64,000 nt of DNA from an uncultured Clostridia bacterium (GTDB taxonomy: Bacteria; Bacillota; Clostridia; Christensenellales; Borkfalkiaceae), in assembly GCA_904373255.1 (NCBI GenBank), contig CAJFFD010000002.1, positions 1 to 64,000 of the forward strand. The letters run 5' to 3'. Made by a program: the position numbers and the translations under genes. The notes under the pieces are model-generated. The model did no database searches and was not told where the DNA came from. It was given only the letters and a program-made list of their open reading frames with translations. Below, in pieces: positions 1-64,000 of the stretch (position 1 is the first letter of the stretch; each line of letters opens with the position of its first letter).

Positions 1-16
1 TGAAATTCCTCCTGAT

Positions 17-328
17 TTACTTTTTCTTCCACGGTCTGCGCGACAGTTCGCGCGCTTCTTCCTTGGATTTGCCTTCCGAGAGTGCCTTTTTGTATTTGTA
101 CATCCCGGCGTGGTCTGTCTGACATTGCAGATACCCGGAGCGCATTCCCGCCTCGTAGTCGGTAAGCTCATTGCCTTCTTTGGGGCCGTAGGTATGCACT
201 TTCGCTTTACGGTCTGCCGCGTAGCCCTTTGCGCGCTTGGAAGGAACTGTCCATCTTCCGTCGCGGTACTTATTGGGCTTGCTTTCTTTGGGAGCTGCCT
301 GCGCGGGCTGCTCCGTCTTTCTTGCCAT
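17..328 (-). CDS. Small basic hypothetical protein of the mobile element
   Basis: ORF with start MARKTEQPAQ and an AGGAGG-like RBS just upstream; longer start at 457 is less likely. Confidence 0.55.
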   Translation of the reverse strand: MARKTEQPAQAAPKESKPNKYRDGRWTVPSKRAKGYAADRKAKVHTYGPKEGNELTDYEAGMRSGYLQCQTDHAGMYKYKKALSEGKSKEEARELSRRPWKKK

Positions 329-582
329 GTTTGTCCTCCTGAAAAGAATTTGCCCGTCACGCCGATAGCACAGCATATTCAGTTTTTGTACCGGCACGTC
401 GTTGTCTGAAACATTCCGTTCCCTGCGATATTGCGGTGGCGGCCGCCTGTCTTGCAAGTCCGCAAGTGATCGGTTTTGCTCTCACGTCCGAGTACGCTGT
501 CAGTATAGCGCAAACGGCTCTGGATTGCGAGGACGCTGCAAGTGACATAACTTGACCAAAAAAGGCAAGAAGCGGAACAACT

Positions 583-807
583 TTATGATACATAGAGCAG
601 GAAAAGAAGAGAAAACAGGCCCCGGAGATCCGGAGCCTGCAAACTCAATCTTTGTATGTTCTTGCGTACATCGTGGACGGCAGGCGCTTGCCGTCGATAT
701 GCCTGCGATGAGTCGTACTGAATGCCTATGACCTGACAGACGATATAGCCCTTCGTGCGGTACACGTTGGTCGCGTCTTTGATAAAATCGGGGATCTTGT
801 CGCTCAT
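583..807 (-). CDS. Small hypothetical protein
   Basis: ORF MSDKIPDFIKDATNVYRTKGYIVCQV..., lies between other minus-strand element ORFs; C-terminus uncertain. Confidence 0.35.
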   Translation of the reverse strand: MSDKIPDFIKDATNVYRTKGYIVCQVIGIQYDSSQAYRRQAPAVHDVRKNIQRLSLQAPDLRGLFSLLFLLYVS

Positions 808-817
808 GATTTTTACC

Positions 818-1123
818 TCACATGTCGCCGTTAAAGGCTTTGAAGAAAAACACGCAGAGTTGCTTGTTCAGGCGCTTGATATAATCGTTGCAATAATCCC
901 ATTCATAGGCGAGCGCTGCCTGCGTGTTGTTCTGAACGTAAAGAGATACATAGAGATCGTACAGTCGGGGAGGGGCGTCTTTGACCGCTTCATTGTAGCG
1001 GTTGACCTTATCGACGACCGAACTTGCGACAATGTATTTTGTCGCGTTCTCAAACATCTCTTTCTTCGAGTAGTAATAGCGGATCTGCCGCAAATCTTCC
1101 CGAATTTCCTGCATTGTTACCAT
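818..1123 (-). CDS. Hypothetical element protein
   Basis: ORF from MVTMQEIREDLRQIRYYYSKKEMF with AAGGAG upstream. Confidence 0.5.
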   Translation of the reverse strand: MVTMQEIREDLRQIRYYYSKKEMFENATKYIVASSVVDKVNRYNEAVKDAPPRLYDLYVSLYVQNNTQAALAYEWDYCNDYIKRLNKQLCVFFFKAFNGDM

Positions 1124-1165
1124 AATAAAACTCCTTATAGATGAGATAGAGCCGAGGCCCTTCAC

Positions 1166-1594
1166 CTAATCGCCACGGGAATTGAATTTTGACGGGGTGT
1201 TTTTCAAAAATTTTTTCAGATTTTTTATTGCCGCAAGATAATGCTCCCGAACGGTGTCTTTATTTAAGCCTAACTCCGCAGCGATGACACGGAAAGATTG
1301 CCCGTTCTCGATATGCAAGAAAAGGATGGCGCGCTGTTTGTCCGTGAGCTTTGACAGCGCGGCGTTGAGCAAGATTTTATCCGCGTTGCGTTCCGCCTGT
1401 ATATCGACGTCTGCGGACGGATCCGCCATATCCCAGCCGTGTTCCATTGACTTGTCCAACGACTGATGCCGCCGCGTTTCCTTGCGCTCGACGAGCTTGT
1501 CCCTGTGTTCCATTGCGGCGTACTCGGCCGCAAACTCTTCCGTGACTTCGATCTCGACGTACTTGGTGCCGTCGAAATAGCGGATACGCGCCAT
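1166..1594 (-). CDS. Sigma-70 family RNA polymerase sigma factor-like protein
   Basis: Region-4 like HTH: LSKLTDKQRAILFLHIENGQSFRVIAAELGLNKDTVREHYLAAIKNLKKFL. Confidence 0.8.
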   Translation of the reverse strand: MARIRYFDGTKYVEIEVTEEFAAEYAAMEHRDKLVERKETRRHQSLDKSMEHGWDMADPSADVDIQAERNADKILLNAALSKLTDKQRAILFLHIENGQSFRVIAAELGLNKDTVREHYLAAIKNLKKFLKNTPSKFNSRGD

Positions 1595-1690
1595 TCAGTT
1601 TTCCCCCGATAACGATTTCTCGCCATCGGTCTGAACCTGTGCGCGGTAATATGTAATTGCCCGACGGCGGCTGCCGCCGAAAGGCTATGT

Positions 1691-1744
1691 AAATAAAAAA
1701 TCCCCCGACGGCGTTCAATGCGAATCAAACACCGCCGAGGGGCG
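1691..1744 (-). terminator. Rho-independent terminator (minus strand), second of two in tandem
   Basis: Minus strand CCCCTCGGCGGTGTT...AACGCCGTCGGGGGATTTTTTATTT. Confidence 0.55.
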
Positions 1745-1750
1745 TAAAAT

Positions 1751-1812
1751 TAAAAAAGCCGGGCATGCGTACATAGCCCCAGAAAGGGGTTTGATCCGTA
1801 TGCCAGGCTTAT
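1751..1812 (-). terminator. Long structured terminator after the XRE gene
   Basis: Minus strand AAGCCTGGCATACG ... (CCCC TTTCT GGGG inner hairpin) ... CGCATGCCCGGCTTTTTT. Confidence 0.65.
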
Positions 1813-1844
1813 ATCTGTTCGAGCAGATTTTAACTCTATATCAG

Positions 1845-2171
1845 CTATTCAGTTTTTGCGTTCATCGCTTTCATCATCGTGAGTACGGCTTCCTTCTGTG
1901 TTTTATCCAACGGCTTCCATAGTGCAAGCAGTTCGACTTCATCTGCGGAAATGTTTTCTATATCCATGTCGTAGAGCAAAGTCATTAAATGAATGCCGAG
2001 CGCATAACAAATTCCGTCCAATACGTCGAGTTTCGGCATTGTGCCGCGAAGTTTCCACGAATTGAGCGTAGAATGAGAGATGCCCGCCGCACTACTCAGC
2101 TCATTTACGGACATTCCTTTTTCCCTGCGCAATTTATCGACTCTTTCATATAATTCTCTTGAACTCAACAT
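1845..2171 (-). CDS. XRE-family HTH transcriptional regulator
   Basis: N-terminal HTH: LRREKGMSVNELSSAAGISHSTLNSWKLRGTMPKLDVLDGICYALGI. Confidence 0.85.
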   Translation of the reverse strand: MLSSRELYERVDKLRREKGMSVNELSSAAGISHSTLNSWKLRGTMPKLDVLDGICYALGIHLMTLLYDMDIENISADEVELLALWKPLDKTQKEAVLTMMKAMNAKTE

Positions 2172-2258
2172 AGTATATCAACCTCTGTAAATAGTTTACA
2201 TCAACGTAGGCTGATATATTTCCGCGCAGGTATTATGTAGTTTCAGCAATAATAGCGA

Positions 2259-2474
2259 TTAGAAAGAAGACCGTTGCAGGGATTTCCCTGCAACGGTCTT
2301 TTGTGAATCTGATTTGTTTGTATATCGCTCGGACGGGATCGCTCTGACCTCATTTGCACCCACGTGGATGCAAATGAGCTTTCCGCAATGGGGACAGATG
2401 ATTTCAATTTCTGAGCCATTGTCTGCTTTACAGAGCCTGCGCCCGCACACCGGGCAGGATACGTATAGTTTCAT
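2259..2474 (-). CDS. Small zinc-ribbon protein (two CxxC knuckles)
   Basis: MKLYVSCPVCGRRLCKADNGSEIEIICPHCGKLI; downstream part reads through a perfect hairpin. Confidence 0.55.
   Translation of the reverse strand: MKLYVSCPVCGRRLCKADNGSEIEIICPHCGKLICIHVGANEVRAIPSERYTNKSDSQKTVAGKSLQRSSF
2267..2304. terminator. Perfect 15-bp stem terminator at the end of the cargo operon
   Basis: AAGACCGTTGCAGGG ATTT CCCTGCAACGGTCTT TTG. Confidence 0.75.
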
Positions 2475-2517
2475 TTTTGCCTCTAAATGCTCTCCCAAAA
2501 TATTAGACGCGGAACGA

Positions 2518-2895
2518 TCAATGCAAATCTTCCTTTTTCTCAACAGCAGCTTTCAGCTTTTGAAATGAGTCGGCGCTGATTGAATGTTCTATATTGCAGG
2601 CGTCTTGTTCAGCTGTTTTCGGATTTACGCCAGCTGCTATAAGTTGATCGGTAAAAAAACAATGCCGCTCATAAATTTGTTCGGCTATTAGTTTTCCTTT
2701 ATCTGTTAAAACAAGACAACCATCTTCCTGCTTAATAAGGTGCCCTGAATTTATAAGCACTTTAACAGCACGACTGACGGAAGGTTTTGTAAATCCCAAT
2801 TGTTCGGCAACATCAATACTTCTGACGGTGCCGCATCTCTTTTGAACGATAAAAACGGCCTCTAAATAGTCTTCCATCGATGAGGTCAAAGACAT
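2518..2895 (-). CDS. DtxR/MntR-family metal-dependent transcriptional repressor
   Basis: MSLTSSMEDYLEAVFIVQKRCGTVRSIDVAEQLGFTKPSVSRAVKVLINSGHL; the TSSMEDYLEAI-type N-terminus is typical of the family. Confidence 0.9.
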   Translation of the reverse strand: MSLTSSMEDYLEAVFIVQKRCGTVRSIDVAEQLGFTKPSVSRAVKVLINSGHLIKQEDGCLVLTDKGKLIAEQIYERHCFFTDQLIAAGVNPKTAEQDACNIEHSISADSFQKLKAAVEKKEDLH

Positions 2896-2907
2896 GAATC
2901 ACCTCCA

Positions 2908-4644
2908 TTATTTAGCCAACTTCCAACCGATGGCTTCCTTTCTCGCTTTAACAAAATCAGAATACAGCCCATTTTGTTGTATCAATTCGTTATGAGTACC
3001 GCGTTGTACGATATGTGTATTGTTAAGTACAAGTATCTGATCTGCATTACGAACTGTTTTTAAGCGATGAGCTATCATAATAATAGTTTTATCGTGAGTT
3101 AAGGCTTCAATGGCTCTTTGCAGTTCGTCTTCATTTTCTGGATCAACACTGCTCGTTGCTTCGTCTAAGATGATAATAGGCGCATCTTTTAATATAGCGC
3201 GAGCAATTGATATGCGTTGTTTTTCCCCACCTGACAGAGTTCCGCCTCCTTCACCAATGATAGTGTTGTAACCATCGGGAAGGGCAACGATAAAATCGTG
3301 ACAACAAGCTTTTTTTGCTGCTTCAACTACATCTTCATGAGTTGCGTCCGGGCAGCCAAATTTAATATTGTTTTCGATTGTATCAGCAAAGAGATAAACG
3401 TTTTGGAAAACCATCGAAATATTTTTCATAAGGCTATCCAACGTATAATCACGAACATCTATTCCGCCAATTGTAATTTTACCGCCGTTTACATCCCAAA
3501 AACGGGCAATTAAATTACACATCGTTGTTTTCCCAGAACCAGAGGGCCCAACAATAGCCGTTGTCGTTTTTTCCGGAATGGAAAAACTAACGTTGTCTAA
3601 AATTTTGCGCGTAGAGTAGGAGAAATCAACATTTTCAAACTCAATATCGGTAGATTTTGGCGAAATAGAAGTTCCATTCTCATCCATAATCGGAGTATTA
3701 TCTACAGAGTTTGCAGTTTCGATAGAGGATGCCAACATTTGCAACATAGTGATTTGACTTCCCGCGCTTTCTAAGCTGTTAAAAACGGTAAAGGATAGAA
3801 TCACAAACAGCACCCCAAAAACAATAGTAAATACACCTTGCGTATAGAGAAAGAGCGTCATTGCCAAAAGAATTACGCTAAATAGGCGAATCACAAACTG
3901 TTGTAAAGCGAGATACGGCGCCAGCGAATAAACCAAATTCAAATTGTTCTTATTGCTGTTATAAATAGCCGAAGTAATCGACTTGGAACTCTTTTTTTCA
4001 AAGCCGAACGACTTTACAATACTCATACCTTGAATAAATTCCAACACGGATTCTACTAATCCGCGCTGAGCATTCTGACGTTTTGTTGCTGTAGCAGTAG
4101 ATTTTCTTGTGGCTATTTCAGTTACGATTAAATAGCAAACTACGCCAAACAAAGCGATAAGCCCAAGCTGCCAATTAAAAATTAAAAGGAAAAGAATCAA
4201 TACAATAGAATTGAAAAATCCGCCGATTATATTGACAAGAGCAACAGGAGCGGCCCCCTCAACATCACCTAAAGTGGTCGTAACAATACCTGTAATCGTC
4301 CCGATATTGTTTTTGTTGAAGTATCCCATAGGGATATAGCGCAACCTATCTCCTATAGATATTCTTTTATCTGCTACCATGCCATAACCAACGACGGTTT
4401 GCTCGTTCATGGAAAAATATGAAGCAAAAATACGCCCGGCAACAGACAACACCATCATTCCTAACGATAGCCAAACAGAGGTGAGACTATGATCGTTAGA
4501 AACCAGCGCGTCAATGATAAAATAAAGGGCGGCAAATTGAAGAGATGCAAAGATGCCATTCAAGAATGAAAAAACCAACGATTTGATCAGGAGCCCTTTT
4601 CGTTTGCCTGCAAAAGCAAAAATTTTCTTTAATGTCCCAAGCAT
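2908..4644 (-). CDS. ABC transporter, fused permease/ATPase (YbtQ/IrtB-like)
   Basis: N-terminal TM region, Walker A GPSGSGKTT, signature LSGGEKQRISIARA, Walker B IIILDEATSSVDPENE. Confidence 0.9.
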   Translation of the reverse strand: MLGTLKKIFAFAGKRKGLLIKSLVFSFLNGIFASLQFAALYFIIDALVSNDHSLTSVWLSLGMMVLSVAGRIFASYFSMNEQTVVGYGMVADKRISIGDRLRYIPMGYFNKNNIGTITGIVTTTLGDVEGAAPVALVNIIGGFFNSIVLILFLLIFNWQLGLIALFGVVCYLIVTEIATRKSTATATKRQNAQRGLVESVLEFIQGMSIVKSFGFEKKSSKSITSAIYNSNKNNLNLVYSLAPYLALQQFVIRLFSVILLAMTLFLYTQGVFTIVFGVLFVILSFTVFNSLESAGSQITMLQMLASSIETANSVDNTPIMDENGTSISPKSTDIEFENVDFSYSTRKILDNVSFSIPEKTTTAIVGPSGSGKTTMCNLIARFWDVNGGKITIGGIDVRDYTLDSLMKNISMVFQNVYLFADTIENNIKFGCPDATHEDVVEAAKKACCHDFIVALPDGYNTIIGEGGGTLSGGEKQRISIARAILKDAPIIILDEATSSVDPENEDELQRAIEALTHDKTIIMIAHRLKTVRNADQILVLNNTHIVQRGTHNELIQQNGLYSDFVKARKEAIGWKLAK

Positions 4645-4656
4645 AAATAAACCTCC

Positions 4657-6405
4657 TTACGCCTCATCTCTTGAACCGATATGGGCACGCCACATATCCT
4701 GATATAATTGACAAGTCTTCAATAGTTCGTCGTGTGTACCCTGAGCTTCAATGTTACCGTTATTTACAACAACGATATTGTCCGCTCCTATGATTGTCGA
4801 AAGGCGATGAGCAATGACGATTAACGTTTTTCCCGCAGTCAACGCTGAAATAGCTTTCTGTATGATGGCTTCATTTTCAGGATCGATAAAAGCCGTAGCT
4901 TCATCAAGAATAACGATAGGTGCATTCTTAAGCATAGCTCGGGCAATGGCTATACGTTGCCTTTCGCCGCCGGAAAGTTGTGAACCGCTGCTCCCAACAA
5001 TGGTTTCATAACCATTATCCAGCCCACGAATAAAACTATCACATCCGCTTCTAATGGCAACATCTTTAACTTCTTCGTCTGTCGCATTCGGATTTCCCAT
5101 GCGTATATTTTCCATAACACTTCTATTGAACAAATAGTTATCTTGAGAAACATAGGAAATCTGCTCGGCAATTTGGAATAAAGGAATATCAGTTAATTTG
5201 TAACCGCCTAATGAAATGTTTCCGCTGGTTACATCCCAAAATCCTGCAATGAGTTTTGCTATTGTTGATTTTCCGGAACCGGACGGACCCACCAAAGCTG
5301 TCATTGTTTTAGGACGAATGGAAAGATCTATGTTGTGCAAAACTTCTTGTTCATTGTCATACGAAAAACTTACCTGATTCAATTGAATTGACAAGTCATT
5401 AAGTTCTACGGGATTTTCAGAGTGGTTTAACTCATTAGCATTTAATAGGCTACATATTTCCTCTGTGTTTTTTCCAAGCATTGATAACGAGCCTGTGAAG
5501 GAAAAAGCTTCCATTATAGGTCCTACAAGTCCCAAAGAAAAAATGACAGCTGCCAAGAAAACCATTGTTGTGATATTGCCTGTTAGCCATAATGCCATCC
5601 CTCCAGGCAAAACACATAAGAGAACAGAAGGTATCACCGCATTGTAAGAGCACATCGTCTTTTGGCTGCTTGCCATCCAATCAATATAGTAGTCAGCATT
5701 TCCGCGTACTGCGTCAGCATACTTTTTATAAGAGCCCGCCGACTGACTGAATGTTTTGACTACTTCTATACCGCCAATATACTCAACCACGGCATCAGAC
5801 ATTTTCTTGCTGGCAGCCAAAGCGCCCGCGCCTTTTTCTGCATAATTACGCATTCCAAAAGACATGATGATTAGTCCAATGAAAAGAGTAACCAACGAAA
5901 AAAGCGCCATACGCCAATCTAAAACAAACAGGTAAACTATAATAAAAAGCGGGACCAATATATTAGCAGTCATCTCAGGCAGAAGGTGGGCAAATGGAAC
6001 TTCCATGCTTTCAATTCTGTCAACAATAATGCTCTTGTAATAACCGGAAGGGGTGTCTAGAATCGTTCCCATAGGAACTTTAGTTAATTTATTGACCACT
6101 CGTTCTCGTAAGTCACGTAATGTTTTATAAGCAGCATTATGTGAAATAACAGTAGATAAATTTGAGAACAATACCTTCCCCAAATATCCTGCCAAAGCTA
6201 TTCCGCATACAGCTAAATAAGGCAGGAAAGACTTTTCGCCGGCGAATAACTTTGAAATGATGTTAATAACACAAAAATACGGGATCATTTGACAGGCAAC
6301 TCCCAAAATTGCCAATACAATGCTCAAAATGAATTTCCCGTGATGAGCTTTGCCCCATCCCCATAATATACCCAACGGGGATTGCTTTTTTTGTTTTTCC
6401 ATCAA
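4657..6405 (-). CDS. ABC transporter, fused permease/ATPase (YbtP/IrtA-like)
   Basis: Walker A GPSGSGKST, signature LSGGERQRIAIARA, IVILDEATAFIDPENE; adjacent to and paired with 2908-4644. Confidence 0.9.
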   Translation of the reverse strand: MMEKQKKQSPLGILWGWGKAHHGKFILSIVLAILGVACQMIPYFCVINIISKLFAGEKSFLPYLAVCGIALAGYLGKVLFSNLSTVISHNAAYKTLRDLRERVVNKLTKVPMGTILDTPSGYYKSIIVDRIESMEVPFAHLLPEMTANILVPLFIIVYLFVLDWRMALFSLVTLFIGLIIMSFGMRNYAEKGAGALAASKKMSDAVVEYIGGIEVVKTFSQSAGSYKKYADAVRGNADYYIDWMASSQKTMCSYNAVIPSVLLCVLPGGMALWLTGNITTMVFLAAVIFSLGLVGPIMEAFSFTGSLSMLGKNTEEICSLLNANELNHSENPVELNDLSIQLNQVSFSYDNEQEVLHNIDLSIRPKTMTALVGPSGSGKSTIAKLIAGFWDVTSGNISLGGYKLTDIPLFQIAEQISYVSQDNYLFNRSVMENIRMGNPNATDEEVKDVAIRSGCDSFIRGLDNGYETIVGSSGSQLSGGERQRIAIARAMLKNAPIVILDEATAFIDPENEAIIQKAISALTAGKTLIVIAHRLSTIIGADNIVVVNNGNIEAQGTHDELLKTCQLYQDMWRAHIGSRDEA

Positions 6406-6420
6406 AATAACCTCCCTTGT

Positions 6421-7908
6421 TTATTCAAAAAAGCTCAATAATCGTTGACGATCTTCGGCTTCTTGAAGTTCATAATGCTCCTTAAGGTGTCCGTCCTCGA
6501 TATGTATAACGCAATCACAACACCGTAAAATAAATTCCGGATCATGTGTGACAACAAGGATCGTTTTACCCGATTCTGCCAGCTTATTGATTGCATCGGC
6601 TACCCGCCTCATATGAAACAAATCAAGTCCGCTTGTAGGTTCGTCGAAGAGAATAATAGGACGTTGCGATGCGATTGCCGAAGCAATAGCTACACGCTGT
6701 TTTTGGCCACCGGAGAGACCCATTGGATGGCTTTCTTTCATCTCTGATAAATCCATTTCCGTGAGAATAGAATCTACGGTTTGTTCGTTCTCCTTCGGCA
6801 TACTGATGAGAAGCTCTTCCTTGACGCTTTCAGTAAATAATTGATGGTTTACGTCCTGCATCACCATATAACATAGCTTTAGCCGTTGTCTGCGATTATA
6901 GGTTTTACCATCATGTATGACGTTGCCTTTACAGCGTTTTTCCAAACCACAAAGACATCGAGAGAAGGTAGTTTTACCAGCCCCGTTGTGTCCTATAACT
7001 GAAACAACCTTTCCGGGGAAAAGTTCGATTTTATCCAGAAATAAAGTTTCTTTTTTGCTTTTTTTATAAGTAAATCTAAAGTTGTCAACGACCCAAGGTG
7101 AGCCAACGGAACATCTCTTTTGTGTGTCTAATTGACTTAGAGTATCCAAAACAAGCGGCCTGAGTCCCATCTCTTCAAGCTGAGTAGATGAAAACTCGGC
7201 AAATTCTTTACCTATAAAATCGCCTTCAATTTGCCCATCTTTCAAATAGAGGACTCGATCCGCTAAGTCGTATAAGTAATAAAGACGATGCTCTGCAATG
7301 ATGATCGTCTTGTTTTGCGCTTTAAGAGTAATAAGCAATTTACGTAAATCACTTATGGCAAACGCATCTAAATTTGAAGACGGTTCATCAAACACAAATA
7401 TTTCAGGCTCGATGGTCGCCGCAGAACCACAGGCAATCTTTTGTTTTTCTCCGCCTGAAAGAGAGAAGATGCTTCGATCCATCAAATCGGTTAATTTTAG
7501 CTGCTCGGCAACTATTTTTACTCGATTAAGAATTTCATCTTTCGGTAAACCATGATTTTCAGGGCCAAAAGCAAGCTCTGACGTTGTATCGACGTTAAAG
7601 AATTGACTTCTCGGATTTTGAAATACAGAACCAACTTTTTCTGAAATATCAAAAAGTGAAAGACTTTTATATTCCTTCCCGTCCAACAAAACTTGTCCTG
7701 ACAATTCCCCATCATAATAATGGGGTATCAACCCGTTAAACAATCTTGTAAGTGTTGTTTTTCCGCAACCTGATGCCCCACATAATAATACGAAGGTGCC
7801 ATTTTCAATTTTGCAATTGATATTTTTTAATGTTCCGCCTTTGCATGAAATAGTAGCTTTTTCTTGATCGCCATGATAAGAATAGCTGACATCAATACAT
7901 TCGATCAT
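6421..7908 (-). CDS. ECF transporter ATP-binding protein with two ATPase domains
   Basis: Two Walker A motifs (GASGCGKTT and GHNGAGKTT) and two signatures (LSGGEKQKIACG, LSGGQKQRVAIA). Confidence 0.9.
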   Translation of the reverse strand: MIECIDVSYSYHGDQEKATISCKGGTLKNINCKIENGTFVLLCGASGCGKTTLTRLFNGLIPHYYDGELSGQVLLDGKEYKSLSLFDISEKVGSVFQNPRSQFFNVDTTSELAFGPENHGLPKDEILNRVKIVAEQLKLTDLMDRSIFSLSGGEKQKIACGSAATIEPEIFVFDEPSSNLDAFAISDLRKLLITLKAQNKTIIIAEHRLYYLYDLADRVLYLKDGQIEGDFIGKEFAEFSSTQLEEMGLRPLVLDTLSQLDTQKRCSVGSPWVVDNFRFTYKKSKKETLFLDKIELFPGKVVSVIGHNGAGKTTFSRCLCGLEKRCKGNVIHDGKTYNRRQRLKLCYMVMQDVNHQLFTESVKEELLISMPKENEQTVDSILTEMDLSEMKESHPMGLSGGQKQRVAIASAIASQRPIILFDEPTSGLDLFHMRRVADAINKLAESGKTILVVTHDPEFILRCCDCVIHIEDGHLKEHYELQEAEDRQRLLSFFE

Positions 7909-7917
7909 ATAAGTTGG

Positions 7918-8643
7918 TTATCCTATAATCCAAAGAATAATTTGAAATACTAAACCGGCTAGGCAAATCAACAGAAATAAAATGTCTTGGATATGCAAAC
8001 CGATTTTGCAGATATTTGTCCTTTTGACCGGACCTCCCAATCCTCTTGTTAAGGACGCAGCAGAAAGTTCCTCGCCTATTTTAACGCAGCACATTAACAT
8101 GGGAACAAACCGGTACTCTAAAATAGCACCGGCTTTTCCTCCACGTAAACGAATGCCTCGCATTTTCATAGCATCCCCAATAGCCTTCCATTCTTCCATT
8201 ACAGTAGGGAAGAATCGAAACATCACAGCCATGGGAATAGTAATTTGCCGAGGAATATGTAAGCGTTCCATTCCAGCAATAAATTCGCTTACGGTTGTTG
8301 TTGCTACAAAATAATATGCAATGGCAATACTTGGGCTAAAATAAAGAGGCAACAAAACAATTATCATCAATAAATAGCCCGGTATTCCAGGAACATATGG
8401 TACAGCGAAGAATTGCAGACATAGGCAGGCAAGAAAAGTTACGGCATAAATCGCTGCACTTTTCCACATTTTTGAAAAAAGGAAAAAAAGCAAAGGCAAC
8501 AATGCCGGAGTGTAATATAGAGTAGTTTGAAAAGAACCGCCCAATATGATTATGACGAGGGTGAACAGAACCGCCATTTTAGTCCGCGGATCAAACTGTA
8601 TTCCTGTATTATTCTTTTTGCTTGCCAGCAACTCAGAAGTCAT
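7918..8643 (-). CDS. ECF transporter transmembrane protein EcfT
   Basis: Multi-TM protein with EcfT-type IPRQITIPMAVMFRFFPTVMEEWKAIGDAMKMRGIRLR. Confidence 0.88.
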   Translation of the reverse strand: MTSELLASKKNNTGIQFDPRTKMAVLFTLVIIILGGSFQTTLYYTPALLPLLFFLFSKMWKSAAIYAVTFLACLCLQFFAVPYVPGIPGYLLMIIVLLPLYFSPSIAIAYYFVATTTVSEFIAGMERLHIPRQITIPMAVMFRFFPTVMEEWKAIGDAMKMRGIRLRGGKAGAILEYRFVPMLMCCVKIGEELSAASLTRGLGGPVKRTNICKIGLHIQDILFLLICLAGLVFQIILWIIG

Positions 8644-9225
8644 TTACATAATCTCCGCGCGTTCAAAATGCTTCTTGAATATTTTTCTGCCAATGATGCC
8701 GCCTACAATACCGGCAACAAAAGCGCCTACGATCAAGATGGGCAGGATCCAATCAGGCATAAAGCTCATAAGTGCATCGGCGTAATCAGCTCTGCCAAGT
8801 TCGACCAAGTTAGCATAATAACTATCGCGGAAGAAAATGATGGGAATGAATGCACCAATGGTCCAGATGGAAAAAACACCGTGTGCTAAAATTTCCATTT
8901 TTGCACTCTTATAGCCCGACCCCTTCAATATAAATTCCGTAATTAGAGCAAATACGACACAGGTGATGATGCACCAATATCCCATACCAGTCAAAAGCAT
9001 AAGAACACCAATCAAAAGACCGGTAATAGTCAACATTCCGAACTTTTTAATTTTTGTGAAGTATAACATCATAGGAATGCCGCCGATCAACGGTACCAAT
9101 ACCGCCGTCAGAGGGATAAAAATAGGTATAAAACCTAATAGCGATACGATGAAGTTCACTACGAAATAAATGGCGGTATAAATACCAATACTGATGAAAT
9201 CTTTGCCTTGCAATCTGTTACTCAT
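8644..9225 (-). CDS. MptD/Trep_Strep-family ECF transporter S component
   Basis: Hydrophobic 193-aa protein directly upstream of EcfT/EcfA; MSNRLQGKDFISIGIYTAIYFVVNFI. Confidence 0.8.
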   Translation of the reverse strand: MSNRLQGKDFISIGIYTAIYFVVNFIVSLLGFIPIFIPLTAVLVPLIGGIPMMLYFTKIKKFGMLTITGLLIGVLMLLTGMGYWCIITCVVFALITEFILKGSGYKSAKMEILAHGVFSIWTIGAFIPIIFFRDSYYANLVELGRADYADALMSFMPDWILPILIVGAFVAGIVGGIIGRKIFKKHFERAEIM

Positions 9226-9250
9226 TCTTGACTCCTTAAAGTTTTATTGA

Positions 9251-9264
9251 TTAGCATCTGCTAA
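9251..9264. promoter_or_regulatory. Candidate operator palindrome upstream of the transport operon
   Basis: TTAGCA TC TGCTAA between the S-component start and the divergent araC-type gene. Confidence 0.4.
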
Positions 9265-9377
9265 CCACGTTATAGTTTACCAAATATAATCAGAAAGTTC
9301 TATCCCTTATTCATCATTTTAGCCCCATATAGCAATGAATTTATATAGAAAAAAACCGCGGATTGAAACATCTTATA

Positions 9378-9406
9378 TTGACATATTTACCTGTTTGGTA
9401 TATAAT
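9378..9406 (+). promoter_or_regulatory. Consensus sigma-A promoter for the AraC-family regulator
   Basis: TTGACA-17 nt-TATAAT, 33 nt before the ATG at 9440. Confidence 0.8.
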
Positions 9407-9439
9407 ATTATCTAAAACAAGCTGTTTAAGGATGCAATC

Positions 9440-10432
9440 ATGGGCGATATACTGAGTACTATGCTAAAAAACTTTTTAGAAGCATCAAATATTCAATTTG
9501 AAAAAGGTCCAAATAGCACCACATTCACAATCAATTCATCAGACGGAATAAGCAAAACAAGCCTATACAATATTCTTCCGTATATGCATTTGATTTTCTT
9601 TGATATACACGCCAGTTCCTTGCCCGGAGAAATTGCTGAAAATGCTTCATTCCATCCGCTGCAATTTAATTATTGTGTTGGCGGCAGAATAGAATTACTC
9701 TTGGATGATAATTCATATATCTACTTACAAGAGAATGATTTTTGCATTAGCCGTCAAACATCGCAAAACGAATCTTTCTTTCCGACGAAATATTATCATG
9801 GCATTACAATTTACTTCGATCCGGATTTTTTTACAGATGCCAACAAAGAGCTGACTTCCTTATTCAACTTAGATCTGCACCTTTTATCTGAGCTATATTT
9901 TGATAAGAAAGATACTTATATAGCGGATTCTTCAGATAAAATGAAGTCAGTCCTCAAACGGTTATGGCAATTAAACGATACGCCTTCCGCCTTTGACATG
10001 AAAATATCTGTGTTGCAACTCCTGCATCTTCTCTTAGATAAAACGACTATTTCACCTGAGAAAACGCTTACGTTTTATACAAAAGTTCAGGTGGAGATAG
10101 CAAAAAAAGCAGAGCAGCTACTGACCATGGATTTGAAAGAACATATTCCAATAAAAGAAATTGCAATACAGCTTAACGTAAGCGAAACCAGTTTGAAGAA
10201 TTATTTTCGCGGCGTTTATGGCAAAAATATTTCAGACTATCTGCGTGACCTGCGAATGGAATATGCTAAAAAACTTCTGACAGAAACAAAACTTCCGATT
10301 TCCGAAATAGCATATATGACCGGATATACAAAACAAGGAAAATTCGCGGAGGTTTTTCGTGAAAAATTTCAATTAAAACCTTTAGAGTTTAGACGAACAT
10401 ATAATCTAAATAAACCTATAACCAAAGAATAG
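9440..10432 (+). CDS. AraC-family transcriptional regulator (YbtA-like context)
   Basis: C-terminal double HTH: IPIKEIAIQLNVSETSLKNYFRGVYGKNISDYLRDLRMEYAKKLLTETKLPISEIAYMTGYTKQGKFAEVFREKF. Confidence 0.88.
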   Translation: MGDILSTMLKNFLEASNIQFEKGPNSTTFTINSSDGISKTSLYNILPYMHLIFFDIHASSLPGEIAENASFHPLQFNYCVGGRIELLLDDNSYIYLQENDFCISRQTSQNESFFPTKYYHGITIYFDPDFFTDANKELTSLFNLDLHLLSELYFDKKDTYIADSSDKMKSVLKRLWQLNDTPSAFDMKISVLQLLHLLLDKTTISPEKTLTFYTKVQVEIAKKAEQLLTMDLKEHIPIKEIAIQLNVSETSLKNYFRGVYGKNISDYLRDLRMEYAKKLLTETKLPISEIAYMTGYTKQGKFAEVFREKFQLKPLEFRRTYNLNKPITKE

Positions 10433-10514
10433 AGAGATTGCTCCTTTTGAAAGAAGAAAGGGTATCGGAAAAAGCCGTTGCCGTCAAGGGGAAAAATTAT
10501 TGCTGAAAATTCGT

Positions 10515-10544
10515 AAAGCCGGGCAGGTAAACTGCTCGGCTTTT
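10515..10544 (+). terminator. Terminator downstream of the AraC gene
   Basis: AAAGCCGGGCAG GTAAA CTGCTCGGCTTTT. Confidence 0.65.
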
Positions 10545-10880
10545 GCTGTGTTACTCCGACGCAATATTTTTTTGGGCTGCCGCCCCTGTCGCCCTTGACG
10601 GCTTCTTCTTTTTCCGATGTGTCTTTCGTGTCGAAAGACGAAATCATCGTTTGGAGGTAAACAGATCGTGTCTGCGTATCCGCGGGGGCAGCCCGAATTC
10701 TTCCTTTTTTGGGCAGAAAAGCTCTCGGAAAATCGTCATTTTTGCACACATAACTCATCTGCGCGGTACTCGCTTTTTTTCGCTTTGAAAGTTATAGTGT
10801 TATTGAAAAGTGATTGCACGAAGTGCAAACAGCGGCTTTGCCCGTCAATGGCTTTTCAATCCGAACGAGGAGGTGAAAAA

Positions 10881-11060
10881 ATGCTGCGCAGTATCAAAAA
10901 GGCTTTCGATATGGTCAAGCAGGAAGATCCGGATACGGCGATCACCGTACACACCATCCGTATGTGGTGTAAGGAAGGCAAGATAAAGTGCCTGACCGCC
11001 GGCAACAAAATTCTGGTCGATGTGCAGAGCCTGATGGACTATATCGCTATCAAGGAGTAA
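10881..11060 (+). CDS. Excisionase-like small DNA-binding protein
   Basis: 59 aa MLRSIKKAFDMVKQEDPDTAITVHTIRMWCKEGKIKCLTAGNKILVDVQSLMDYIAIKE; RBS GAGGAGGTG; directly upstream of the integrase. Confidence 0.8.
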   Translation: MLRSIKKAFDMVKQEDPDTAITVHTIRMWCKEGKIKCLTAGNKILVDVQSLMDYIAIKE

Positions 11061-11063
11061 CAC

Positions 11064-12461
11064 ATGGCTTATTTCAAAATCACACAGAACAAGAAAGGTG
11101 AATTTCAGGCTAAAATTCAGGTAAGCGGCAAAGACGTATCAACAGGCAAAAGCAAAGTTTTTACCATGCGCGTCTATAATACCGACAATCTCACCGAAGC
11201 GAAATTCAAAAAGCAGGTCGAAAAGACAGCCATCTCTTTTGAAGAAGAGGTGCTGCGGGCGTATCGGGACGGCAAAGAGCAGCTCCGCTCGAAGGTGCTG
11301 ACCTTTGCCGAACTGATGCGTGAATGGAAAGCGGGCATCAAGTCCGGTCTTTCCATCAACTACTATGAACGCGCCGAAAAGGTCGAACACATCTTCGGCG
11401 AGTTTCTGGAACAGAACGGGCTGGCAGATAAACCAATCTCCGCCATCACCGTGCGTGACGTGCAGAGGTTTCTGTCGTCGTTCACGACGTCCGGGTATAA
11501 AAGCTCGCCGAAAGCACGCCTCAAAAAGCCGCTCCCCAAGAAGGTGAATTTCCGGCAGCTGGCGCGGGAGAATGTCATCGACCGCTGCGCCTCATATAAC
11601 CTTAATAAAAAGGGAGCGAACATCGAAAAGGAAACGGCGGAAATGCTCTGCGACCGCTGCGGGCTTGCCTATGACGAATACTTTGAAACGGTCATCGTCG
11701 AAAAGGCGTATGCCGCCGAAACGATCAAAGGCTACCGCCGTATCCTGCGCGCGCTGTTCAACGAGGCCGTCCGCTATGAGTGGATCGCCAAAAATCCTGT
11801 ATGCGCAACCAAAGTCGGCGCCGAGAAAGGCAATACCTCTTTGAGGCCCGTTGCCGAAAAGGAAGTGTTTACCGTAAAGGAAGCCCGCGCCTTCCTGCGA
11901 AAGCTGGACGAGGATATACCGGATGACGAAATGCACAAGAAAGTCGTTTTGAAGTTTATCCTTCTGACAGGCGTCCGCAACGGCGAGATGTGCGGGCTGA
12001 AATGGTCTGACATCGACTTTGACAAGAAGGTCGTACACATCAAGCGCAACAGGCTGTATTCCAAGCAGTTCGGCTACTACGAAAAGGAGCCGAAGACAAA
12101 GACGTCCGTCCGCGACATTCCGAAGAAGTACATGGACTGGTTCAGGCTCGCCGACGAGGAGTTTGACGAGCACTTGGATGAATACTACCTCGCCGTCAAC
12201 GTCTATCGGCAGCCGCTCTACCCGCAGTCCATCGGGCAATGGCTGACCTTCTACGAGCGCAAATGGGGCATGAAGCACGTGACCTGTCACGGGCTGCGGC
12301 ATACCTATTGCAGCCTTCTTCTGGCGCAGAACGTCCCGATCCAGACAGTAAGCAGGTATATGGGACACAGCGACTCGACCGTCACATTGAAGGTTTACTG
12401 CCACTTCATTCCCGATACGCAAGACGTGGCGATCTCGGCGTTAAGCCGCCTGACGGATTAA
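11064..12461 (+). CDS. Site-specific tyrosine recombinase/integrase
   Basis: Catalytic motifs TGVRNGEMCGLKW, HGLRHTYCSLLL, MGHSDSTVTLKVYCHF. Confidence 0.95.
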   Translation: MAYFKITQNKKGEFQAKIQVSGKDVSTGKSKVFTMRVYNTDNLTEAKFKKQVEKTAISFEEEVLRAYRDGKEQLRSKVLTFAELMREWKAGIKSGLSINYYERAEKVEHIFGEFLEQNGLADKPISAITVRDVQRFLSSFTTSGYKSSPKARLKKPLPKKVNFRQLARENVIDRCASYNLNKKGANIEKETAEMLCDRCGLAYDEYFETVIVEKAYAAETIKGYRRILRALFNEAVRYEWIAKNPVCATKVGAEKGNTSLRPVAEKEVFTVKEARAFLRKLDEDIPDDEMHKKVVLKFILLTGVRNGEMCGLKWSDIDFDKKVVHIKRNRLYSKQFGYYEKEPKTKTSVRDIPKKYMDWFRLADEEFDEHLDEYYLAVNVYRQPLYPQSIGQWLTFYERKWGMKHVTCHGLRHTYCSLLLAQNVPIQTVSRYMGHSDSTVTLKVYCHFIPDTQDVAISALSRLTD

Positions 12462-12490
12462 GGAATGGCCCATGCGGTCATTCCTTTTTG
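12459..12490 (+). terminator. Terminator after the integrase
   Basis: AGGAATG GCCCATGCGGT CATTCCTTTTT. Confidence 0.5.
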
Positions 12491-12570
12491 CTGGATAGCA
12501 AAATTTTCTGGTATAACCCGATTTTTATACCAATTTTGGAAAATCTCGCCTAAATATTGTTGTGGAAAAG

Positions 12571-12596
12571 AAAAAGACCACAATATCTTGTGGTCT
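12571..12596 (-). terminator. Terminator of tRNA-Arg (minus strand)
   Basis: Minus strand AGACCACAA GATA TTGTGGTCTTTTT immediately 3' of the tRNA. Confidence 0.65.
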
Positions 12597-12599
12597 GAA

Positions 12600-12674
12600 T
12601 GGTACTCCCGGCGGGAATCGAACCCACAACGGCCCCTTAGGAGGGGGCTGTTATATCCATTTAACTACGGAAGC
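12600..12674 (-). tRNA. tRNA-Arg (anticodon CCT), CCA encoded
   Basis: Minus strand GCTTCCGTAGTTAAATGGATATAACAGCCCCCTCCTAAGGGGCCGTTGTGGGTTCGATTCCCGCCGGGAGTACCA folds as a cloverleaf: acceptor GCTTCCG/CGGGAGT, anticodon stem GCCCC/GGGGC, T-arm GTGGG/CCCGC. Confidence 0.93.
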
Positions 12675-12832
12675 ATATTGAATTTTATTGCACGGAATGA
12701 AAATTAGCGCTCGAAAAAATATTATACCAAAATTTATACCAAGTTTTTTTCGTCCCGTAAAAAGCAGCGAAAATACCGCGCTTTTGCCCCAAAACCGTGC
12801 ATTTGAAGCAATAACTTGTGGATAGAACACTG

Positions 12833-12872
12833 CCTTAGGAGGGGGCTGTTATATCCATTTAACTACGGAAGC
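12833..12872 (-). repeat. 40-bp exact duplicate of the 5' half of tRNA-Arg(CCT), ending just past the anticodon loop
   Basis: 12635-12674 and 12833-12872 are identical (ccttaggagggggctgttatatccatttaactacggaagc). Confidence 0.93.
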
Positions 12873-13107
12873 GTGTTCATTTCCGGTACAATAATACGAA
12901 GAAAAGGGCATCTCGTTTACCGAACAAAAATACTATACTATATTTTTTTAAAAAAAGCAAATCATTTCAGAAAGAAAAATACCGTCGATAAAATATTTTT
13001 AAAAAGCGCTTGAGGAAAAAATAAAAAAGCAAAAGCAAAAATTTGCTTTTTCCGAATAAATACGCTATAATATTCGTTGGATAGACTTGATTATTCAGGG
13101 AGGTTGT

Positions 13108-14496
13108 ATGGACAAAATCAAATTGCTTCAGGCTCGGCGGGCCGGCGTTCTGGCCGCCGGTTCTCAGATTCGGAAGGCAATTTCTGCTCTCGTCGATGCG
13201 GACAGTTTTGTTGAGTTGTCCGGGTTCAGTTTCTCGAAAAACGATTTTTATGACGAAGAAACTGCGGGCGAAGGCGTCGTTACAGGATTTGCTACTGTTG
13301 CCGATTATCCCGTATATATTGCGGCGCAGAATTTTGAAACGCTGAATGGCGGCGTGAGCGCCGAAAACTGCGCGAAAATATTGCGGTGCCTGGAATTGGC
13401 GGAAAAAAATTCTCTGCCTGTGATTTATATTCTGAACAGTCTCGGGGTACAGATCGGGGAAGGGGTTACTGTTTTGGAGGGTTTGGCTTCCGTCCTCTTA
13501 AAGTCGGCTAAATTGCATGGCGTCGTTCCGCAGTTTGCCGTCGTAAACGGAGAGGTGTACGGGCAGAGCGCCTTGCTTGCGGCTTGTTCCGACTTTTCTT
13601 TCTTTATGAAAGATGCCGTCCTTGCGGCGGACAGTCCCTTCGTAATCTCCGCAAAAAGCGGTAAAAATTTGCCGAAAGAGGAAGTCGGCGGAGCGAACGC
13701 GCTTACGAAAGCAAATATCGTTTCATTCGAAGCGGAAGGAATGCAGGATGTGCGCACTCAAATCGGCAAAATTCTTTCTCTCCTTCCGGAATACAGCGCC
13801 CCCGTTGTGGAAAACGGGGCGGATCTGAACCGTGCAGTACCGGCTCTCAATGAGGCATGCAGCGCAGACGCCCTTATCGAGGCGGTATTTGACGCGGATT
13901 CCTATGTCGAATGCGGCAAGTCCTTTTCTCCGGAAGTGCGTTGCATTCTCGGGCGCACGGGCGGGATTGCCGTCGCGGCTGTCGTTTTCGACAGCGAAGC
14001 GGGCGTTTCCTTAAACGCGAATAATATTGCGAAGATCTCTTCGTTTGTGGAGTTTGCCGCGTATTACAATCTGCCGTTCGTGACGTTTGTCGATACGCTC
14101 GGAATGCAGGCGGACATCGCTACTGCGGATAGCCTTGCGATGAAGAATGTATTCAAACTTATGGAGTCCTATGACCTTTTGGAGAACGCAAAAATTGCGC
14201 TCGTCTATAAAAAGGCGGTAGGGCTCGGCTATACGCTCTTTGCAGCCAAGTCGATGGGGTTCGATTACAGCTACGCCTTCGCGAATGCAAAAATTGCTCT
14301 GTTTGATGATGCTAAAGGGGCGGAAATCGAATTTTCCGCGGAGAAAAATGCGGATAAGCAAAAACTTGCGGCAAGATATGCGGACGAAACCGCCGATCCG
14401 ATCAATGCGGCGAAAAATGGCTACATCGATAACGTCATCGAACCGCAGTTTGTAAAACAATATCTCATCGCTTCGCTGCAGATGTTGTTAAAGTGA
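13108..14496 (+). CDS. Carboxyltransferase subunit, MmdA/12S-like, with degenerate active-site motifs
   Basis: RBS GGGAGG; crotonase-like carboxyltransferase layout (LGVQIGEGV, VTFVDTLG...) in an operon with biotin carrier, OadB and OadA. Confidence 0.8.
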   Translation: MDKIKLLQARRAGVLAAGSQIRKAISALVDADSFVELSGFSFSKNDFYDEETAGEGVVTGFATVADYPVYIAAQNFETLNGGVSAENCAKILRCLELAEKNSLPVIYILNSLGVQIGEGVTVLEGLASVLLKSAKLHGVVPQFAVVNGEVYGQSALLAACSDFSFFMKDAVLAADSPFVISAKSGKNLPKEEVGGANALTKANIVSFEAEGMQDVRTQIGKILSLLPEYSAPVVENGADLNRAVPALNEACSADALIEAVFDADSYVECGKSFSPEVRCILGRTGGIAVAAVVFDSEAGVSLNANNIAKISSFVEFAAYYNLPFVTFVDTLGMQADIATADSLAMKNVFKLMESYDLLENAKIALVYKKAVGLGYTLFAAKSMGFDYSYAFANAKIALFDDAKGAEIEFSAEKNADKQKLAARYADETADPINAAKNGYIDNVIEPQFVKQYLIASLQMLLK

Positions 14497-14503
14497 GGGT
14501 GAT

Positions 14504-14851
14504 ATGCTGTGGTCTTTGTTGGATGTCGATATTGTAACGGGCAATGAAATACCCGTCGTTTCCATAGGAGAATCGCTGATTTATGCATTGGTCGGCTTTG
14601 CGATAACTTTTTTAGGCGTTGCAATCCTGATTTTTTTGATCTGGCTCGTCGGTAAAATAATCGGTTCGGTTACAGGGAAAAGACGTTCGAAGCAGAATGC
14701 GGCACAGGCATCGCTTCCGGCGGATGTTCCCGCCGAGGACGACGGCGTGAGCGAGGAAATCCGCGTCGCCATTGTAGCGGCGATCTCCGCATATTATATG
14801 AGCGAAAGCAGCAATTGCGAATTCAAAGTAAAGAGAATCAAGAGATTATAA
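14504..14851 (+). CDS. OadG-like gamma subunit of a sodium-pump decarboxylase
   Basis: Single N-terminal TM helix, acidic linker, C-terminal ISEEIRVAIVAAISAYY-like segment; operon context. Confidence 0.7.
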   Translation: MLWSLLDVDIVTGNEIPVVSIGESLIYALVGFAITFLGVAILIFLIWLVGKIIGSVTGKRRSKQNAAQASLPADVPAEDDGVSEEIRVAIVAAISAYYMSESSNCEFKVKRIKRL

Positions 14852-14865
14852 GGAGAAAGATAATT

Positions 14866-15231
14866 ATGCGCAAATTTATCGTTACCATTGATGGAAAAAA
14901 TTATGAAGTCGGCGTCGAAGAAGTTGGTGCCGATGCGTCTTTCGCTCCGCAGGCTTCGGTCGCTCCCGCTGCCCCTGTTGCGCCGGCAGCCGCAGCAGCG
15001 CCCGCTGCCGCTCCTGTTTCGGGGGAACAACTCCTTTCGCCGTTCCCGGGACTTATCAAAAAATTCCTCGTCAAGGACGGTGATACAGTGCAGAAGGATC
15101 AGCCTGTACTTGTTTTGGAAGCGATGAAAATGGACAACGACATCACTGCTCCCATTGCCGGAAAGATCACATTTAAGACGGCGGTCGGAAACAACGTCGA
15201 AACGAATACTTTGCTTGCCGTGATCGGCTGA
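14866..15231 (+). CDS. Biotin carrier protein (biotin/lipoyl-attachment domain)
   Basis: Ala/Pro linker followed by [19 protein letters not shown] biotinylation motif. Confidence 0.92.
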
Positions 15232-15244
15232 CGGGTGGCGCGCG

Positions 15245-16438
15245 ATGCAATTACTATCTTCGAGCGGTTTCGACATCGTCGAGATGTTCCGAAACCTGTG
15301 GGAGGCGTCAGGCATGGCGCAGGGATTATGGCAAAACTATGTCATGATTCTGATTTCGTTCGTCCTGATGTATCTCGCCATTGTTAAAAAATTTGAACCT
15401 TTGCTCCTGCTTCCCATTGCTTTCGGTATGTTTATCATCAATATTCCCGGAGCAAGAGAGATTGTCTGGGGTGAGACAAACGAAGCAGGGGAATTTGTCG
15501 GCGACAGGGGACTTTTAGGTTACCTCTATTTCGGCGTAGAAAAAGTCATTTATCCGCCGCTTATCTTTTTGGGGATCGGCGCGATGACGGACTTCGGCCC
15601 GCTGATCGCAAACCCGAAGAGTATGCTCATCGGTGCGGCGGCACAGCTCGGCGTTTTTCTGACATTTGTCGGGGCGGTTTTGCTCGGCTTCGACGCCGCG
15701 GCGGCAGCGTCCATCGCGATCATAGGCGGTGCAGACGGCCCGACTGCAATTTATCTTACGCAGGCATTGTCGTCATTTACGAATGAGGAGTTGCTTGCGA
15801 CGATTGCCATCGCTGCATATTCCTACATGGCGCTCATTCCGATCATACAAAAGCCGATCATGAAGCTTTTGACCACAAAGAAGGAGCGCGCGATCAAGAT
15901 GAAACAGTTGCGCGAGGTTACTAAGATTGAGAAAATCATATTTCCGATCATGGTGACGCTTGTTGTGGGGTTATTGTTGCCGGATGCAATTCCTTTGCTG
16001 GGTATGCTTATGCTCGGCAATTTAATGAAGGAGAGCGGCGTTGTTGACAGGCTCTCTTCGCAGGCGCAGAACGGGTTGATGAATACGATTACCATTTTTC
16101 TCGGCGTTTGTGTCGGTTGCAAAGCCTACGGCGAAATATTCCTCGACTGGAATACATTGAAAATTATTTTACTTGGATTGTTCGCATTCGTTTGCGGCAC
16201 AGTCGGTGGCTTGCTGATGGCGAAATTGATGTGCAAGCTGTCCGGTGGGAAAATCAATCCTCTTATCGGTTCGGCTGGTGTTTCGGCGGTGCCGATGGCA
16301 GCGCGAATATCCGAGGATGTCGGGCGGGAAACGGATCCGAACAACCACCTGTTAATGCATGCAATGGGGCCGAACGTCGCAGGCGTTATCGGTTCGGCGG
16401 TTGCCGCCGGATTCCTGTTGGCTTGCTTCGGCGGCTGA
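15245..16438 (+). CDS. oadB: Na+-transporting decarboxylase beta subunit
   Basis: Multi-[14 protein letters not shown] and conserved C-terminal [26 protein letters not shown]. Confidence 0.93.
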
Positions 16439-16547
16439 TCAATCGGGTTTGAACGAAAGGCGCCGCAAGCGATCGGTTTCAACGGCGCTTTAAATCTCTC
16501 AATTTGAGGGAATATAACCTCTTTGGAATTTTTCGGGAGAATAAGCA

Positions 16548-17966
16548 ATGGCTAACAAAGAAAATAAGAAGGTTTTGATTACCGATACTATTCTGCGCGA
16601 CGCGCATCAGTCGCAGGCGGCTACCCGAATGCGCACGGACGAGATGATCCCCGTTTTGGAGCAGCTCGACGACGTCGGATATTATTCTTTGGAAGCGTGG
16701 GGCGGCGCGACATTTGACAGCTGCCTCCGCTTTCTGAACGAGGATCCTTGGGAGCGCCTGCGCACGCTGAGGCGTTATCTGAAAAAAACACCCGTACAAA
16801 TGCTTTTGCGCGGGCAGAACCTGCTCGGCTATCGCCATTATTCGGACGATGTAGTGGAAAAATTTGTCGCAAAGTCGATTGAAAACGGCGTCGGGGTCGT
16901 CCGCGTATTCGACGCGCTCAATGACCCGCGCAACCTCGAAACATCGATGAAAGCGATCAAGAAATACGGCGGCATCTGCGAAGCGGCGATCAGCTATACG
17001 ACCAGTCCCGTGCATACGACCGAATATTTTGTAAAGCTCGCAAAACAGCTTGAAAGCATGGGGGCGGACAATATCTGTATCAAGGATATGGCGAACCTGC
17101 TCCTGCCGTATACGGCATACGACCTCGTTTCAAGGCTGAAAAAGGAATTGAAGCCGTCGACGAAAGTGCATTTGCATACGCACAATACGGCGGGAACGGG
17201 CGATATGGTCAATCTTAAAGCGATTGAGGCGGGCGTCGATATCGTCGATACGGCTCTCTCGCCGCTCGGCAACGGCACCAGCCAGCCTGCGACAGAACCT
17301 TTGGTCGCAACATTGCAGGGTACACCGTACGATACTGGAATCGAAATTAAAAAACTGCTGCCCATCGTCAATCACTTCAAAAAGGTCGCCGATCGGCTCA
17401 AAGCGGACGGATTCCTGTCTCCGAAGGTTCTCTCTATCGACATCAATGCGCTCATCTATCAAGTACCCGGCGGAATGCTGTCCAACCTTATCTCGCAGCT
17501 CAAGCAGCAGAATAAGTCGGATAAACTGGAAGAGGTGCTTGCTGAAGTTCCGAATGTCCGCAAAGACTGCGGATATCCGCCGCTCGTCACTCCGTCCAGT
17601 CAAATTGTCGGAACGCAGGCTGTTCTCAATGTACTCGCCGGAGAGCGCTATAAGATGGTTACCAAAGAGTTTAAGGGGATTCTTCGCGGGGAATACGGCA
17701 AATTGCCCGCCGAGCCTGATGCGGGAGTTGTCAAAAAATGTATCGGAAACGAAAAGCGCATAACCTATCGTCCGGCGGATGACCTTAAGCCTGAATATGA
17801 TCAGTTCAAAGCTGAAATCGCCGAGTATCTGGAGCAGGAAGAGGATGTGCTGTCCTACGCGGTATTCGGTCAGGTTGCGTTGAATTTCTTCAAATGGCGG
17901 AAGGCGCAGAAAAGCGGCGTCGATAAAAACCTGCTTGACGCCGGCAAGGGAGTGTATCCCGTCTGA
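16548..17966 (+). CDS. oadA: Oxaloacetate decarboxylase alpha / pyruvate carboxylase subunit B / 5S-like subunit without its own biotin domain
   Basis: ITDTILRDAHQSQAATRMRT, MLLRGQNLLGYRHY, KDMANLLLPYTAYDLV. Confidence 0.93.
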   Translation: MANKENKKVLITDTILRDAHQSQAATRMRTDEMIPVLEQLDDVGYYSLEAWGGATFDSCLRFLNEDPWERLRTLRRYLKKTPVQMLLRGQNLLGYRHYSDDVVEKFVAKSIENGVGVVRVFDALNDPRNLETSMKAIKKYGGICEAAISYTTSPVHTTEYFVKLAKQLESMGADNICIKDMANLLLPYTAYDLVSRLKKELKPSTKVHLHTHNTAGTGDMVNLKAIEAGVDIVDTALSPLGNGTSQPATEPLVATLQGTPYDTGIEIKKLLPIVNHFKKVADRLKADGFLSPKVLSIDINALIYQVPGGMLSNLISQLKQQNKSDKLEEVLAEVPNVRKDCGYPPLVTPSSQIVGTQAVLNVLAGERYKMVTKEFKGILRGEYGKLPAEPDAGVVKKCIGNEKRITYRPADDLKPEYDQFKAEIAEYLEQEEDVLSYAVFGQVALNFFKWRKAQKSGVDKNLLDAGKGVYPV

Positions 17967-18085
17967 TGTTTCCGGCGGGCAGGCAAAAGCGCCAAACGGG
18001 ATTTAGCCATCCGCTTTCATTGCGGATGGCTAACCGTTTATAACGCTGAAAATAAAGGTGCGGCATTTTGCCGCAATACGATAAA

Positions 18086-19312
18086 ATGAAAGATGTAATT
18101 GTGATCGGCGCGGGGGCATCCGGGCTTATGGCTGCGTATGCCGCTGCAAAAAACGGAAACCGTGTTACTGTTTTGGAACGGAATGAAAAAGCCGGAAAAA
18201 AAATTTATATCACCGGCAAAGGTCGCTGCAACGTAACAAATGATGTTCCTCCCGAAGAGTTTTTTGAAAATGTTGTACGCAATGCAAAATTTTTGAAAAG
18301 CTGCATTTACGCATTCCCGCCCGAACGCTTGATGCAACTGTTGGAAAAGGGCGGGGTACCCCTGAAAACCGAAAGAGGGAATCGCGTTTTTCCTGTTTCC
18401 GACCGCGCGAGCGACATTACAAAATGCCTGTTGCGATATTGTACCGATGCGGGAGTCCAATTCCGATATAACGCACGGGTAAAATCCGTACGGAAATCGC
18501 AGGCGTCCGGGTTTCAGGTAAATGACGAAGTGAATGAATACTTCGCTGACGCTGTGGTTATCTGCACGGGCGGACTTTCTTATCCGGGTACGGGCAGTTC
18601 GGGGGACGGTTACCGCTTTGCGGAGGACTTTGGAATCCGTATTATTCCTTGCCGCCCGTCCTTGTGCGGCATCGAATGCGATATGCGCGAACTTGCGGCG
18701 CTGCAGGGAATGTCCTTGCGGAATATACGGATCTCCGCTTTCTATCGTGGTAAATGCGTATCCGCTCATTTCGGTGAAATGCTATTTACGCATTACGGAA
18801 TTTCCGGCCCGACCGTCTTATCCATGTCTGCGGAAATCAATTCGCTTCCCATCGACTTGTTGGATGCCCGGCTGGATTTAAAACCTGCGTTGGATGCCGA
18901 AGTGTTGGATAAACGTATTTTGCGCGATATTGAGAAATTCAAGAATAGACAGATGCAAAACGCGCTCGTGGAGCTTTTGCCGAAAAACCTGATAGAGCCG
19001 GTGTTAAAGCAGGCGGGCATATCGGTGTTCCTTCCGGGTAATTCCCTTACGAAGGAACAAAGAAAATCTCTCGTGAACGCGGTGAAAAATTTTCCGCTGC
19101 GTTTGTTGTCCCTGCGTCCGATCGGAGAGGCGGTCGTAACGGCGGGAGGGGCGGATGTTCTACAAATCAACCCGAAAACAATGGAAAGCAAAACAATTCC
19201 CGGGTTATTCCTTTGCGGCGAGCTTCTGGACGTTGACGCCTATACCGGCGGCTTTAATCTGCATATAGCATTTGCCACAGGGTTTGCTGCGGGTGATTCA
19301 ATTTGCGATTAA
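18086..19312 (+). CDS. NAD(P)/FAD-dependent oxidoreductase, HI0933/BaiN-like family
   Basis: VIVIGAGASGLMAAYAAAKNGNRVTVLERNEKAGKKIYITGKGRCNVTND. Confidence 0.88.
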   Translation: MKDVIVIGAGASGLMAAYAAAKNGNRVTVLERNEKAGKKIYITGKGRCNVTNDVPPEEFFENVVRNAKFLKSCIYAFPPERLMQLLEKGGVPLKTERGNRVFPVSDRASDITKCLLRYCTDAGVQFRYNARVKSVRKSQASGFQVNDEVNEYFADAVVICTGGLSYPGTGSSGDGYRFAEDFGIRIIPCRPSLCGIECDMRELAALQGMSLRNIRISAFYRGKCVSAHFGEMLFTHYGISGPTVLSMSAEINSLPIDLLDARLDLKPALDAEVLDKRILRDIEKFKNRQMQNALVELLPKNLIEPVLKQAGISVFLPGNSLTKEQRKSLVNAVKNFPLRLLSLRPIGEAVVTAGGADVLQINPKTMESKTIPGLFLCGELLDVDAYTGGFNLHIAFATGFAAGDSICD

Positions 19313-19382
19313 ATGGCGGTTTTTGTCAATTTGCGCAGTACTATGCAAGACATAATATACTATTTTTTATAAAGGAGCCGAT

Positions 19383-20387
19383 ATGAGAGCAATTCGCGGA
19401 GCAATAACCGTGGAGGCAGATTCCCCGGAAGAAATCCGTTGCGCAGTGAAAGAACTGCTGTTGGAAATTAAACAGCAAAATCATTTGACGGAGGATGACA
19501 TTCTTTTTATATTGTTTTCCAACACGGCAGATATACATTCTCTGTATCCCGCAAAAGCGGCGAGGGAAGCAGGGTTTGCTGCGCCTGCGCTTTTTTCGGC
19601 TGCCGAACCAATGATCGACGGGGCGCTCCCTCTTTGTATCCGCGTTATGGTCTTTGCCGAAAACTGCAACGCTGCAAAACATATTTATTTGCGCGGAGCG
19701 GCTGTCCTGCGGAAGGATTTGAAAAGATTTTCCGTCGCTTTGGACGGGCCGTCGGGAAGCGGAAAGAGTACGATCGCCAAAAAATTGGCGAAAGAATATA
19801 ATATTTTATATTTGGATACGGGCGCGATGTACCGCGCATGCGCTTTGCAGGCAATCGGTGACGGCATCGATCTGAAAGATGAAAAAGCGGTTGGAGCAAT
19901 GCTTGCCCGGATGCGGCTTCACATTGAATATGAAAACGGCATCCAGCATACTTATCTGGGCGACAGGGATGTTTCGGAAGAGATTCGCCGCCCGGAAGTT
20001 TCGATGGCGGCATCCGATATTTCGGCTTTGCGATGCGTGCGCATGAAAATGGTTGATATGCAGCGGGAAATTGCGGCAAAAATGTCCTGTGTTCTGGACG
20101 GGCGAGATATCGGTTCGTATGTCCTCCCGAATGCCGAGTTCAAATTTTATATAACGGCATCGGTTGCCGTCCGCGCGAAGCGGCGCTACAGCGAGTTAAA
20201 GGCAAAAGGGTACGACGTCGACTTGAATATGCTTGAAAAAGAGATTGAACAGCGCGACAGAAACGACTCCACGCGCGAATTTTCACCTCTTGTGCAGGCG
20301 GATGATGCTGTTTATGTTGACACTTCCGATATGACCGTCGAACAAGTCGTTTCTTTTATTAAATCGAAAATTCAGGAAAAGGTATAA
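19383..20387 (+). CDS. Fusion of AroH-type chorismate mutase and cytidylate kinase
   Basis: N-terminus MRAIRGAITVEADSPEEI..., PAKAAREAGF, CIRVMVF, HIYLRGAAVLRKDL (AroH); C-terminus FSVALDGPSGSGKSTIAKKLAKEYNILYLDTGAMYRA (Cmk). Confidence 0.92.
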   Translation: MRAIRGAITVEADSPEEIRCAVKELLLEIKQQNHLTEDDILFILFSNTADIHSLYPAKAAREAGFAAPALFSAAEPMIDGALPLCIRVMVFAENCNAAKHIYLRGAAVLRKDLKRFSVALDGPSGSGKSTIAKKLAKEYNILYLDTGAMYRACALQAIGDGIDLKDEKAVGAMLARMRLHIEYENGIQHTYLGDRDVSEEIRRPEVSMAASDISALRCVRMKMVDMQREIAAKMSCVLDGRDIGSYVLPNAEFKFYITASVAVRAKRRYSELKAKGYDVDLNMLEKEIEQRDRNDSTREFSPLVQADDAVYVDTSDMTVEQVVSFIKSKIQEKV

Positions 20388-20393
20388 AACAGG

Positions 20394-21035
20394 ATGCTGA
20401 CGTACGGATTTCTTAAAAAAGTTGTAAATGCATTTATACAGATCATACTCCCGTATAAACTGATTGGGAAAGAAAAGGTAAAAGACGGCGCCTGCGTCCT
20501 TGTCGGCAACCATTACCGCATTTGGGACATCGTTCATATGGCATGTACCACGAAAGAAAAGGTGCACTTCATTACCAAACAGGAGTTGTATAAAAGCAAA
20601 TTTCTGGCACACCTTTGCGACATTGTCGAAGCGATACCCGTTTCCCGCGACGGACAGGATGCAAAGGCGGTCATGACGGCGCTTCGTTATTTGAAAAAGG
20701 GCGAAAAAATTTCCATGTTCCCCGAAGGTACGCGCAATAAAACGGATGCGGAATTGCTTCCGCTCAAGGGCGGAGCTGCACTTTTTGCAATCAAGGCGCG
20801 CGTTCCGGTCTATCCGGTCATGTGTCTGCGTAAGACAAGACCGTTCCACCGCACAAAAATTATCGTAGGAGACGGGTTTGAGCTGTCCGAATTTTATGAC
20901 AGAAGAATGTCCGCGGACGACTATGCTGCCGCAGAAAACATAATTCGTGAAAAGATGTTGGAAACCAAGCGCGCTTATCTTGAAAAAATTGCAGCGGAAA
21001 AAGCCGCAAAAAAGAAAAAGAGGAAGAAGAATTGA
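20394..21035 (+). CDS. plsC: 1-acylglycerol-3-phosphate acyltransferase
   Basis: NHYRIWD (NHxxxxD variant) and MFPEGTRNK motifs. Confidence 0.88.
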   Translation: MLTYGFLKKVVNAFIQIILPYKLIGKEKVKDGACVLVGNHYRIWDIVHMACTTKEKVHFITKQELYKSKFLAHLCDIVEAIPVSRDGQDAKAVMTALRYLKKGEKISMFPEGTRNKTDAELLPLKGGAALFAIKARVPVYPVMCLRKTRPFHRTKIIVGDGFELSEFYDRRMSADDYAAAENIIREKMLETKRAYLEKIAAEKAAKKKKRKKN

Positions 21036-23131
21036 AAGTTACGGTAGCTCCGAGCAGCGGATTCTGCCGCGGCGTGAGCAATGCGGTCGACACCGCCATG
21101 CGAATCGACCCGCACGGCACATACATTCTCGGAGAGTTGATACACAATCCTGTCGTGACGGAGCAGATCGCAAGGAGAGGAATCCGAACGGTCGACGATA
21201 TCGGTGAAGTGCCGGACGGCGCAACCCTTATCCTGCGTTCGCACGGAGCAGGAAAGGCGGTTTACGAAGAGTGCAATGTCCGGAATATCCGGATTGTCGA
21301 CTGCACTTGCCCGTTTGTCAAGCGTACACAGAACATTGTGCGGGAATATTCGGAAGAAGGCAGGCAGATAGCCGTCATCGGCGAGCGGAAACACCCTGAA
21401 GTAGCGGGGATTTGCGGATGGTGCGACGGAGACTCAATAGTGCTTGACGGCGAAGACGATCCTCAAATCCGTCTGTTGCAGGGCAAAAATGCCGTCGTTG
21501 TCGTCCAAACGACCTATTCCGAACAAAAATTTGAAAAAATTATTAAAAATATTAAAAAAGTTTGCGGAAAAACAGTTGAGATTTTCAAAACAATTTGTTA
21601 TACTACTAATAAGCGTCAAAGCGAGGCAGCCGAACTGTCTGAAAAATGCGATGCGATGCTTGTCATCGGCGGATTGAACAGCAGCAATACCAATAAGCTG
21701 TATGACATATGCAGGGAACATTGCAAAAATGTTTTTCGGTTGGCGAGCGCTGACGAATTTGATGTCGACAAAATAAAAAAATTTAAAAATGTAGGCATTG
21801 TGTCCGGGGCGTCAACCCCGCACACGCAGACGCAGGAGGTTCTTTTTAAGATGGAAAACAACACAGAAGTGAAAGCAACGAACGAAATGGAAAACGTCGT
21901 TGCCCAGATGGATAACGGACAGTCAAAATTAAAGAAGGGGCAGCTCGTAACTGCGATCATCTCTTCGGCTTCGGACGAAGGCGTGGCTGTGTTGTTACCG
22001 TTCTTCAAAAAGGAGATCCTGCTCGATAAAGATGAGATCGAGTGCGAAGAGTATAAGAAAGAAGATTTTGCCGGTAAAATTGGCGATGAAATCGAGGTTA
22101 TGGTCGTTTCTCCCGCCAATCCTGTAAAACTTTCGCAGAAAATCATCGCACAGATGAAGGAAGAAGAGGGCAAGATCGAAGCCATCAGCAACGGCGAAGA
22201 ATTCGACGTCACCTGCACCGGCTTCAACAAGGGCGGTCTCACCGCGTCGATGGGCACCTATTCCGTATTTGTCCCGGCGAAAGAAATCCGCATGGGATAT
22301 GTCAAAGAACTCGATAAATATGTCGGCAAAAAGCTCCGCCTGAAGGCGCTTGAAATTAAAAAGTCCGACAGAAAGAAGGAGATTATCGCTTCCCAACGCG
22401 TCATCCTCGAAGAGGAGAAGGCAGCACGCGATCAGGCGAAGGCTGAAAAGGAAGCTGAATTCTTTGCAAATGTTCACGTCGGCGACGTGGTCGAGGGCAA
22501 AGTTGAGCGCGTCACCAATTTCGGTGCGTTCGTTTCCGTCAACGGGTTCGATTGCCTTGCGCACATCTCCGATTTGTCCTGGTCGGGCGTGAAAAACGTG
22601 ACCGACGTTTTGGAGATCGGCAAAAAATATGAATTCAAAGTGCTGAAAGTGGACGAGGAGAATAAGAAGGTTTCCATCGGCTACAAACAGCTTCAGCCCC
22701 AGCCTTGGGATTTGGTCGCGGATAAATATGCGGAAGGCGACGTTGTACACGGCAAGGTCGTGCGCATCGTTCCGTTCGGCGCATTCGTTGAAATCGAAAA
22801 CGGCGTAGACGGCTTGGTTCACGTTTCCCAGATTTCGCACGAGTGGTTGGAAAACCCGACCTCCGTTCTCACGATCGGCGAAGAGATCGACGCGAAGATC
22901 CTCGTGCTCGATCCCGCAAACAAGAAGATGACCCTTTCCATTAAGGCGCTTCTTCCCGAACCCGAGGTCACGAAGGTTCGTCCTCGCCGCGAAGGAGAGG
23001 ATAAGGGCGAGCGCAAGAACCGCAAACCCCGTCAGTCCCGCGACAACAGAGATGAGGATGAGTTCAGAGAGTGGTCTGAAGGCGGTCTCGGCGGCGCTTC
23101 GATTGCGGAAATGCTGCAAAACAAAAACTAA
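21032..23131 (+). CDS. ispH-rpsA: Fusion of IspH (HMBPP reductase) and ribosomal protein S1
   Basis: IspH: GFCRGVSNAVDTA..., SHGAGKAVYEE, CTCPFV; followed by four S1-like repeats. TTG start overlaps the plsC TGA stop. Confidence 0.95.
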   Translation: MKVTVAPSSGFCRGVSNAVDTAMRIDPHGTYILGELIHNPVVTEQIARRGIRTVDDIGEVPDGATLILRSHGAGKAVYEECNVRNIRIVDCTCPFVKRTQNIVREYSEEGRQIAVIGERKHPEVAGICGWCDGDSIVLDGEDDPQIRLLQGKNAVVVVQTTYSEQKFEKIIKNIKKVCGKTVEIFKTICYTTNKRQSEAAELSEKCDAMLVIGGLNSSNTNKLYDICREHCKNVFRLASADEFDVDKIKKFKNVGIVSGASTPHTQTQEVLFKMENNTEVKATNEMENVVAQMDNGQSKLKKGQLVTAIISSASDEGVAVLLPFFKKEILLDKDEIECEEYKKEDFAGKIGDEIEVMVVSPANPVKLSQKIIAQMKEEEGKIEAISNGEEFDVTCTGFNKGGLTASMGTYSVFVPAKEIRMGYVKELDKYVGKKLRLKALEIKKSDRKKEIIASQRVILEEEKAARDQAKAEKEAEFFANVHVGDVVEGKVERVTNFGAFVSVNGFDCLAHISDLSWSGVKNVTDVLEIGKKYEFKVLKVDEENKKVSIGYKQLQPQPWDLVADKYAEGDVVHGKVVRIVPFGAFVEIENGVDGLVHVSQISHEWLENPTSVLTIGEEIDAKILVLDPANKKMTLSIKALLPEPEVTKVRPRREGEDKGERKNRKPRQSRDNRDEDEFREWSEGGLGGASIAEMLQNKN

Positions 23132-23149
23132 TTTGAAAAAATATAAAAG

Positions 23150-23172
23150 CCCCGCCTAGTCGCGGGGTTTTT
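23150..23172 (+). terminator. Terminator after ispH-rpsA
   Basis: CCCCGC CTAGTC GCGGGG TTTTTGA. Confidence 0.75.
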
Positions 23173-23192
23173 GATTATAGAGAGGTGTTAAT

Positions 23193-25046
23193 ATGGCTAA
23201 ACAAGGTAATATTCGCATATCAAGCGAAAACATGATGCCCATCATTAAAAAATGGCTCTATTCGGACAAGGACATTTTTCTGCGCGAGATCGTCGCAAAC
23301 GGGATCGACGCGATCACCAAGTATAAAAAACTGACGGACATGGGCGAAGCTCCCGCATTCGACGGCGAATTTTGTATCAAAGTTTCCATCGACAAGGACG
23401 CAAAGACGCTGACCGTCGAGGATAACGGTCTCGGCATGACGGAGAATGAGGTCGAGCAGTACATCACGCAGATCGCCTTTTCCGGCGCGGCGGATTTTCT
23501 CTCGAAATACGAAAAAGCGGGCGGCGACGGCATCATCGGGCATTTCGGTCTCGGCTTTTATTCCGCCTATATGGTTTCGGAAAACATCGAGATCTTTACG
23601 AAGTCTTACCGCGAAGATGCGAAGGGCGTGCATTGGGAATCGGACGGCGAAAGTACCTACACGATCGAGGAATGCGACATCGCCGAGCGCGGCACGAAGA
23701 TCGTCATGCATATCGCCGACAGCGAAAAGGAATTTTTGGAAGAGGGAACGATTCGCAACCTCATCGACAAATATTGTTCCTTCATGCCGTACAATATTTA
23801 TCTGAATTTTGCGGGCAAGGACGATAAGCCGCTCAACGACACGGCTCCGCTGTACCTGAAAAATCCGAAGGACTGCACAGAGGATGAATATAAGGAATTT
23901 TACCGCAAAACCTTCCACGATTATCACGACCCGCTCTTTTGGATTCACCTCAATATGGATTATCCTTTCCGCTTAAAGGGTATTCTGTATTTCCCGAAAG
24001 TCAACAATAAAGTGGAGTTGGAACGCGGGCAGGTCAAGCTGTACTGCAACCAGGTGTTTATTGCGGACAATATCAAGGAGGTCATCCCCGAATACCTGCT
24101 CCTTTTGAAGGGCGTCATCGACTGCCCCGACATTCCGCTCAATGTGTCGCGCAGCTTTTTGCAGAACGACAGGCAGGTGCAGAAGATCTCCAAGCACATC
24201 GTCAAAAAGGTCGCAGACAAGCTCACGGGGCTGTACAAAACCGATAAGGAAAAATACGAGACTTGCTGGAACGATATTTCCGTTTTCGTCAAACTCGGGT
24301 GCCTGAAAGACGAAGATTTCTACTCCAAAGTAAAGGATATCATCGTATTCAAAGATTTGGACGGAAAGTATCAGACTCTCGGACAATTTACCGGAGCGGC
24401 AAAAGAGGAAAGCTCTGAATCGAACGCCGCCGAGGAAAATAATGAGGGCAAAAAAGAGGAAACGAAGGAGCCTTCCACCGTCTATTACGTTTCAGACGAA
24501 GTCGGACAGGCGCAGTATATTTCGATGTTCAAAGCGTCCGGCTTAAACGCGATCGTCTGCGATACCTTTATCGACCCCCACTTTATCAGTTACCTTGAAT
24601 TCAAAGAGTCGGGAAAATATAAGTTCTTGCGCATCGACGCGGACGTAGACGCTGCGTTGAAGGCGGATGAGCAAACGGATAACAAGGAGCTGGAGGAGGC
24701 GTTTAAGGCTTCGCTTAAAAATACACAGATCGCCGTTAAAGCGGAAAAATTTAAAAACGAATCTGTACCCGCGATCATCAACGTTTCGGAATATTCCCGC
24801 CGCTTCGGCGAAATGAACGCCTTTTACGGTATGGCGGGCGCCGATACCGACCGGGATATGACCATCGTTCTCAATACGGCGAACCCGATCATCGCGGCAT
24901 TTGCGTCACTCGACGACACAAAGAAGAAATTTGTTGCAAACCAGGTTTATTACCTCGCGATGCTTTCATATAAAAAGCTGTCGCCCGAGGAAATGAAGGA
25001 CTTTTCCGATAACACGGAAACGCTTTTAAAAGAATATATCGGCTGA
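23193..25046 (+). CDS. htpG: Molecular chaperone HtpG (Hsp90)
   Basis: SSENMMPIIKKWLYSDKDIFLREIVANGIDAITKYKKL; VEDNGLGMTENEVEQYITQIAFSGAADF. Confidence 0.95.
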   Translation: MAKQGNIRISSENMMPIIKKWLYSDKDIFLREIVANGIDAITKYKKLTDMGEAPAFDGEFCIKVSIDKDAKTLTVEDNGLGMTENEVEQYITQIAFSGAADFLSKYEKAGGDGIIGHFGLGFYSAYMVSENIEIFTKSYREDAKGVHWESDGESTYTIEECDIAERGTKIVMHIADSEKEFLEEGTIRNLIDKYCSFMPYNIYLNFAGKDDKPLNDTAPLYLKNPKDCTEDEYKEFYRKTFHDYHDPLFWIHLNMDYPFRLKGILYFPKVNNKVELERGQVKLYCNQVFIADNIKEVIPEYLLLLKGVIDCPDIPLNVSRSFLQNDRQVQKISKHIVKKVADKLTGLYKTDKEKYETCWNDISVFVKLGCLKDEDFYSKVKDIIVFKDLDGKYQTLGQFTGAAKEESSESNAAEENNEGKKEETKEPSTVYYVSDEVGQAQYISMFKASGLNAIVCDTFIDPHFISYLEFKESGKYKFLRIDADVDAALKADEQTDNKELEEAFKASLKNTQIAVKAEKFKNESVPAIINVSEYSRRFGEMNAFYGMAGADTDRDMTIVLNTANPIIAAFASLDDTKKKFVANQVYYLAMLSYKKLSPEEMKDFSDNTETLLKEYIG

Positions 25047-25059
25047 CGGCAGTTGCATA

Positions 25060-25087
25060 CGGCGGGCAGAGTTTTTTCTGCCCGCCG
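25060..25087 (+). terminator. Terminator/hairpin after htpG
   Basis: CGGCGGGCAGA GTTTTT TCTGCCCGCCG. Confidence 0.65.
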
Positions 25088-25233
25088 CTTTTCTGTTTGC
25101 GAACCAAGAGTTCCCTTTGCCTCGCCATGCACATGACTCTCGGGTTTACTTCAGTGCCGCAGGATAAAATTTATGTCGCCGATCCAGCCGTGCATTTTAA
25201 TTCCGGGTAATGCAAAAAATTTCATAGATTCGA

Positions 25234-25262
25234 TTGCATAAATGTATAAAATATTGTATAAT
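25234..25262 (+). promoter_or_regulatory. Promoter of nadK, very close to the start codon
   Basis: TTGCAT-17 nt-TATAAT, 6 nt before ATG 25269. Confidence 0.65.
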
Positions 25263-25268
25263 ATTGGC

Positions 25269-26078
25269 ATGAAAGTCGGCATATTCTGCAACAAGGCAAC
25301 AAAAAAATTTGACAGTGTGCAAAAGGAGCTTTTCAGACTTCTGCGCGAGCGCGGAGTCGAATACGCGACCTATTATTCCGTTGAAGAAATAGGGCAGACA
25401 GATGTACTGATCGTTTTGGGCGGCGACGGTACCATTTTGAAAACGGCGATCGAAGCGGGAAGGCAGGGCGTTCTTCTGCTCGGCATTAACGCGGGAAACC
25501 TCGGTTTTTTGACGGAGTTTGAAGCGGATGAGGCAAAGTCTGCCGTGGATTTGCTCTGCAACAGGCGGTATGTTACGGAAAAGCGAAGCGTTCTTGAGAT
25601 AACCGTGAGCGGGAAAAAGTACTATGCACTCAACGAGGCAACTTTCCACCGGCATTACGACGAAGCGGCGGATAACAATGTCGTTGCGGTAACCGCAGAG
25701 ATCGACGGAAAACGTGTAGATAAAATCGTCGGCGACGGAATTATCGTAAGCACTCCGACCGGGTCTACGGCTTATTCGCTCTCGGCGGGCGGGCCTATCC
25801 TGACTCCGGACATTGCAGCCTTTATTCTGACCCCCGTCTGTGCGCATTCTCTGCATAACCGTCCGGTTGTCTATGCCGACACCAGCGTAATGCGCATTTT
25901 CCTCGCCGAAGAAGGGGCGTCTCTGACCCTGTATTGCGACGGAAAATATATCGGAGAAATTTTTGGCAACGACGATGTTGTGTTGCGGAAAGCTGATTTT
26001 TCGGTCGGGTTTATCCGGCGACCGGACAGCAACTTTTTTGACAAATTACTCTTTAAATTGAATAAATGGAGCGAATAG
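25269..26078 (+). CDS. nadK: NAD kinase
   Basis: VLGGDGTILKTA, GINAGNLGFLTE, TPTGSTAYSLSAGGPI. Confidence 0.95.
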   Translation: MKVGIFCNKATKKFDSVQKELFRLLRERGVEYATYYSVEEIGQTDVLIVLGGDGTILKTAIEAGRQGVLLLGINAGNLGFLTEFEADEAKSAVDLLCNRRYVTEKRSVLEITVSGKKYYALNEATFHRHYDEAADNNVVAVTAEIDGKRVDKIVGDGIIVSTPTGSTAYSLSAGGPILTPDIAAFILTPVCAHSLHNRPVVYADTSVMRIFLAEEGASLTLYCDGKYIGEIFGNDDVVLRKADFSVGFIRRPDSNFFDKLLFKLNKWSE

Positions 26079-26079
26079 T

Positions 26080-26532
26080 ATGATGCGAAGCGGAAGACAT
26101 GCAGCGATATTGGAGATCATCTCCGCCAAAGAAATTGAAACACAGGAAGAACTGTGCGAGGAACTGAACAAGCGTAATTACAGCGTGACGCAGGCAACGG
26201 TATCAAGGGATATTAAGGAGCTTCGGCTGTTTAAAGTTGCCGGCTCGGAAAAGAAATATAAATATGCGTATATCGACGAAGGAAACAATAAAATTTCTCC
26301 GAAGATGCACAACCTTTTCCGCGAATGCGTACTGTCTATGCGTTCGGCGATGAATCAGGTCGTTATTAAAACACTGCGCGGCAATGGCAGCAACGCCGGC
26401 ATGATCGTCGACAAATTGAATCTGCCCGAGATAATCGGTTCGATCGCGGGTGACGATACTCTCCTGATCGTTGCCGAAAGCGAAGAGAAAGCAAATATCG
26501 TCGTGGAAAAGCTCAACGAATTCCTGAAATAA
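26080..26532 (+). CDS. argR: Arginine repressor
   Basis: ISAKEIETQEELCEELNKRNYSVTQATVSRDIKELRL; C-terminal GDDTLLIVAES. Confidence 0.93.
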   Translation: MMRSGRHAAILEIISAKEIETQEELCEELNKRNYSVTQATVSRDIKELRLFKVAGSEKKYKYAYIDEGNNKISPKMHNLFRECVLSMRSAMNQVVIKTLRGNGSNAGMIVDKLNLPEIIGSIAGDDTLLIVAESEEKANIVVEKLNEFLK

Positions 26533-26552
26533 ATCTGAAGCGAAAGTGTGTT

Positions 26553-28244
26553 ATGCTCGATAAACTTACCATCAAAAACGTCGCCCTGATCGAACGGGCG
26601 GAGGTCGAGTTCGGCGCGGGACTGAATGTATTGTCCGGTGAAACGGGATCAGGTAAATCGGTCATTCTTGACAGCATCAATTTTGTCCTCGGCGCAAAGG
26701 CAGACAAAAGCATGATCCGCCACGGCGAAAACGAGTGTTCTGTGAGCGCGGTTTTCCGCTGCGGCGAACAGGTACAGGCTATCCTTCGCGATATGGATCT
26801 CGATGCGGACGAGGAGATTATAATTTCGCGAAAATACAGGCAAGACGGTCGCGGCGACATCAGAGTGAACGGCAATGCGGTAAATGCCGCGATGCTGCGG
26901 AAAATCACTTCGCATCTCGTCGACGTACACGGGCAGAGCGAACATTTTTTTCTCTTGAGTGAGATAAATCAGTTGAAAGTTATTGACCGCGCCGCAGGGG
27001 TCGCTCTGCAAGAGCAAAAGGAAAAGCTTGCCGCGCTTTTGCAAAAACGCAGGGAGCTGAACGAAAAAAGAAAGGCTTTGGGCGGCGACGAGGCGGAGCG
27101 AGGACGCCGCATCGATATTTTAAAATATCAACTTGACGAAATCGGGAAAGCAGACCTGAAAGACGGCGAGGACGAGGCGCTTGCGGCAAAAAAGAATTTT
27201 TTTGCCAATATCGAAAAAATTGCACATTCGTTGGCGGAGGCTTCGGAATATCTTCGCGGCGACAATGCCGCCGTGGACTGTCTGAACGGTGCAAAGCGTG
27301 CTTTATCGGACGCGGCACCGTTCGGGGAGGAATATGCGTCGCTCACCGAACGGCTTGAAAGCACTGCTTTGGAAGCGGAGGATATCGGCGAGTCGCTCGC
27401 TTCGCTTGCCGACGGCATATTCTACGATGAACGGGAAGCGGAAGAAACCGAAAACCGGCTCGACCTGATCCGTTCGCTGAAAAAAAAGTACGGCGGCTCA
27501 ATTGAGGAAATCCTACAATTTGCAGAAAAGGCAGGGGAAGAATACGATCTGCTGCTGCATTGCGACGAAGAATTTGCCAGGCTTGCAAAGGAATCCGAAA
27601 AAAACGACGCGGCAATATTTCATATTTGCAAAAGCATGACCGACATCAGAAAAGAAGCGGCTGAAGCTTTCTGCGCCCGCGTCACGGATGAGCTTAAAAC
27701 ATTGAATATCCGAAATGCGCAGTTCTGCGCCGAATTTGCGCCGTATACCGAATCGGATACCTTGCACGCCGGCGGCGACGGGGCAGACAGGATGCAGTTC
27801 CTGTTTTCCGCGAATAAAGGCGAACCCTTGAAGCCTTTGAGCAAGGTCATCAGCGGCGGAGAAATGAGCCGGCTCATGCTGGCAATCAAAACGCGGATGT
27901 CGGACATAAATAACATCGACACCTATATATTTGATGAAATCGATGCGGGGATAAGCGGAACGACCGCGAAAACGGTAGCGGAAAAATTTGCAGATATTTC
28001 CGCATCCAAACAGATCCTTGCCGTTTCGCATCTCGCGCAGATCGCGGCGATGGCGGACGAAAACTTTTTGATTTCAAAAGCGGAGACGCCTGACGGCAAA
28101 ACGTTGACCGACATAGTAAAGCTCGATGCTGCCGGAAAAAAGGATGAATTGATACGCCTTCTCGGCGGAACGGTGACGAGCGACGCGGCGCGGGCGCTCG
28201 CGGAAGAACTTATTCTCGGCTGTAAAGAATATCGCGGTAAATGA
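26553..28244 (+). CDS. recN: DNA repair protein RecN
   Basis: MLDKLTIKNVALIERAEVEFGAGLNVLSGETGSGKSVI...; YIFDEIDAGISGTTAKTVAEKF. Confidence 0.96.
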   Translation: MLDKLTIKNVALIERAEVEFGAGLNVLSGETGSGKSVILDSINFVLGAKADKSMIRHGENECSVSAVFRCGEQVQAILRDMDLDADEEIIISRKYRQDGRGDIRVNGNAVNAAMLRKITSHLVDVHGQSEHFFLLSEINQLKVIDRAAGVALQEQKEKLAALLQKRRELNEKRKALGGDEAERGRRIDILKYQLDEIGKADLKDGEDEALAAKKNFFANIEKIAHSLAEASEYLRGDNAAVDCLNGAKRALSDAAPFGEEYASLTERLESTALEAEDIGESLASLADGIFYDEREAEETENRLDLIRSLKKKYGGSIEEILQFAEKAGEEYDLLLHCDEEFARLAKESEKNDAAIFHICKSMTDIRKEAAEAFCARVTDELKTLNIRNAQFCAEFAPYTESDTLHAGGDGADRMQFLFSANKGEPLKPLSKVISGGEMSRLMLAIKTRMSDINNIDTYIFDEIDAGISGTTAKTVAEKFADISASKQILAVSHLAQIAAMADENFLISKAETPDGKTLTDIVKLDAAGKKDELIRLLGGTVTSDAARALAEELILGCKEYRGK

Positions 28245-28276
28245 AAAAAGGTATCGGGAAGTCCGATACCTTTTTT
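28244..28276 (+). terminator. Terminator after recN
   Basis: AAAAAAGGTATCGG GAAG TCCGATACCTTTTTT. Confidence 0.75.
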
Positions 28277-28395
28277 CGTCAGTTTTGTGAAAATTGTCGT
28301 TTTTATCGCTGAAAATATTGTCATGGAAATTTTTTCTCCGAATAATCAACCGATCTATTACGCAAAGTAAGGTCATACGGTATTCGGAGGAGATC

Positions 28396-29400
28396 ATGCA
28401 CAAGCTGAAAAACAAGGTTTTGCTCATATTGGCGACTGTTGCCGTCGCCCTCGTTTATTTGGGAACTTTGCCCGGCGTTTACGCGCAGGTTGCCGAAGTT
28501 TATGTCGGGGGGATGCCTGCCGGATTTACACTCGGACTGGGCGGGGCGCAGATCGTCGGGATTTGCGAAGTTTTAACGGAGGACGGCGCGGTCTGCCCCG
28601 CTCGCGACGCAGGGATTTCGGTCGGAGATATTATATACACACTGAACGGTGTCCGAATCGAATCTGCGGCAGATATTGACAAAGTTCTTGAAACCTCAAA
28701 AGGGAAAGCGAGAGCATCCGTCAAACGCGGCGGCGAGCGCATCGAAATGCAGATTCAGCCGGCCGAAGATATTGCCAGCGGAAAAAGGAAACTCGGCGTA
28801 CTCATCCGCGACAGCATTTCCGGCATAGGCACCGTAACCTACATTGAAAAGGAAAGTTTGCGTTTTGCCTCGCTGGGGCATGCCGTTGCCGACAGTACCG
28901 GCAAACTGATGGATGTAGACAAGGGCAGTATCTTTCAGTGTTCCATTGTGAATGTGGTAAAAGGCGAGCGCGGGCGCGCAGGCGAGCTGAAAGGTCTCTT
29001 TCTGAACGATAAGAGCATCGCCGCCGCCGATACGAATTGTGCAACCGGGGTTTACGGAAATTTTAATAAAAGTTACGATACGTCTTCTCTAAAGTCTATG
29101 CGCATCGGCGAAGACGCCCAGCCGGGTAAGGCGAGTATTTTTACCACAATTGACGGCGTTTCGCCGAAGGAATATTCCGTCAGCATCGTCAAAGTAGACG
29201 AAGGAAACAAGCAAAACAAAAACTATGTTATAAAGGTGACGGACAAAGAGCTGCTGGAACGAACGGGAGGCATCGTGCAGGGTATGAGCGGCAGTCCTAT
29301 CGTGCAGGACGGAAAACTGATCGGGGCAGTCACTCATGTATTCCTGAACGATCCGACCCGCGGTTACGGGATCAGCATTGCAAATATGTTGGGAAAATAA
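28396..29400 (+). CDS. spoIVB: SpoIVB peptidase (S55, PDZ domain)
   Basis: PDZ region then FASLGHAV, GMSGSPIVQDGKLIGAVTHVFLNDPTRGYGI. Confidence 0.92.
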   Translation: MHKLKNKVLLILATVAVALVYLGTLPGVYAQVAEVYVGGMPAGFTLGLGGAQIVGICEVLTEDGAVCPARDAGISVGDIIYTLNGVRIESAADIDKVLETSKGKARASVKRGGERIEMQIQPAEDIASGKRKLGVLIRDSISGIGTVTYIEKESLRFASLGHAVADSTGKLMDVDKGSIFQCSIVNVVKGERGRAGELKGLFLNDKSIAAADTNCATGVYGNFNKSYDTSSLKSMRIGEDAQPGKASIFTTIDGVSPKEYSVSIVKVDEGNKQNKNYVIKVTDKELLERTGGIVQGMSGSPIVQDGKLIGAVTHVFLNDPTRGYGISIANMLGK

Positions 29401-29430
29401 GGAGGGGCGCCCGGCGCCCTTCCTTTTTGT
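29398..29430 (+). terminator. Terminator after spoIVB
   Basis: GGAGGGGCGC CCG GCGCCCTTCC TTTTTG. Confidence 0.6.
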
Positions 29431-29500
29431 ATGTTTTTTTCGTGAGGCTCTTTCCAAATTCAGATTGTTATGGTATAATAAAAACAGACAGGAGGAAGCA

Positions 29501-30673
29501 ATGCGTGTTTTTTTAATAGTGATCGATAGCTTCGGGATCGGCGAAATGCCTGATGCCGCCAAATTCGGAGACGTCGGTTCGGATACCTACGGAAATATCT
29601 GCAGAGAAGTCGGCGTTTCTCTCCCAGTGCTCGTTTCCCTAGGGCTGAACAACATTGACGGGGTCGCGAAAAGGTACCCGAACGGCAAAGAGATTTTGCC
29701 CGTGCCGAACCCGCACGCCGCATATGGAAGGCTGCAGGAAAAGACATTCGCCAAGGATACCACCGCCGGGCATTACGAAATAGCCGGACTAGTGCTGGAG
29801 CATCCGTATCGGATTTATAAAAAATTCCCTCCCGACGTTGTTGCTGACTTGGAGCGCAAAGCAAAAACGCATTTTCTCGGCAATGAGGCAGCATCCGGAA
29901 CGGAAATTATTCAGCGGCTCGGCCCCGAACATCTGCGCACGGGGTATCCGATTTTATACACTTCGCAGGATTCCGTTTTGCAGATTGCGGCGGACACATC
30001 CGTCATACCGCTCGAGCGTCTCTACGAGATCTGCGAAGCGACGCGCGGCGTTATGGTCGGGGAGCGCGCGGTCGGTCGAGTCATTGCCCGCCCGTTCATC
30101 CATGAGAACGGGAAGTTCATCCGCACGGAAGACAGGAAGGACTACGCCCTCGAACCTCCCGGGAAAACGATGCTCGACACCCTGACCGAAAACGGTGTGT
30201 GCGTCGTTTCCGTCGGAAAAATTTCCGATATTTTTTGCGGGAGAGGGATTGCGGAGAGCCATCATACCGGGAACAATGCGGAGGGGCTGCAGGTTTTGCA
30301 ATCGCTCGCCGATTCTTTGGCGGAAGGGTTTGTTTTTGTTAACCTTGTCGATACCGATATGTTGTACGGTCACCGCAACAACGCAAAGGGATATGCCGCA
30401 GCGCTGGAGGAGATCGACGTGGCGTTGCCCCGCATTCTGGCGAAGCTGCGAGAGGATGATGTATTTATTATAACCGCCGATCACGGCTGCGATCCTACGA
30501 CCGAATCGACCGATCACTCGCGCGAATATGTTCCGCTTCTCATATCCGGAAAACGGATAAACCCGATCGATTTGGGAACGTTGAACGGTTTCGACCACAT
30601 CGCAAAATTTGTCTGTGCACTGTTTGGCGTCGGGACTGACGCAAATATTTTTCAAAAAATCATGAGGAGATGA
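29501..30673 (+). CDS. deoB: Phosphopentomutase
   Basis: RVFLIVIDSFGIGEMPDAAKFGDVGSDTYGNI; ITADHGCDPTTESTDHSREYVPLL. Confidence 0.95.
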   Translation: MRVFLIVIDSFGIGEMPDAAKFGDVGSDTYGNICREVGVSLPVLVSLGLNNIDGVAKRYPNGKEILPVPNPHAAYGRLQEKTFAKDTTAGHYEIAGLVLEHPYRIYKKFPPDVVADLERKAKTHFLGNEAASGTEIIQRLGPEHLRTGYPILYTSQDSVLQIAADTSVIPLERLYEICEATRGVMVGERAVGRVIARPFIHENGKFIRTEDRKDYALEPPGKTMLDTLTENGVCVVSVGKISDIFCGRGIAESHHTGNNAEGLQVLQSLADSLAEGFVFVNLVDTDMLYGHRNNAKGYAAALEEIDVALPRILAKLREDDVFIITADHGCDPTTESTDHSREYVPLLISGKRINPIDLGTLNGFDHIAKFVCALFGVGTDANIFQKIMRR

Positions 30674-31518
30674 GTATGGCAGGTTTCAATGTCAACGAAT
30701 TACCGCAGAGAGCAAAGAAAATAGCGTCGGAGATCGGTAAAAAGATGCCGGTAAAACCGTGCATAGGCTTAATTCTCGGCAGCGGATGGGGCGGTATCGC
30801 CGCAGCGCTCAAAAGCGCAGTCAGCATACCGTATTCCGAACTGCCCGAGATGCCCGCCTGCGGCGTTGCCGGGCATGCGGGAAACTTTGTTTTCGGCAGC
30901 GCTGAAAATAAACAGGTAGCCGTGGTGCAGGGGCGTTTTCATTTATATGAGGGGCATAGCGAAGCAAGCGCCGTTCTTCCCGTGCGCGTCCTGTATGAAC
31001 TGGGGGTTCGCACAGTCATTCTGACGAATGCGGCAGGCGGGATAAACCCGAATTATTCTGTCGGCGACCTGATGATTTTAAACGATCATATCAATTTTAC
31101 CTGCCGCAATCCGCTGATCGGGTTGAAGCCGACAGCCGAATTCCCCGACCGATTTGTCGATATGACGGCAGTGTACGACCGTACGGTTCAAAATATCATC
31201 CGCGAAGAATGCGGCAAATTGAATATCCCCGCCCATTTCGGTACTTATCTGCAAGTTCTCGGGCCGAGCTACGAAACGCCCGCCGAAATCCGTGCTTTCC
31301 GTGCGCTCGGGGCGGATGCCGTGGGCATGAGTACGGTCATTGAGGCGATTTATGCGCGATATTTGAACATGAAGGTAGCAGGCGTATCCAATATAACAAA
31401 CATGGGCGCAGGGCTTGTTGCCGGCGGGCTTGCTCATGCGGATGTTTTACGCGAATCGCACCGCCGTGAACCTTTGCTTGCCCGGTTGATGCTTCAGATC
31501 ATTGCGCGGACGGAATAA
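30670..31518 (+). CDS. Purine-nucleoside phosphorylase
   Basis: GLILGSGWGG, VVQGRFHLYEGHS, TNAAGGINPNYSVGDLMILNDHINF. Confidence 0.93.
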   Translation: MSMAGFNVNELPQRAKKIASEIGKKMPVKPCIGLILGSGWGGIAAALKSAVSIPYSELPEMPACGVAGHAGNFVFGSAENKQVAVVQGRFHLYEGHSEASAVLPVRVLYELGVRTVILTNAAGGINPNYSVGDLMILNDHINFTCRNPLIGLKPTAEFPDRFVDMTAVYDRTVQNIIREECGKLNIPAHFGTYLQVLGPSYETPAEIRAFRALGADAVGMSTVIEAIYARYLNMKVAGVSNITNMGAGLVAGGLAHADVLRESHRREPLLARLMLQIIARTE

Positions 31519-31587
31519 ACCTTTCGGAAAGAATAAAATTGCATATCTTTACAAAAAATAAGAGCATAACAGCATAGGAGATGAACT

Positions 31588-32742
31588 ATGAAAAAGGTTG
31601 TGCTTTTATTTTTTGCCGTCTTGACGGCGTTTGCGGCATTCGGATTTGCACCCGCCGCGGCAAAGACAGAGCCGGAACTCGTTTCATCCTGCAAATCGGC
31701 ATATCTCTGCGATTGGCGGAGCGGAACGGCGGTTTACGGAAAAGAAGAACTGAAGCACCTGCCGATCGCGAGCATGTGCAAGATCATGACGCTTGTGCTC
31801 TGTTTCGATGAGATCGAGAACGGCAGGCTTGCCGCGGACGAGGCGATCACCGTCAGCGAAAAGGCGAGCGGTATGGGCGGTTCGCAGGTATTTCTGGAAA
31901 CCGGCGGCGTATATCCTGCGAAGGAACTCATCAAGAGCATTTGCATTGCATCCGCAAACGATTCCTGTGTGGCGATGGCGGAGCGCATTGCGGGGAGCGA
32001 GACTCTCTTCGTCAAAAAAATGAACGAACGCGCCAAATCGCTGCAAATGAATAATACAGAGTTCGTGAACTGTACGGGATTGCCCGAGGCGGGGCAATAT
32101 TCCTGCGCGAAGGACGTTGCGGCGATGCTTGCCGAACTTCTGCGGCACGAGGAGTATTTCCGGTACAGCAAAATCTGGATGGACGAAATACAGCACAAGG
32201 GCGGACGAATAACGGAGATGGCGAATACAAATAAACTTATCCGGAATTATCAGGGGTGCGACGCCGGCAAGACGGGTTACACCTCCGAAGCAGGGTTTTG
32301 CCTGGCAGCATCGGCGGAGCGTGGCAATATGCGCGTAGTTTCCGTCGTTATCGGTGCTGCAGACAGCAAAACGCGCTTTGATAACGTAAAAACAATGTTC
32401 GATTATGCGTTTGCAAATTATACAAACAGGGCGGTTCTGGAGGAACGCGTGCTCGACAGTGCCTTCTGTTCCGTCCGCGGCGGAAAGCAGAAAGAAGTCA
32501 GCGTTATTCCCGAACGGGCATCTTATATTTTCTGTTGCAAAGACGATACGGACGAGATCTTTTACGAGCTTTCGCTCGATGAGGTAAAGGCGCCTGTCAG
32601 ACGGGGCGATGCGGTGGGTACGGTAACGGTATATAAAAACAATGTGGAGGCGGATCACCTGAAATTGCTCGCCAACGAGGACGTGGAAAAGAGCTGCTAC
32701 TGGGATTCTCTGCGCGACGCCGCGCGCGGTTGGAGTTTGTAA
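31588..32742 (+). CDS. D-alanyl-D-alanine carboxypeptidase (S11, DacF/DacB-like)
   Basis: Signal peptide; PIASMCKIMTL (SxxK), SANDS (SxN), DAGKTGYTSEAG (KTG). Confidence 0.9.
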   Translation: MKKVVLLFFAVLTAFAAFGFAPAAAKTEPELVSSCKSAYLCDWRSGTAVYGKEELKHLPIASMCKIMTLVLCFDEIENGRLAADEAITVSEKASGMGGSQVFLETGGVYPAKELIKSICIASANDSCVAMAERIAGSETLFVKKMNERAKSLQMNNTEFVNCTGLPEAGQYSCAKDVAAMLAELLRHEEYFRYSKIWMDEIQHKGGRITEMANTNKLIRNYQGCDAGKTGYTSEAGFCLAASAERGNMRVVSVVIGAADSKTRFDNVKTMFDYAFANYTNRAVLEERVLDSAFCSVRGGKQKEVSVIPERASYIFCCKDDTDEIFYELSLDEVKAPVRRGDAVGTVTVYKNNVEADHLKLLANEDVEKSCYWDSLRDAARGWSL

Positions 32743-32753
32743 AACGGAAGCCG

Positions 32754-33338
32754 ATGAGCGGGTTCTTCCTTTTTTCCATACTCTCCACAGTCGTCCAACT
32801 GTTGTTTCCGATGTTCCTGAATATTACGCTCTATGCGGACGTTCGGGAAAGGAAGTTGTATTTTTCGCTGTATATTTTACGCATCTTTAAAGTGTACGGC
32901 GGATATGCAACTCTGTATCGGCACGGCATCGCTTTTCACCTGACGGAGAACCGTGCGGCACTTCTGCCGTTTTCGGAGATGGCGGCGGCAAGGAATAAAT
33001 TTGAGTTTAAACTGACGCGGGGTTTTTATCTGTACGGTTTCAGCGGCGTTACGGAAATCGGCGCGAGGGCCGATCCGGGGACGGCAATTCTGGCGGCAGC
33101 TGCTCTGCAAACCGTTGCAGGGATAGCCGCAGGGACATTCGCAAAAAGAAAGAAGTGCGCCTCATTCAAAAATGATGTCATCGTCTGTTTGGATAAAGAA
33201 GGCATCCGGGTGAGCGTTCGCATTATTCTTGTGTTTAATTTTTTTGCCGTCATACTGGCGGCGGCAAAAATAATATTACAGGCTTTAGCGGGGAAAATCA
33301 ATGAATCAAAACGAAACAGAACAAAGCAAAAGGGTTAA
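32754..33338 (+). CDS. DUF2953-like membrane-associated protein
   Basis: Location directly upstream of gerW/ytfJ; N-terminal TM segment, similar layout to DUF2953. Confidence 0.55.
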   Translation: MSGFFLFSILSTVVQLLFPMFLNITLYADVRERKLYFSLYILRIFKVYGGYATLYRHGIAFHLTENRAALLPFSEMAAARNKFEFKLTRGFYLYGFSGVTEIGARADPGTAILAAAALQTVAGIAAGTFAKRKKCASFKNDVIVCLDKEGIRVSVRIILVFNFFAVILAAAKIILQALAGKINESKRNRTKQKG

Positions 33339-33687
33339 CGAACTGGTAGAGCGTTCAATGCTTAACTTGAACGAAATGGTGGACGCAAACACGGTGATCG
33401 GAACGCCGATCATTACGGCAAGCGGGTATCAAGTCATACCTGTTTCCAAAGTGACGATGGGGTATCTTTCGGGCGGAAGCGACATCGGTGAAACGAAGGT
33501 GGTAAAGGACAACGAAACAGTACCGTTTGCAGGCGGCAGCGGCGCCGTTGTTTCCCTCAAGCCAGCCGGATTTATTTTGGACGACGGCAACGGCTGCCGT
33601 TATATCCATGCGGGGGATGACCCAGTGGATAATCTCATCGACAAGACGTCCGAACTGTTAAAGAGCTTTCAGAGGAAAAATGATTAA
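33301..33687 (+). CDS. ytfJ: GerW/YtfJ-family sporulation protein
   Basis: MLNLNEMVDANTVIGTPIITASGYQVIPVSKVTMGYLSGGSD; GGSGAVVSLKPAGFIL. Confidence 0.9.
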   Translation: MNQNETEQSKRVNELVERSMLNLNEMVDANTVIGTPIITASGYQVIPVSKVTMGYLSGGSDIGETKVVKDNETVPFAGGSGAVVSLKPAGFILDDGNGCRYIHAGDDPVDNLIDKTSELLKSFQRKND

Positions 33688-34792
33688 ACGGGCGGGGATA
33701 TTGTTCGCCGCTGTACTCGCAGTCTGCTTGTCCTTCGGCGCACCTGTTTCTGCGGAGGCATATAGCGTATCCCGCGGGGAAGCTGTCGTGGAAGTCACAA
33801 GCGGCAGGCTTCTTTTTGCCGAAAACGAGGATACCGAACTGCCGCCAGCCAGCACGACGAAGATATTGACCGCGCTCATCATCGTTGAAGACTGCGACCT
33901 CGATACCGTTATAGAAGTTCCGAAAGAAGCTGCGGGTACGGAAGGTTCCAGCGTCTATCTCGAGGCGGGGGAAAAGTTAACGGTGCGCGACCTTCTTTAC
34001 GGACTGATGCTCCGTTCGGGAAATGACTGTGCGGTAACGCTTGCGCTTTATCACAGCGGAAGTATTTCCGCGTTTGCGGAACATATGAACGAGCGTGCCG
34101 CGGAGCTGGGGGTGAAGCACAGTCATTTTGCGAATCCGCACGGACTTCCCGCAGAAGGGCATTATACGACGGCGCACGATTTGGCTTTGATCGCTGCTGC
34201 AGCCGTGCGAAACGAAACTTTTTCCGAAATCGTCGGAACAGAAAAATATACAGCACCGGATGGCGGCTGCGGATATGCCCGCGTATGGCAGAACAAAAAC
34301 AAAATGCTATATAGCTATGAAGGGGCAGACGGCGTTAAAACGGGGTATACGAAAGAAGCGGGGCGGTGCCTCGTCACCTCTGCAACGCGCGGGGGGATGC
34401 GGCTCGTCAGCGCCGTTCTGAACAGCCCGAGCATGTACGAGCGCAGCGGCGAATTGCTCGATGCATGCTTTGCGAAGTATTCCATGAAAAAAGTCTTTTG
34501 CGCGAGCGGGGCAGAGTATGCGGTTCCGACCGACGTTCCCGAAAAAATCTGCCGAGGAAAATGTGAAGAAGATTTGTTCTATCCGCTCGCGGCGGGCGAA
34601 GATGCACAGCTCGAAACGCAGGTAAACCTGCCGCAAAAAGTATATTTGCCCGTGCATACGGGAGAAATCCTCGGAAGCGTGGAAATTCGCTTACAAAATC
34701 AGTTGATTTTTTCCCAAAAAATCGTTAGTATAGTGGATATGAAAAAGAGCTATTTCGATATCTTACGCGAAATAGCGAGATCACACAACTGA
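33680..34792 (+). CDS. dacF: D-alanyl-D-alanine carboxypeptidase (DacF-like)
   Basis: PPASTTKILTALI (SxxK), SGNDC (SxN), DGVKTGYTKEAGRC (KTG). Confidence 0.92.
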   Translation: MIKRAGILFAAVLAVCLSFGAPVSAEAYSVSRGEAVVEVTSGRLLFAENEDTELPPASTTKILTALIIVEDCDLDTVIEVPKEAAGTEGSSVYLEAGEKLTVRDLLYGLMLRSGNDCAVTLALYHSGSISAFAEHMNERAAELGVKHSHFANPHGLPAEGHYTTAHDLALIAAAAVRNETFSEIVGTEKYTAPDGGCGYARVWQNKNKMLYSYEGADGVKTGYTKEAGRCLVTSATRGGMRLVSAVLNSPSMYERSGELLDACFAKYSMKKVFCASGAEYAVPTDVPEKICRGKCEEDLFYPLAAGEDAQLETQVNLPQKVYLPVHTGEILGSVEIRLQNQLIFSQKIVSIVDMKKSYFDILREIARSHN

Positions 34793-34801
34793 CGAGGTAC
34801 T

Positions 34802-35506
34802 ATGCGAATCAATAAATTTCTGGCGGAGTGCGGCGTTGCAAGCCGCCGCGCCTGCGATAAGCTGATCGCCGACGGAAAAGTGACGATCAACGGCAAACCC
34901 GCCGCCTTGGGCGAGGACGTGAATGAAAACAAAGACGAAGTTCTCGTAGACGGAGTTCCGGTTCAAATCAACGCGCAGCATCAATACTATTTGATGAATA
35001 AGCCGAAGGGGTATATCTGTTCGGTACACGACGAACGCGGACGGAAAACCGTGATGGATCTTTTGCCCGCAGGCGCGGGCAGGGTGTATCCCGTCGGGCG
35101 GCTCGACTACGATACGGAGGGAATGCTCCTTCTGACCGACGACGGCGACCTCGCTTTTCGCCTCACCCACCCGAAAAATGAAATTCCGAAAACCTATCTC
35201 GTCAAAATCGAGGGCAGTATTTCGGACAATGCTCTCAATCAACTTCGCGCGGGAGTAGAGCTGGACGGAAAGCTCACCAATAAGAGCAAGGTCAAAGTTA
35301 TCGAAACGGATAAGCAATATACGAAACTGCACGTTACCATCAACGAAGGTCGGAACCGTCAGGTGCGCCGCATGTTCGAGAGCGTCGGGAAAGAAGTTAC
35401 CTTTTTGAAACGCATCAAGATAGGCGATATGGGACTGGGTTCTCTCGAGCGGGGCAAAGTCCGCAAGCTGACTGCGGAAGAAATTTTCTATCTGACAAAC
35501 TTATAA
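34802..35506 (+). CDS. rluB: rRNA pseudouridine synthase RluB-like
   Basis: S4 domain MRINKFLAECGVASRRACDKLI; PVGRLDYDTEGMLLLTDDGDLA. Confidence 0.93.
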   Translation: MRINKFLAECGVASRRACDKLIADGKVTINGKPAALGEDVNENKDEVLVDGVPVQINAQHQYYLMNKPKGYICSVHDERGRKTVMDLLPAGAGRVYPVGRLDYDTEGMLLLTDDGDLAFRLTHPKNEIPKTYLVKIEGSISDNALNQLRAGVELDGKLTNKSKVKVIETDKQYTKLHVTINEGRNRQVRRMFESVGKEVTFLKRIKIGDMGLGSLERGKVRKLTAEEIFYLTNL

Positions 35507-35512
35507 AGCAAC

Positions 35513-35541
35513 TGCGGAGCGTTTCGCGCTCCGCTTTTTCG
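35513..35541 (+). terminator. Terminator after rluB
   Basis: GCGGAGCG TTTCG CGCTCCGC TTTTTC. Confidence 0.7.
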
Positions 35542-35566
35542 TGCCGTAAAAAATGCCTTCGGTCAG

Positions 35567-35595
35567 TTTACAAAAAATTTTCTTTATGGTACAAT
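35567..35595 (+). promoter_or_regulatory. Sigma-A promoter for 35617 CDS
   Basis: TTTACA-17 nt-TACAAT. Confidence 0.6.
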
Positions 35596-35616
35596 AAGGC
35601 AAGCCAAATAAGGGAG

Positions 35617-36033
35617 GTGTCTATGGCAAAAAAGAGCGATGCGCAAAAAGCCGCAGAAAAGGCCGTCAAAAAATCGCATCCCGCGACGCTTATCCTTGCA
35701 ATTCTGTTTCTGATCGTCGGAGCGGTCGCGGGCGTGGTGCTTTCGAGAGAGCTGACCAAAAACGATAAATTCGAACTTATCGGAGAAAAACAGGTTGAAC
35801 TTGTCATCGGAGAGAGTTACAAGGAAGCGGGCGTTAAAATCATTTCGTTCGGCAGGGACATTTCCGATAAAGTTGCGTACGGCGGTGATTTTGCGACTAT
35901 GGGGGAAATACCCGAAGAAGGTATTTACCAAATTGTCTATACAGTCGACGACTTCCGCTGGGGCGATTATCAGCTCGTTCGCACGGTTATCGTCGGAAAC
36001 CCGGAGGGTGCGGAGGGATTGAACAATGGCTAA
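35617..36033 (+). CDS. Membrane-anchored protein with a DUF5011-like Ig fold
   Basis: One TM helix followed by VELVIGESYKEAGVKII...EEGIYQIVYTVDD. Confidence 0.55.
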   Translation: MSMAKKSDAQKAAEKAVKKSHPATLILAILFLIVGAVAGVVLSRELTKNDKFELIGEKQVELVIGESYKEAGVKIISFGRDISDKVAYGGDFATMGEIPEEGIYQIVYTVDDFRWGDYQLVRTVIVGNPEGAEGLNNG

Positions 36034-37072
36034 AAAGAAATTTTCCCTCGGGTTGACTATTTTCGCGTGTCTCCTTGCGCTCATCATCGGGTTCGTTGCG
36101 GCCTTTTTCATCTATACATACGCCTCGCGCGAAACGGGCGGCGACGTGTAGGCAGGCAATACCGACATTTTAATTGATGCAGGTTCTGTGGCTAGCAGTA
36201 CCGATACTACATCCGAATATATCAAACAATATTGCACCGATAATATTTTGGAGTATGTAATCGTGACTCATGCGGACAGTGACCACATTGCCGGTTTTGC
36301 AGGGAGCAGTTCTTCTCCGAGTATGTTCGACCGATTTACCTGCGAAACAATCATTACGTTTGATCTCACGAACCAGGAGATGGAAACATCGAGCGGCAAT
36401 CCTACAACATATGCGAGATATGTCAACCAATTGCAAGGAGCTGTTGAAGCGGGGGCGACACATTATACGGCATTACAATGCTGGAACGAAAAGGACGGAG
36501 CACAGCGGATATGGGAAGTTTCAAACGGAATAGAGATGGAAATTTTATACAATTATTATTACGAGAACGAAAGCGGCGATGAAAATAATTATTCCGTCTG
36601 TTTGCTGTTTAATCAAGGAGATAAGCATTTCCTATTTACGGGCGATTTGGAAGAAGACGGAGAATCACGCCTAGTTGATAATAATAAATTACCGAAAGTC
36701 GAGTTGTTTAAGGCGGGACATCACGGCTCTAAAACATCAAGCACCGAAAAGCTGCTGAACGTTATCGACCCTAATATTATCTGCGTGTGTTGCTGTGCCG
36801 GTTACAATCAGTACAATGCAGCACCGGAAAATGTCTTCCCGACGCAGGCGATGATCGACCGTGTCGCGCCGTATACGGATAAGGTTTACGTCACGAGCCA
36901 AGTTGACGAAAGTTCAGAGAGCGGTTACCGTTCCATGAACGGCAACATAGTCGTAACATCCGACAGGGACGGCGTGACCGTCGAATGCTCCGAAAACAAT
37001 ACTCTGCTGAAAGACACCGCATGGTTTAAAGCAAACCGCACGATGCCGGATGCGTGGGCAACAGCTGCATAA
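36026..37072 (+). pseudogene. MBL-fold (ComEC/Rec2-type) hydrolase interrupted by an in-frame TAG at 36149-36151
   Basis: MAKKKFSLGLTIFACLLALIIGFVAAFFIYTYASRETGGDV*AGNTDILIDAGSVAS...VIVTHADSDHIAGF; both halves in one frame. Confidence 0.7.
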
Positions 37073-37077
37073 TAAAA

Positions 37078-37126
37078 CAAGAGCGGGGTATAAGCGAAAA
37101 TAATAGCGCTGCCCGCTCTTTTTCAG
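37078..37126 (+). terminator. Terminator after the MBL gene
   Basis: AACAAGAGCGGGG...GCCCGCTCTTTTT. Confidence 0.55.
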
Positions 37127-37201
37127 CCGAAAATAATTGCTAAAAAGCGCAAAAAGTATTAAAATAGTTCTGTTATACATGAGAAACAGGAGAATACAAT
37201 T

Positions 37202-39028
37202 TTGATCAGGAACGATTTAAGGAACGTGGCGATCATCGCGCACGTCGACCACGGCAAGACGACGCTCGTGGATCAGATGCTCAGGCAGAGCGGAACATTC
37301 CGGGAAAATCAGGTCGTTGAAGAGAGGGTGATGGATTCCAACGCCCTCGAACGCGAACGCGGCATCACGATCCTCGCAAAGAACACATCGGTTCATTATC
37401 ACGGCGTCAAAATAAATATAATCGATACCCCGGGTCACGCCGATTTCGGCGGTGAGGTGGAGCGCGTGCTCAAGATGGTAAACGGCGTATTGTTGCTCGT
37501 TGACGCGGCGGAAGGCCCCATGCCGCAGACCCGCTTCGTCATGCAGAAGGCGCTCGAACTCAACCACAAACTTATTATCGTGGTAAACAAAGTCGACCGC
37601 CCCGACGCGCGCATCGCGGAGGTGCAGGACGAAATTCTGGAACTTCTCATCGATCTCAACGCCTCCGACGAACAGCTCGACAGCCCGATCGTATTCTGTT
37701 CGGGAAGGGCGGGTACAGCGTCGCGTTATGCGGATAAAGAGGGCAAAGACCTCACGCCGCTCTTTGACACGATATTGAATCACATACCGCCCATGACGGT
37801 GGATGAAACGGCTCCTCTGCAGATCCTTGTTTCCTCGATCGACTATAACGATTATGTCGGGCGTATCGGCATCGGCCGTATCGAACGCGGAACCGCAAAG
37901 GCAAATCAGGAAGTTGCCGTCTGCAACCACAACTCTGTAGGTCAGGTCAAACGCGGAAAGCTCGTCAACCTTTACCAGATCGAAGGACTTGCGCGGGTAC
38001 CTGCCGAAACGGCACAGGCGGGCGATATCGTCTGCTTTTCCGGGTTAGAAGGTATTAACATCGGCGATACTGTCTGCGCACCCGAGTGCGTGGAGGCGGT
38101 ACCGTTCGTCAAAATCAGTGAACCGACCGTTGAGATGACCTTCTCCGTCAACGACAGTCCGTTTGCCGGCAAGGAAGGGAAGTTCGTCACCTCCCGCCAT
38201 TTGCGCGAACGGCTGTACCGCGAACTGCTTAAGGACGTTTCGCTGAAAGTGGAAGACACCGATACTGCGGAAGCGTTCAAAGTGAGCGGCCGCGGCGAAA
38301 TGCACCTCTCCATTTTGATTGAAACGATGCGCCGCGAGGGATATGAATTTCAGGTAAGCACCCCGCGCGTACTGTATAAGACCATTGACGGGCAACTTTA
38401 TGAACCGATCGAGCGCCTGATCGTCGACGTTCCCGAGGAGGGAACGGGCGCAGTATTCCAAAGCATGGGCGAACGCAAGGGCGAGCTCGTGCATATGAGC
38501 GCGGTCGGTTCGCGCATGCGCCTCGAATTCCTGATTCCGGCCCGCGGTCTGTTCGGCTATAAAAGCGAATTCCTCACCCAGACGAAGGGAGAGGGCGTCA
38601 TGAACTCCATATTCTTTGAATACCAGCCGTACAAGGGCGATCTGAAGCGGCGCGATACCGGCTCGCTCGTCGCCTTCGAATCGGGCGAGGCTGTCACCTA
38701 CGGGCTGTATAACGCGCAGGATCGCGGAATTCTGTTTATCGATCCGGGTACGCAGGTTTACGAAGGAATGGTCGTCGGCGTATCGCCCAAAACGGAAGAC
38801 ATCAACGTCAATGTCTGCAAGAAAAAGCACATGACGAATACGCGCGCGGCGGGAAGCGACGACGCGATGCGACTCAATTCGCCCAAAAAGATGAGCCTTG
38901 AAGAGTGCCTCGAATTTCTCAACGACGACGAGCTGTTGGAGGTCACGCCCGTGTCGCTCCGCATCCGCAAGCGCATCCTCGACAGCGAGCTTCGCGCCAA
39001 AGCGCGCGCACGCGAAAAGAAAGCATAA
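37202..39028 (+). CDS. typA: Translational GTPase TypA/BipA (TTG start)
   Basis: NVAIIAHVDHGKTTLVDQMLRQSGTFRENQ; DTPGHADFGGEVER. Confidence 0.96.
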   Translation: MIRNDLRNVAIIAHVDHGKTTLVDQMLRQSGTFRENQVVEERVMDSNALERERGITILAKNTSVHYHGVKINIIDTPGHADFGGEVERVLKMVNGVLLLVDAAEGPMPQTRFVMQKALELNHKLIIVVNKVDRPDARIAEVQDEILELLIDLNASDEQLDSPIVFCSGRAGTASRYADKEGKDLTPLFDTILNHIPPMTVDETAPLQILVSSIDYNDYVGRIGIGRIERGTAKANQEVAVCNHNSVGQVKRGKLVNLYQIEGLARVPAETAQAGDIVCFSGLEGINIGDTVCAPECVEAVPFVKISEPTVEMTFSVNDSPFAGKEGKFVTSRHLRERLYRELLKDVSLKVEDTDTAEAFKVSGRGEMHLSILIETMRREGYEFQVSTPRVLYKTIDGQLYEPIERLIVDVPEEGTGAVFQSMGERKGELVHMSAVGSRMRLEFLIPARGLFGYKSEFLTQTKGEGVMNSIFFEYQPYKGDLKRRDTGSLVAFESGEAVTYGLYNAQDRGILFIDPGTQVYEGMVVGVSPKTEDINVNVCKKKHMTNTRAAGSDDAMRLNSPKKMSLEECLEFLNDDELLEVTPVSLRIRKRILDSELRAKARAREKKA

Positions 39029-39089
39029 AAGACGTATAGCGCAACATACAATATTCCCGAAGAGTATTTGCTCGGAGGGAATATTTTTT

Positions 39090-39347
39090 ATGGAAGAAAC
39101 AAAACTGCAGACGGCGCTCATCGAACAGCAGAAAAAGATAACGATAACGGGAGTGGAGAGCGTCGATGCCTTTTCGCCCCGTCAGATTTCACTCACGCTC
39201 GATAACGGCAAGGCTGTCATTGTCGGAGACAACCTGAAAATCGTCAATTTCTCCAAATCGAACGGCAACTTTGCCGCGGTCGGGAAAATCGGCGGCATAC
39301 GCTTTGCCGCAAAACAGGAAAAACTATCCAAAAGGCTGTTCGGATGA
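39090..39347 (+). CDS. yabP: Spore protein YabP
   Basis: ITITGVESVDAFSPRQISLTLDNGKAVIVGDNLKI. Confidence 0.88.
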   Translation: MEETKLQTALIEQQKKITITGVESVDAFSPRQISLTLDNGKAVIVGDNLKIVNFSKSNGNFAAVGKIGGIRFAAKQEKLSKRLFG

Positions 39348-39868
39348 ATGAGGGAAATCAGCTATATATCCTGACAGCCTGTATGCTGGCAGGCATTGTT
39401 GTCGGACTGCTCTACGAAATTTTTTCGCTGTTTCGCTTTTTTGTAAAAAATAAAGCCGCGCAGACCGTTGCCGATATTCTCTTTTTCATTTTGGCGGGAG
39501 GCGTATTTGTCGGGGCGGCGGTACTGTTTCGCCTGCCGGATATGCGGATATACATGCTTGCTGCGGCACTTGCCGGACTTTGGCTGTATACAAAAACATT
39601 GCACAGAACAGTTGCCTTTTTTGCCGGAAAATTGTATAATAAATGCAGGAGCGTGTGCAAAGACTTGGCAATGCGCGCGGCGGCATACCATGAAAGAAGA
39701 AAAATTCAAAAGAATCGTAGTCGGAGTCACGGCAGCAGCCGTCATTCTGCTCGCCATACTTCTCGTTTACATGATCTACCAGTTGATTGCCATTTCCGTC
39801 CGGGAGAAGCGCATCGCCGAACTGGAAGAGCAGTATGCCTATTGGGAGCAGTATGTAAAAGAAAATGA
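39344..39868 (+). CDS. yabQ: Spore cortex protein YabQ; C-terminal 60 aa overlap the next gene out of frame
   Basis: Four hydrophobic segments, GLLYEIFSLFRFF; order yabP-yabQ-divIC. Confidence 0.8.
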   Translation: MNEGNQLYILTACMLAGIVVGLLYEIFSLFRFFVKNKAAQTVADILFFILAGGVFVGAAVLFRLPDMRIYMLAAALAGLWLYTKTLHRTVAFFAGKLYNKCRSVCKDLAMRAAAYHERRKIQKNRSRSHGSSRHSARHTSRLHDLPVDCHFRPGEAHRRTGRAVCLLGAVCKRK

Positions 39869-40040
39869 AGGAAAAATCGAGGTGTACGAAGGTCTTGCCT
39901 GGTTAGAGATCATCGCGCGTAAATTAGGTATGCTCGGCGCAGGCGATTACGGCAAGGATGCTTCTGTTTCTTTTGAAGACGGCGCTCTTTTGAAAATTTC
40001 CGACAGCGGAGAGATCCTATATGAAATATGCGGTGATTGA
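39690..40040 (+). CDS. DivIC/FtsL-type septum formation initiator
   Basis: N-terminal TM then coiled coil RIAELEEQYAYWEQYVKENEG; EIIARKLGMLGAGD. Confidence 0.8.
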   Translation: MKEEKFKRIVVGVTAAAVILLAILLVYMIYQLIAISVREKRIAELEEQYAYWEQYVKENEGKIEVYEGLAWLEIIARKLGMLGAGDYGKDASVSFEDGALLKISDSGEILYEICGD

Positions 40041-40884
40041 CATCGGTTCCAATTCCGTCCGCCTGCTTCTGTGGGCGGACGGTCATACTTTATGCAAGAA
40101 AGTGAATACTACGCGTCTGGCGGAAGGCTTGACTTTTACAGGAAAACTTTCGCGGGAGGCAATGGAGCGCACAGCTGCGGCAATTGCCGGTTTTGCGAAG
40201 GAAGCCGAACGCGAAGGCGCCGAAAGGCTGTACGCATTCGCCACGGCGGCGGTGAGGAGCAGCAAAAACGGCGCTGATTTTGTACAGCTCGTCAAGGATT
40301 TGTGCGGCATTGAAGTGGACGTCGTTGCAGGGCAAGAGGAAGCCGAACTCGGGCTGACCGGCGCACTGGGCGGGCAGGACGGAGGCATCATCGACGTTGG
40401 CGGCGCAAGCAGTGAAGTTACTGTCGGGAAGGGCGGTAAAATTATCTATGCCGTCAGCGCAGACATCGGCGCGGTACGGCTGAAGGACGCCTGCGGCGAG
40501 GACAGGCAAAAGCTGGAAAAATTTATTGCCGAAAAAATAGCCGTCTACGGGCAGGTGCCTCATTGTGAAATGACGGCAATCGGCGGCACGGCGACTTCGC
40601 TCGCCGCTCTCGAATATGCGGTGGAGCCGTACGATCCCGCGCGTATTCACGGAACACTTCTCCACGCGGAACGCATTCTGTTCTGGGCGGACAAACTCCT
40701 GTCCATGCCGCAGGCGGAGCGATTGAAGCTCAAAGGCATGGATAAAAAGCGCGCCGATATTTTGGGGGGCGCAGCGCTGCTGCTGTACTCTGTAATCTGT
40801 TTTATCGGGGCGGAAGAAGTGCGGATAAGCGAGCAGGACAACCTGGAAGGGTATCTGTTCCGGAAAATACGGGTGAGCTTATGA
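40021..40884 (+). CDS. Ppx/GppA-family phosphatase
   Basis: AVIDIGSNSVRLLLW; IIDVGGASSEVTVG; IGGTATSLAAL. Confidence 0.92.
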   Translation: MKYAVIDIGSNSVRLLLWADGHTLCKKVNTTRLAEGLTFTGKLSREAMERTAAAIAGFAKEAEREGAERLYAFATAAVRSSKNGADFVQLVKDLCGIEVDVVAGQEEAELGLTGALGGQDGGIIDVGGASSEVTVGKGGKIIYAVSADIGAVRLKDACGEDRQKLEKFIAEKIAVYGQVPHCEMTAIGGTATSLAALEYAVEPYDPARIHGTLLHAERILFWADKLLSMPQAERLKLKGMDKKRADILGGAALLLYSVICFIGAEEVRISEQDNLEGYLFRKIRVSL

Positions 40885-42014
40885 ATCGCATTGCTGAAAA
40901 AATTGCCCGCATTTTCGATGTTGTTGCCACATTTGCGATCGGGGGCGTTGTCGTATGGTTGGGGTGCAAACATTATTACGAACAGCTTGATTCGGTACTC
41001 CTCATCCTTTGCCTGATCGGCGGCGGAATCGTATCGAGTGCGGTGTGCCGCATTTTTCATGAGTTAGGGCATATTCTCATCGGATTGATCTGCGGTTTCC
41101 GCTTTAACAGTATGAGGGTCGGGTTTATTTATCTTTACCGCGACGAAGGAAGGCTTCGCGTCGCCGCCAGACGCTTGCCCGAGTCTCTTGCGGGCGCGAC
41201 GGAGATGCTCCCGAAAAATGCGGACAACCTGTACGGCAAGTATCTCGCGGTTGTGTGCGGAGGACTTGCGTTTTCGCTTCTGTTCCTTGCGGGGGCAGAA
41301 TTGGCGCTCGATTTTTACAGGCAGCTGCCGTTTGCCGCTTACGCACTCATCTGTACCGCATTACCGTACGCCTTCCATATTTTCTTTTACAATGTACTGC
41401 CTTTTAACGACGACAATCTTGATACGGACGGCGCAATGCTCAAAGGTCTAATCAAAAAAGAGCCGTCTTATCTGACGGCAGTCAATATTTTGGCGATCGA
41501 GGCTTATCTTTACCAGGGTTTTACGCCGTCCGAAATCGACAAACAGTTGTATTTCGGTGCGCCGCAGCTTCCCGAAGACGACCTGAATTTCATCCTCCTG
41601 ACGAATTACAGGCTCTCGTACTATATCGATGCGGGTGACAGGGAAAACGCCGCAAAAGCGTGCCAACGCCTTGAAGATCTTCTCGAATATGTACCTCAAT
41701 ACTATAAAAACGATATTACGGCGGATATCCTTTATTGCAAATGCCGAAGAGGGGATTACGAAGGCGCGCGTAGGCTTTATCCGCAGGTCAGGCTGTATTT
41801 AAAAGGCGAGGGTTCTTTATCCGCTCACCGTATTTCCGCCGCATACGAGCTGTATGTGAACGAAGACAAGGGCGCCGCCCTGCGGGAACTGAATGCAGCC
41901 GAAGAAAAGGCGGAAAGCTATTATATCAAAGGATTGGGTAAATACGAGCATAAACTGCTCGAAGGTATTCGCAATGATATCAAGACAGATATTTTTTACG
42001 AACCTGTTTTATAA
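40881..42014 (+). CDS. M50-like membrane metalloprotease with C-terminal helical-repeat region
   Basis: FHELGHILIG (HExxH) and NVLPFNDDNLDTDG; remaining ~200 aa look helical and repeat-like. Confidence 0.55.
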   Translation: MNRIAEKIARIFDVVATFAIGGVVVWLGCKHYYEQLDSVLLILCLIGGGIVSSAVCRIFHELGHILIGLICGFRFNSMRVGFIYLYRDEGRLRVAARRLPESLAGATEMLPKNADNLYGKYLAVVCGGLAFSLLFLAGAELALDFYRQLPFAAYALICTALPYAFHIFFYNVLPFNDDNLDTDGAMLKGLIKKEPSYLTAVNILAIEAYLYQGFTPSEIDKQLYFGAPQLPEDDLNFILLTNYRLSYYIDAGDRENAAKACQRLEDLLEYVPQYYKNDITADILYCKCRRGDYEGARRLYPQVRLYLKGEGSLSAHRISAAYELYVNEDKGAALRELNAAEEKAESYYIKGLGKYEHKLLEGIRNDIKTDIFYEPVL

Positions 42015-42054
42015 AAGGTAAAAAGGCGAGGTCGAAATGTACCTCGCCCCTTTT
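42015..42054. terminator. Bidirectional terminator between convergent genes
   Basis: AAAAGGCGAGGT CGAAATGT ACCTCGCCCCTTTT. Confidence 0.6.
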
Positions 42055-42067
42055 ATTTTGCGGGTGG

Positions 42068-42223
42068 TCAGCATAGTTTATGTGCATTGCCGTAACAATG
42101 CGGGCATACCCCGTCAGCTCCGCCGCAACAGCCTTCACAGAGAAACGCCCCGCATTCGCGGCACTCATATATCTCGCTTCCGTCGCATTCCTTTCCGCAA
42201 TTGCAACACCGGAATTTTTCCAT
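42068..42223 (-). CDS. 51-aa Cys-rich (12 Cys) putative zinc-ribbon protein
   Basis: Manual translation: MEKFRCCNCGKECDGSEIYECRECGAFLCEGCCGGADGVCPHCYGNAHKLC; GGAGG 14 nt upstream; below the size cutoff of the ORF track. Confidence 0.65.
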   Translation of the reverse strand: MEKFRCCNCGKECDGSEIYECRECGAFLCEGCCGGADGVCPHCYGNAHKLC

Positions 42224-42491
42224 AAATTGTTCACATGCCTCCGTTTCGCTTTATTTTCAAGTATGGAACAAAGGCTCTTTTTTTATTCGTGCAGGTGCGG
42301 AAATGCCGTCGGGATTTTCACGCTCCGCTGTCATCAGTCAAAAAAATCATTTTCGAGCCGCAGAAGGCTGTTTAACGGCGTTAAATGCGGTCACTTAAAA
42401 TTTTAATCAAAAATCGACGGTAAATCGCTTCCGTTTTCGGGCAAAATATGCTATAATTATAAGGTAAAAAATCCGCGACTTTTAATCGTAA

Positions 42492-44417
<1,926 letters not shown>

Positions 44418-44426
44418 GGTTGAACG

Positions 44427-47027
44427 ATGGCGAAAAAAGAGACAAGTCCGGAACTTACCGAAGAGTTTAAAAAGACTCTGGCAATGACAAACATGATCGA
44501 CGTCGAGGTGGACGACGAGCTGAAAAAGTCCTTCATTGCCTATGCAATGGCGGTTAACGTCAGCCGTGCCATTCCCGACGTGCGCGACGGGTTGAAACCC
44601 GTGCATCGCCGCATTCTGTATTCCATGCACGAGATGGGGTTGTATAACGACAAGGCGTACCGCAAGTGCGCCCGTATCGTCGGCGATGTATTGGGTAAAT
44701 ATCACCCGCACGGCGACAGAGCCGTCTATGACGCGCTCGTGCGCTTGGCGCAGGATTTTACCATCAATTTCCCGCTCGTGGACGGGCACGGAAACTTCGG
44801 CTCCGTCGACGGCGACCCGCCCGCGGCAATGCGTTATACCGAGGCGAGGATGTCCAAACTCGCGGCGGAAATGCTGCGCGACCTGGATAAAGAAACTGTC
44901 GATTATTATCCGACGTTCGACGATACCGGGATGCAGCCGTGCGTTTTGCCCGCACGATTCCCGAACCTGCTCGTAAACGGCAGCGACGGCATCGCGGTTG
45001 GCATGGCGACGAATATCCCGCCGCACAACCTCGCCGAAGTCATCGACGGGGTCATCGCGCAGATCGATAACCCCGAAATCTCCATCGATGAATTGATGGA
45101 ACATATCCCCGCACCGGATTTCCCGACGGGAGCGATTTTGATGGGCAGGGCAGGCATCAAACGCGCCTATCGCACCGGCCGCGGCAATTATATTTTGCGC
45201 GCCCGCTGCGAAATAGAGGACTATACTTCGGGCAACACCCAACGCACACGCATCGTCGTAAGCGAAATCCCGTACCAGGTCAACAAGGCAAAGCTGATTG
45301 AAAACATTGCCGATTTGGTTAAAGATAAGCGCATCGAAGGCATTTCCGACATACGCGAAGAATCCGACCGCGACGGTATGCGCATCGTCATCGAGTTGCG
45401 CAAGGATGCGAACGCTCAGGTCGTTCTTAACCTTCTGTACAAGCACACACAACTGCAGACCTCCAACGGCATAATCTTGCTTGCACTTGTGGACGGCGAG
45501 CCGAAAGTGCTCAATCTCAAGGAGTGCATACATTATTATATTGAACATCAGAAAGACGTCATCGTCCGCCGCACAAAATATGACCTGAACAAGGCAGAGG
45601 AGCGCGCGCACATCGTCGCGGGACTCGTTCTTGCGCTCGCGAATATCGACGAAGTCATCGCCATCATCAAGCAATCGGCGGATAAAAACGTTGCCTGCGA
45701 GAAGTTGATGCAGGCGTTTGAACTTTCGGACAAGCAGGCGAACGCGATCCTTGAAATGCGCTTGCAGCGCCTGACGTCCCTGGAAGTCGAAAAACTGCAG
45801 GAAGAGTTGGAACAGTTGGAACGCACGATTGCCGACCTGAAAGATATTCTCGCAAATGAGCAGAGAGTTCTCGACATCATTAAGACTGACCTTTGCACCA
45901 TCCGAGACAGTTATCCAAGCGAACGCAAGACGGAACTTTCCTATGACTACGGCGAGATCGACGTCGAAGACCTTATAGAGGAAGAGGAAGTCGTCATTTC
46001 GATGACGCATTCCGGCTACGTCAAACGTCAGCCGGTTGCCGAATACAAGGCGCAGCGTCGCGGTGGGATGGGCGTCACTGCGCACAAACCGAAGGAAGAG
46101 GACTTCGTTGAAAAGCTATTTATCAGTTCCACGCACGACAATATTCTGTTCTTCTCCAGCTACGGAAAAGTTTACTGCATCAAAGGTTACGAAATTCCCG
46201 AGGCGCAGCGCCAGGCGCGAGGTCGCGCAATCGTCAATCTTTTGCAGATCGAGCAAGACGAAAAGATCACAGCGGTCATTCCTTTGGCAAAAGATACGAC
46301 CGGATATATTGCAATGGCAACGCGCAACGGGCTTATCAAAAAGACGTCGCTCGAAGAGTTCGAAAATATTCGCAAAGTCGGCAAAATCGCAATCAAGATC
46401 AACGAGGGCGATGAACTGATCTCTGTTCAGTTTACAACCGGCGAAGATGAACTGATTATCGCATCCCGCGAGGGCAAGTGTATCCGCTTCAGCGAAAAAG
46501 ATGTACGCCCGATGGGCAGGGATACGCAGGGCGTCAAAGCAATGAATCTCGGGGAATCGGACAGGCTCGTCGACATGCTTGTTGTCAAACCCGATTGCCA
46601 GATCCTGACGCTGACCTCAAAGGGATACGGCAAGCGTTCCGATGTCGAGGACTACCGTTTGCAGGGACGCGCGGGGAAGGGCATTAAAGCCGGCGTATTC
46701 AACGAAAAAACAGGGTACCTCGTCAACTTGAAGATTGTCAATGAGAACGAGGACATTATGATCATCTCGAATAACGGAACAATTATCCGGATGCATGTAT
46801 CGGATATTTCCATGATCGGCAGAAATACGCAGGGCGTGCGCGTTATGCGGCTGAAGGATTCGGAGGTCGCGACAGTTGCCGTTGCGCCGCGAGAGGAAGA
46901 CGAGCCGGAGCAGGCGAATGGCGCAGACGATAACGAATCGATTGCCGACGCCGAGACATTGACCAAACCCGAAATCGAATCTCAAACGGATATTCTGATG
47001 GAAAACGATTCTGAAGACAGCGAATAG
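44427..47027 (+). CDS. gyrA: DNA gyrase subunit A
   Basis: [35 protein letters not shown]-like [15 protein letters not shown]-terminal blade repeats. Confidence 0.97.
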
Positions 47028-47047
47028 CACAAGAACAGCTTAACCCA

Positions 47048-47085
47048 CCTGCCCGCAAATGAACTTCATTTGCGGGCAGGCTTTG
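47048..47085 (+). terminator. Hairpin after gyrA (16-bp arms)
   Basis: CCTGCCCGCAAATGAA C TTCATTTGCGGGCAGG CTTT. Confidence 0.65.
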
Positions 47086-47168
47086 CAATGATTGGCAACA
47101 TGGCAAAAAAATAGTAGTTTTTAAAGACCTGCAAACGCAACGTATTGAATTTTTCCGGAGGAAACGCC

Positions 47169-47518
47169 ATGAAAAAGTGGTTCGACGAAGAATATTCCTT
47201 TGAAATTGAGGTTACGGGGTTTTTACGGGGAGATCGCACTGAACATTATTGCAGAAACGGCGAGGAGATCGGAGACCGATATACCTGTACTTATGGATGC
47301 CCGGTCAATCGAGACGGTCAGGGGATTTGCTCCAAAACCATGATGATGTTATATATCCGATTATGGAATCGGTTCGGAGCGGCGGCGATCTTGAAAACAT
47401 TGGCGGCGACGGTAAATACAGTAAAACGATCGTCTGTCCGGACGGATGCGTCGTATTTCGTCTCACCGCCAAAAAAATTGGCTCGAAAAACTTTTTTCGA
47501 GATGGTTTGCTGAAATAA
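47169..47518 (+). pseudogene. TIGR04076-like small protein with a frameshift in a TATATAT run
   Basis: Frame 1 MKKWFDEEYSF...GICSKTMMMLY then frame 2 (Y)PIMESVRSGGDLENIGGDGKYSKTIVCPDGCVVFRLTAKK. Confidence 0.65.
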
Positions 47519-47752
47519 ACTTCCGGGACATGGAGTTAGTTATTAAAACCTGATAGTGCAGATGTGCTTACTCAAAAGAGAAGAAGTCGCATAAAAGAAG
47601 GTGTAAAAAGAGGCACCAAAGCTGTTTCCGTTTTGTTTGCAATATGCAATAGAGCGCAGTTATAAAACTGAAATTTAGCGAAAAAATATAGCAGAAGAAG
47701 TTTGAAAGTGGGGAATAGATAAATCCCCATTTTTCTATCAACTCGAATAGCT

Positions 47753-47790
47753 TTATCTATGCGTAAAACACAGCTTTTACGCATAGATAA
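47753..47790. repeat. Perfect inverted repeat, 16-bp arms, 6-nt centre
   Basis: TTATCTATGCGTAAAA CACAGC TTTTACGCATAGATAA; no T tract next to it. Confidence 0.9.
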
Positions 47791-47993
47791 CGATAAAAAC
47801 TCTTTAAAATACAGGGAGTTAATAAATACTTATTTAAAAATCATAAAATCTCAAAAAACGACGAAACACGGCGAGTTCTATAACGTATCACATCGTTTCG
47901 CATCGTTGAATATGCGATTTTGGGCAGATATGCATACGAAAAAGCCTATAGCGTTGTTTGTGACAGAAAAATAAATCAAAAAATTATTTAGGA

Positions 47994-48022
47994 TTGCTTT
48001 TTACAAGAATTTGCGTTATAAT
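47994..48022 (+). promoter_or_regulatory. Promoter of the Xer-type recombinase gene
   Basis: TTGCTT-17 nt-TATAAT, 7 nt before ATG 48030. Confidence 0.55.
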
Positions 48023-48029
48023 TGTTACT

Positions 48030-49082
48030 ATGAATGAAAAAAATTTCTATCAATCGCGCAATCAAAAAAATCTGGAAAAGATCCAGTACCTTTTGGAAGA
48101 ACTTCCTCCCTTTGTGGAAGACTATTTTGTAGGAATTGAAAACCAAACGAGTACTTTGACAAGATTAAACTACGCCTACGATCTTCGCATATTTTTCGAT
48201 TATCTTGTGAAAAAGGTTTTTCGCGGTAAAACCGTTTTGGATTTATCCTTGAATGACCTCGAACGCATTCAGGCGTATGATATTGAACGATTTTTGAGTT
48301 ATCTGAACCGCTATAGCTTCAACGGAAAAGCGGAAAGTTGCAGCGAACGCGCTAAAGCGCGAAAATTGTCGTCGGTGCGCGCGATGTTTAAATATTTTTT
48401 CTCCAGAGAACGCATTCAGGTTGACAATGCCGCAAAAGTATCCCTTCCCAAGATTCACGAAAAAGAAATTATTCGCCTGGAAGTAAACGAGGTTGCCGAT
48501 CTTTTAAATTGCGCGGATTCCGGTTCAGGCATGACGGAACACCAGCAGGCATTCCACGAAAAAACAAAAATTCGGGATGTTGCAATTTTGACGCTTTTTT
48601 TAGGCACCGGAATCCGAATCAGTGAGTTGGTTGGATTAAACAATGAGGATATCGACTTTACAAATTATAGCTTCCGCGTGACTCGAAAAGGCGGTAATCA
48701 AACAATCCTCTATTTTTCGGACGAAGTCGCCGATGCTTTGGCTAAATATATTGCATTTAAGGAAGAATGCAAAGATATTCCCGAAGGCGAGCATGCTCTG
48801 TTTCTTTCCTTGAAAAAGAATCGCATCAGCATACGCGCTGTCGAAAATCTTGTAAAAAAATACAGCCGTATTATCGCTCCGCTGAAAAAAATTTCGCCAC
48901 ATAAATTGCGAAGCACCTACGGTACGCAATTGTATCGGGAAACTAAAGATATATATGTCGTCGCCGATGTGCTCGGGCATAAAGACGTGAACACAACCAA
49001 AAAGCATTATGCCGCCATCAGCGAAGATATACGTCGTTCGGTTGCAGGAAAGGTAAAATTGCGCGATAATGACGATAAATAA
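48030..49082 (+). CDS. XerS-like tyrosine recombinase
   Basis: GTGIRISELVGLNNEDI, TRKGG, SPHKLRSTYGTQLY, LGHKDVNTTKKHY; longer N-terminal domain resembling XerS. Confidence 0.85.
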   Translation: MNEKNFYQSRNQKNLEKIQYLLEELPPFVEDYFVGIENQTSTLTRLNYAYDLRIFFDYLVKKVFRGKTVLDLSLNDLERIQAYDIERFLSYLNRYSFNGKAESCSERAKARKLSSVRAMFKYFFSRERIQVDNAAKVSLPKIHEKEIIRLEVNEVADLLNCADSGSGMTEHQQAFHEKTKIRDVAILTLFLGTGIRISELVGLNNEDIDFTNYSFRVTRKGGNQTILYFSDEVADALAKYIAFKEECKDIPEGEHALFLSLKKNRISIRAVENLVKKYSRIIAPLKKISPHKLRSTYGTQLYRETKDIYVVADVLGHKDVNTTKKHYAAISEDIRRSVAGKVKLRDNDDK

Positions 49083-49155
49083 CTCATTTTATCGCATTTA
49101 TGTGTGACATAGTACTATATATAACCGTAAAAATATTAAAATTGAGACATATTTA

Positions 49156-50382
49156 ATGTTTGAATCTGAAAAGAATATACAAGAAAAGATTTATATTATA
49201 CAGCCGGTTTTGGGAGAAAATTACCGTTCTTTGCAACAGGAGGCGGTTTCATTGATCGAAAATTCCGGCTCGGCATATGCCGGAACAATTTATCAGAACA
49301 TACGCGAAATCAATCCGGCAACGTACATTGGAGCCGGCAAATTATCCGAATTGCGCGAAAGGCTTGCCGGATTGGATATTACGGTGCTTTTCAATGGCGA
49401 CCTGTCCCCTTCGCAGACCCTCAATATTTCTTCTGCTCTCGATGATCGAAAAGTAATCGACAGAACTACTCTGATTTTAGATATTTTTGCCCGCAACGCA
49501 AATAGCAACGAAGGAAAATTACAGGTCGAGCTTGCACAGTTGCAATATAATTATCCGCGGTTAAAAGGAAAAGGCTCCGCTCTTTCCCGTTTAGGAGGCG
49601 GTATCGGCACGCGCGGTCCGGGAGAAACAAAACTCGAAACGGACAGGCGCCGCATACGCGAAAGAATTGATTATCTTGAAAAGAAACTGGAGAGTTTGAA
49701 GAACAATCGCCGGCTGATTGCATCCCGAAGAAAAAAAGACAATATATGCACAATTTCCTTGGTTGGTTACACAAATACCGGCAAATCAACACTTTTGAAC
49801 TGCCTTACGGGAGCGGACATTTATGCCGCCGATCGGCTGTTTGCAACATTGGACACGACATCGCGCAAACTTATCATAGACGGCAGAGATTATCTTTTGA
49901 CAGACACAGTAGGATTTTTGCGCGAATTGCCCCACAATTTAATTTCGGCTTTTCATTCGACACTGGAAAGCGCTTTGAACTGCGATTTGCTTCTTATTGT
50001 TTGTGACGCAACCGACGACTATGCAATGCAACTTGACACTACATTAAAGACTTTGGATGAACTTCATTGTGAAGTTCCGTATCTTACCGTCATGAACAAA
50101 AGCGAAAGCCTGGCTTCATTCGACGGATTTCCCCGCGACAGTATCTTTATTTCGGCAAAACACGGCGTCGGCTTGGAAGGATTAAAAAGCAAAATTGCGG
50201 AGTTCTTTTCTGAAAACCTTTCCAGAATCCGCCTGCGGATTCCCTACCTGAACATCGGCGAATACGAAAAGCTGAAGCGGTTTGCAACAGAGCGAAGCAT
50301 TTTTTACAGCGGAGATGCTGTAGAGATCGAAGCCGACGTGGAGAATCGGTTTTTGCACAAATTTGACCCCTTCCGCGCGTAA
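49156..50382 (+). CDS. hflX: GTPase HflX
   Basis: GGIGTRGPGETKLETDRRRIRERI; SLVGYTNTGKSTLLNCLTGADIYAADRLFATLDTT. Confidence 0.95.
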   Translation: MFESEKNIQEKIYIIQPVLGENYRSLQQEAVSLIENSGSAYAGTIYQNIREINPATYIGAGKLSELRERLAGLDITVLFNGDLSPSQTLNISSALDDRKVIDRTTLILDIFARNANSNEGKLQVELAQLQYNYPRLKGKGSALSRLGGGIGTRGPGETKLETDRRRIRERIDYLEKKLESLKNNRRLIASRRKKDNICTISLVGYTNTGKSTLLNCLTGADIYAADRLFATLDTTSRKLIIDGRDYLLTDTVGFLRELPHNLISAFHSTLESALNCDLLLIVCDATDDYAMQLDTTLKTLDELHCEVPYLTVMNKSESLASFDGFPRDSIFISAKHGVGLEGLKSKIAEFFSENLSRIRLRIPYLNIGEYEKLKRFATERSIFYSGDAVEIEADVENRFLHKFDPFRA

Positions 50383-50428
50383 CTGCGTACAGCAGACATA
50401 AGTATCTGCGTACAGCAGACATAAGTAT
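50383..50428. repeat. 23-bp tandem duplication
   Basis: ctgcgtacagcagacataagtat repeated twice directly after the hflX stop. Confidence 0.95.
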
Positions 50429-50440
50429 TTCTATCGTTTC

Positions 50441-50480
50441 AAAAAAGGGAGTCACCTCGATTCAGGTGACTCCCTTTTTT
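50441..50480. terminator. Bidirectional terminator after hflX
   Basis: AAAAAAGGGAGTCACCT CGATTC AGGTGACTCCCTTTTTT. Confidence 0.85.
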
Positions 50481-50560
50481 GATGTGTTTTGCAATATTCT
50501 GTCATCAGATAAAAATTCATCCGTTTCTCGTTTGAGACTGGCTGTCTTTGCGCCCAGACA

Positions 50561-51168
50561 TCAGATCCCCTTTGTCAGTTCCGTAATTACGCCCTGCAAA
50601 AAAGACACATCGGCAAGACTTATCAGCGCAGGGGCTCCGCCGTTGTAACGGACTACGGTAACCGATGCATTCGGCACCCACGGAATATCTTTCATTCGCT
50701 CCAACGGCACCCCCTGCCAATAACATTGCATCGCGCGCAGGAAACCTGCATGCGTGCCGATCAAAACTGTTTTCCCGACATTTGCCTCTGCAATCTCTCC
50801 GACCGCCGCACGCCCGTGCAGCGAGCCAAGCCGATATTTTCACACCAAACCATATAGTCATTTTTATAATTTTCGGCAATGTACCGGATAGGACATTCCT
50901 CCCACAACCCGCCGTAGATTTCCCGCAACCGAGCATTTGTCTGAACAGGCAGATGCAGCGCTTTTGCGATCGGTAAAACCGTATCACGCGCACGTTTCAG
51001 GTCGCTTGAATAAACAGCATCGACCGTATATTTTTTGAGGATAAAATTTTTCAATGCAGTCACCTGCTTTTTCCCCAACCCGGAAAGGGAAACATCCGCC
51101 TGTCCGGTAAAAAGCCCTCTTTCGTTCGATTCACTTTCACCATGCCTTACAAAGATAAGTTCTGTCAT
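50561..51168 (-). pseudogene. Histidine phosphatase (phosphoglycerate-mutase-like) with internal deletion/frameshift
   Basis: Frame A MTELIFVRHGESESNERGLFTGQADVSLSGLG...ENIGLARCTG; continuation AAVGEIAEANVGKTVLIGTHAGFLRAMQCYWQGVPLERMKDIPWVPNASV in another frame (50561-50764). Confidence 0.8.
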
Positions 51169-51273
51169 ATCACTCCGAAAATAAAAAGTAGTAATATCAA
51201 TTTGTACCAGCGCAAGCAGTTCCCAAGCTGCTTCAAATCCGCTGTCCCTGCAGGAAGGCGGACGCTATACACC

Positions 51274-51305
51274 ATAAAGCAGCCGCTCGCGGGCGGCTGC
51301 TTTAT
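51274..51305 (-). terminator. Terminator after scpB
   Basis: ATAAAGCAGCCGC TCGCGG GCGGCTGCTTTAT. Confidence 0.6.
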
Positions 51306-51322
51306 AAGTCCTGCTATGCTTT

Positions 51323-52063
51323 TTATTCGATTTTTATGATTTCATCCTCATCCAGATCCTGCAAAAAGTCCGGAAGATCTTCTCTTGCTTCATCCTTGCC
51401 GGAACTCTTTTCTCCGGAAACGCGCTCCGCCGCAACGCCTGGTTCCGAAGGCGATCCGCCCCCCTCCTGACCCGCTTCGCTGTCGACATAGACATTGTTC
51501 GCATACAAGTAAGAATCCGGCTCGTCTGCATGAAGTTTTGCGATGCTTTCCATCAACTCGTCGTAATCGGGCAAATCTTCAATGCTGTTCAGCTTGAATC
51601 TCTTCAGAAAATTATCGGTCGTTGCATACAGGATGGGTCGCCCGACAGCATCTTTGCGTCCAACCGGTTCGATCATCTTCAAATCAAGCAACGTATGTAT
51701 CGCATAATCGCAATTCAGACCGCGCAGAGCCTCCAATTCCCCCTTCGTGATCGGTTGTTTGTAGGCAATGATCGCCGAACATTCCAGTATCGTACGAGTA
51801 AATTCCCGCTCTTTGATCGGGTTCAATACCGATGATACATAATCTTTATATTCAGGATTGCTGGAAAGCTGCAATTTTTTATTGAAGATCAACAGGCGCA
51901 GCCCTCCCTTTTCCGCATACCGTTCCTGCAGTTTTTTTGCGGCATCGCGCACATCCTTTTCCCCGACGCCGAGTTTTTCCGCAATTATATCGATCGGCAC
52001 GGGGTTGCCGGAAACAAAGAGTATGCTCTCGAGTATATTACTCAAATTCTCCAAAATTTCCAA
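51323..52063 (-). CDS. scpB: Segregation and condensation protein B (probable TTG start)
   Basis: ILESILFVSGNPVPIDIIAEKLGV...; ILECSAIIAYKQPITKGELEALRGLNCDYAIHTLLDLKMIEPVGRKDAVGRPILYATTDNFLKRF. Confidence 0.92.
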   Translation of the reverse strand: MEILENLSNILESILFVSGNPVPIDIIAEKLGVGEKDVRDAAKKLQERYAEKGGLRLLIFNKKLQLSSNPEYKDYVSSVLNPIKEREFTRTILECSAIIAYKQPITKGELEALRGLNCDYAIHTLLDLKMIEPVGRKDAVGRPILYATTDNFLKRFKLNSIEDLPDYDELMESIAKLHADEPDSYLYANNVYVDSEAGQEGGGSPSEPGVAAERVSGEKSSGKDEAREDLPDFLQDLDEDEIIKIE

Positions 52064-52829
52064 AATCTTCCTCCTCACTTCTGTCGGGATTGTATTTAAT
52101 AATGATTTTGTCAAATGTTGCGCCCTGTTCCACGCGCACAAACTGATGCTTTAACAATTCCAAAAGAGCCTGGAAAGTCGTGATAATTTCGCTTCTCCCG
52201 GAATGAGGCGAGAACAATTCTTCAAAATCGACCTGACCGCGTTCGCCGACCGTTTCGCAAATATATGCCGCACGGTCAGGGATCGTATATACATCTTTCG
52301 GAATTTCGCGCTGAACGCCTTCGTCACGCAAACGCGCCTCCTGACGAAGCATGAGATCGGTGAACGCTTTCAGTAAGCCTTCCAGATTGAAGTCTCGGTA
52401 TACGATTTTTGCCTCTCCGACGTTCTTATCCGGTTCCTTATAATAGTAGCCGACCGTTTCCAGCTCCTTTAACTTTGCGCTTTCTTCTTTTAAAAGCCTA
52501 TATTCTTCAAGCGCACGGATCAGCACGGATTCAGCATCCTCTTCATCCGACTCCGGTTCGACCAGCGCAGGAACAAGGCTCTTCGCTTTGATTTCCAAAA
52601 TTGCGGAAGCAATACTCAAATACTCGCTCGCCTTATCGATATCGATATAAGGCAAACCTTTCATATAATCGAGGAACTGCTCGGTCACCTTGGAAACAAA
52701 TATGTCTTTGATTTCGATGCGCTCCTGCTTGATCAAATACAAAAGCAAGTCGAGCGGCCCTTCAAAATTGTCCAGAACCGTCGTATAATCGACGACCGAC
52801 TCAAAATTTTCGGCAGGATCTTTTGCCAT
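52038..52829 (-). CDS. scpA: Segregation and condensation protein A
   Basis: LDNFEGPLDLLLYLIKQERIEIKDIFVSKVTEQFLDYM; EYLSIASAILEIKAKSL. Confidence 0.93.
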   Translation of the reverse strand: MAKDPAENFESVVDYTTVLDNFEGPLDLLLYLIKQERIEIKDIFVSKVTEQFLDYMKGLPYIDIDKASEYLSIASAILEIKAKSLVPALVEPESDEEDAESVLIRALEEYRLLKEESAKLKELETVGYYYKEPDKNVGEAKIVYRDFNLEGLLKAFTDLMLRQEARLRDEGVQREIPKDVYTIPDRAAYICETVGERGQVDFEELFSPHSGRSEIITTFQALLELLKHQFVRVEQGATFDKIIIKYNPDRSEEEDFGNFGEFE

Positions 52830-52842
52830 ATGCGATTTCCCC

Positions 52843-53547
52843 TTAAAGCGCGAATATCAATCCCCACAACGCCGTTATCGGCCAGCCGAGATAATGCGTC
52901 ACGAAAGTCATGATGTAACCTAAAATATCGATGTAGCTGAAAATCTGTGATGCAATAACGAAATATTCAAAACGACTGAGAATGTTGACCAGGAAATGTA
53001 TGCCGATCAGGACTAACAAAATAATATTGCCGTACCGCTGAAAAAAGCGGAACACCCTGCCGCGTTTACGGTTTACCGCTTCCACCACCCGCCAACCGTC
53101 AAGCGGAGGCAGCGGAATGAGGTTGAACACGCAAAAGGCGAGCGAATAACTGTACATCAACCAGGGCAGCATTGCAAGAAAAAAATTAATCGGTTCCCAC
53201 GGCAGATTGACAAAGCGCAGTATGAGCAAGTAAACCGGGTAAAACATAAATGCCGTAATATAATTCATTACGACGCCGGCAACCGCTGTAAAACCCAACC
53301 CTCGCTTATAATGCCGGAAGTTATACGGGTTAATCGGCACCGGCTTCGCCCAGCCGAATCCGGCAAATGTGAACATAAGCAAGCCGAGCAAATCAAAATG
53401 CGCGATCGGATTGATCGTCAGCCGACCGTTCAGTTTCGGCGTCACGTCGCCGCATTTATATGCCACGAACGCGTGCGCAAATTCGTGCAGCGAAAGAACG
53501 ACGGCTACAGCGATAAAGCTCGCGATAATAAACAGAAAATCATACAT
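52843..53547 (-). CDS. Site-2 protease family (M50) membrane protein
   Basis: SLHEFAHAFVAYKCGD and FNLIPLPPLDGWRV. Confidence 0.9.
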   Translation of the reverse strand: MYDFLFIIASFIAVAVVLSLHEFAHAFVAYKCGDVTPKLNGRLTINPIAHFDLLGLLMFTFAGFGWAKPVPINPYNFRHYKRGLGFTAVAGVVMNYITAFMFYPVYLLILRFVNLPWEPINFFLAMLPWLMYSYSLAFCVFNLIPLPPLDGWRVVEAVNRKRGRVFRFFQRYGNIILLVLIGIHFLVNILSRFEYFVIASQIFSYIDILGYIMTFVTHYLGWPITALWGLIFAL

Positions 53548-53677
53548 AAAAAAATTATACTATATTTTAATAAAAAAAGCAAGACATACGCGCATGACCC
53601 TATGCAAAAAAAGAGCGGATGCGCACCCGTCGCAAAGTTCCGGCTTTGCGGCGAAATACGGTTGTCCGCCCTCATTT

Positions 53678-55006
53678 TCATTTTTGCAGGTACGCGGGAA
53701 TCACGTCGTTGCGGATAATATCTTCATACGATTGCGGCTTTACAATATATTCCGCTTTCCCGTCGCGAACCAGAACAACCGGCGGAACGGGATTGCGGTT
53801 GTAATTGCTTGCCATGGAATAGTTGTAAGCCCCCGTCGAAAGAACAGCCAGAATATCTCCGGTTTCCGCCTTCGGCAAGGATACATTTGCGCAAACAATA
53901 TCCCCGCTCTCGCAGCATTTTCCCGCAACCGTTACGACCTCACAAGGTTTTTCTGCCGCTCTATTGGCAAGCAATGCGGTATATTTTGCCTGATACAGCG
54001 CATAACGGGGATTGTCAAACATACCGCCGTCCACCGCAACATACTTTTTGACGCCGGGAATTTCTTTAATCGTTCCGACGGTATACAGCGTTACGCCCGC
54101 CTCCCCGACGATAGAACGACCCGGCTCCACGAGAAGAAACGGTTCACGAATCCCGTATTCCCGTGCTTTGCATTTGACCTCAGCTATAACCGTTTTCAGG
54201 TATCCCGTGTAATCGGATACGCTGTAACGGGCATCCCCGTCGGAGTACCAGATTCCGTATCCGCCTCCAAGATTCAGCGTTCTTGCCTCAAACCCGTGCG
54301 CAGTTTTCATTTCCGACATAAAAGCGAGCATTTTGTCTGCAGCCAGCCCGAACGATTCTTTTTCGAATATTTGAGAACCGATATGGCAGTGATACCCGTC
54401 CAGCCGGAGATGCTTTTTGGATAAAGCATGCACCGTAACCGCTTCCGCCGTACCGTCCGCGAGCGAAAAACCGAACTTGCTGTCCGTCTTTGCCGTCTGT
54501 ATGAAATGATGGGTGTGCGCCTCCACGCCCGGATTGACGCGGATAAGAATACGCTGTATAACCCCGCGCCTTTCGCACAGCGAGTCGAGCTTATCGATTT
54601 CCGCCAAAGAGTCGACAACAATACAGCCAACGCGGCTGTCGACAGCCATTTCCAGCTCCGACGGCAATTTATTATTCCCGTGCATATAGATCTTTTCAGC
54701 CGGGAATCCCGCTTTCAACGCCGTATACAGTTCCCCGCCGGATACAACGTCGACGCCGATCCCTTCCGCAGCGACAATTTTATAGATCGCCATGCAAGCA
54801 AACGCTTTGGAAGCGTACAGAACAAGTCCGTTTCCCGCATAATCTTCCTCGATCGCCCTGCGGTATGCGGAACACATATCGCGGATATATTTTTCGTCCA
54901 TCACATAGAGCGGCGTACCGAATTTCTCCGCGAGTTCCGTTGCGTCGGCTCCGCCGATCTCCAGATGCCCCGCCGCATTGATTTTTAATGTATCCCGTTG
55001 ATTCAT
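53678..55006 (-). CDS. lysA: Diaminopimelate decarboxylase
   Basis: LVLYASKAFACMAI, GGGELYTAL-like VVSGGELYTALKAG, HCHIGSQI, LNLGGGYGI, VEPGRSIVGEAG. Confidence 0.95.
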   Translation of the reverse strand: MNQRDTLKINAAGHLEIGGADATELAEKFGTPLYVMDEKYIRDMCSAYRRAIEEDYAGNGLVLYASKAFACMAIYKIVAAEGIGVDVVSGGELYTALKAGFPAEKIYMHGNNKLPSELEMAVDSRVGCIVVDSLAEIDKLDSLCERRGVIQRILIRVNPGVEAHTHHFIQTAKTDSKFGFSLADGTAEAVTVHALSKKHLRLDGYHCHIGSQIFEKESFGLAADKMLAFMSEMKTAHGFEARTLNLGGGYGIWYSDGDARYSVSDYTGYLKTVIAEVKCKAREYGIREPFLLVEPGRSIVGEAGVTLYTVGTIKEIPGVKKYVAVDGGMFDNPRYALYQAKYTALLANRAAEKPCEVVTVAGKCCESGDIVCANVSLPKAETGDILAVLSTGAYNYSMASNYNRNPVPPVVLVRDGKAEYIVKPQSYEDIIRNDVIPAYLQK

Positions 55007-55222
55007 GCTGCATTCCTCTGTCTGAATTTCTGCCATATTTTTCGGTAAAAACTTTCGTTTTGCGTTTGATATACTATATCATAAACACGAACATGTTGTC
55101 AAACAATGCTTCGGTTTGCAGATAAAAAACTGCCTTTAAACAAAGCGATGGCTGCAAATTCCGCCGGCATATAAAAAACGGCGCCATCAGAAAACCTGCG
55201 GCGCACGGATATATGCGCTCCT

Positions 55223-56866
55223 TCAGCAATTGCTGCCGATCCGACCGTCAAAATACTCCTTCATTTCCTTTGTCCCGCCGGTCAAAGCCAAATAGATCTT
55301 TAAATTCGGTTCGGTTCCGGAAGGGCGTATGACGACGCTTTCGCCGTTCCCGAGATCAAATTGCAGTACGTTCGATTTCGGCAAACCGGTATTCTCGCTT
55401 ACCATATAATCGACGCATCTTACAACCTCTTTCCCGCAAATTTCTTTGGGTGGCTGCCCGCGGAGCCGTGACATGATCGTCTCAATTTTTATATGCCCTT
55501 CCGCTCCTTCAAAAGTATACGACAGAAGCGTATTTGTCAGCCTGCCGTATTTAATATAAATCGATTCCAATACATCCTTCAGGTTCTTCCCCTGTGTTCG
55601 ATACTCTGCCTCCATTTTACAAATTGCCAGCGAGGCGACAAGCGCGTCTTTATCCCGCACCTGCATACCGAGAAGGTAACCGTAGCTCTCCTCAAACCCC
55701 AGGAGGAACCTGTCGACCTCCCCCTTTGCTTCCAACAAACCGATCTGTTCGCCGATATATTTGAACCCGGTAAGCACATTGATGACTCCGGCGCCGTATT
55801 CAGCGGCGATTTTTTCGGCAAGATTTGTCGTTACGATGGTCTTAATGACGAGAAGGCGAGAGGTGTTCTCTCCTCTTCCTTTCCGTTCCTCCAAAAGATA
55901 TTGCAGGAGTAAAAGTCCGACTTCATTGCCCGTAAAAGGGATATACGAATCACCGCAGCGCACCGCGATACCCACTCTGTCCGCATCCGGATCCGTCGCT
56001 ATCAGCAAATCGCAGCCGTTCTCCTCCGCCGTTTTTATGCCAAGCGCCAGCGCTTCCCGCTTTTCGGGGTTCGGATACGGGCAGGTCGTAAAATTCTCGT
56101 CCGGCACGCATTGCAGTTCTGTCAATATCACTTCTGCCCCCGCGCCTTCCAAAAGTTCCGGCACGAGCCTGTACCCCGTGCCGTTCAGCGCGGAATAGGC
56201 AATTTTTAAGCCGCTCAAATCCGTTTTGCCGACGATATTCCGTATCCCCTGCAGATATTTCTCTTCCGTCTCCTCTGCGGCAAAACAAATCATCTCTTGC
56301 CGCACATATTCGTCGAAGGAAAGATTTTCCTCTCCGAAATAGCTTTCTTTCCCGATAAACTGCGCCACTTCCGCAGCCGCGGCATCCGTAATCTGACAGC
56401 CGTTACTATTGTAAACTTTGTATCCGTTGTATGCCGCAGGGTTGTGGCTCGCCGTAATCATCACGCCCATGCCGCATTGCTCTTGACGCGTCAGAAACGA
56501 CAAATATGGCGTCGGCATCAATTCCCGCACAATAACCACGCGGATTCCCCTGCCGGCAAAAATGCGCGCGGCGGTTTCCGCAAACAGCCGTGATTTTCTG
56601 CGGCTGTCGTAGCTGATTGCCACCTTTTCCATGCCGTGCGCGCGCATATAGGCAGCAATCCCCTTGCTCGCGCACCCGACTGTATAGATATTCATACAGT
56701 TTGTGCCAATCCCGACAATGCCGCGAAGACCGCCCGTGCCGAATTCCAGTTCGGAGGAAAAGCGTTCGTTTAAAACGCTGTCGTCCGACATAACTGTTTC
56801 CAATTCGGCGCGGTCATCTTCGTTCCGAATGTTCCTGATCCAGTCGTTCAATATTTCCTTATTCAT
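55223..56866 (-). CDS. Phosphoglucomutase/phosphomannomutase family protein
   Basis: LEFGTGGLRGIVGIGTNCMN; MITASHNPAAYNGYKVY; TDPDADRVGIAV; RPSGTEPNLKIY. Confidence 0.93.
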   Translation of the reverse strand: MNKEILNDWIRNIRNEDDRAELETVMSDDSVLNERFSSELEFGTGGLRGIVGIGTNCMNIYTVGCASKGIAAYMRAHGMEKVAISYDSRRKSRLFAETAARIFAGRGIRVVIVRELMPTPYLSFLTRQEQCGMGVMITASHNPAAYNGYKVYNSNGCQITDAAAAEVAQFIGKESYFGEENLSFDEYVRQEMICFAAEETEEKYLQGIRNIVGKTDLSGLKIAYSALNGTGYRLVPELLEGAGAEVILTELQCVPDENFTTCPYPNPEKREALALGIKTAEENGCDLLIATDPDADRVGIAVRCGDSYIPFTGNEVGLLLLQYLLEERKGRGENTSRLLVIKTIVTTNLAEKIAAEYGAGVINVLTGFKYIGEQIGLLEAKGEVDRFLLGFEESYGYLLGMQVRDKDALVASLAICKMEAEYRTQGKNLKDVLESIYIKYGRLTNTLLSYTFEGAEGHIKIETIMSRLRGQPPKEICGKEVVRCVDYMVSENTGLPKSNVLQFDLGNGESVVIRPSGTEPNLKIYLALTGGTKEMKEYFDGRIGSNC

Positions 56867-56910
56867 AATTTCCCTGCCGCTTTCCGATGTACGCCGCCGA
56901 TTGACTGCAA

Positions 56911-57951
56911 TTATTGCACTTTGCATTCCCTTTCCAGGTAGTTTAGTAGCTCCGCAAAGTTGCAGGTCGCAAGCCCGATATAGGTATCGGCACAGCCATA
57001 ATAGACGTACAAAGTTCCGTCCTTTACGACGGTACCCGTGGGAAACACACACCCCTCGTAAATGCCGCAAAGCTCAAAATCCTGATCCGGCTCCATGAGA
57101 AAATCTTTTGTTCGGGCTATGACCTTGCGAGGATCTTCTAAATCCAGCAAAACCGCCCCAACGCGGTAAATCCCCTTGGCGTCTACCCCGTGGTACAGCA
57201 TAAACCATCCTTTCTCTGTTTTTAAGGGAGGAGTTCCGCCGCCGATGCGCTGAACTTCCCACCATTGTTCGCCCGTCATCAAGAGCTGCGGCTTTCCGTA
57301 TTCCAGCAAATCGCGCCCGAATGATATCCAAATCGACGGCATCTTTAGTCCTGCGTCTTTGAATTTCGGGCGGGAAATGAGGACATAGTTCCCGCCGATC
57401 TTTTCGGGGAAAAGATAAACATCGCGGTCGTCAACCGTCGCCTCGGTGAGCCGCCCCAATTTCTTATAATGCAGAAAATCCTTCGTCGCGGCGAGATAGC
57501 TGACCGTCGTATTTTCTCGCGCGAGCGAAGGGAGTTCGGGGGAATACACGTCGGTATCCTCCAAATACATCGGCGGTTTGGATACGCCCTCCACCCATTC
57601 TTCCAGCCAATACTGCCCGGGGGCGTATGCGCGCGCCGCATAGGTCAAAAAGTAAACATCGCCGATTTTGACGAGGCGCGGGTCTTCAGCGCATCCGCCG
57701 TCCGGCTCGTCGCGGTTCCCCTCGAAAACGGGGAACTTTTCCTTTCTCTCAAAATGAATGCCGTCCTTGCTCGCGGCCAGCCCCAGCTTGATCTGGTGCC
57801 GCTTGTCGTTGCCCGCCGCGCGGTACAGCATGACAAATTCTCGTGCGGAATCGTCGTACACTACGGCGGGGTTGAGCACGCACCGCTCCTCCCATTGGTT
57901 TTCGGGATTGGGCCTCAAAATGGGATTGCCCGCATATTTTTGAAATTTCAT
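56911..57951 (-). CDS. GH130-family beta-mannoside phosphorylase-like protein
   Basis: NPAVVYDDSAREFVMLYRAAGNDKRHQIKLGLAASKDGIHFER; CAEDPRLVKIGDVYFLTYAARAYAPGQYW. Confidence 0.88.
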   Translation of the reverse strand: MKFQKYAGNPILRPNPENQWEERCVLNPAVVYDDSAREFVMLYRAAGNDKRHQIKLGLAASKDGIHFERKEKFPVFEGNRDEPDGGCAEDPRLVKIGDVYFLTYAARAYAPGQYWLEEWVEGVSKPPMYLEDTDVYSPELPSLARENTTVSYLAATKDFLHYKKLGRLTEATVDDRDVYLFPEKIGGNYVLISRPKFKDAGLKMPSIWISFGRDLLEYGKPQLLMTGEQWWEVQRIGGGTPPLKTEKGWFMLYHGVDAKGIYRVGAVLLDLEDPRKVIARTKDFLMEPDQDFELCGIYEGCVFPTGTVVKDGTLYVYYGCADTYIGLATCNFAELLNYLERECKVQ

Positions 57952-57974
57952 ATTCCTTTCCTTTTCCGACCTCT

Positions 57975-59564
57975 TTATTGAATGCAATAGGAAATCAGCA
58001 TCCGGTAGTCTACCATGCAGCTGCTGTCCGCCGTGGGTTTCGGTTCGTAATTGATGGGAAGAACCCCGCCTTCCAATTCGTCGATTCGCTCGCCGCAGTC
58101 GATAAACGCGCGCAGCCTTGCGATTGCATAGTCGCACCGCACCAGCTGACCGCCGTTGTATAGGTGATGCACCTCCAAACCGAACGGCCGATTGTCGTGC
58201 ATAAAATAGCTGTCAAAAATACCGATAAAGCGAGAAAGTTCCTCTTTCAGCTTTCTGATTTCTTCGACCGCTTTTTCCGCCTTCGCCTTATCTTTCTCCG
58301 CATACGCGCTGCGGATCATGGCGGGAAGCGGTGCTTTGATCGCCAAAACGCGCATAACACTTTCGCTCATGGCGAATACATGCCCGTAGTTGCCGCCTTT
58401 GAGCGCCGCAAACTCTTCCGCCCTTGCCGCATACGCCTTTTCAATGCCAGCGGTTAAAAACAAATCGAAATTACCGAGCAGCAAATCGGTATAAAACGCC
58501 CAGAACGAGCTGGAACTGCGGTTGCCGTGGTTTGTTTTCAGCGGGTCGTCAACATGATCGAGCGAAAGCATATCGTCGTAGCGCACGCCCGTGATATTGT
58601 AAAACTTTTCTTTGTCCAACACTCCCGTGCCGTCGTAATTCCCGTTTGCGTATTCCGCAGCGACATACAGCGAAGGAAGCGCCGCATCGACCGAGCATCG
58701 CGCGACATTATCCGACCACAGCGTGACCATGTAATGCCCGATTTCCTTTTTGTAGCACGCCTTCATCTGCGGTATAATGCGGGAAATCGAATAGCGGTTA
58801 CACGGCCCGAATCCGATGTACTTCCAGACACCGCCCGCAAAAGCGACATGCTTGCAATACTTCTGCATATTGTCGATCATACCGAGCAGTTTCTCTTCGT
58901 CGTTTTCCATGTAATCCCACAGAAACACGAGAGCATCGTCCGGAATACATTTTTTAACTTCCTGCGCCGTCACACTCGTGTTATCCGTCTCGATGAGCAT
59001 ATCTCCCCACAACTCGCAGGTGTAGCCGTATTTTTTCAGGATGGGAAAGACCCGTTGCAAATGGCGCAGGATAAGCTCTTTTTTATCTGCGGGGCCATAT
59101 TTTTTTAAATAATCTCCCGTACCGATGCCGAATGCCTCGTCTAACCCGATATGAATCCTGCGGGATGAAAGCCCCTCCGAAATTGCCTTGACCATATGCT
59201 CGATCAGCCGATAAACACGGTCATCCCCGACCATCAGGATATTATCCGTATCAAACATGTCGGCATACTCCGGATATTTGCGTAAAAAATGCAGATGCGA
59301 CAAAGTATGGATCTGCGCGATCAGCTCGACGCCGCATTTTTTTGCATGAGCGTCCATTTCCTGCAGATCTGCCGTTGTATAGCCGCCGCGCTTATAATTG
59401 AAATAAGGTTCCTCTTTGATTTTATATGCATCTGCCAACCCGAGATACAGTCGGTCGTACCCCATTGCAGAAAGTATATCCAAGTAGCGCTTGACCGTTT
59501 CGACGGTAGGAACGACGCCGCTGGAACATTCGATCAGCGCCGATAAATGTTCAAATCTTTTCAT
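57975..59564 (-). CDS. GH20-like family glycoside hydrolase (no signal peptide)
   Basis: TIM-barrel-like IHIGLDEAFGIGTGDYL Asp-Glu pair; CELWGDMLI; no N-terminal signal sequence. Confidence 0.7.
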   Translation of the reverse strand: MKRFEHLSALIECSSGVVPTVETVKRYLDILSAMGYDRLYLGLADAYKIKEEPYFNYKRGGYTTADLQEMDAHAKKCGVELIAQIHTLSHLHFLRKYPEYADMFDTDNILMVGDDRVYRLIEHMVKAISEGLSSRRIHIGLDEAFGIGTGDYLKKYGPADKKELILRHLQRVFPILKKYGYTCELWGDMLIETDNTSVTAQEVKKCIPDDALVFLWDYMENDEEKLLGMIDNMQKYCKHVAFAGGVWKYIGFGPCNRYSISRIIPQMKACYKKEIGHYMVTLWSDNVARCSVDAALPSLYVAAEYANGNYDGTGVLDKEKFYNITGVRYDDMLSLDHVDDPLKTNHGNRSSSSFWAFYTDLLLGNFDLFLTAGIEKAYAARAEEFAALKGGNYGHVFAMSESVMRVLAIKAPLPAMIRSAYAEKDKAKAEKAVEEIRKLKEELSRFIGIFDSYFMHDNRPFGLEVHHLYNGGQLVRCDYAIARLRAFIDCGERIDELEGGVLPINYEPKPTADSSCMVDYRMLISYCIQ

Positions 59565-59605
59565 TTCAAAACTCCTTCTTGCCTGACTTACCCCCGTCTA
59601 TCTTG

Positions 59606-59636
59606 GTAAACGCCGCGCCTATGGCGCGGCGTTTAC
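59606..59636. repeat. Intergenic perfect hairpin (14-bp arms)
   Basis: GTAAACGCCGCGCC TAT GGCGCGGCGTTTAC between lipoprotein and GH20 genes. Confidence 0.85.
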
Positions 59637-59668
59637 TTTCAATAGCCTTCAATTCTCACTATACTCTT

Positions 59669-62600
59669 TTACCAGGCGCTTGAAACCACCAGTTCTGTTG
59701 AATTTCCTCCGTTGATATAGAAGGTCTGATGATTTTCGACATTCTCATGATCGCGCAGCCAGCCGGCAACCGTTTGCGTATCAAAATCGCTGAGCGAGAT
59801 CGATGTGATATCCTGACTGCCTTCAGCTATGACATCCCCGTTTGAATCCTCTATCCGGATCGAAAGCGTCAATTTCGAATAATCGGAAGCAACTTCATAC
59901 CCGATATAGAAAGTATACACTCCGCTTGAAGAGATTTGTTTATTCTCGTTGAACCCGATCGCTGTATTGGTTGTATTCTGCGGGAGCAATGTATTATTGT
60001 TTGTTCGCAACCAAATCGAGATACCGTCGCCCGCCTGACCGGCGTTTATGCTGCCGTCGTGGAACAATACGATGTACATAGCGCCGTCCATCGCCTCCGC
60101 AATACCCGTTGCGTTGAAAACGATCGTTCCTTTCATCGGATCGACAAGGTTGCCGCCTGCATATGCCCAGCTTCCGATAGACGTATCGCCCGAGCTAAAT
60201 CCGGAATATGCGCTGTTCGCACTTAAATCGGAAAGAGTATAATAGCTTTCAATATCCTCCAGGCAGCGGTTCAGCTTTTCCACCAACGCAGTATCGAGTT
60301 TAGCCTTGTTTTCTTCGTCAAGTGCATCATATTCGGATTTTGCAAGCTTGATTGCCGCAATATCCTGCGCGGTGTACGACTCTTTTTCCGTCAACGCATT
60401 GATTAGGCTTTCAACATATTCAACCGCAAAGCTTGCAATTTTCTCTTCAAACTCCTGCAACAGTGCTTCGTCTTCGGAAACGACACGTTTGACCGCATTA
60501 TCCAGATTGTTATAAGAAGCACGGAGCGCATCGATTGCAGTCTTTACTTCATCGCTATACGAAGTAATATCGTCCGGCGAGGCAGGCAATGCGTCGAACC
60601 CTTCGCGCCAGATCTCCGCCTCGATACCGATCAATTTGTCGATATTGGTGACGTTCTCCTGCGTATCCAGGCTCAAAGCATTATATGCAGCGCGCGCCGC
60701 CGCCACGGCTTCTTTGTTCGCTTCCGAATAGCCTTCCGTATATTCGGGCAACGCTTCAATCTGCGCTACGACATCCGGAGCATTCGAAATACGAATGACA
60801 TTACCGACATACAACGAGCCCGATGTAATAACCGCATTATTGTCAGCATCGACCGCGGTAATATTCAGTTCGGACAGAGTAAACTGCGAACGGAACACAA
60901 GCTCGATCCACCCGCTTCCCGGTTCAATTACAAAGCCGCCGACCAATTTAGCATCTTCGCCTTTTTCGTTATATGCGGCATCAGAAACATGCCAATTCAA
61001 TTGGAAAGCATAACGCACATCTTCCGTAGTGTTATTCACCCAAATATGCGTTTCATCATATCCCGAGCCGGTAAGCGGAGAAATGGGAATGGTCACCCAG
61101 TTCGTGGATCCGTTGAAATTCAACTGCATTGAGCCTTCCGCTTCGCCGCATACAACATCTTCCGAGAATGCCGTCGTGCCGCCCGAGAATTCACCGACCT
61201 GCGTAAGACCGAGAAGCTGGTCAAAACGAAGAATGGTTTCGCCGCCGTTTTCAACGTCTTCGGCGCCAATGAGCGCATTCATATAATCGGAAATCGCCGT
61301 TTCGAGAATATCATAATTTTCGACCGTAAAGCGATATGCCTGCGGCAAATCGAGGTAACGCTGATAGTAGCCTTCAAGAATTTCCTGATCCTCCGCCGTA
61401 ATCGTTTCACCGTCAAGCGTGGCGATGTCGGCAACGAGCGAATCGACCTTTTCCATATCCTCACGGATTTCATCTGTATACACCTGCCCGAACTGTACGC
61501 GCAAATCGTCAATGTAATACACGGATTCGGTCGTATTTGCAAAACGTATATTCAGCCCGATTAAATCATCCGCAAGGAAATTGACGATGATCGGGTCAAG
61601 CGTCACTTTGCACTCCGTCCATGCGTAGGGCGCAAGCGTAAATTCGCCGCCTTCAAGGTCAACGACCACGTTTTGCTGCTGCATCAGGGAAAGCGTTACC
61701 GTCTTTTCTTCGGCGGAATCATTGTAAATCCTTACGGAGAACCCGCCTAATTCATCTTCGATGGGCATTCCGCTCAAAGCGGAGCGATCGAAACGGGCAA
61801 GGATTTCGGTAAACGTGCCGCGTTCATAATAGACGCGCAGCGCACCTTCGCCCTGACGGGGAGAGAGATCTGCCTCGTCATGCGGGTCTTCCTCCTCGAC
61901 GGGTTCCTCGTAATCGGATGCACGCGTTCCCGTCCACGCGCTGCTGATGCTCACGCCTTCGGAATTGCCGGTGCTGATAAAGAACGTCTGGTGCCTTGCA
62001 ACGTTTTCATCTTCCTGCAGCCAGGATTTTATCGTCTGCGCGCCGAAATTTGTTGTCGTGAATTCCGTAACATCAACGCTCTGGTCTGCAATCACATCGC
62101 CCGACTCGTCTTCAATTTTTATCGAAATCGTCAGCTTTGCGTAGTCCTCTGCGACTTCGTATCCGACCGTGAAAGTGTACGTTTTATCGGGCGTAATCGT
62201 TTTTGACTCGCCGTCATCCCCTGTTTCAAACGCAAGCCCTGCATTGGTCGAATTTTGGGGCAGCAGCGTGTTGTTGTTTGTGCGTACCCAGATAGCCACG
62301 CCGTCACTCGATTGCCCTGCGTCCGTGCTCGGGTCTTGGAACAGCGTCAGATAGAATGCGCCGTCCATATTGGCGGCAATACCGCTCACGTTGAATATAA
62401 TCGTCCCCTGCATGGGATCGCGCAGTGTGCCGCTGTATGCCGTCCAGGACGCAGCCGAGGAAATATCCGCCGTGAATCCGCCGCCGAAATCGCCGACGGT
62501 ATAATACCCGGCAAACACTTCGCTCGCCTCCAACTCCTTCAGCTTATCGAGATTCGTTACAAGAAGTTTGCCCTCGTCGGTGAGTTCGCCGTATGCTCTG

Positions 62601-63001
62601 CGAGCTTTTGCGACAGCGTCTTTATCGGCAAACGTGACTTCCGATACGGAAGGCAACGCTTCGATTTGGGCGACAACTGCCGCCGCCGCATCTTCCGTTC
62701 CGGAATTATCCTCTTCCGGGATGAAATTATCCGCGCCGACGACGGACAGTTTGCCGAGCGGCGTATAATTCCATTCATACAACTGCGATACCCTGTACAT
62801 ATCGGCAACGCTGTCGAAGCCGTTGTAGAGCATATCGCCTTCGTATTTGGTTTCATCTTCAGGAGTTTCGTCGGAAGGGTTCTGAACCGTTCCGCCTCCT
62901 TCTTCGTTATTTTCCTCGCTGCCGTCGTTACACGCGGCTGCAAAAAGCAAACTGGAACACATAGCGACCGCCAAAAGGATTAATAATAATCTTTTCCACA
63001 T
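59669..63001 (-). CDS. Large secreted lipoprotein with duplicated ~190-aa beta-rich domain and helical repeats
   Basis: Signal peptide with lipobox MWKRLLLILLAVAMCSSLLFAAAC; two copies of a module containing DPM(Q/K)GTI(I/V)FN...NNNTLLPQN(S/T)TN. Confidence 0.75.
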   Translation of the reverse strand: MWKRLLLILLAVAMCSSLLFAAACNDGSEENNEEGGGTVQNPSDETPEDETKYEGDMLYNGFDSVADMYRVSQLYEWNYTPLGKLSVVGADNFIPEEDNSGTEDAAAAVVAQIEALPSVSEVTFADKDAVAKARRAYGELTDEGKLLVTNLDKLKELEASEVFAGYYTVGDFGGGFTADISSAASWTAYSGTLRDPMQGTIIFNVSGIAANMDGAFYLTLFQDPSTDAGQSSDGVAIWVRTNNNTLLPQNSTNAGLAFETGDDGESKTITPDKTYTFTVGYEVAEDYAKLTISIKIEDESGDVIADQSVDVTEFTTTNFGAQTIKSWLQEDENVARHQTFFISTGNSEGVSISSAWTGTRASDYEEPVEEEDPHDEADLSPRQGEGALRVYYERGTFTEILARFDRSALSGMPIEDELGGFSVRIYNDSAEEKTVTLSLMQQQNVVVDLEGGEFTLAPYAWTECKVTLDPIIVNFLADDLIGLNIRFANTTESVYYIDDLRVQFGQVYTDEIREDMEKVDSLVADIATLDGETITAEDQEILEGYYQRYLDLPQAYRFTVENYDILETAISDYMNALIGAEDVENGGETILRFDQLLGLTQVGEFSGGTTAFSEDVVCGEAEGSMQLNFNGSTNWVTIPISPLTGSGYDETHIWVNNTTEDVRYAFQLNWHVSDAAYNEKGEDAKLVGGFVIEPGSGWIELVFRSQFTLSELNITAVDADNNAVITSGSLYVGNVIRISNAPDVVAQIEALPEYTEGYSEANKEAVAAARAAYNALSLDTQENVTNIDKLIGIEAEIWREGFDALPASPDDITSYSDEVKTAIDALRASYNNLDNAVKRVVSEDEALLQEFEEKIASFAVEYVESLINALTEKESYTAQDIAAIKLAKSEYDALDEENKAKLDTALVEKLNRCLEDIESYYTLSDLSANSAYSGFSSGDTSIGSWAYAGGNLVDPMKGTIVFNATGIAEAMDGAMYIVLFHDGSINAGQAGDGISIWLRTNNNTLLPQNTTNTAIGFNENKQISSSGVYTFYIGYEVASDYSKLTLSIRIEDSNGDVIAEGSQDITSISLSDFDTQTVAGWLRDHENVENHQTFYINGGNSTELVVSSAW

Positions 63002-63018
63002 TTCTTTTTCCCCCTCTC

Positions 63019-64000
63019 TCAATTGATCTCGTACCAAATATCACTGATCGAGAAAGTTTTGTCCGGTTCAAGCTTCGTACCCTCGTCATTGACGTTCTGG
63101 AATGCAAAGCGCACGCTTTCAATCAGCGAAAGCACGTCGTCTGTATAGGTTTCGCTGTTGAGAGTGATACGGAACTCGCGGGAACCGCCCGCTTTAACAT
63201 AACCCGTGCCTGCCTGCATAACTGCCCCGTCGCTGCGAACCAAACGCAGGATGAATTCCATATCCGTTTCACCCGTGTTCTCGATCGTGAAGCAGATCGC
63301 CGATGCGCCGCTTATGCCGCCCGTAACGCCGAACTGCACATAGGGCGAGAAACGAAGCGTTGCGCCGTCGATCGTTTCCCCGTCGGACGAACGATTTACA
63401 GAGACAATGGTGACATTCGCCTTGCCGTCGGCATAGGAGACCGAGCTTTCTTCCGTAACCGTTCCGTTGCCCGTGTTTTCTGCAAACGATGCAATAACGC
63501 CTGCCGCATTCAACCCGAAGGTATAGGTGTTATCCCCCGCAGCGATCGTAACGTTTTTCGCGGTCTCGTCGGTATTCGTCACGGTATATCTGTACCCGGT
63601 GCCGCTCGCCGTTCCGCTCACGGAACTGCCGTCGATCGTCAGGCTGTCCAGCGTCGAATAAATCGCAATACTGCCCTGCTCCGGATGCACGATGATGCCC
63701 TCGTCGTTCTGCAAAGCGATAATCCTTTCGGCAAGCTCCGCGCGAGCCGCGGCTACCAGCGCGTCGTCGGTGTAATAACTCGTTCCCACAAAGAGCGAAT
63801 CATACAGATCGTTCACATAGTCGTTGAAATCGATCGTAATGCCGTACTCATCCGCTTTTTCATTTAAAAGATCTTCGTATACGCACAGCATGTCGTAATC
63901 GTCCATCGCGTCGCGCCATGCCGCCAGGCGAATGCTCGCAAACGGATATTCGCTGCCGTAATATGCGCCCGGATAGAGAAGAAAACCGTCGCCGCCGCAA
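63019..64000 (-). CDS. DUF4091-like glycan-associated protein, partial (5' end outside the window)
   Basis: The reading frame stays open past the listed start: GGDGFLLYPGAYYGSEYPFASIRLAAWRDAMDDYDMLCVYEDLL, as at the C-terminal end of DUF4091 proteins. Confidence 0.65.
   Translation of the reverse strand, partial: CGGDGFLLYPGAYYGSEYPFASIRLAAWRDAMDDYDMLCVYEDLLNEKADEYGITIDFNDYVNDLYDSLFVGTSYYTDDALVAAARAELAERIIALQNDEGIIVHPEQGSIAIYSTLDSLTIDGSSVSGTASGTGYRYTVTNTDETAKNVTIAAGDNTYTFGLNAAGVIASFAENTGNGTVTEESSVSYADGKANVTIVSVNRSSDGETIDGATLRFSPYVQFGVTGGISGASAICFTIENTGETDMEFILRLVRSDGAVMQAGTGYVKAGGSREFRITLNSETYTDDVLSLIESVRFAFQNVNDEGTKLEPDKTFSISDIWYEIN

Follow-up and report, generated by a model that had tools for sequence, protein, structure and literature searches.

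Probable integration of an element into the anticodon loop of tRNA-Arg(CCT), with a complete tRNA-Arg(CCT) carried beside the integrase gene, in uncultured gut Clostridia

A complete tRNA-Arg(CCT) gene and two half genes

The window analyzed here is a 64,000-nucleotide stretch of contig C2 from an uncultured Clostridia bacterium. Its single tRNA gene is a tRNA-Arg(CCT) with an encoded CCA at positions 12600 to 12674 of the minus strand, called in agreement by ARAGORN and Rfam (RF00005, 59.9 bits) and followed by an intrinsic-terminator-like hairpin (12575 to 12596, minus strand). It is also the only complete tRNA-Arg(CCT) found assembly-wide, in an assembly that is 73% complete and from which other tRNAs reading AGG may be missing. 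Convergent with the tRNA lies a gene for a 465-aa tyrosine integrase (11064 to 12461, plus strand; Pfam PF00589, E = 3.5e-23; PHROG integrase, E = 1.8e-58), so that the placement of a complete tRNA-Arg(CCT) beside an integrase by the first-pass annotation holds. A 59-aa HTH_17 protein encoded at 10881 to 11060 (plus strand) is a putative excisionase, with weak matches to Pfam HTH_17 (E = 3.3e-4) and NCBIfam excise (E = 0.0055) that both fall below the curated cutoffs.

Pfam and NCBIfam assign the genes at 2518 to 9225 (minus strand) to an MntR/DtxR-like regulator, two ABC exporters, and ECF-type ABC/CbiQ/Trep_Strep transporters. By position, these genes would be cargo of the element, as the contig starts inside it. 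The stretch from 7918 to 9225 was noted for a Trep_Strep membrane protein, CbiQ, a duplicated ABC ATPase, and two ABC exporters, with the MntR-like regulator over them. Other genes in the window encode an AraC regulator, a sigma factor, and a phage-type repressor (Pfam/NCBIfam). On the opposite side of the tRNA, the host flank contains a carboxyltransferase gene (13087 to 14496, plus strand; Pfam), which is a conserved neighbor of tRNA-Arg(CCT) in the genus and adjoins the tRNA in many relatives. A putative host tRNA promoter, TTGCTT-17-TATAGT, can be read at 12932 to 12960 (minus strand), and relatives have a similar TTTGCTTTTTT...TATAGTA box ahead of the tRNA.

A BLAST search of the 75-nt tRNA against its own genome returned exactly three strong places: the complete gene, a 5' half, and a 3' half. 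The 5' half, at 12833 to 12872 (minus strand), matches tRNA positions 1 to 40 exactly (40/40, E = 1.2e-14) and thus does not reflect chance similarity. The first-pass annotation had described this copy as lying 198 bp from the complete gene and ending abruptly; indeed, the two starts are 198 bp apart with a gap of 158 bp, and identity stops at position 40, two nucleotides beyond the anticodon loop. The missing 3' half, for which a search had been proposed, is present on another contig (G000:C90:5474-5517, minus strand), where positions 32 to 75 match 44/44, and a chance origin was rejected for both halves on the strength of these exact matches. The halves overlap by 9 bp, CTCCTAAGG, which corresponds to the 7-nt anticodon loop plus 2 nt and forms a common core at both junctions (12833 to 12841 on the minus strand in the window). 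Neither junction rebuilds a tRNA: the 5' half runs into arm DNA, the 3' half on C90 is preceded by arm DNA, and ARAGORN called no tRNA on C90. The two junctions lie on different contigs and are linked by sequence, not physically; the 5.4 kb beyond the C90 half, on the host side, gave no syntenic match among the loci compared.

We estimate a probability of about 93% that an element inserted at the anticodon loop of the host tRNA-Arg(CCT), split the gene, and carries a complete replacement tRNA between its arm and its integrase gene. A tyrosine integrase would recombine the 9-bp core CTCCTAAGG of the element site with the anticodon loop of the host tRNA, leaving the host 5' half at 12833 to 12872 and moving the 3' half to the other end of the element, on C90. 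Neither junction would rebuild a tRNA because the element site past the core is integrase-arm DNA and not tRNA sequence. The complete tRNA of the element would then take over the lost function. We infer that the integrase encoded in the window catalyzes this reaction. The replacement tRNA is probably expressed from the conserved host promoter at 12932 to 12960 by transcription that reads through the half gene and the arm.

Host DNA, element DNA, and attachment arms

The boundary between host and element was located by comparison with genome G018, another Candidatus Borkfalkia species. Identity between the two genomes is 95% in the 158-bp segment, 100% in the tRNA, and 91% at the integrase end, compared with ∼70% in the host flank (carboxyltransferase gene). 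In G018, the host half adjoining the arm has decayed to GCCTCTGCCGTTTTGTGGATACAGCATCCCCCTCCTAAGG. The mobile block thus begins at the core, so that the 158-bp segment and the complete tRNA are part of the element and the half copy is part of the host, an assignment of the half copy that also draws on its 40/40 identity and its partner on C90. Of the explanations offered by the first-pass annotation, a host 5' half next to an element with a full tRNA and 158 bp of arm DNA is the one supported by the discovery of the far half and the travelling arm. The other, an earlier or tandem insertion, is rejected for the window because a single insertion accounts for every part. Nor is the 12675 to 12872 segment an older chromosomal feature, as had been considered, since in the element-free relatives G023, G015, and G003 the promoter leads directly to a single tRNA without this segment.

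The same relatives bear on another reading, in which the half copy arose by local tandem duplication of the tRNA gene or belongs to a tRNA pseudogene array independent of the element. Degenerate tandem tRNA-Arg copies do occur at this locus in genomes G016, G017, G008, and G020. However, these copies contain a hairpin insert in the T-loop and lack both the CTCCTAAGG-GYTCTATCC junction and the arm, and these arrays were rejected as the source of the half copy. The half copy is moreover truncated exactly at the core with its complement at the far end of the element, and the three element-free genomes have no half copy. We consider duplication extremely improbable.

Several other repeats were seen near tRNA genes. 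Genus-wide, degenerate tRNA copies contain a ∼60-nt insert with two hairpins (CGCGAGC..GACGCTC and GCCGAGGGGACCCCTTYAGGGGTTTCGGC) within or close to the T-loop; it was seen upstream of tRNA-Arg at L040, L043, L044, L041, and L055 and also at G000:C165:161-224, G000:C53:738-778, G002:C4, and G004:C15. Arrays bearing this insert have a period of ∼141 to 165 bp (exactly 141 in G016) and lie upstream of a working tRNA-Arg(CCT), or beside tRNA-Leu in other genomes; the insert looks like a small palindromic mobile element that favors tRNA T-loops. In G020 and G009, 21-nt tRNA 3' ends (ATTCCCGCCGGGAGTACCA) recur every ∼171 bp downstream of the tRNA, with a structured spacer, CGAAATAACGTGACGCGATCGG, between them (L041, 5839 to 6030; L042, 1 to 21; L066, 140 to 160). 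A 1.7-kb insertion in G006 (L037, 8810 to 10572) separates a complete tRNA-Arg(CCT) from a 19-nt copy of its 3' end, which points to another kind of element, one that acts at the T-loop region and restores the tRNA 3' end.

Returning to the insertion at the anticodon loop, the 158-bp segment (12675 to 12832, minus strand) between the core and the replacement tRNA represents the P'-side arm of the element attachment site, as judged from G018 identity and repeat geometry. It includes TTGGTATAAATTTTGGTATAA, and the 448 bp upstream of the C90 3' half include TGGTATAAATTTGGTATAAAATCGGTATAG. Two copies of a putative arm-type repeat, TTGGTATAA, form a 12-bp-spaced pair at 12734 to 12742 and 12722 to 12730 (both minus strand); a further copy (12525 to 12533, minus strand) and an inverted TGGTATAAC (12509 to 12517) can be read from the sequence, the former on the integrase side of the tRNA. 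A GGTATA repeat present in the P' arm, which has two repeats, recurs in three copies in the C90 arm. The same kind of repeat at both ends of the element fits the arm-type binding sites expected of a lambda-like integrase, and the repeats flanking the core accordingly appear to be such sites. A putative core-type site, TGGATATAACA, lies in the D-arm of the host half (12847 to 12857, minus strand) and is an imperfect inverted repeat of a putative opposite site, TGTTCTATCCA, in the element arm (12819 to 12829, minus strand). In general form, the core is followed by four bases and GYTCTATCC, an imperfect inverted copy of the D-arm TGGATA-AAC. A motif built on this layout, CTCCTAAGGNNNNGYTCTATCC, recovers the same junction in 40 stretches elsewhere.

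The geometry of the arm is conserved to a greater degree than its letters. In nearly all families, a repeat pair with 12-bp spacing lies ∼91/103 nt from the core (+91, +103), and the best 12-bp-spaced self-match occurs at offset 91, with a mean of 6.8 of 9 compared to 3.0 overall (31 distinct arms). The repeat itself varies by family (GGTATAA, GGTTGTAA, GGTTAAAA, GGTTGCAT, or GGYACC). Such a pattern appears to suit integrase binding sites better than any gene. Promoters in the arms were not found above background, and neither were terminators; a TTGCAG-17-TATAAT sequence is present directly upstream of the tRNA in the second arm of L114. In nine other loci, the integrase gene ends 310 to 440 bp from the core and is convergent with the tRNA, as in the window.

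Junctions, element tRNAs, and nesting in gut Clostridia

Scanning 84,980 species, with one genome each, for CTCCTAAGGNNNNGYTCTATCC gave 41 junctions in 40 stretches, nearly all from uncultured gut Clostridia. A tRNA-Arg 5' half was present on the upstream side in 35/41 junctions. Where at least 270 bp of downstream sequence was available, a complete same-strand tRNA-Arg(CCT) followed within 500 bp in 21/22 junctions, and the lone exception (L117), a nested insertion, is truncated by the end of its contig. The corresponding control frequency, for a complete tRNA-Arg(CCT) in random stretches, was 7/400. Within the genus of the window organism, 9/40 genomes had the junction and none had the reversed control pattern; a sample of 396 genomes from the order gave 6 with the junction and none with the control. 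The contigs of G001, G005, and G013 (L055, L059, and L060) break 15 to 116 bp past the core, which may reflect a mixture of integrated and empty or excised forms in the sampled population.

Most tRNA-site islands integrate in a different manner (PMC4383910), and under that mode, the complete tRNA would be composed of a host 5' half and an element 3' half, with the extra half as debris of an earlier insertion. The arrangement in G008, where a complete tRNA directly follows host leader DNA and adjoins a 95% identical integrase flank, speaks in favor of this mode. In that genome, the nearly identical flank comes after the complete tRNA without an arm or an extra half, which could represent a restoring version of the element or, alternatively, an arm that was lost when the two identical 40-bp halves recombined. 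Ordinary integration nevertheless does not account for a 158-bp arm that moves with the element, displays conserved integrase-arm geometry, and sits between the core and the complete tRNA in dozens of unrelated hosts. In addition, the complete tRNA differs from the adjoining host half in G021, G042, G045, G004, L113, and L134 and thus cannot be assembled from a host 5' half and an element 3' half.

The clearest of these cases is G042, which has both junctions on one contig, ∼21 kb apart, and therefore the whole element. The anticodon stem is AGCCC/GGGCT in its host halves and TTCCC/GGGAA in the element tRNA, each with 5/5 pairs; crossed host/element combinations pair at only 3/5, such that the host stem fully pairs only across the element. 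In G045, the host halves likewise match each other in full (5/5 and 7/7 pairs), whereas pairing with the element tRNA drops to 1/5 and 2/7, and host and element tRNAs of L134 have wholly different backbones. G039 is a weaker case, as its host halves pair 7/7 in the acceptor stem and only 2/5 in the anticodon stem. With this evidence, ordinary integration is very unlikely, although we regard it as somewhat less improbable than tandem duplication. The split host gene, the core, and the element-borne complete tRNA, like the arm geometry and the nested reuse described below, can be read at the level of sequence in these loci.

A further possibility retains the same structure and treats the replacement tRNA as dispensable. 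A tRNA-Arg(TCT) could in principle read AGG, and with an incomplete assembly, the element copy might be neutral cargo beside another tRNA of this kind. Among nine distinct 75-nt element tRNAs, however, all 189/189 stem cells are paired and 10 pairs have changed on both sides; these compensatory changes across families give the element genes the appearance of working tRNAs. Orphaned host halves, on the other hand, decay (G018 and G004), and a complete tRNA was found at every assessable junction. Dispensability is thus unlikely, and we infer, with indirect support from this covariation, that the host needs the replacement tRNA.

Although the window itself does not call for an earlier or tandem insertion, nested insertions of that kind occur in relatives at L131, L114, L105, L120, and L117. 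This pattern implies that each insertion broke the tRNA delivered by the previous one. Genome G044 contains two 3' halves 2.5 kb apart. In G045, units of ∼1.7 to 2.5 kb contain, besides a complete tRNA-Arg(CCT), only one to three small open reading frames (ORFs) but no integrase, and no PF00589 match was found on the contigs bearing these cassettes. At L145 and L162 (G045:C7, 25102 to 29076, and C18, 1420 to 3113), integrase-free cassettes lie in tandem, each equipped with a tRNA-Arg(CCT) of its own and the core junction; their small ORFs are uncharacterized and apparently encode membrane proteins. We tentatively propose an array-building system of gut Clostridia in which every incoming unit, the integrase-free cassettes among them, disrupts the resident tRNA-Arg(CCT) and brings a new one, which sustains the cell and offers the next landing site. 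The locus would grow like rings, as an integron-like platform with the integrase acting in trans, a proposal we hold as somewhat less probable than not.

Nature of the elements and relation to known systems

The complete G042 element encodes an HUH Rep, PcfJ, a YpsA-type SLOG protein, an N6-methylase fragment, and a MutS_I protein, and no structural PHROG match was obtained among the ORFs scanned of its 21 kb. A temperate phage is therefore not indicated, a statement that is firm only for G042 as the element in the window is incomplete. The elements appear to be integrative, possibly mobilizable, rather than prophages. In IMG/VR, the junction had no match and the integrase only a weak one. Another find was MT835493.1, a 57-kb record from the human gut labelled "Bacteriophage sp." (UNVERIFIED) (L159, 40961 to 48379). 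Its integrase is 56% identical to that of the window, and it shows the same layout, with a complete but different tRNA-Arg(CCT) and half of a host tRNA beside a reductase gene. We do not call this record a phage, as no structural gene was recognized among nine large ORFs.

The closest known system is tRNA-dependent lysogeny (Guerrero-Bustamante and Hatfull 2024, PMC10865867), in which the core is short, the tRNA is not rebuilt, and a phage tRNA of the same isotype is required, as demonstrated experimentally in mycobacteriophages. It was described for actinobacteriophages with tRNA-Lys, Ile2, and Leu; Lj965 of Lactobacillus johnsonii was named as a possible case, and the prevalence outside actinobacteriophages was stated as unknown (PMC10865867). 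The sequence-level features of this system are all present at the window locus: a tyrosine integrase, a core within the host tRNA (∼8 to 17 bp there and 9 bp here), no rebuilt tRNA, a complete tRNA-Arg(CCT) on the element (distinct from the host tRNA in G042, G045, G021, and G004), and putative arm-type sites flanking the core. In contrast to the phage system, the elements described here occur in gut Clostridia, use tRNA-Arg(CCT), lack recognized phage structural genes, and have their tRNA gene within the attachment region, with the arm on one side and the integrase on the other. They also insert serially into the tRNA that an earlier element brought, and some units are cassettes that lack an integrase. 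We thus call the window system, from its sequence, a probable tRNA-dependent integration of non-phage elements, with the term phage found not to apply for one complete element (G042). Related substitution of a host tRNA gene by an element-borne one has been reported for rhizobial prophages, with tRNA-dependent lysogeny cited (PMC11476347), but those prophages are from Alphaproteobacteria, and phiLM21-like prophages were later reported to show no such features (PMC12429752).

Standard tRNA-site islands restore a chimeric host/element gene (PMC4383910). The window element shares with Islander-type islands the tyrosine integrase, the anticodon-loop crossover subsite, and a tRNA fragment at the far end. 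It differs in that the element supplies the gene in its entirety, with the host 5' half left 158 bp upstream of it. The chimeric complete tRNA of a classical 3'-half-restoring island is absent, as the host 5' half is separate and the complete tRNAs of relatives differ from it. Judging by its stated filters, the 2-kb minimum of Islander would discard the pair of tRNA and half copy. The design of these elements also accounts for their expected misplacement by standard island finders.

The cassettes of G045 invite one more comparison. Integron gene cassettes form series of small units that have no integrase of their own and share a single recombination site, and the G045 cassettes resemble them in that array form. 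Unlike integrons, their core lies in a tRNA anticodon loop, the arms are lambda-like, each unit contains a tRNA, and no integron integrase is apparent.

What is new is the occurrence of this mode in non-phage elements of Clostridia, with the tRNA inside the attachment region and with nested arrays, where earlier cases were mainly actinobacterial phages. The same logic is now found in dozens of uncultured gut Clostridia and can be recognized straight from the junction. It offers a route for the repeated swapping of a bacterial tRNA gene for foreign versions, and, through nesting, it keeps the order of successive insertions at a single locus on record.
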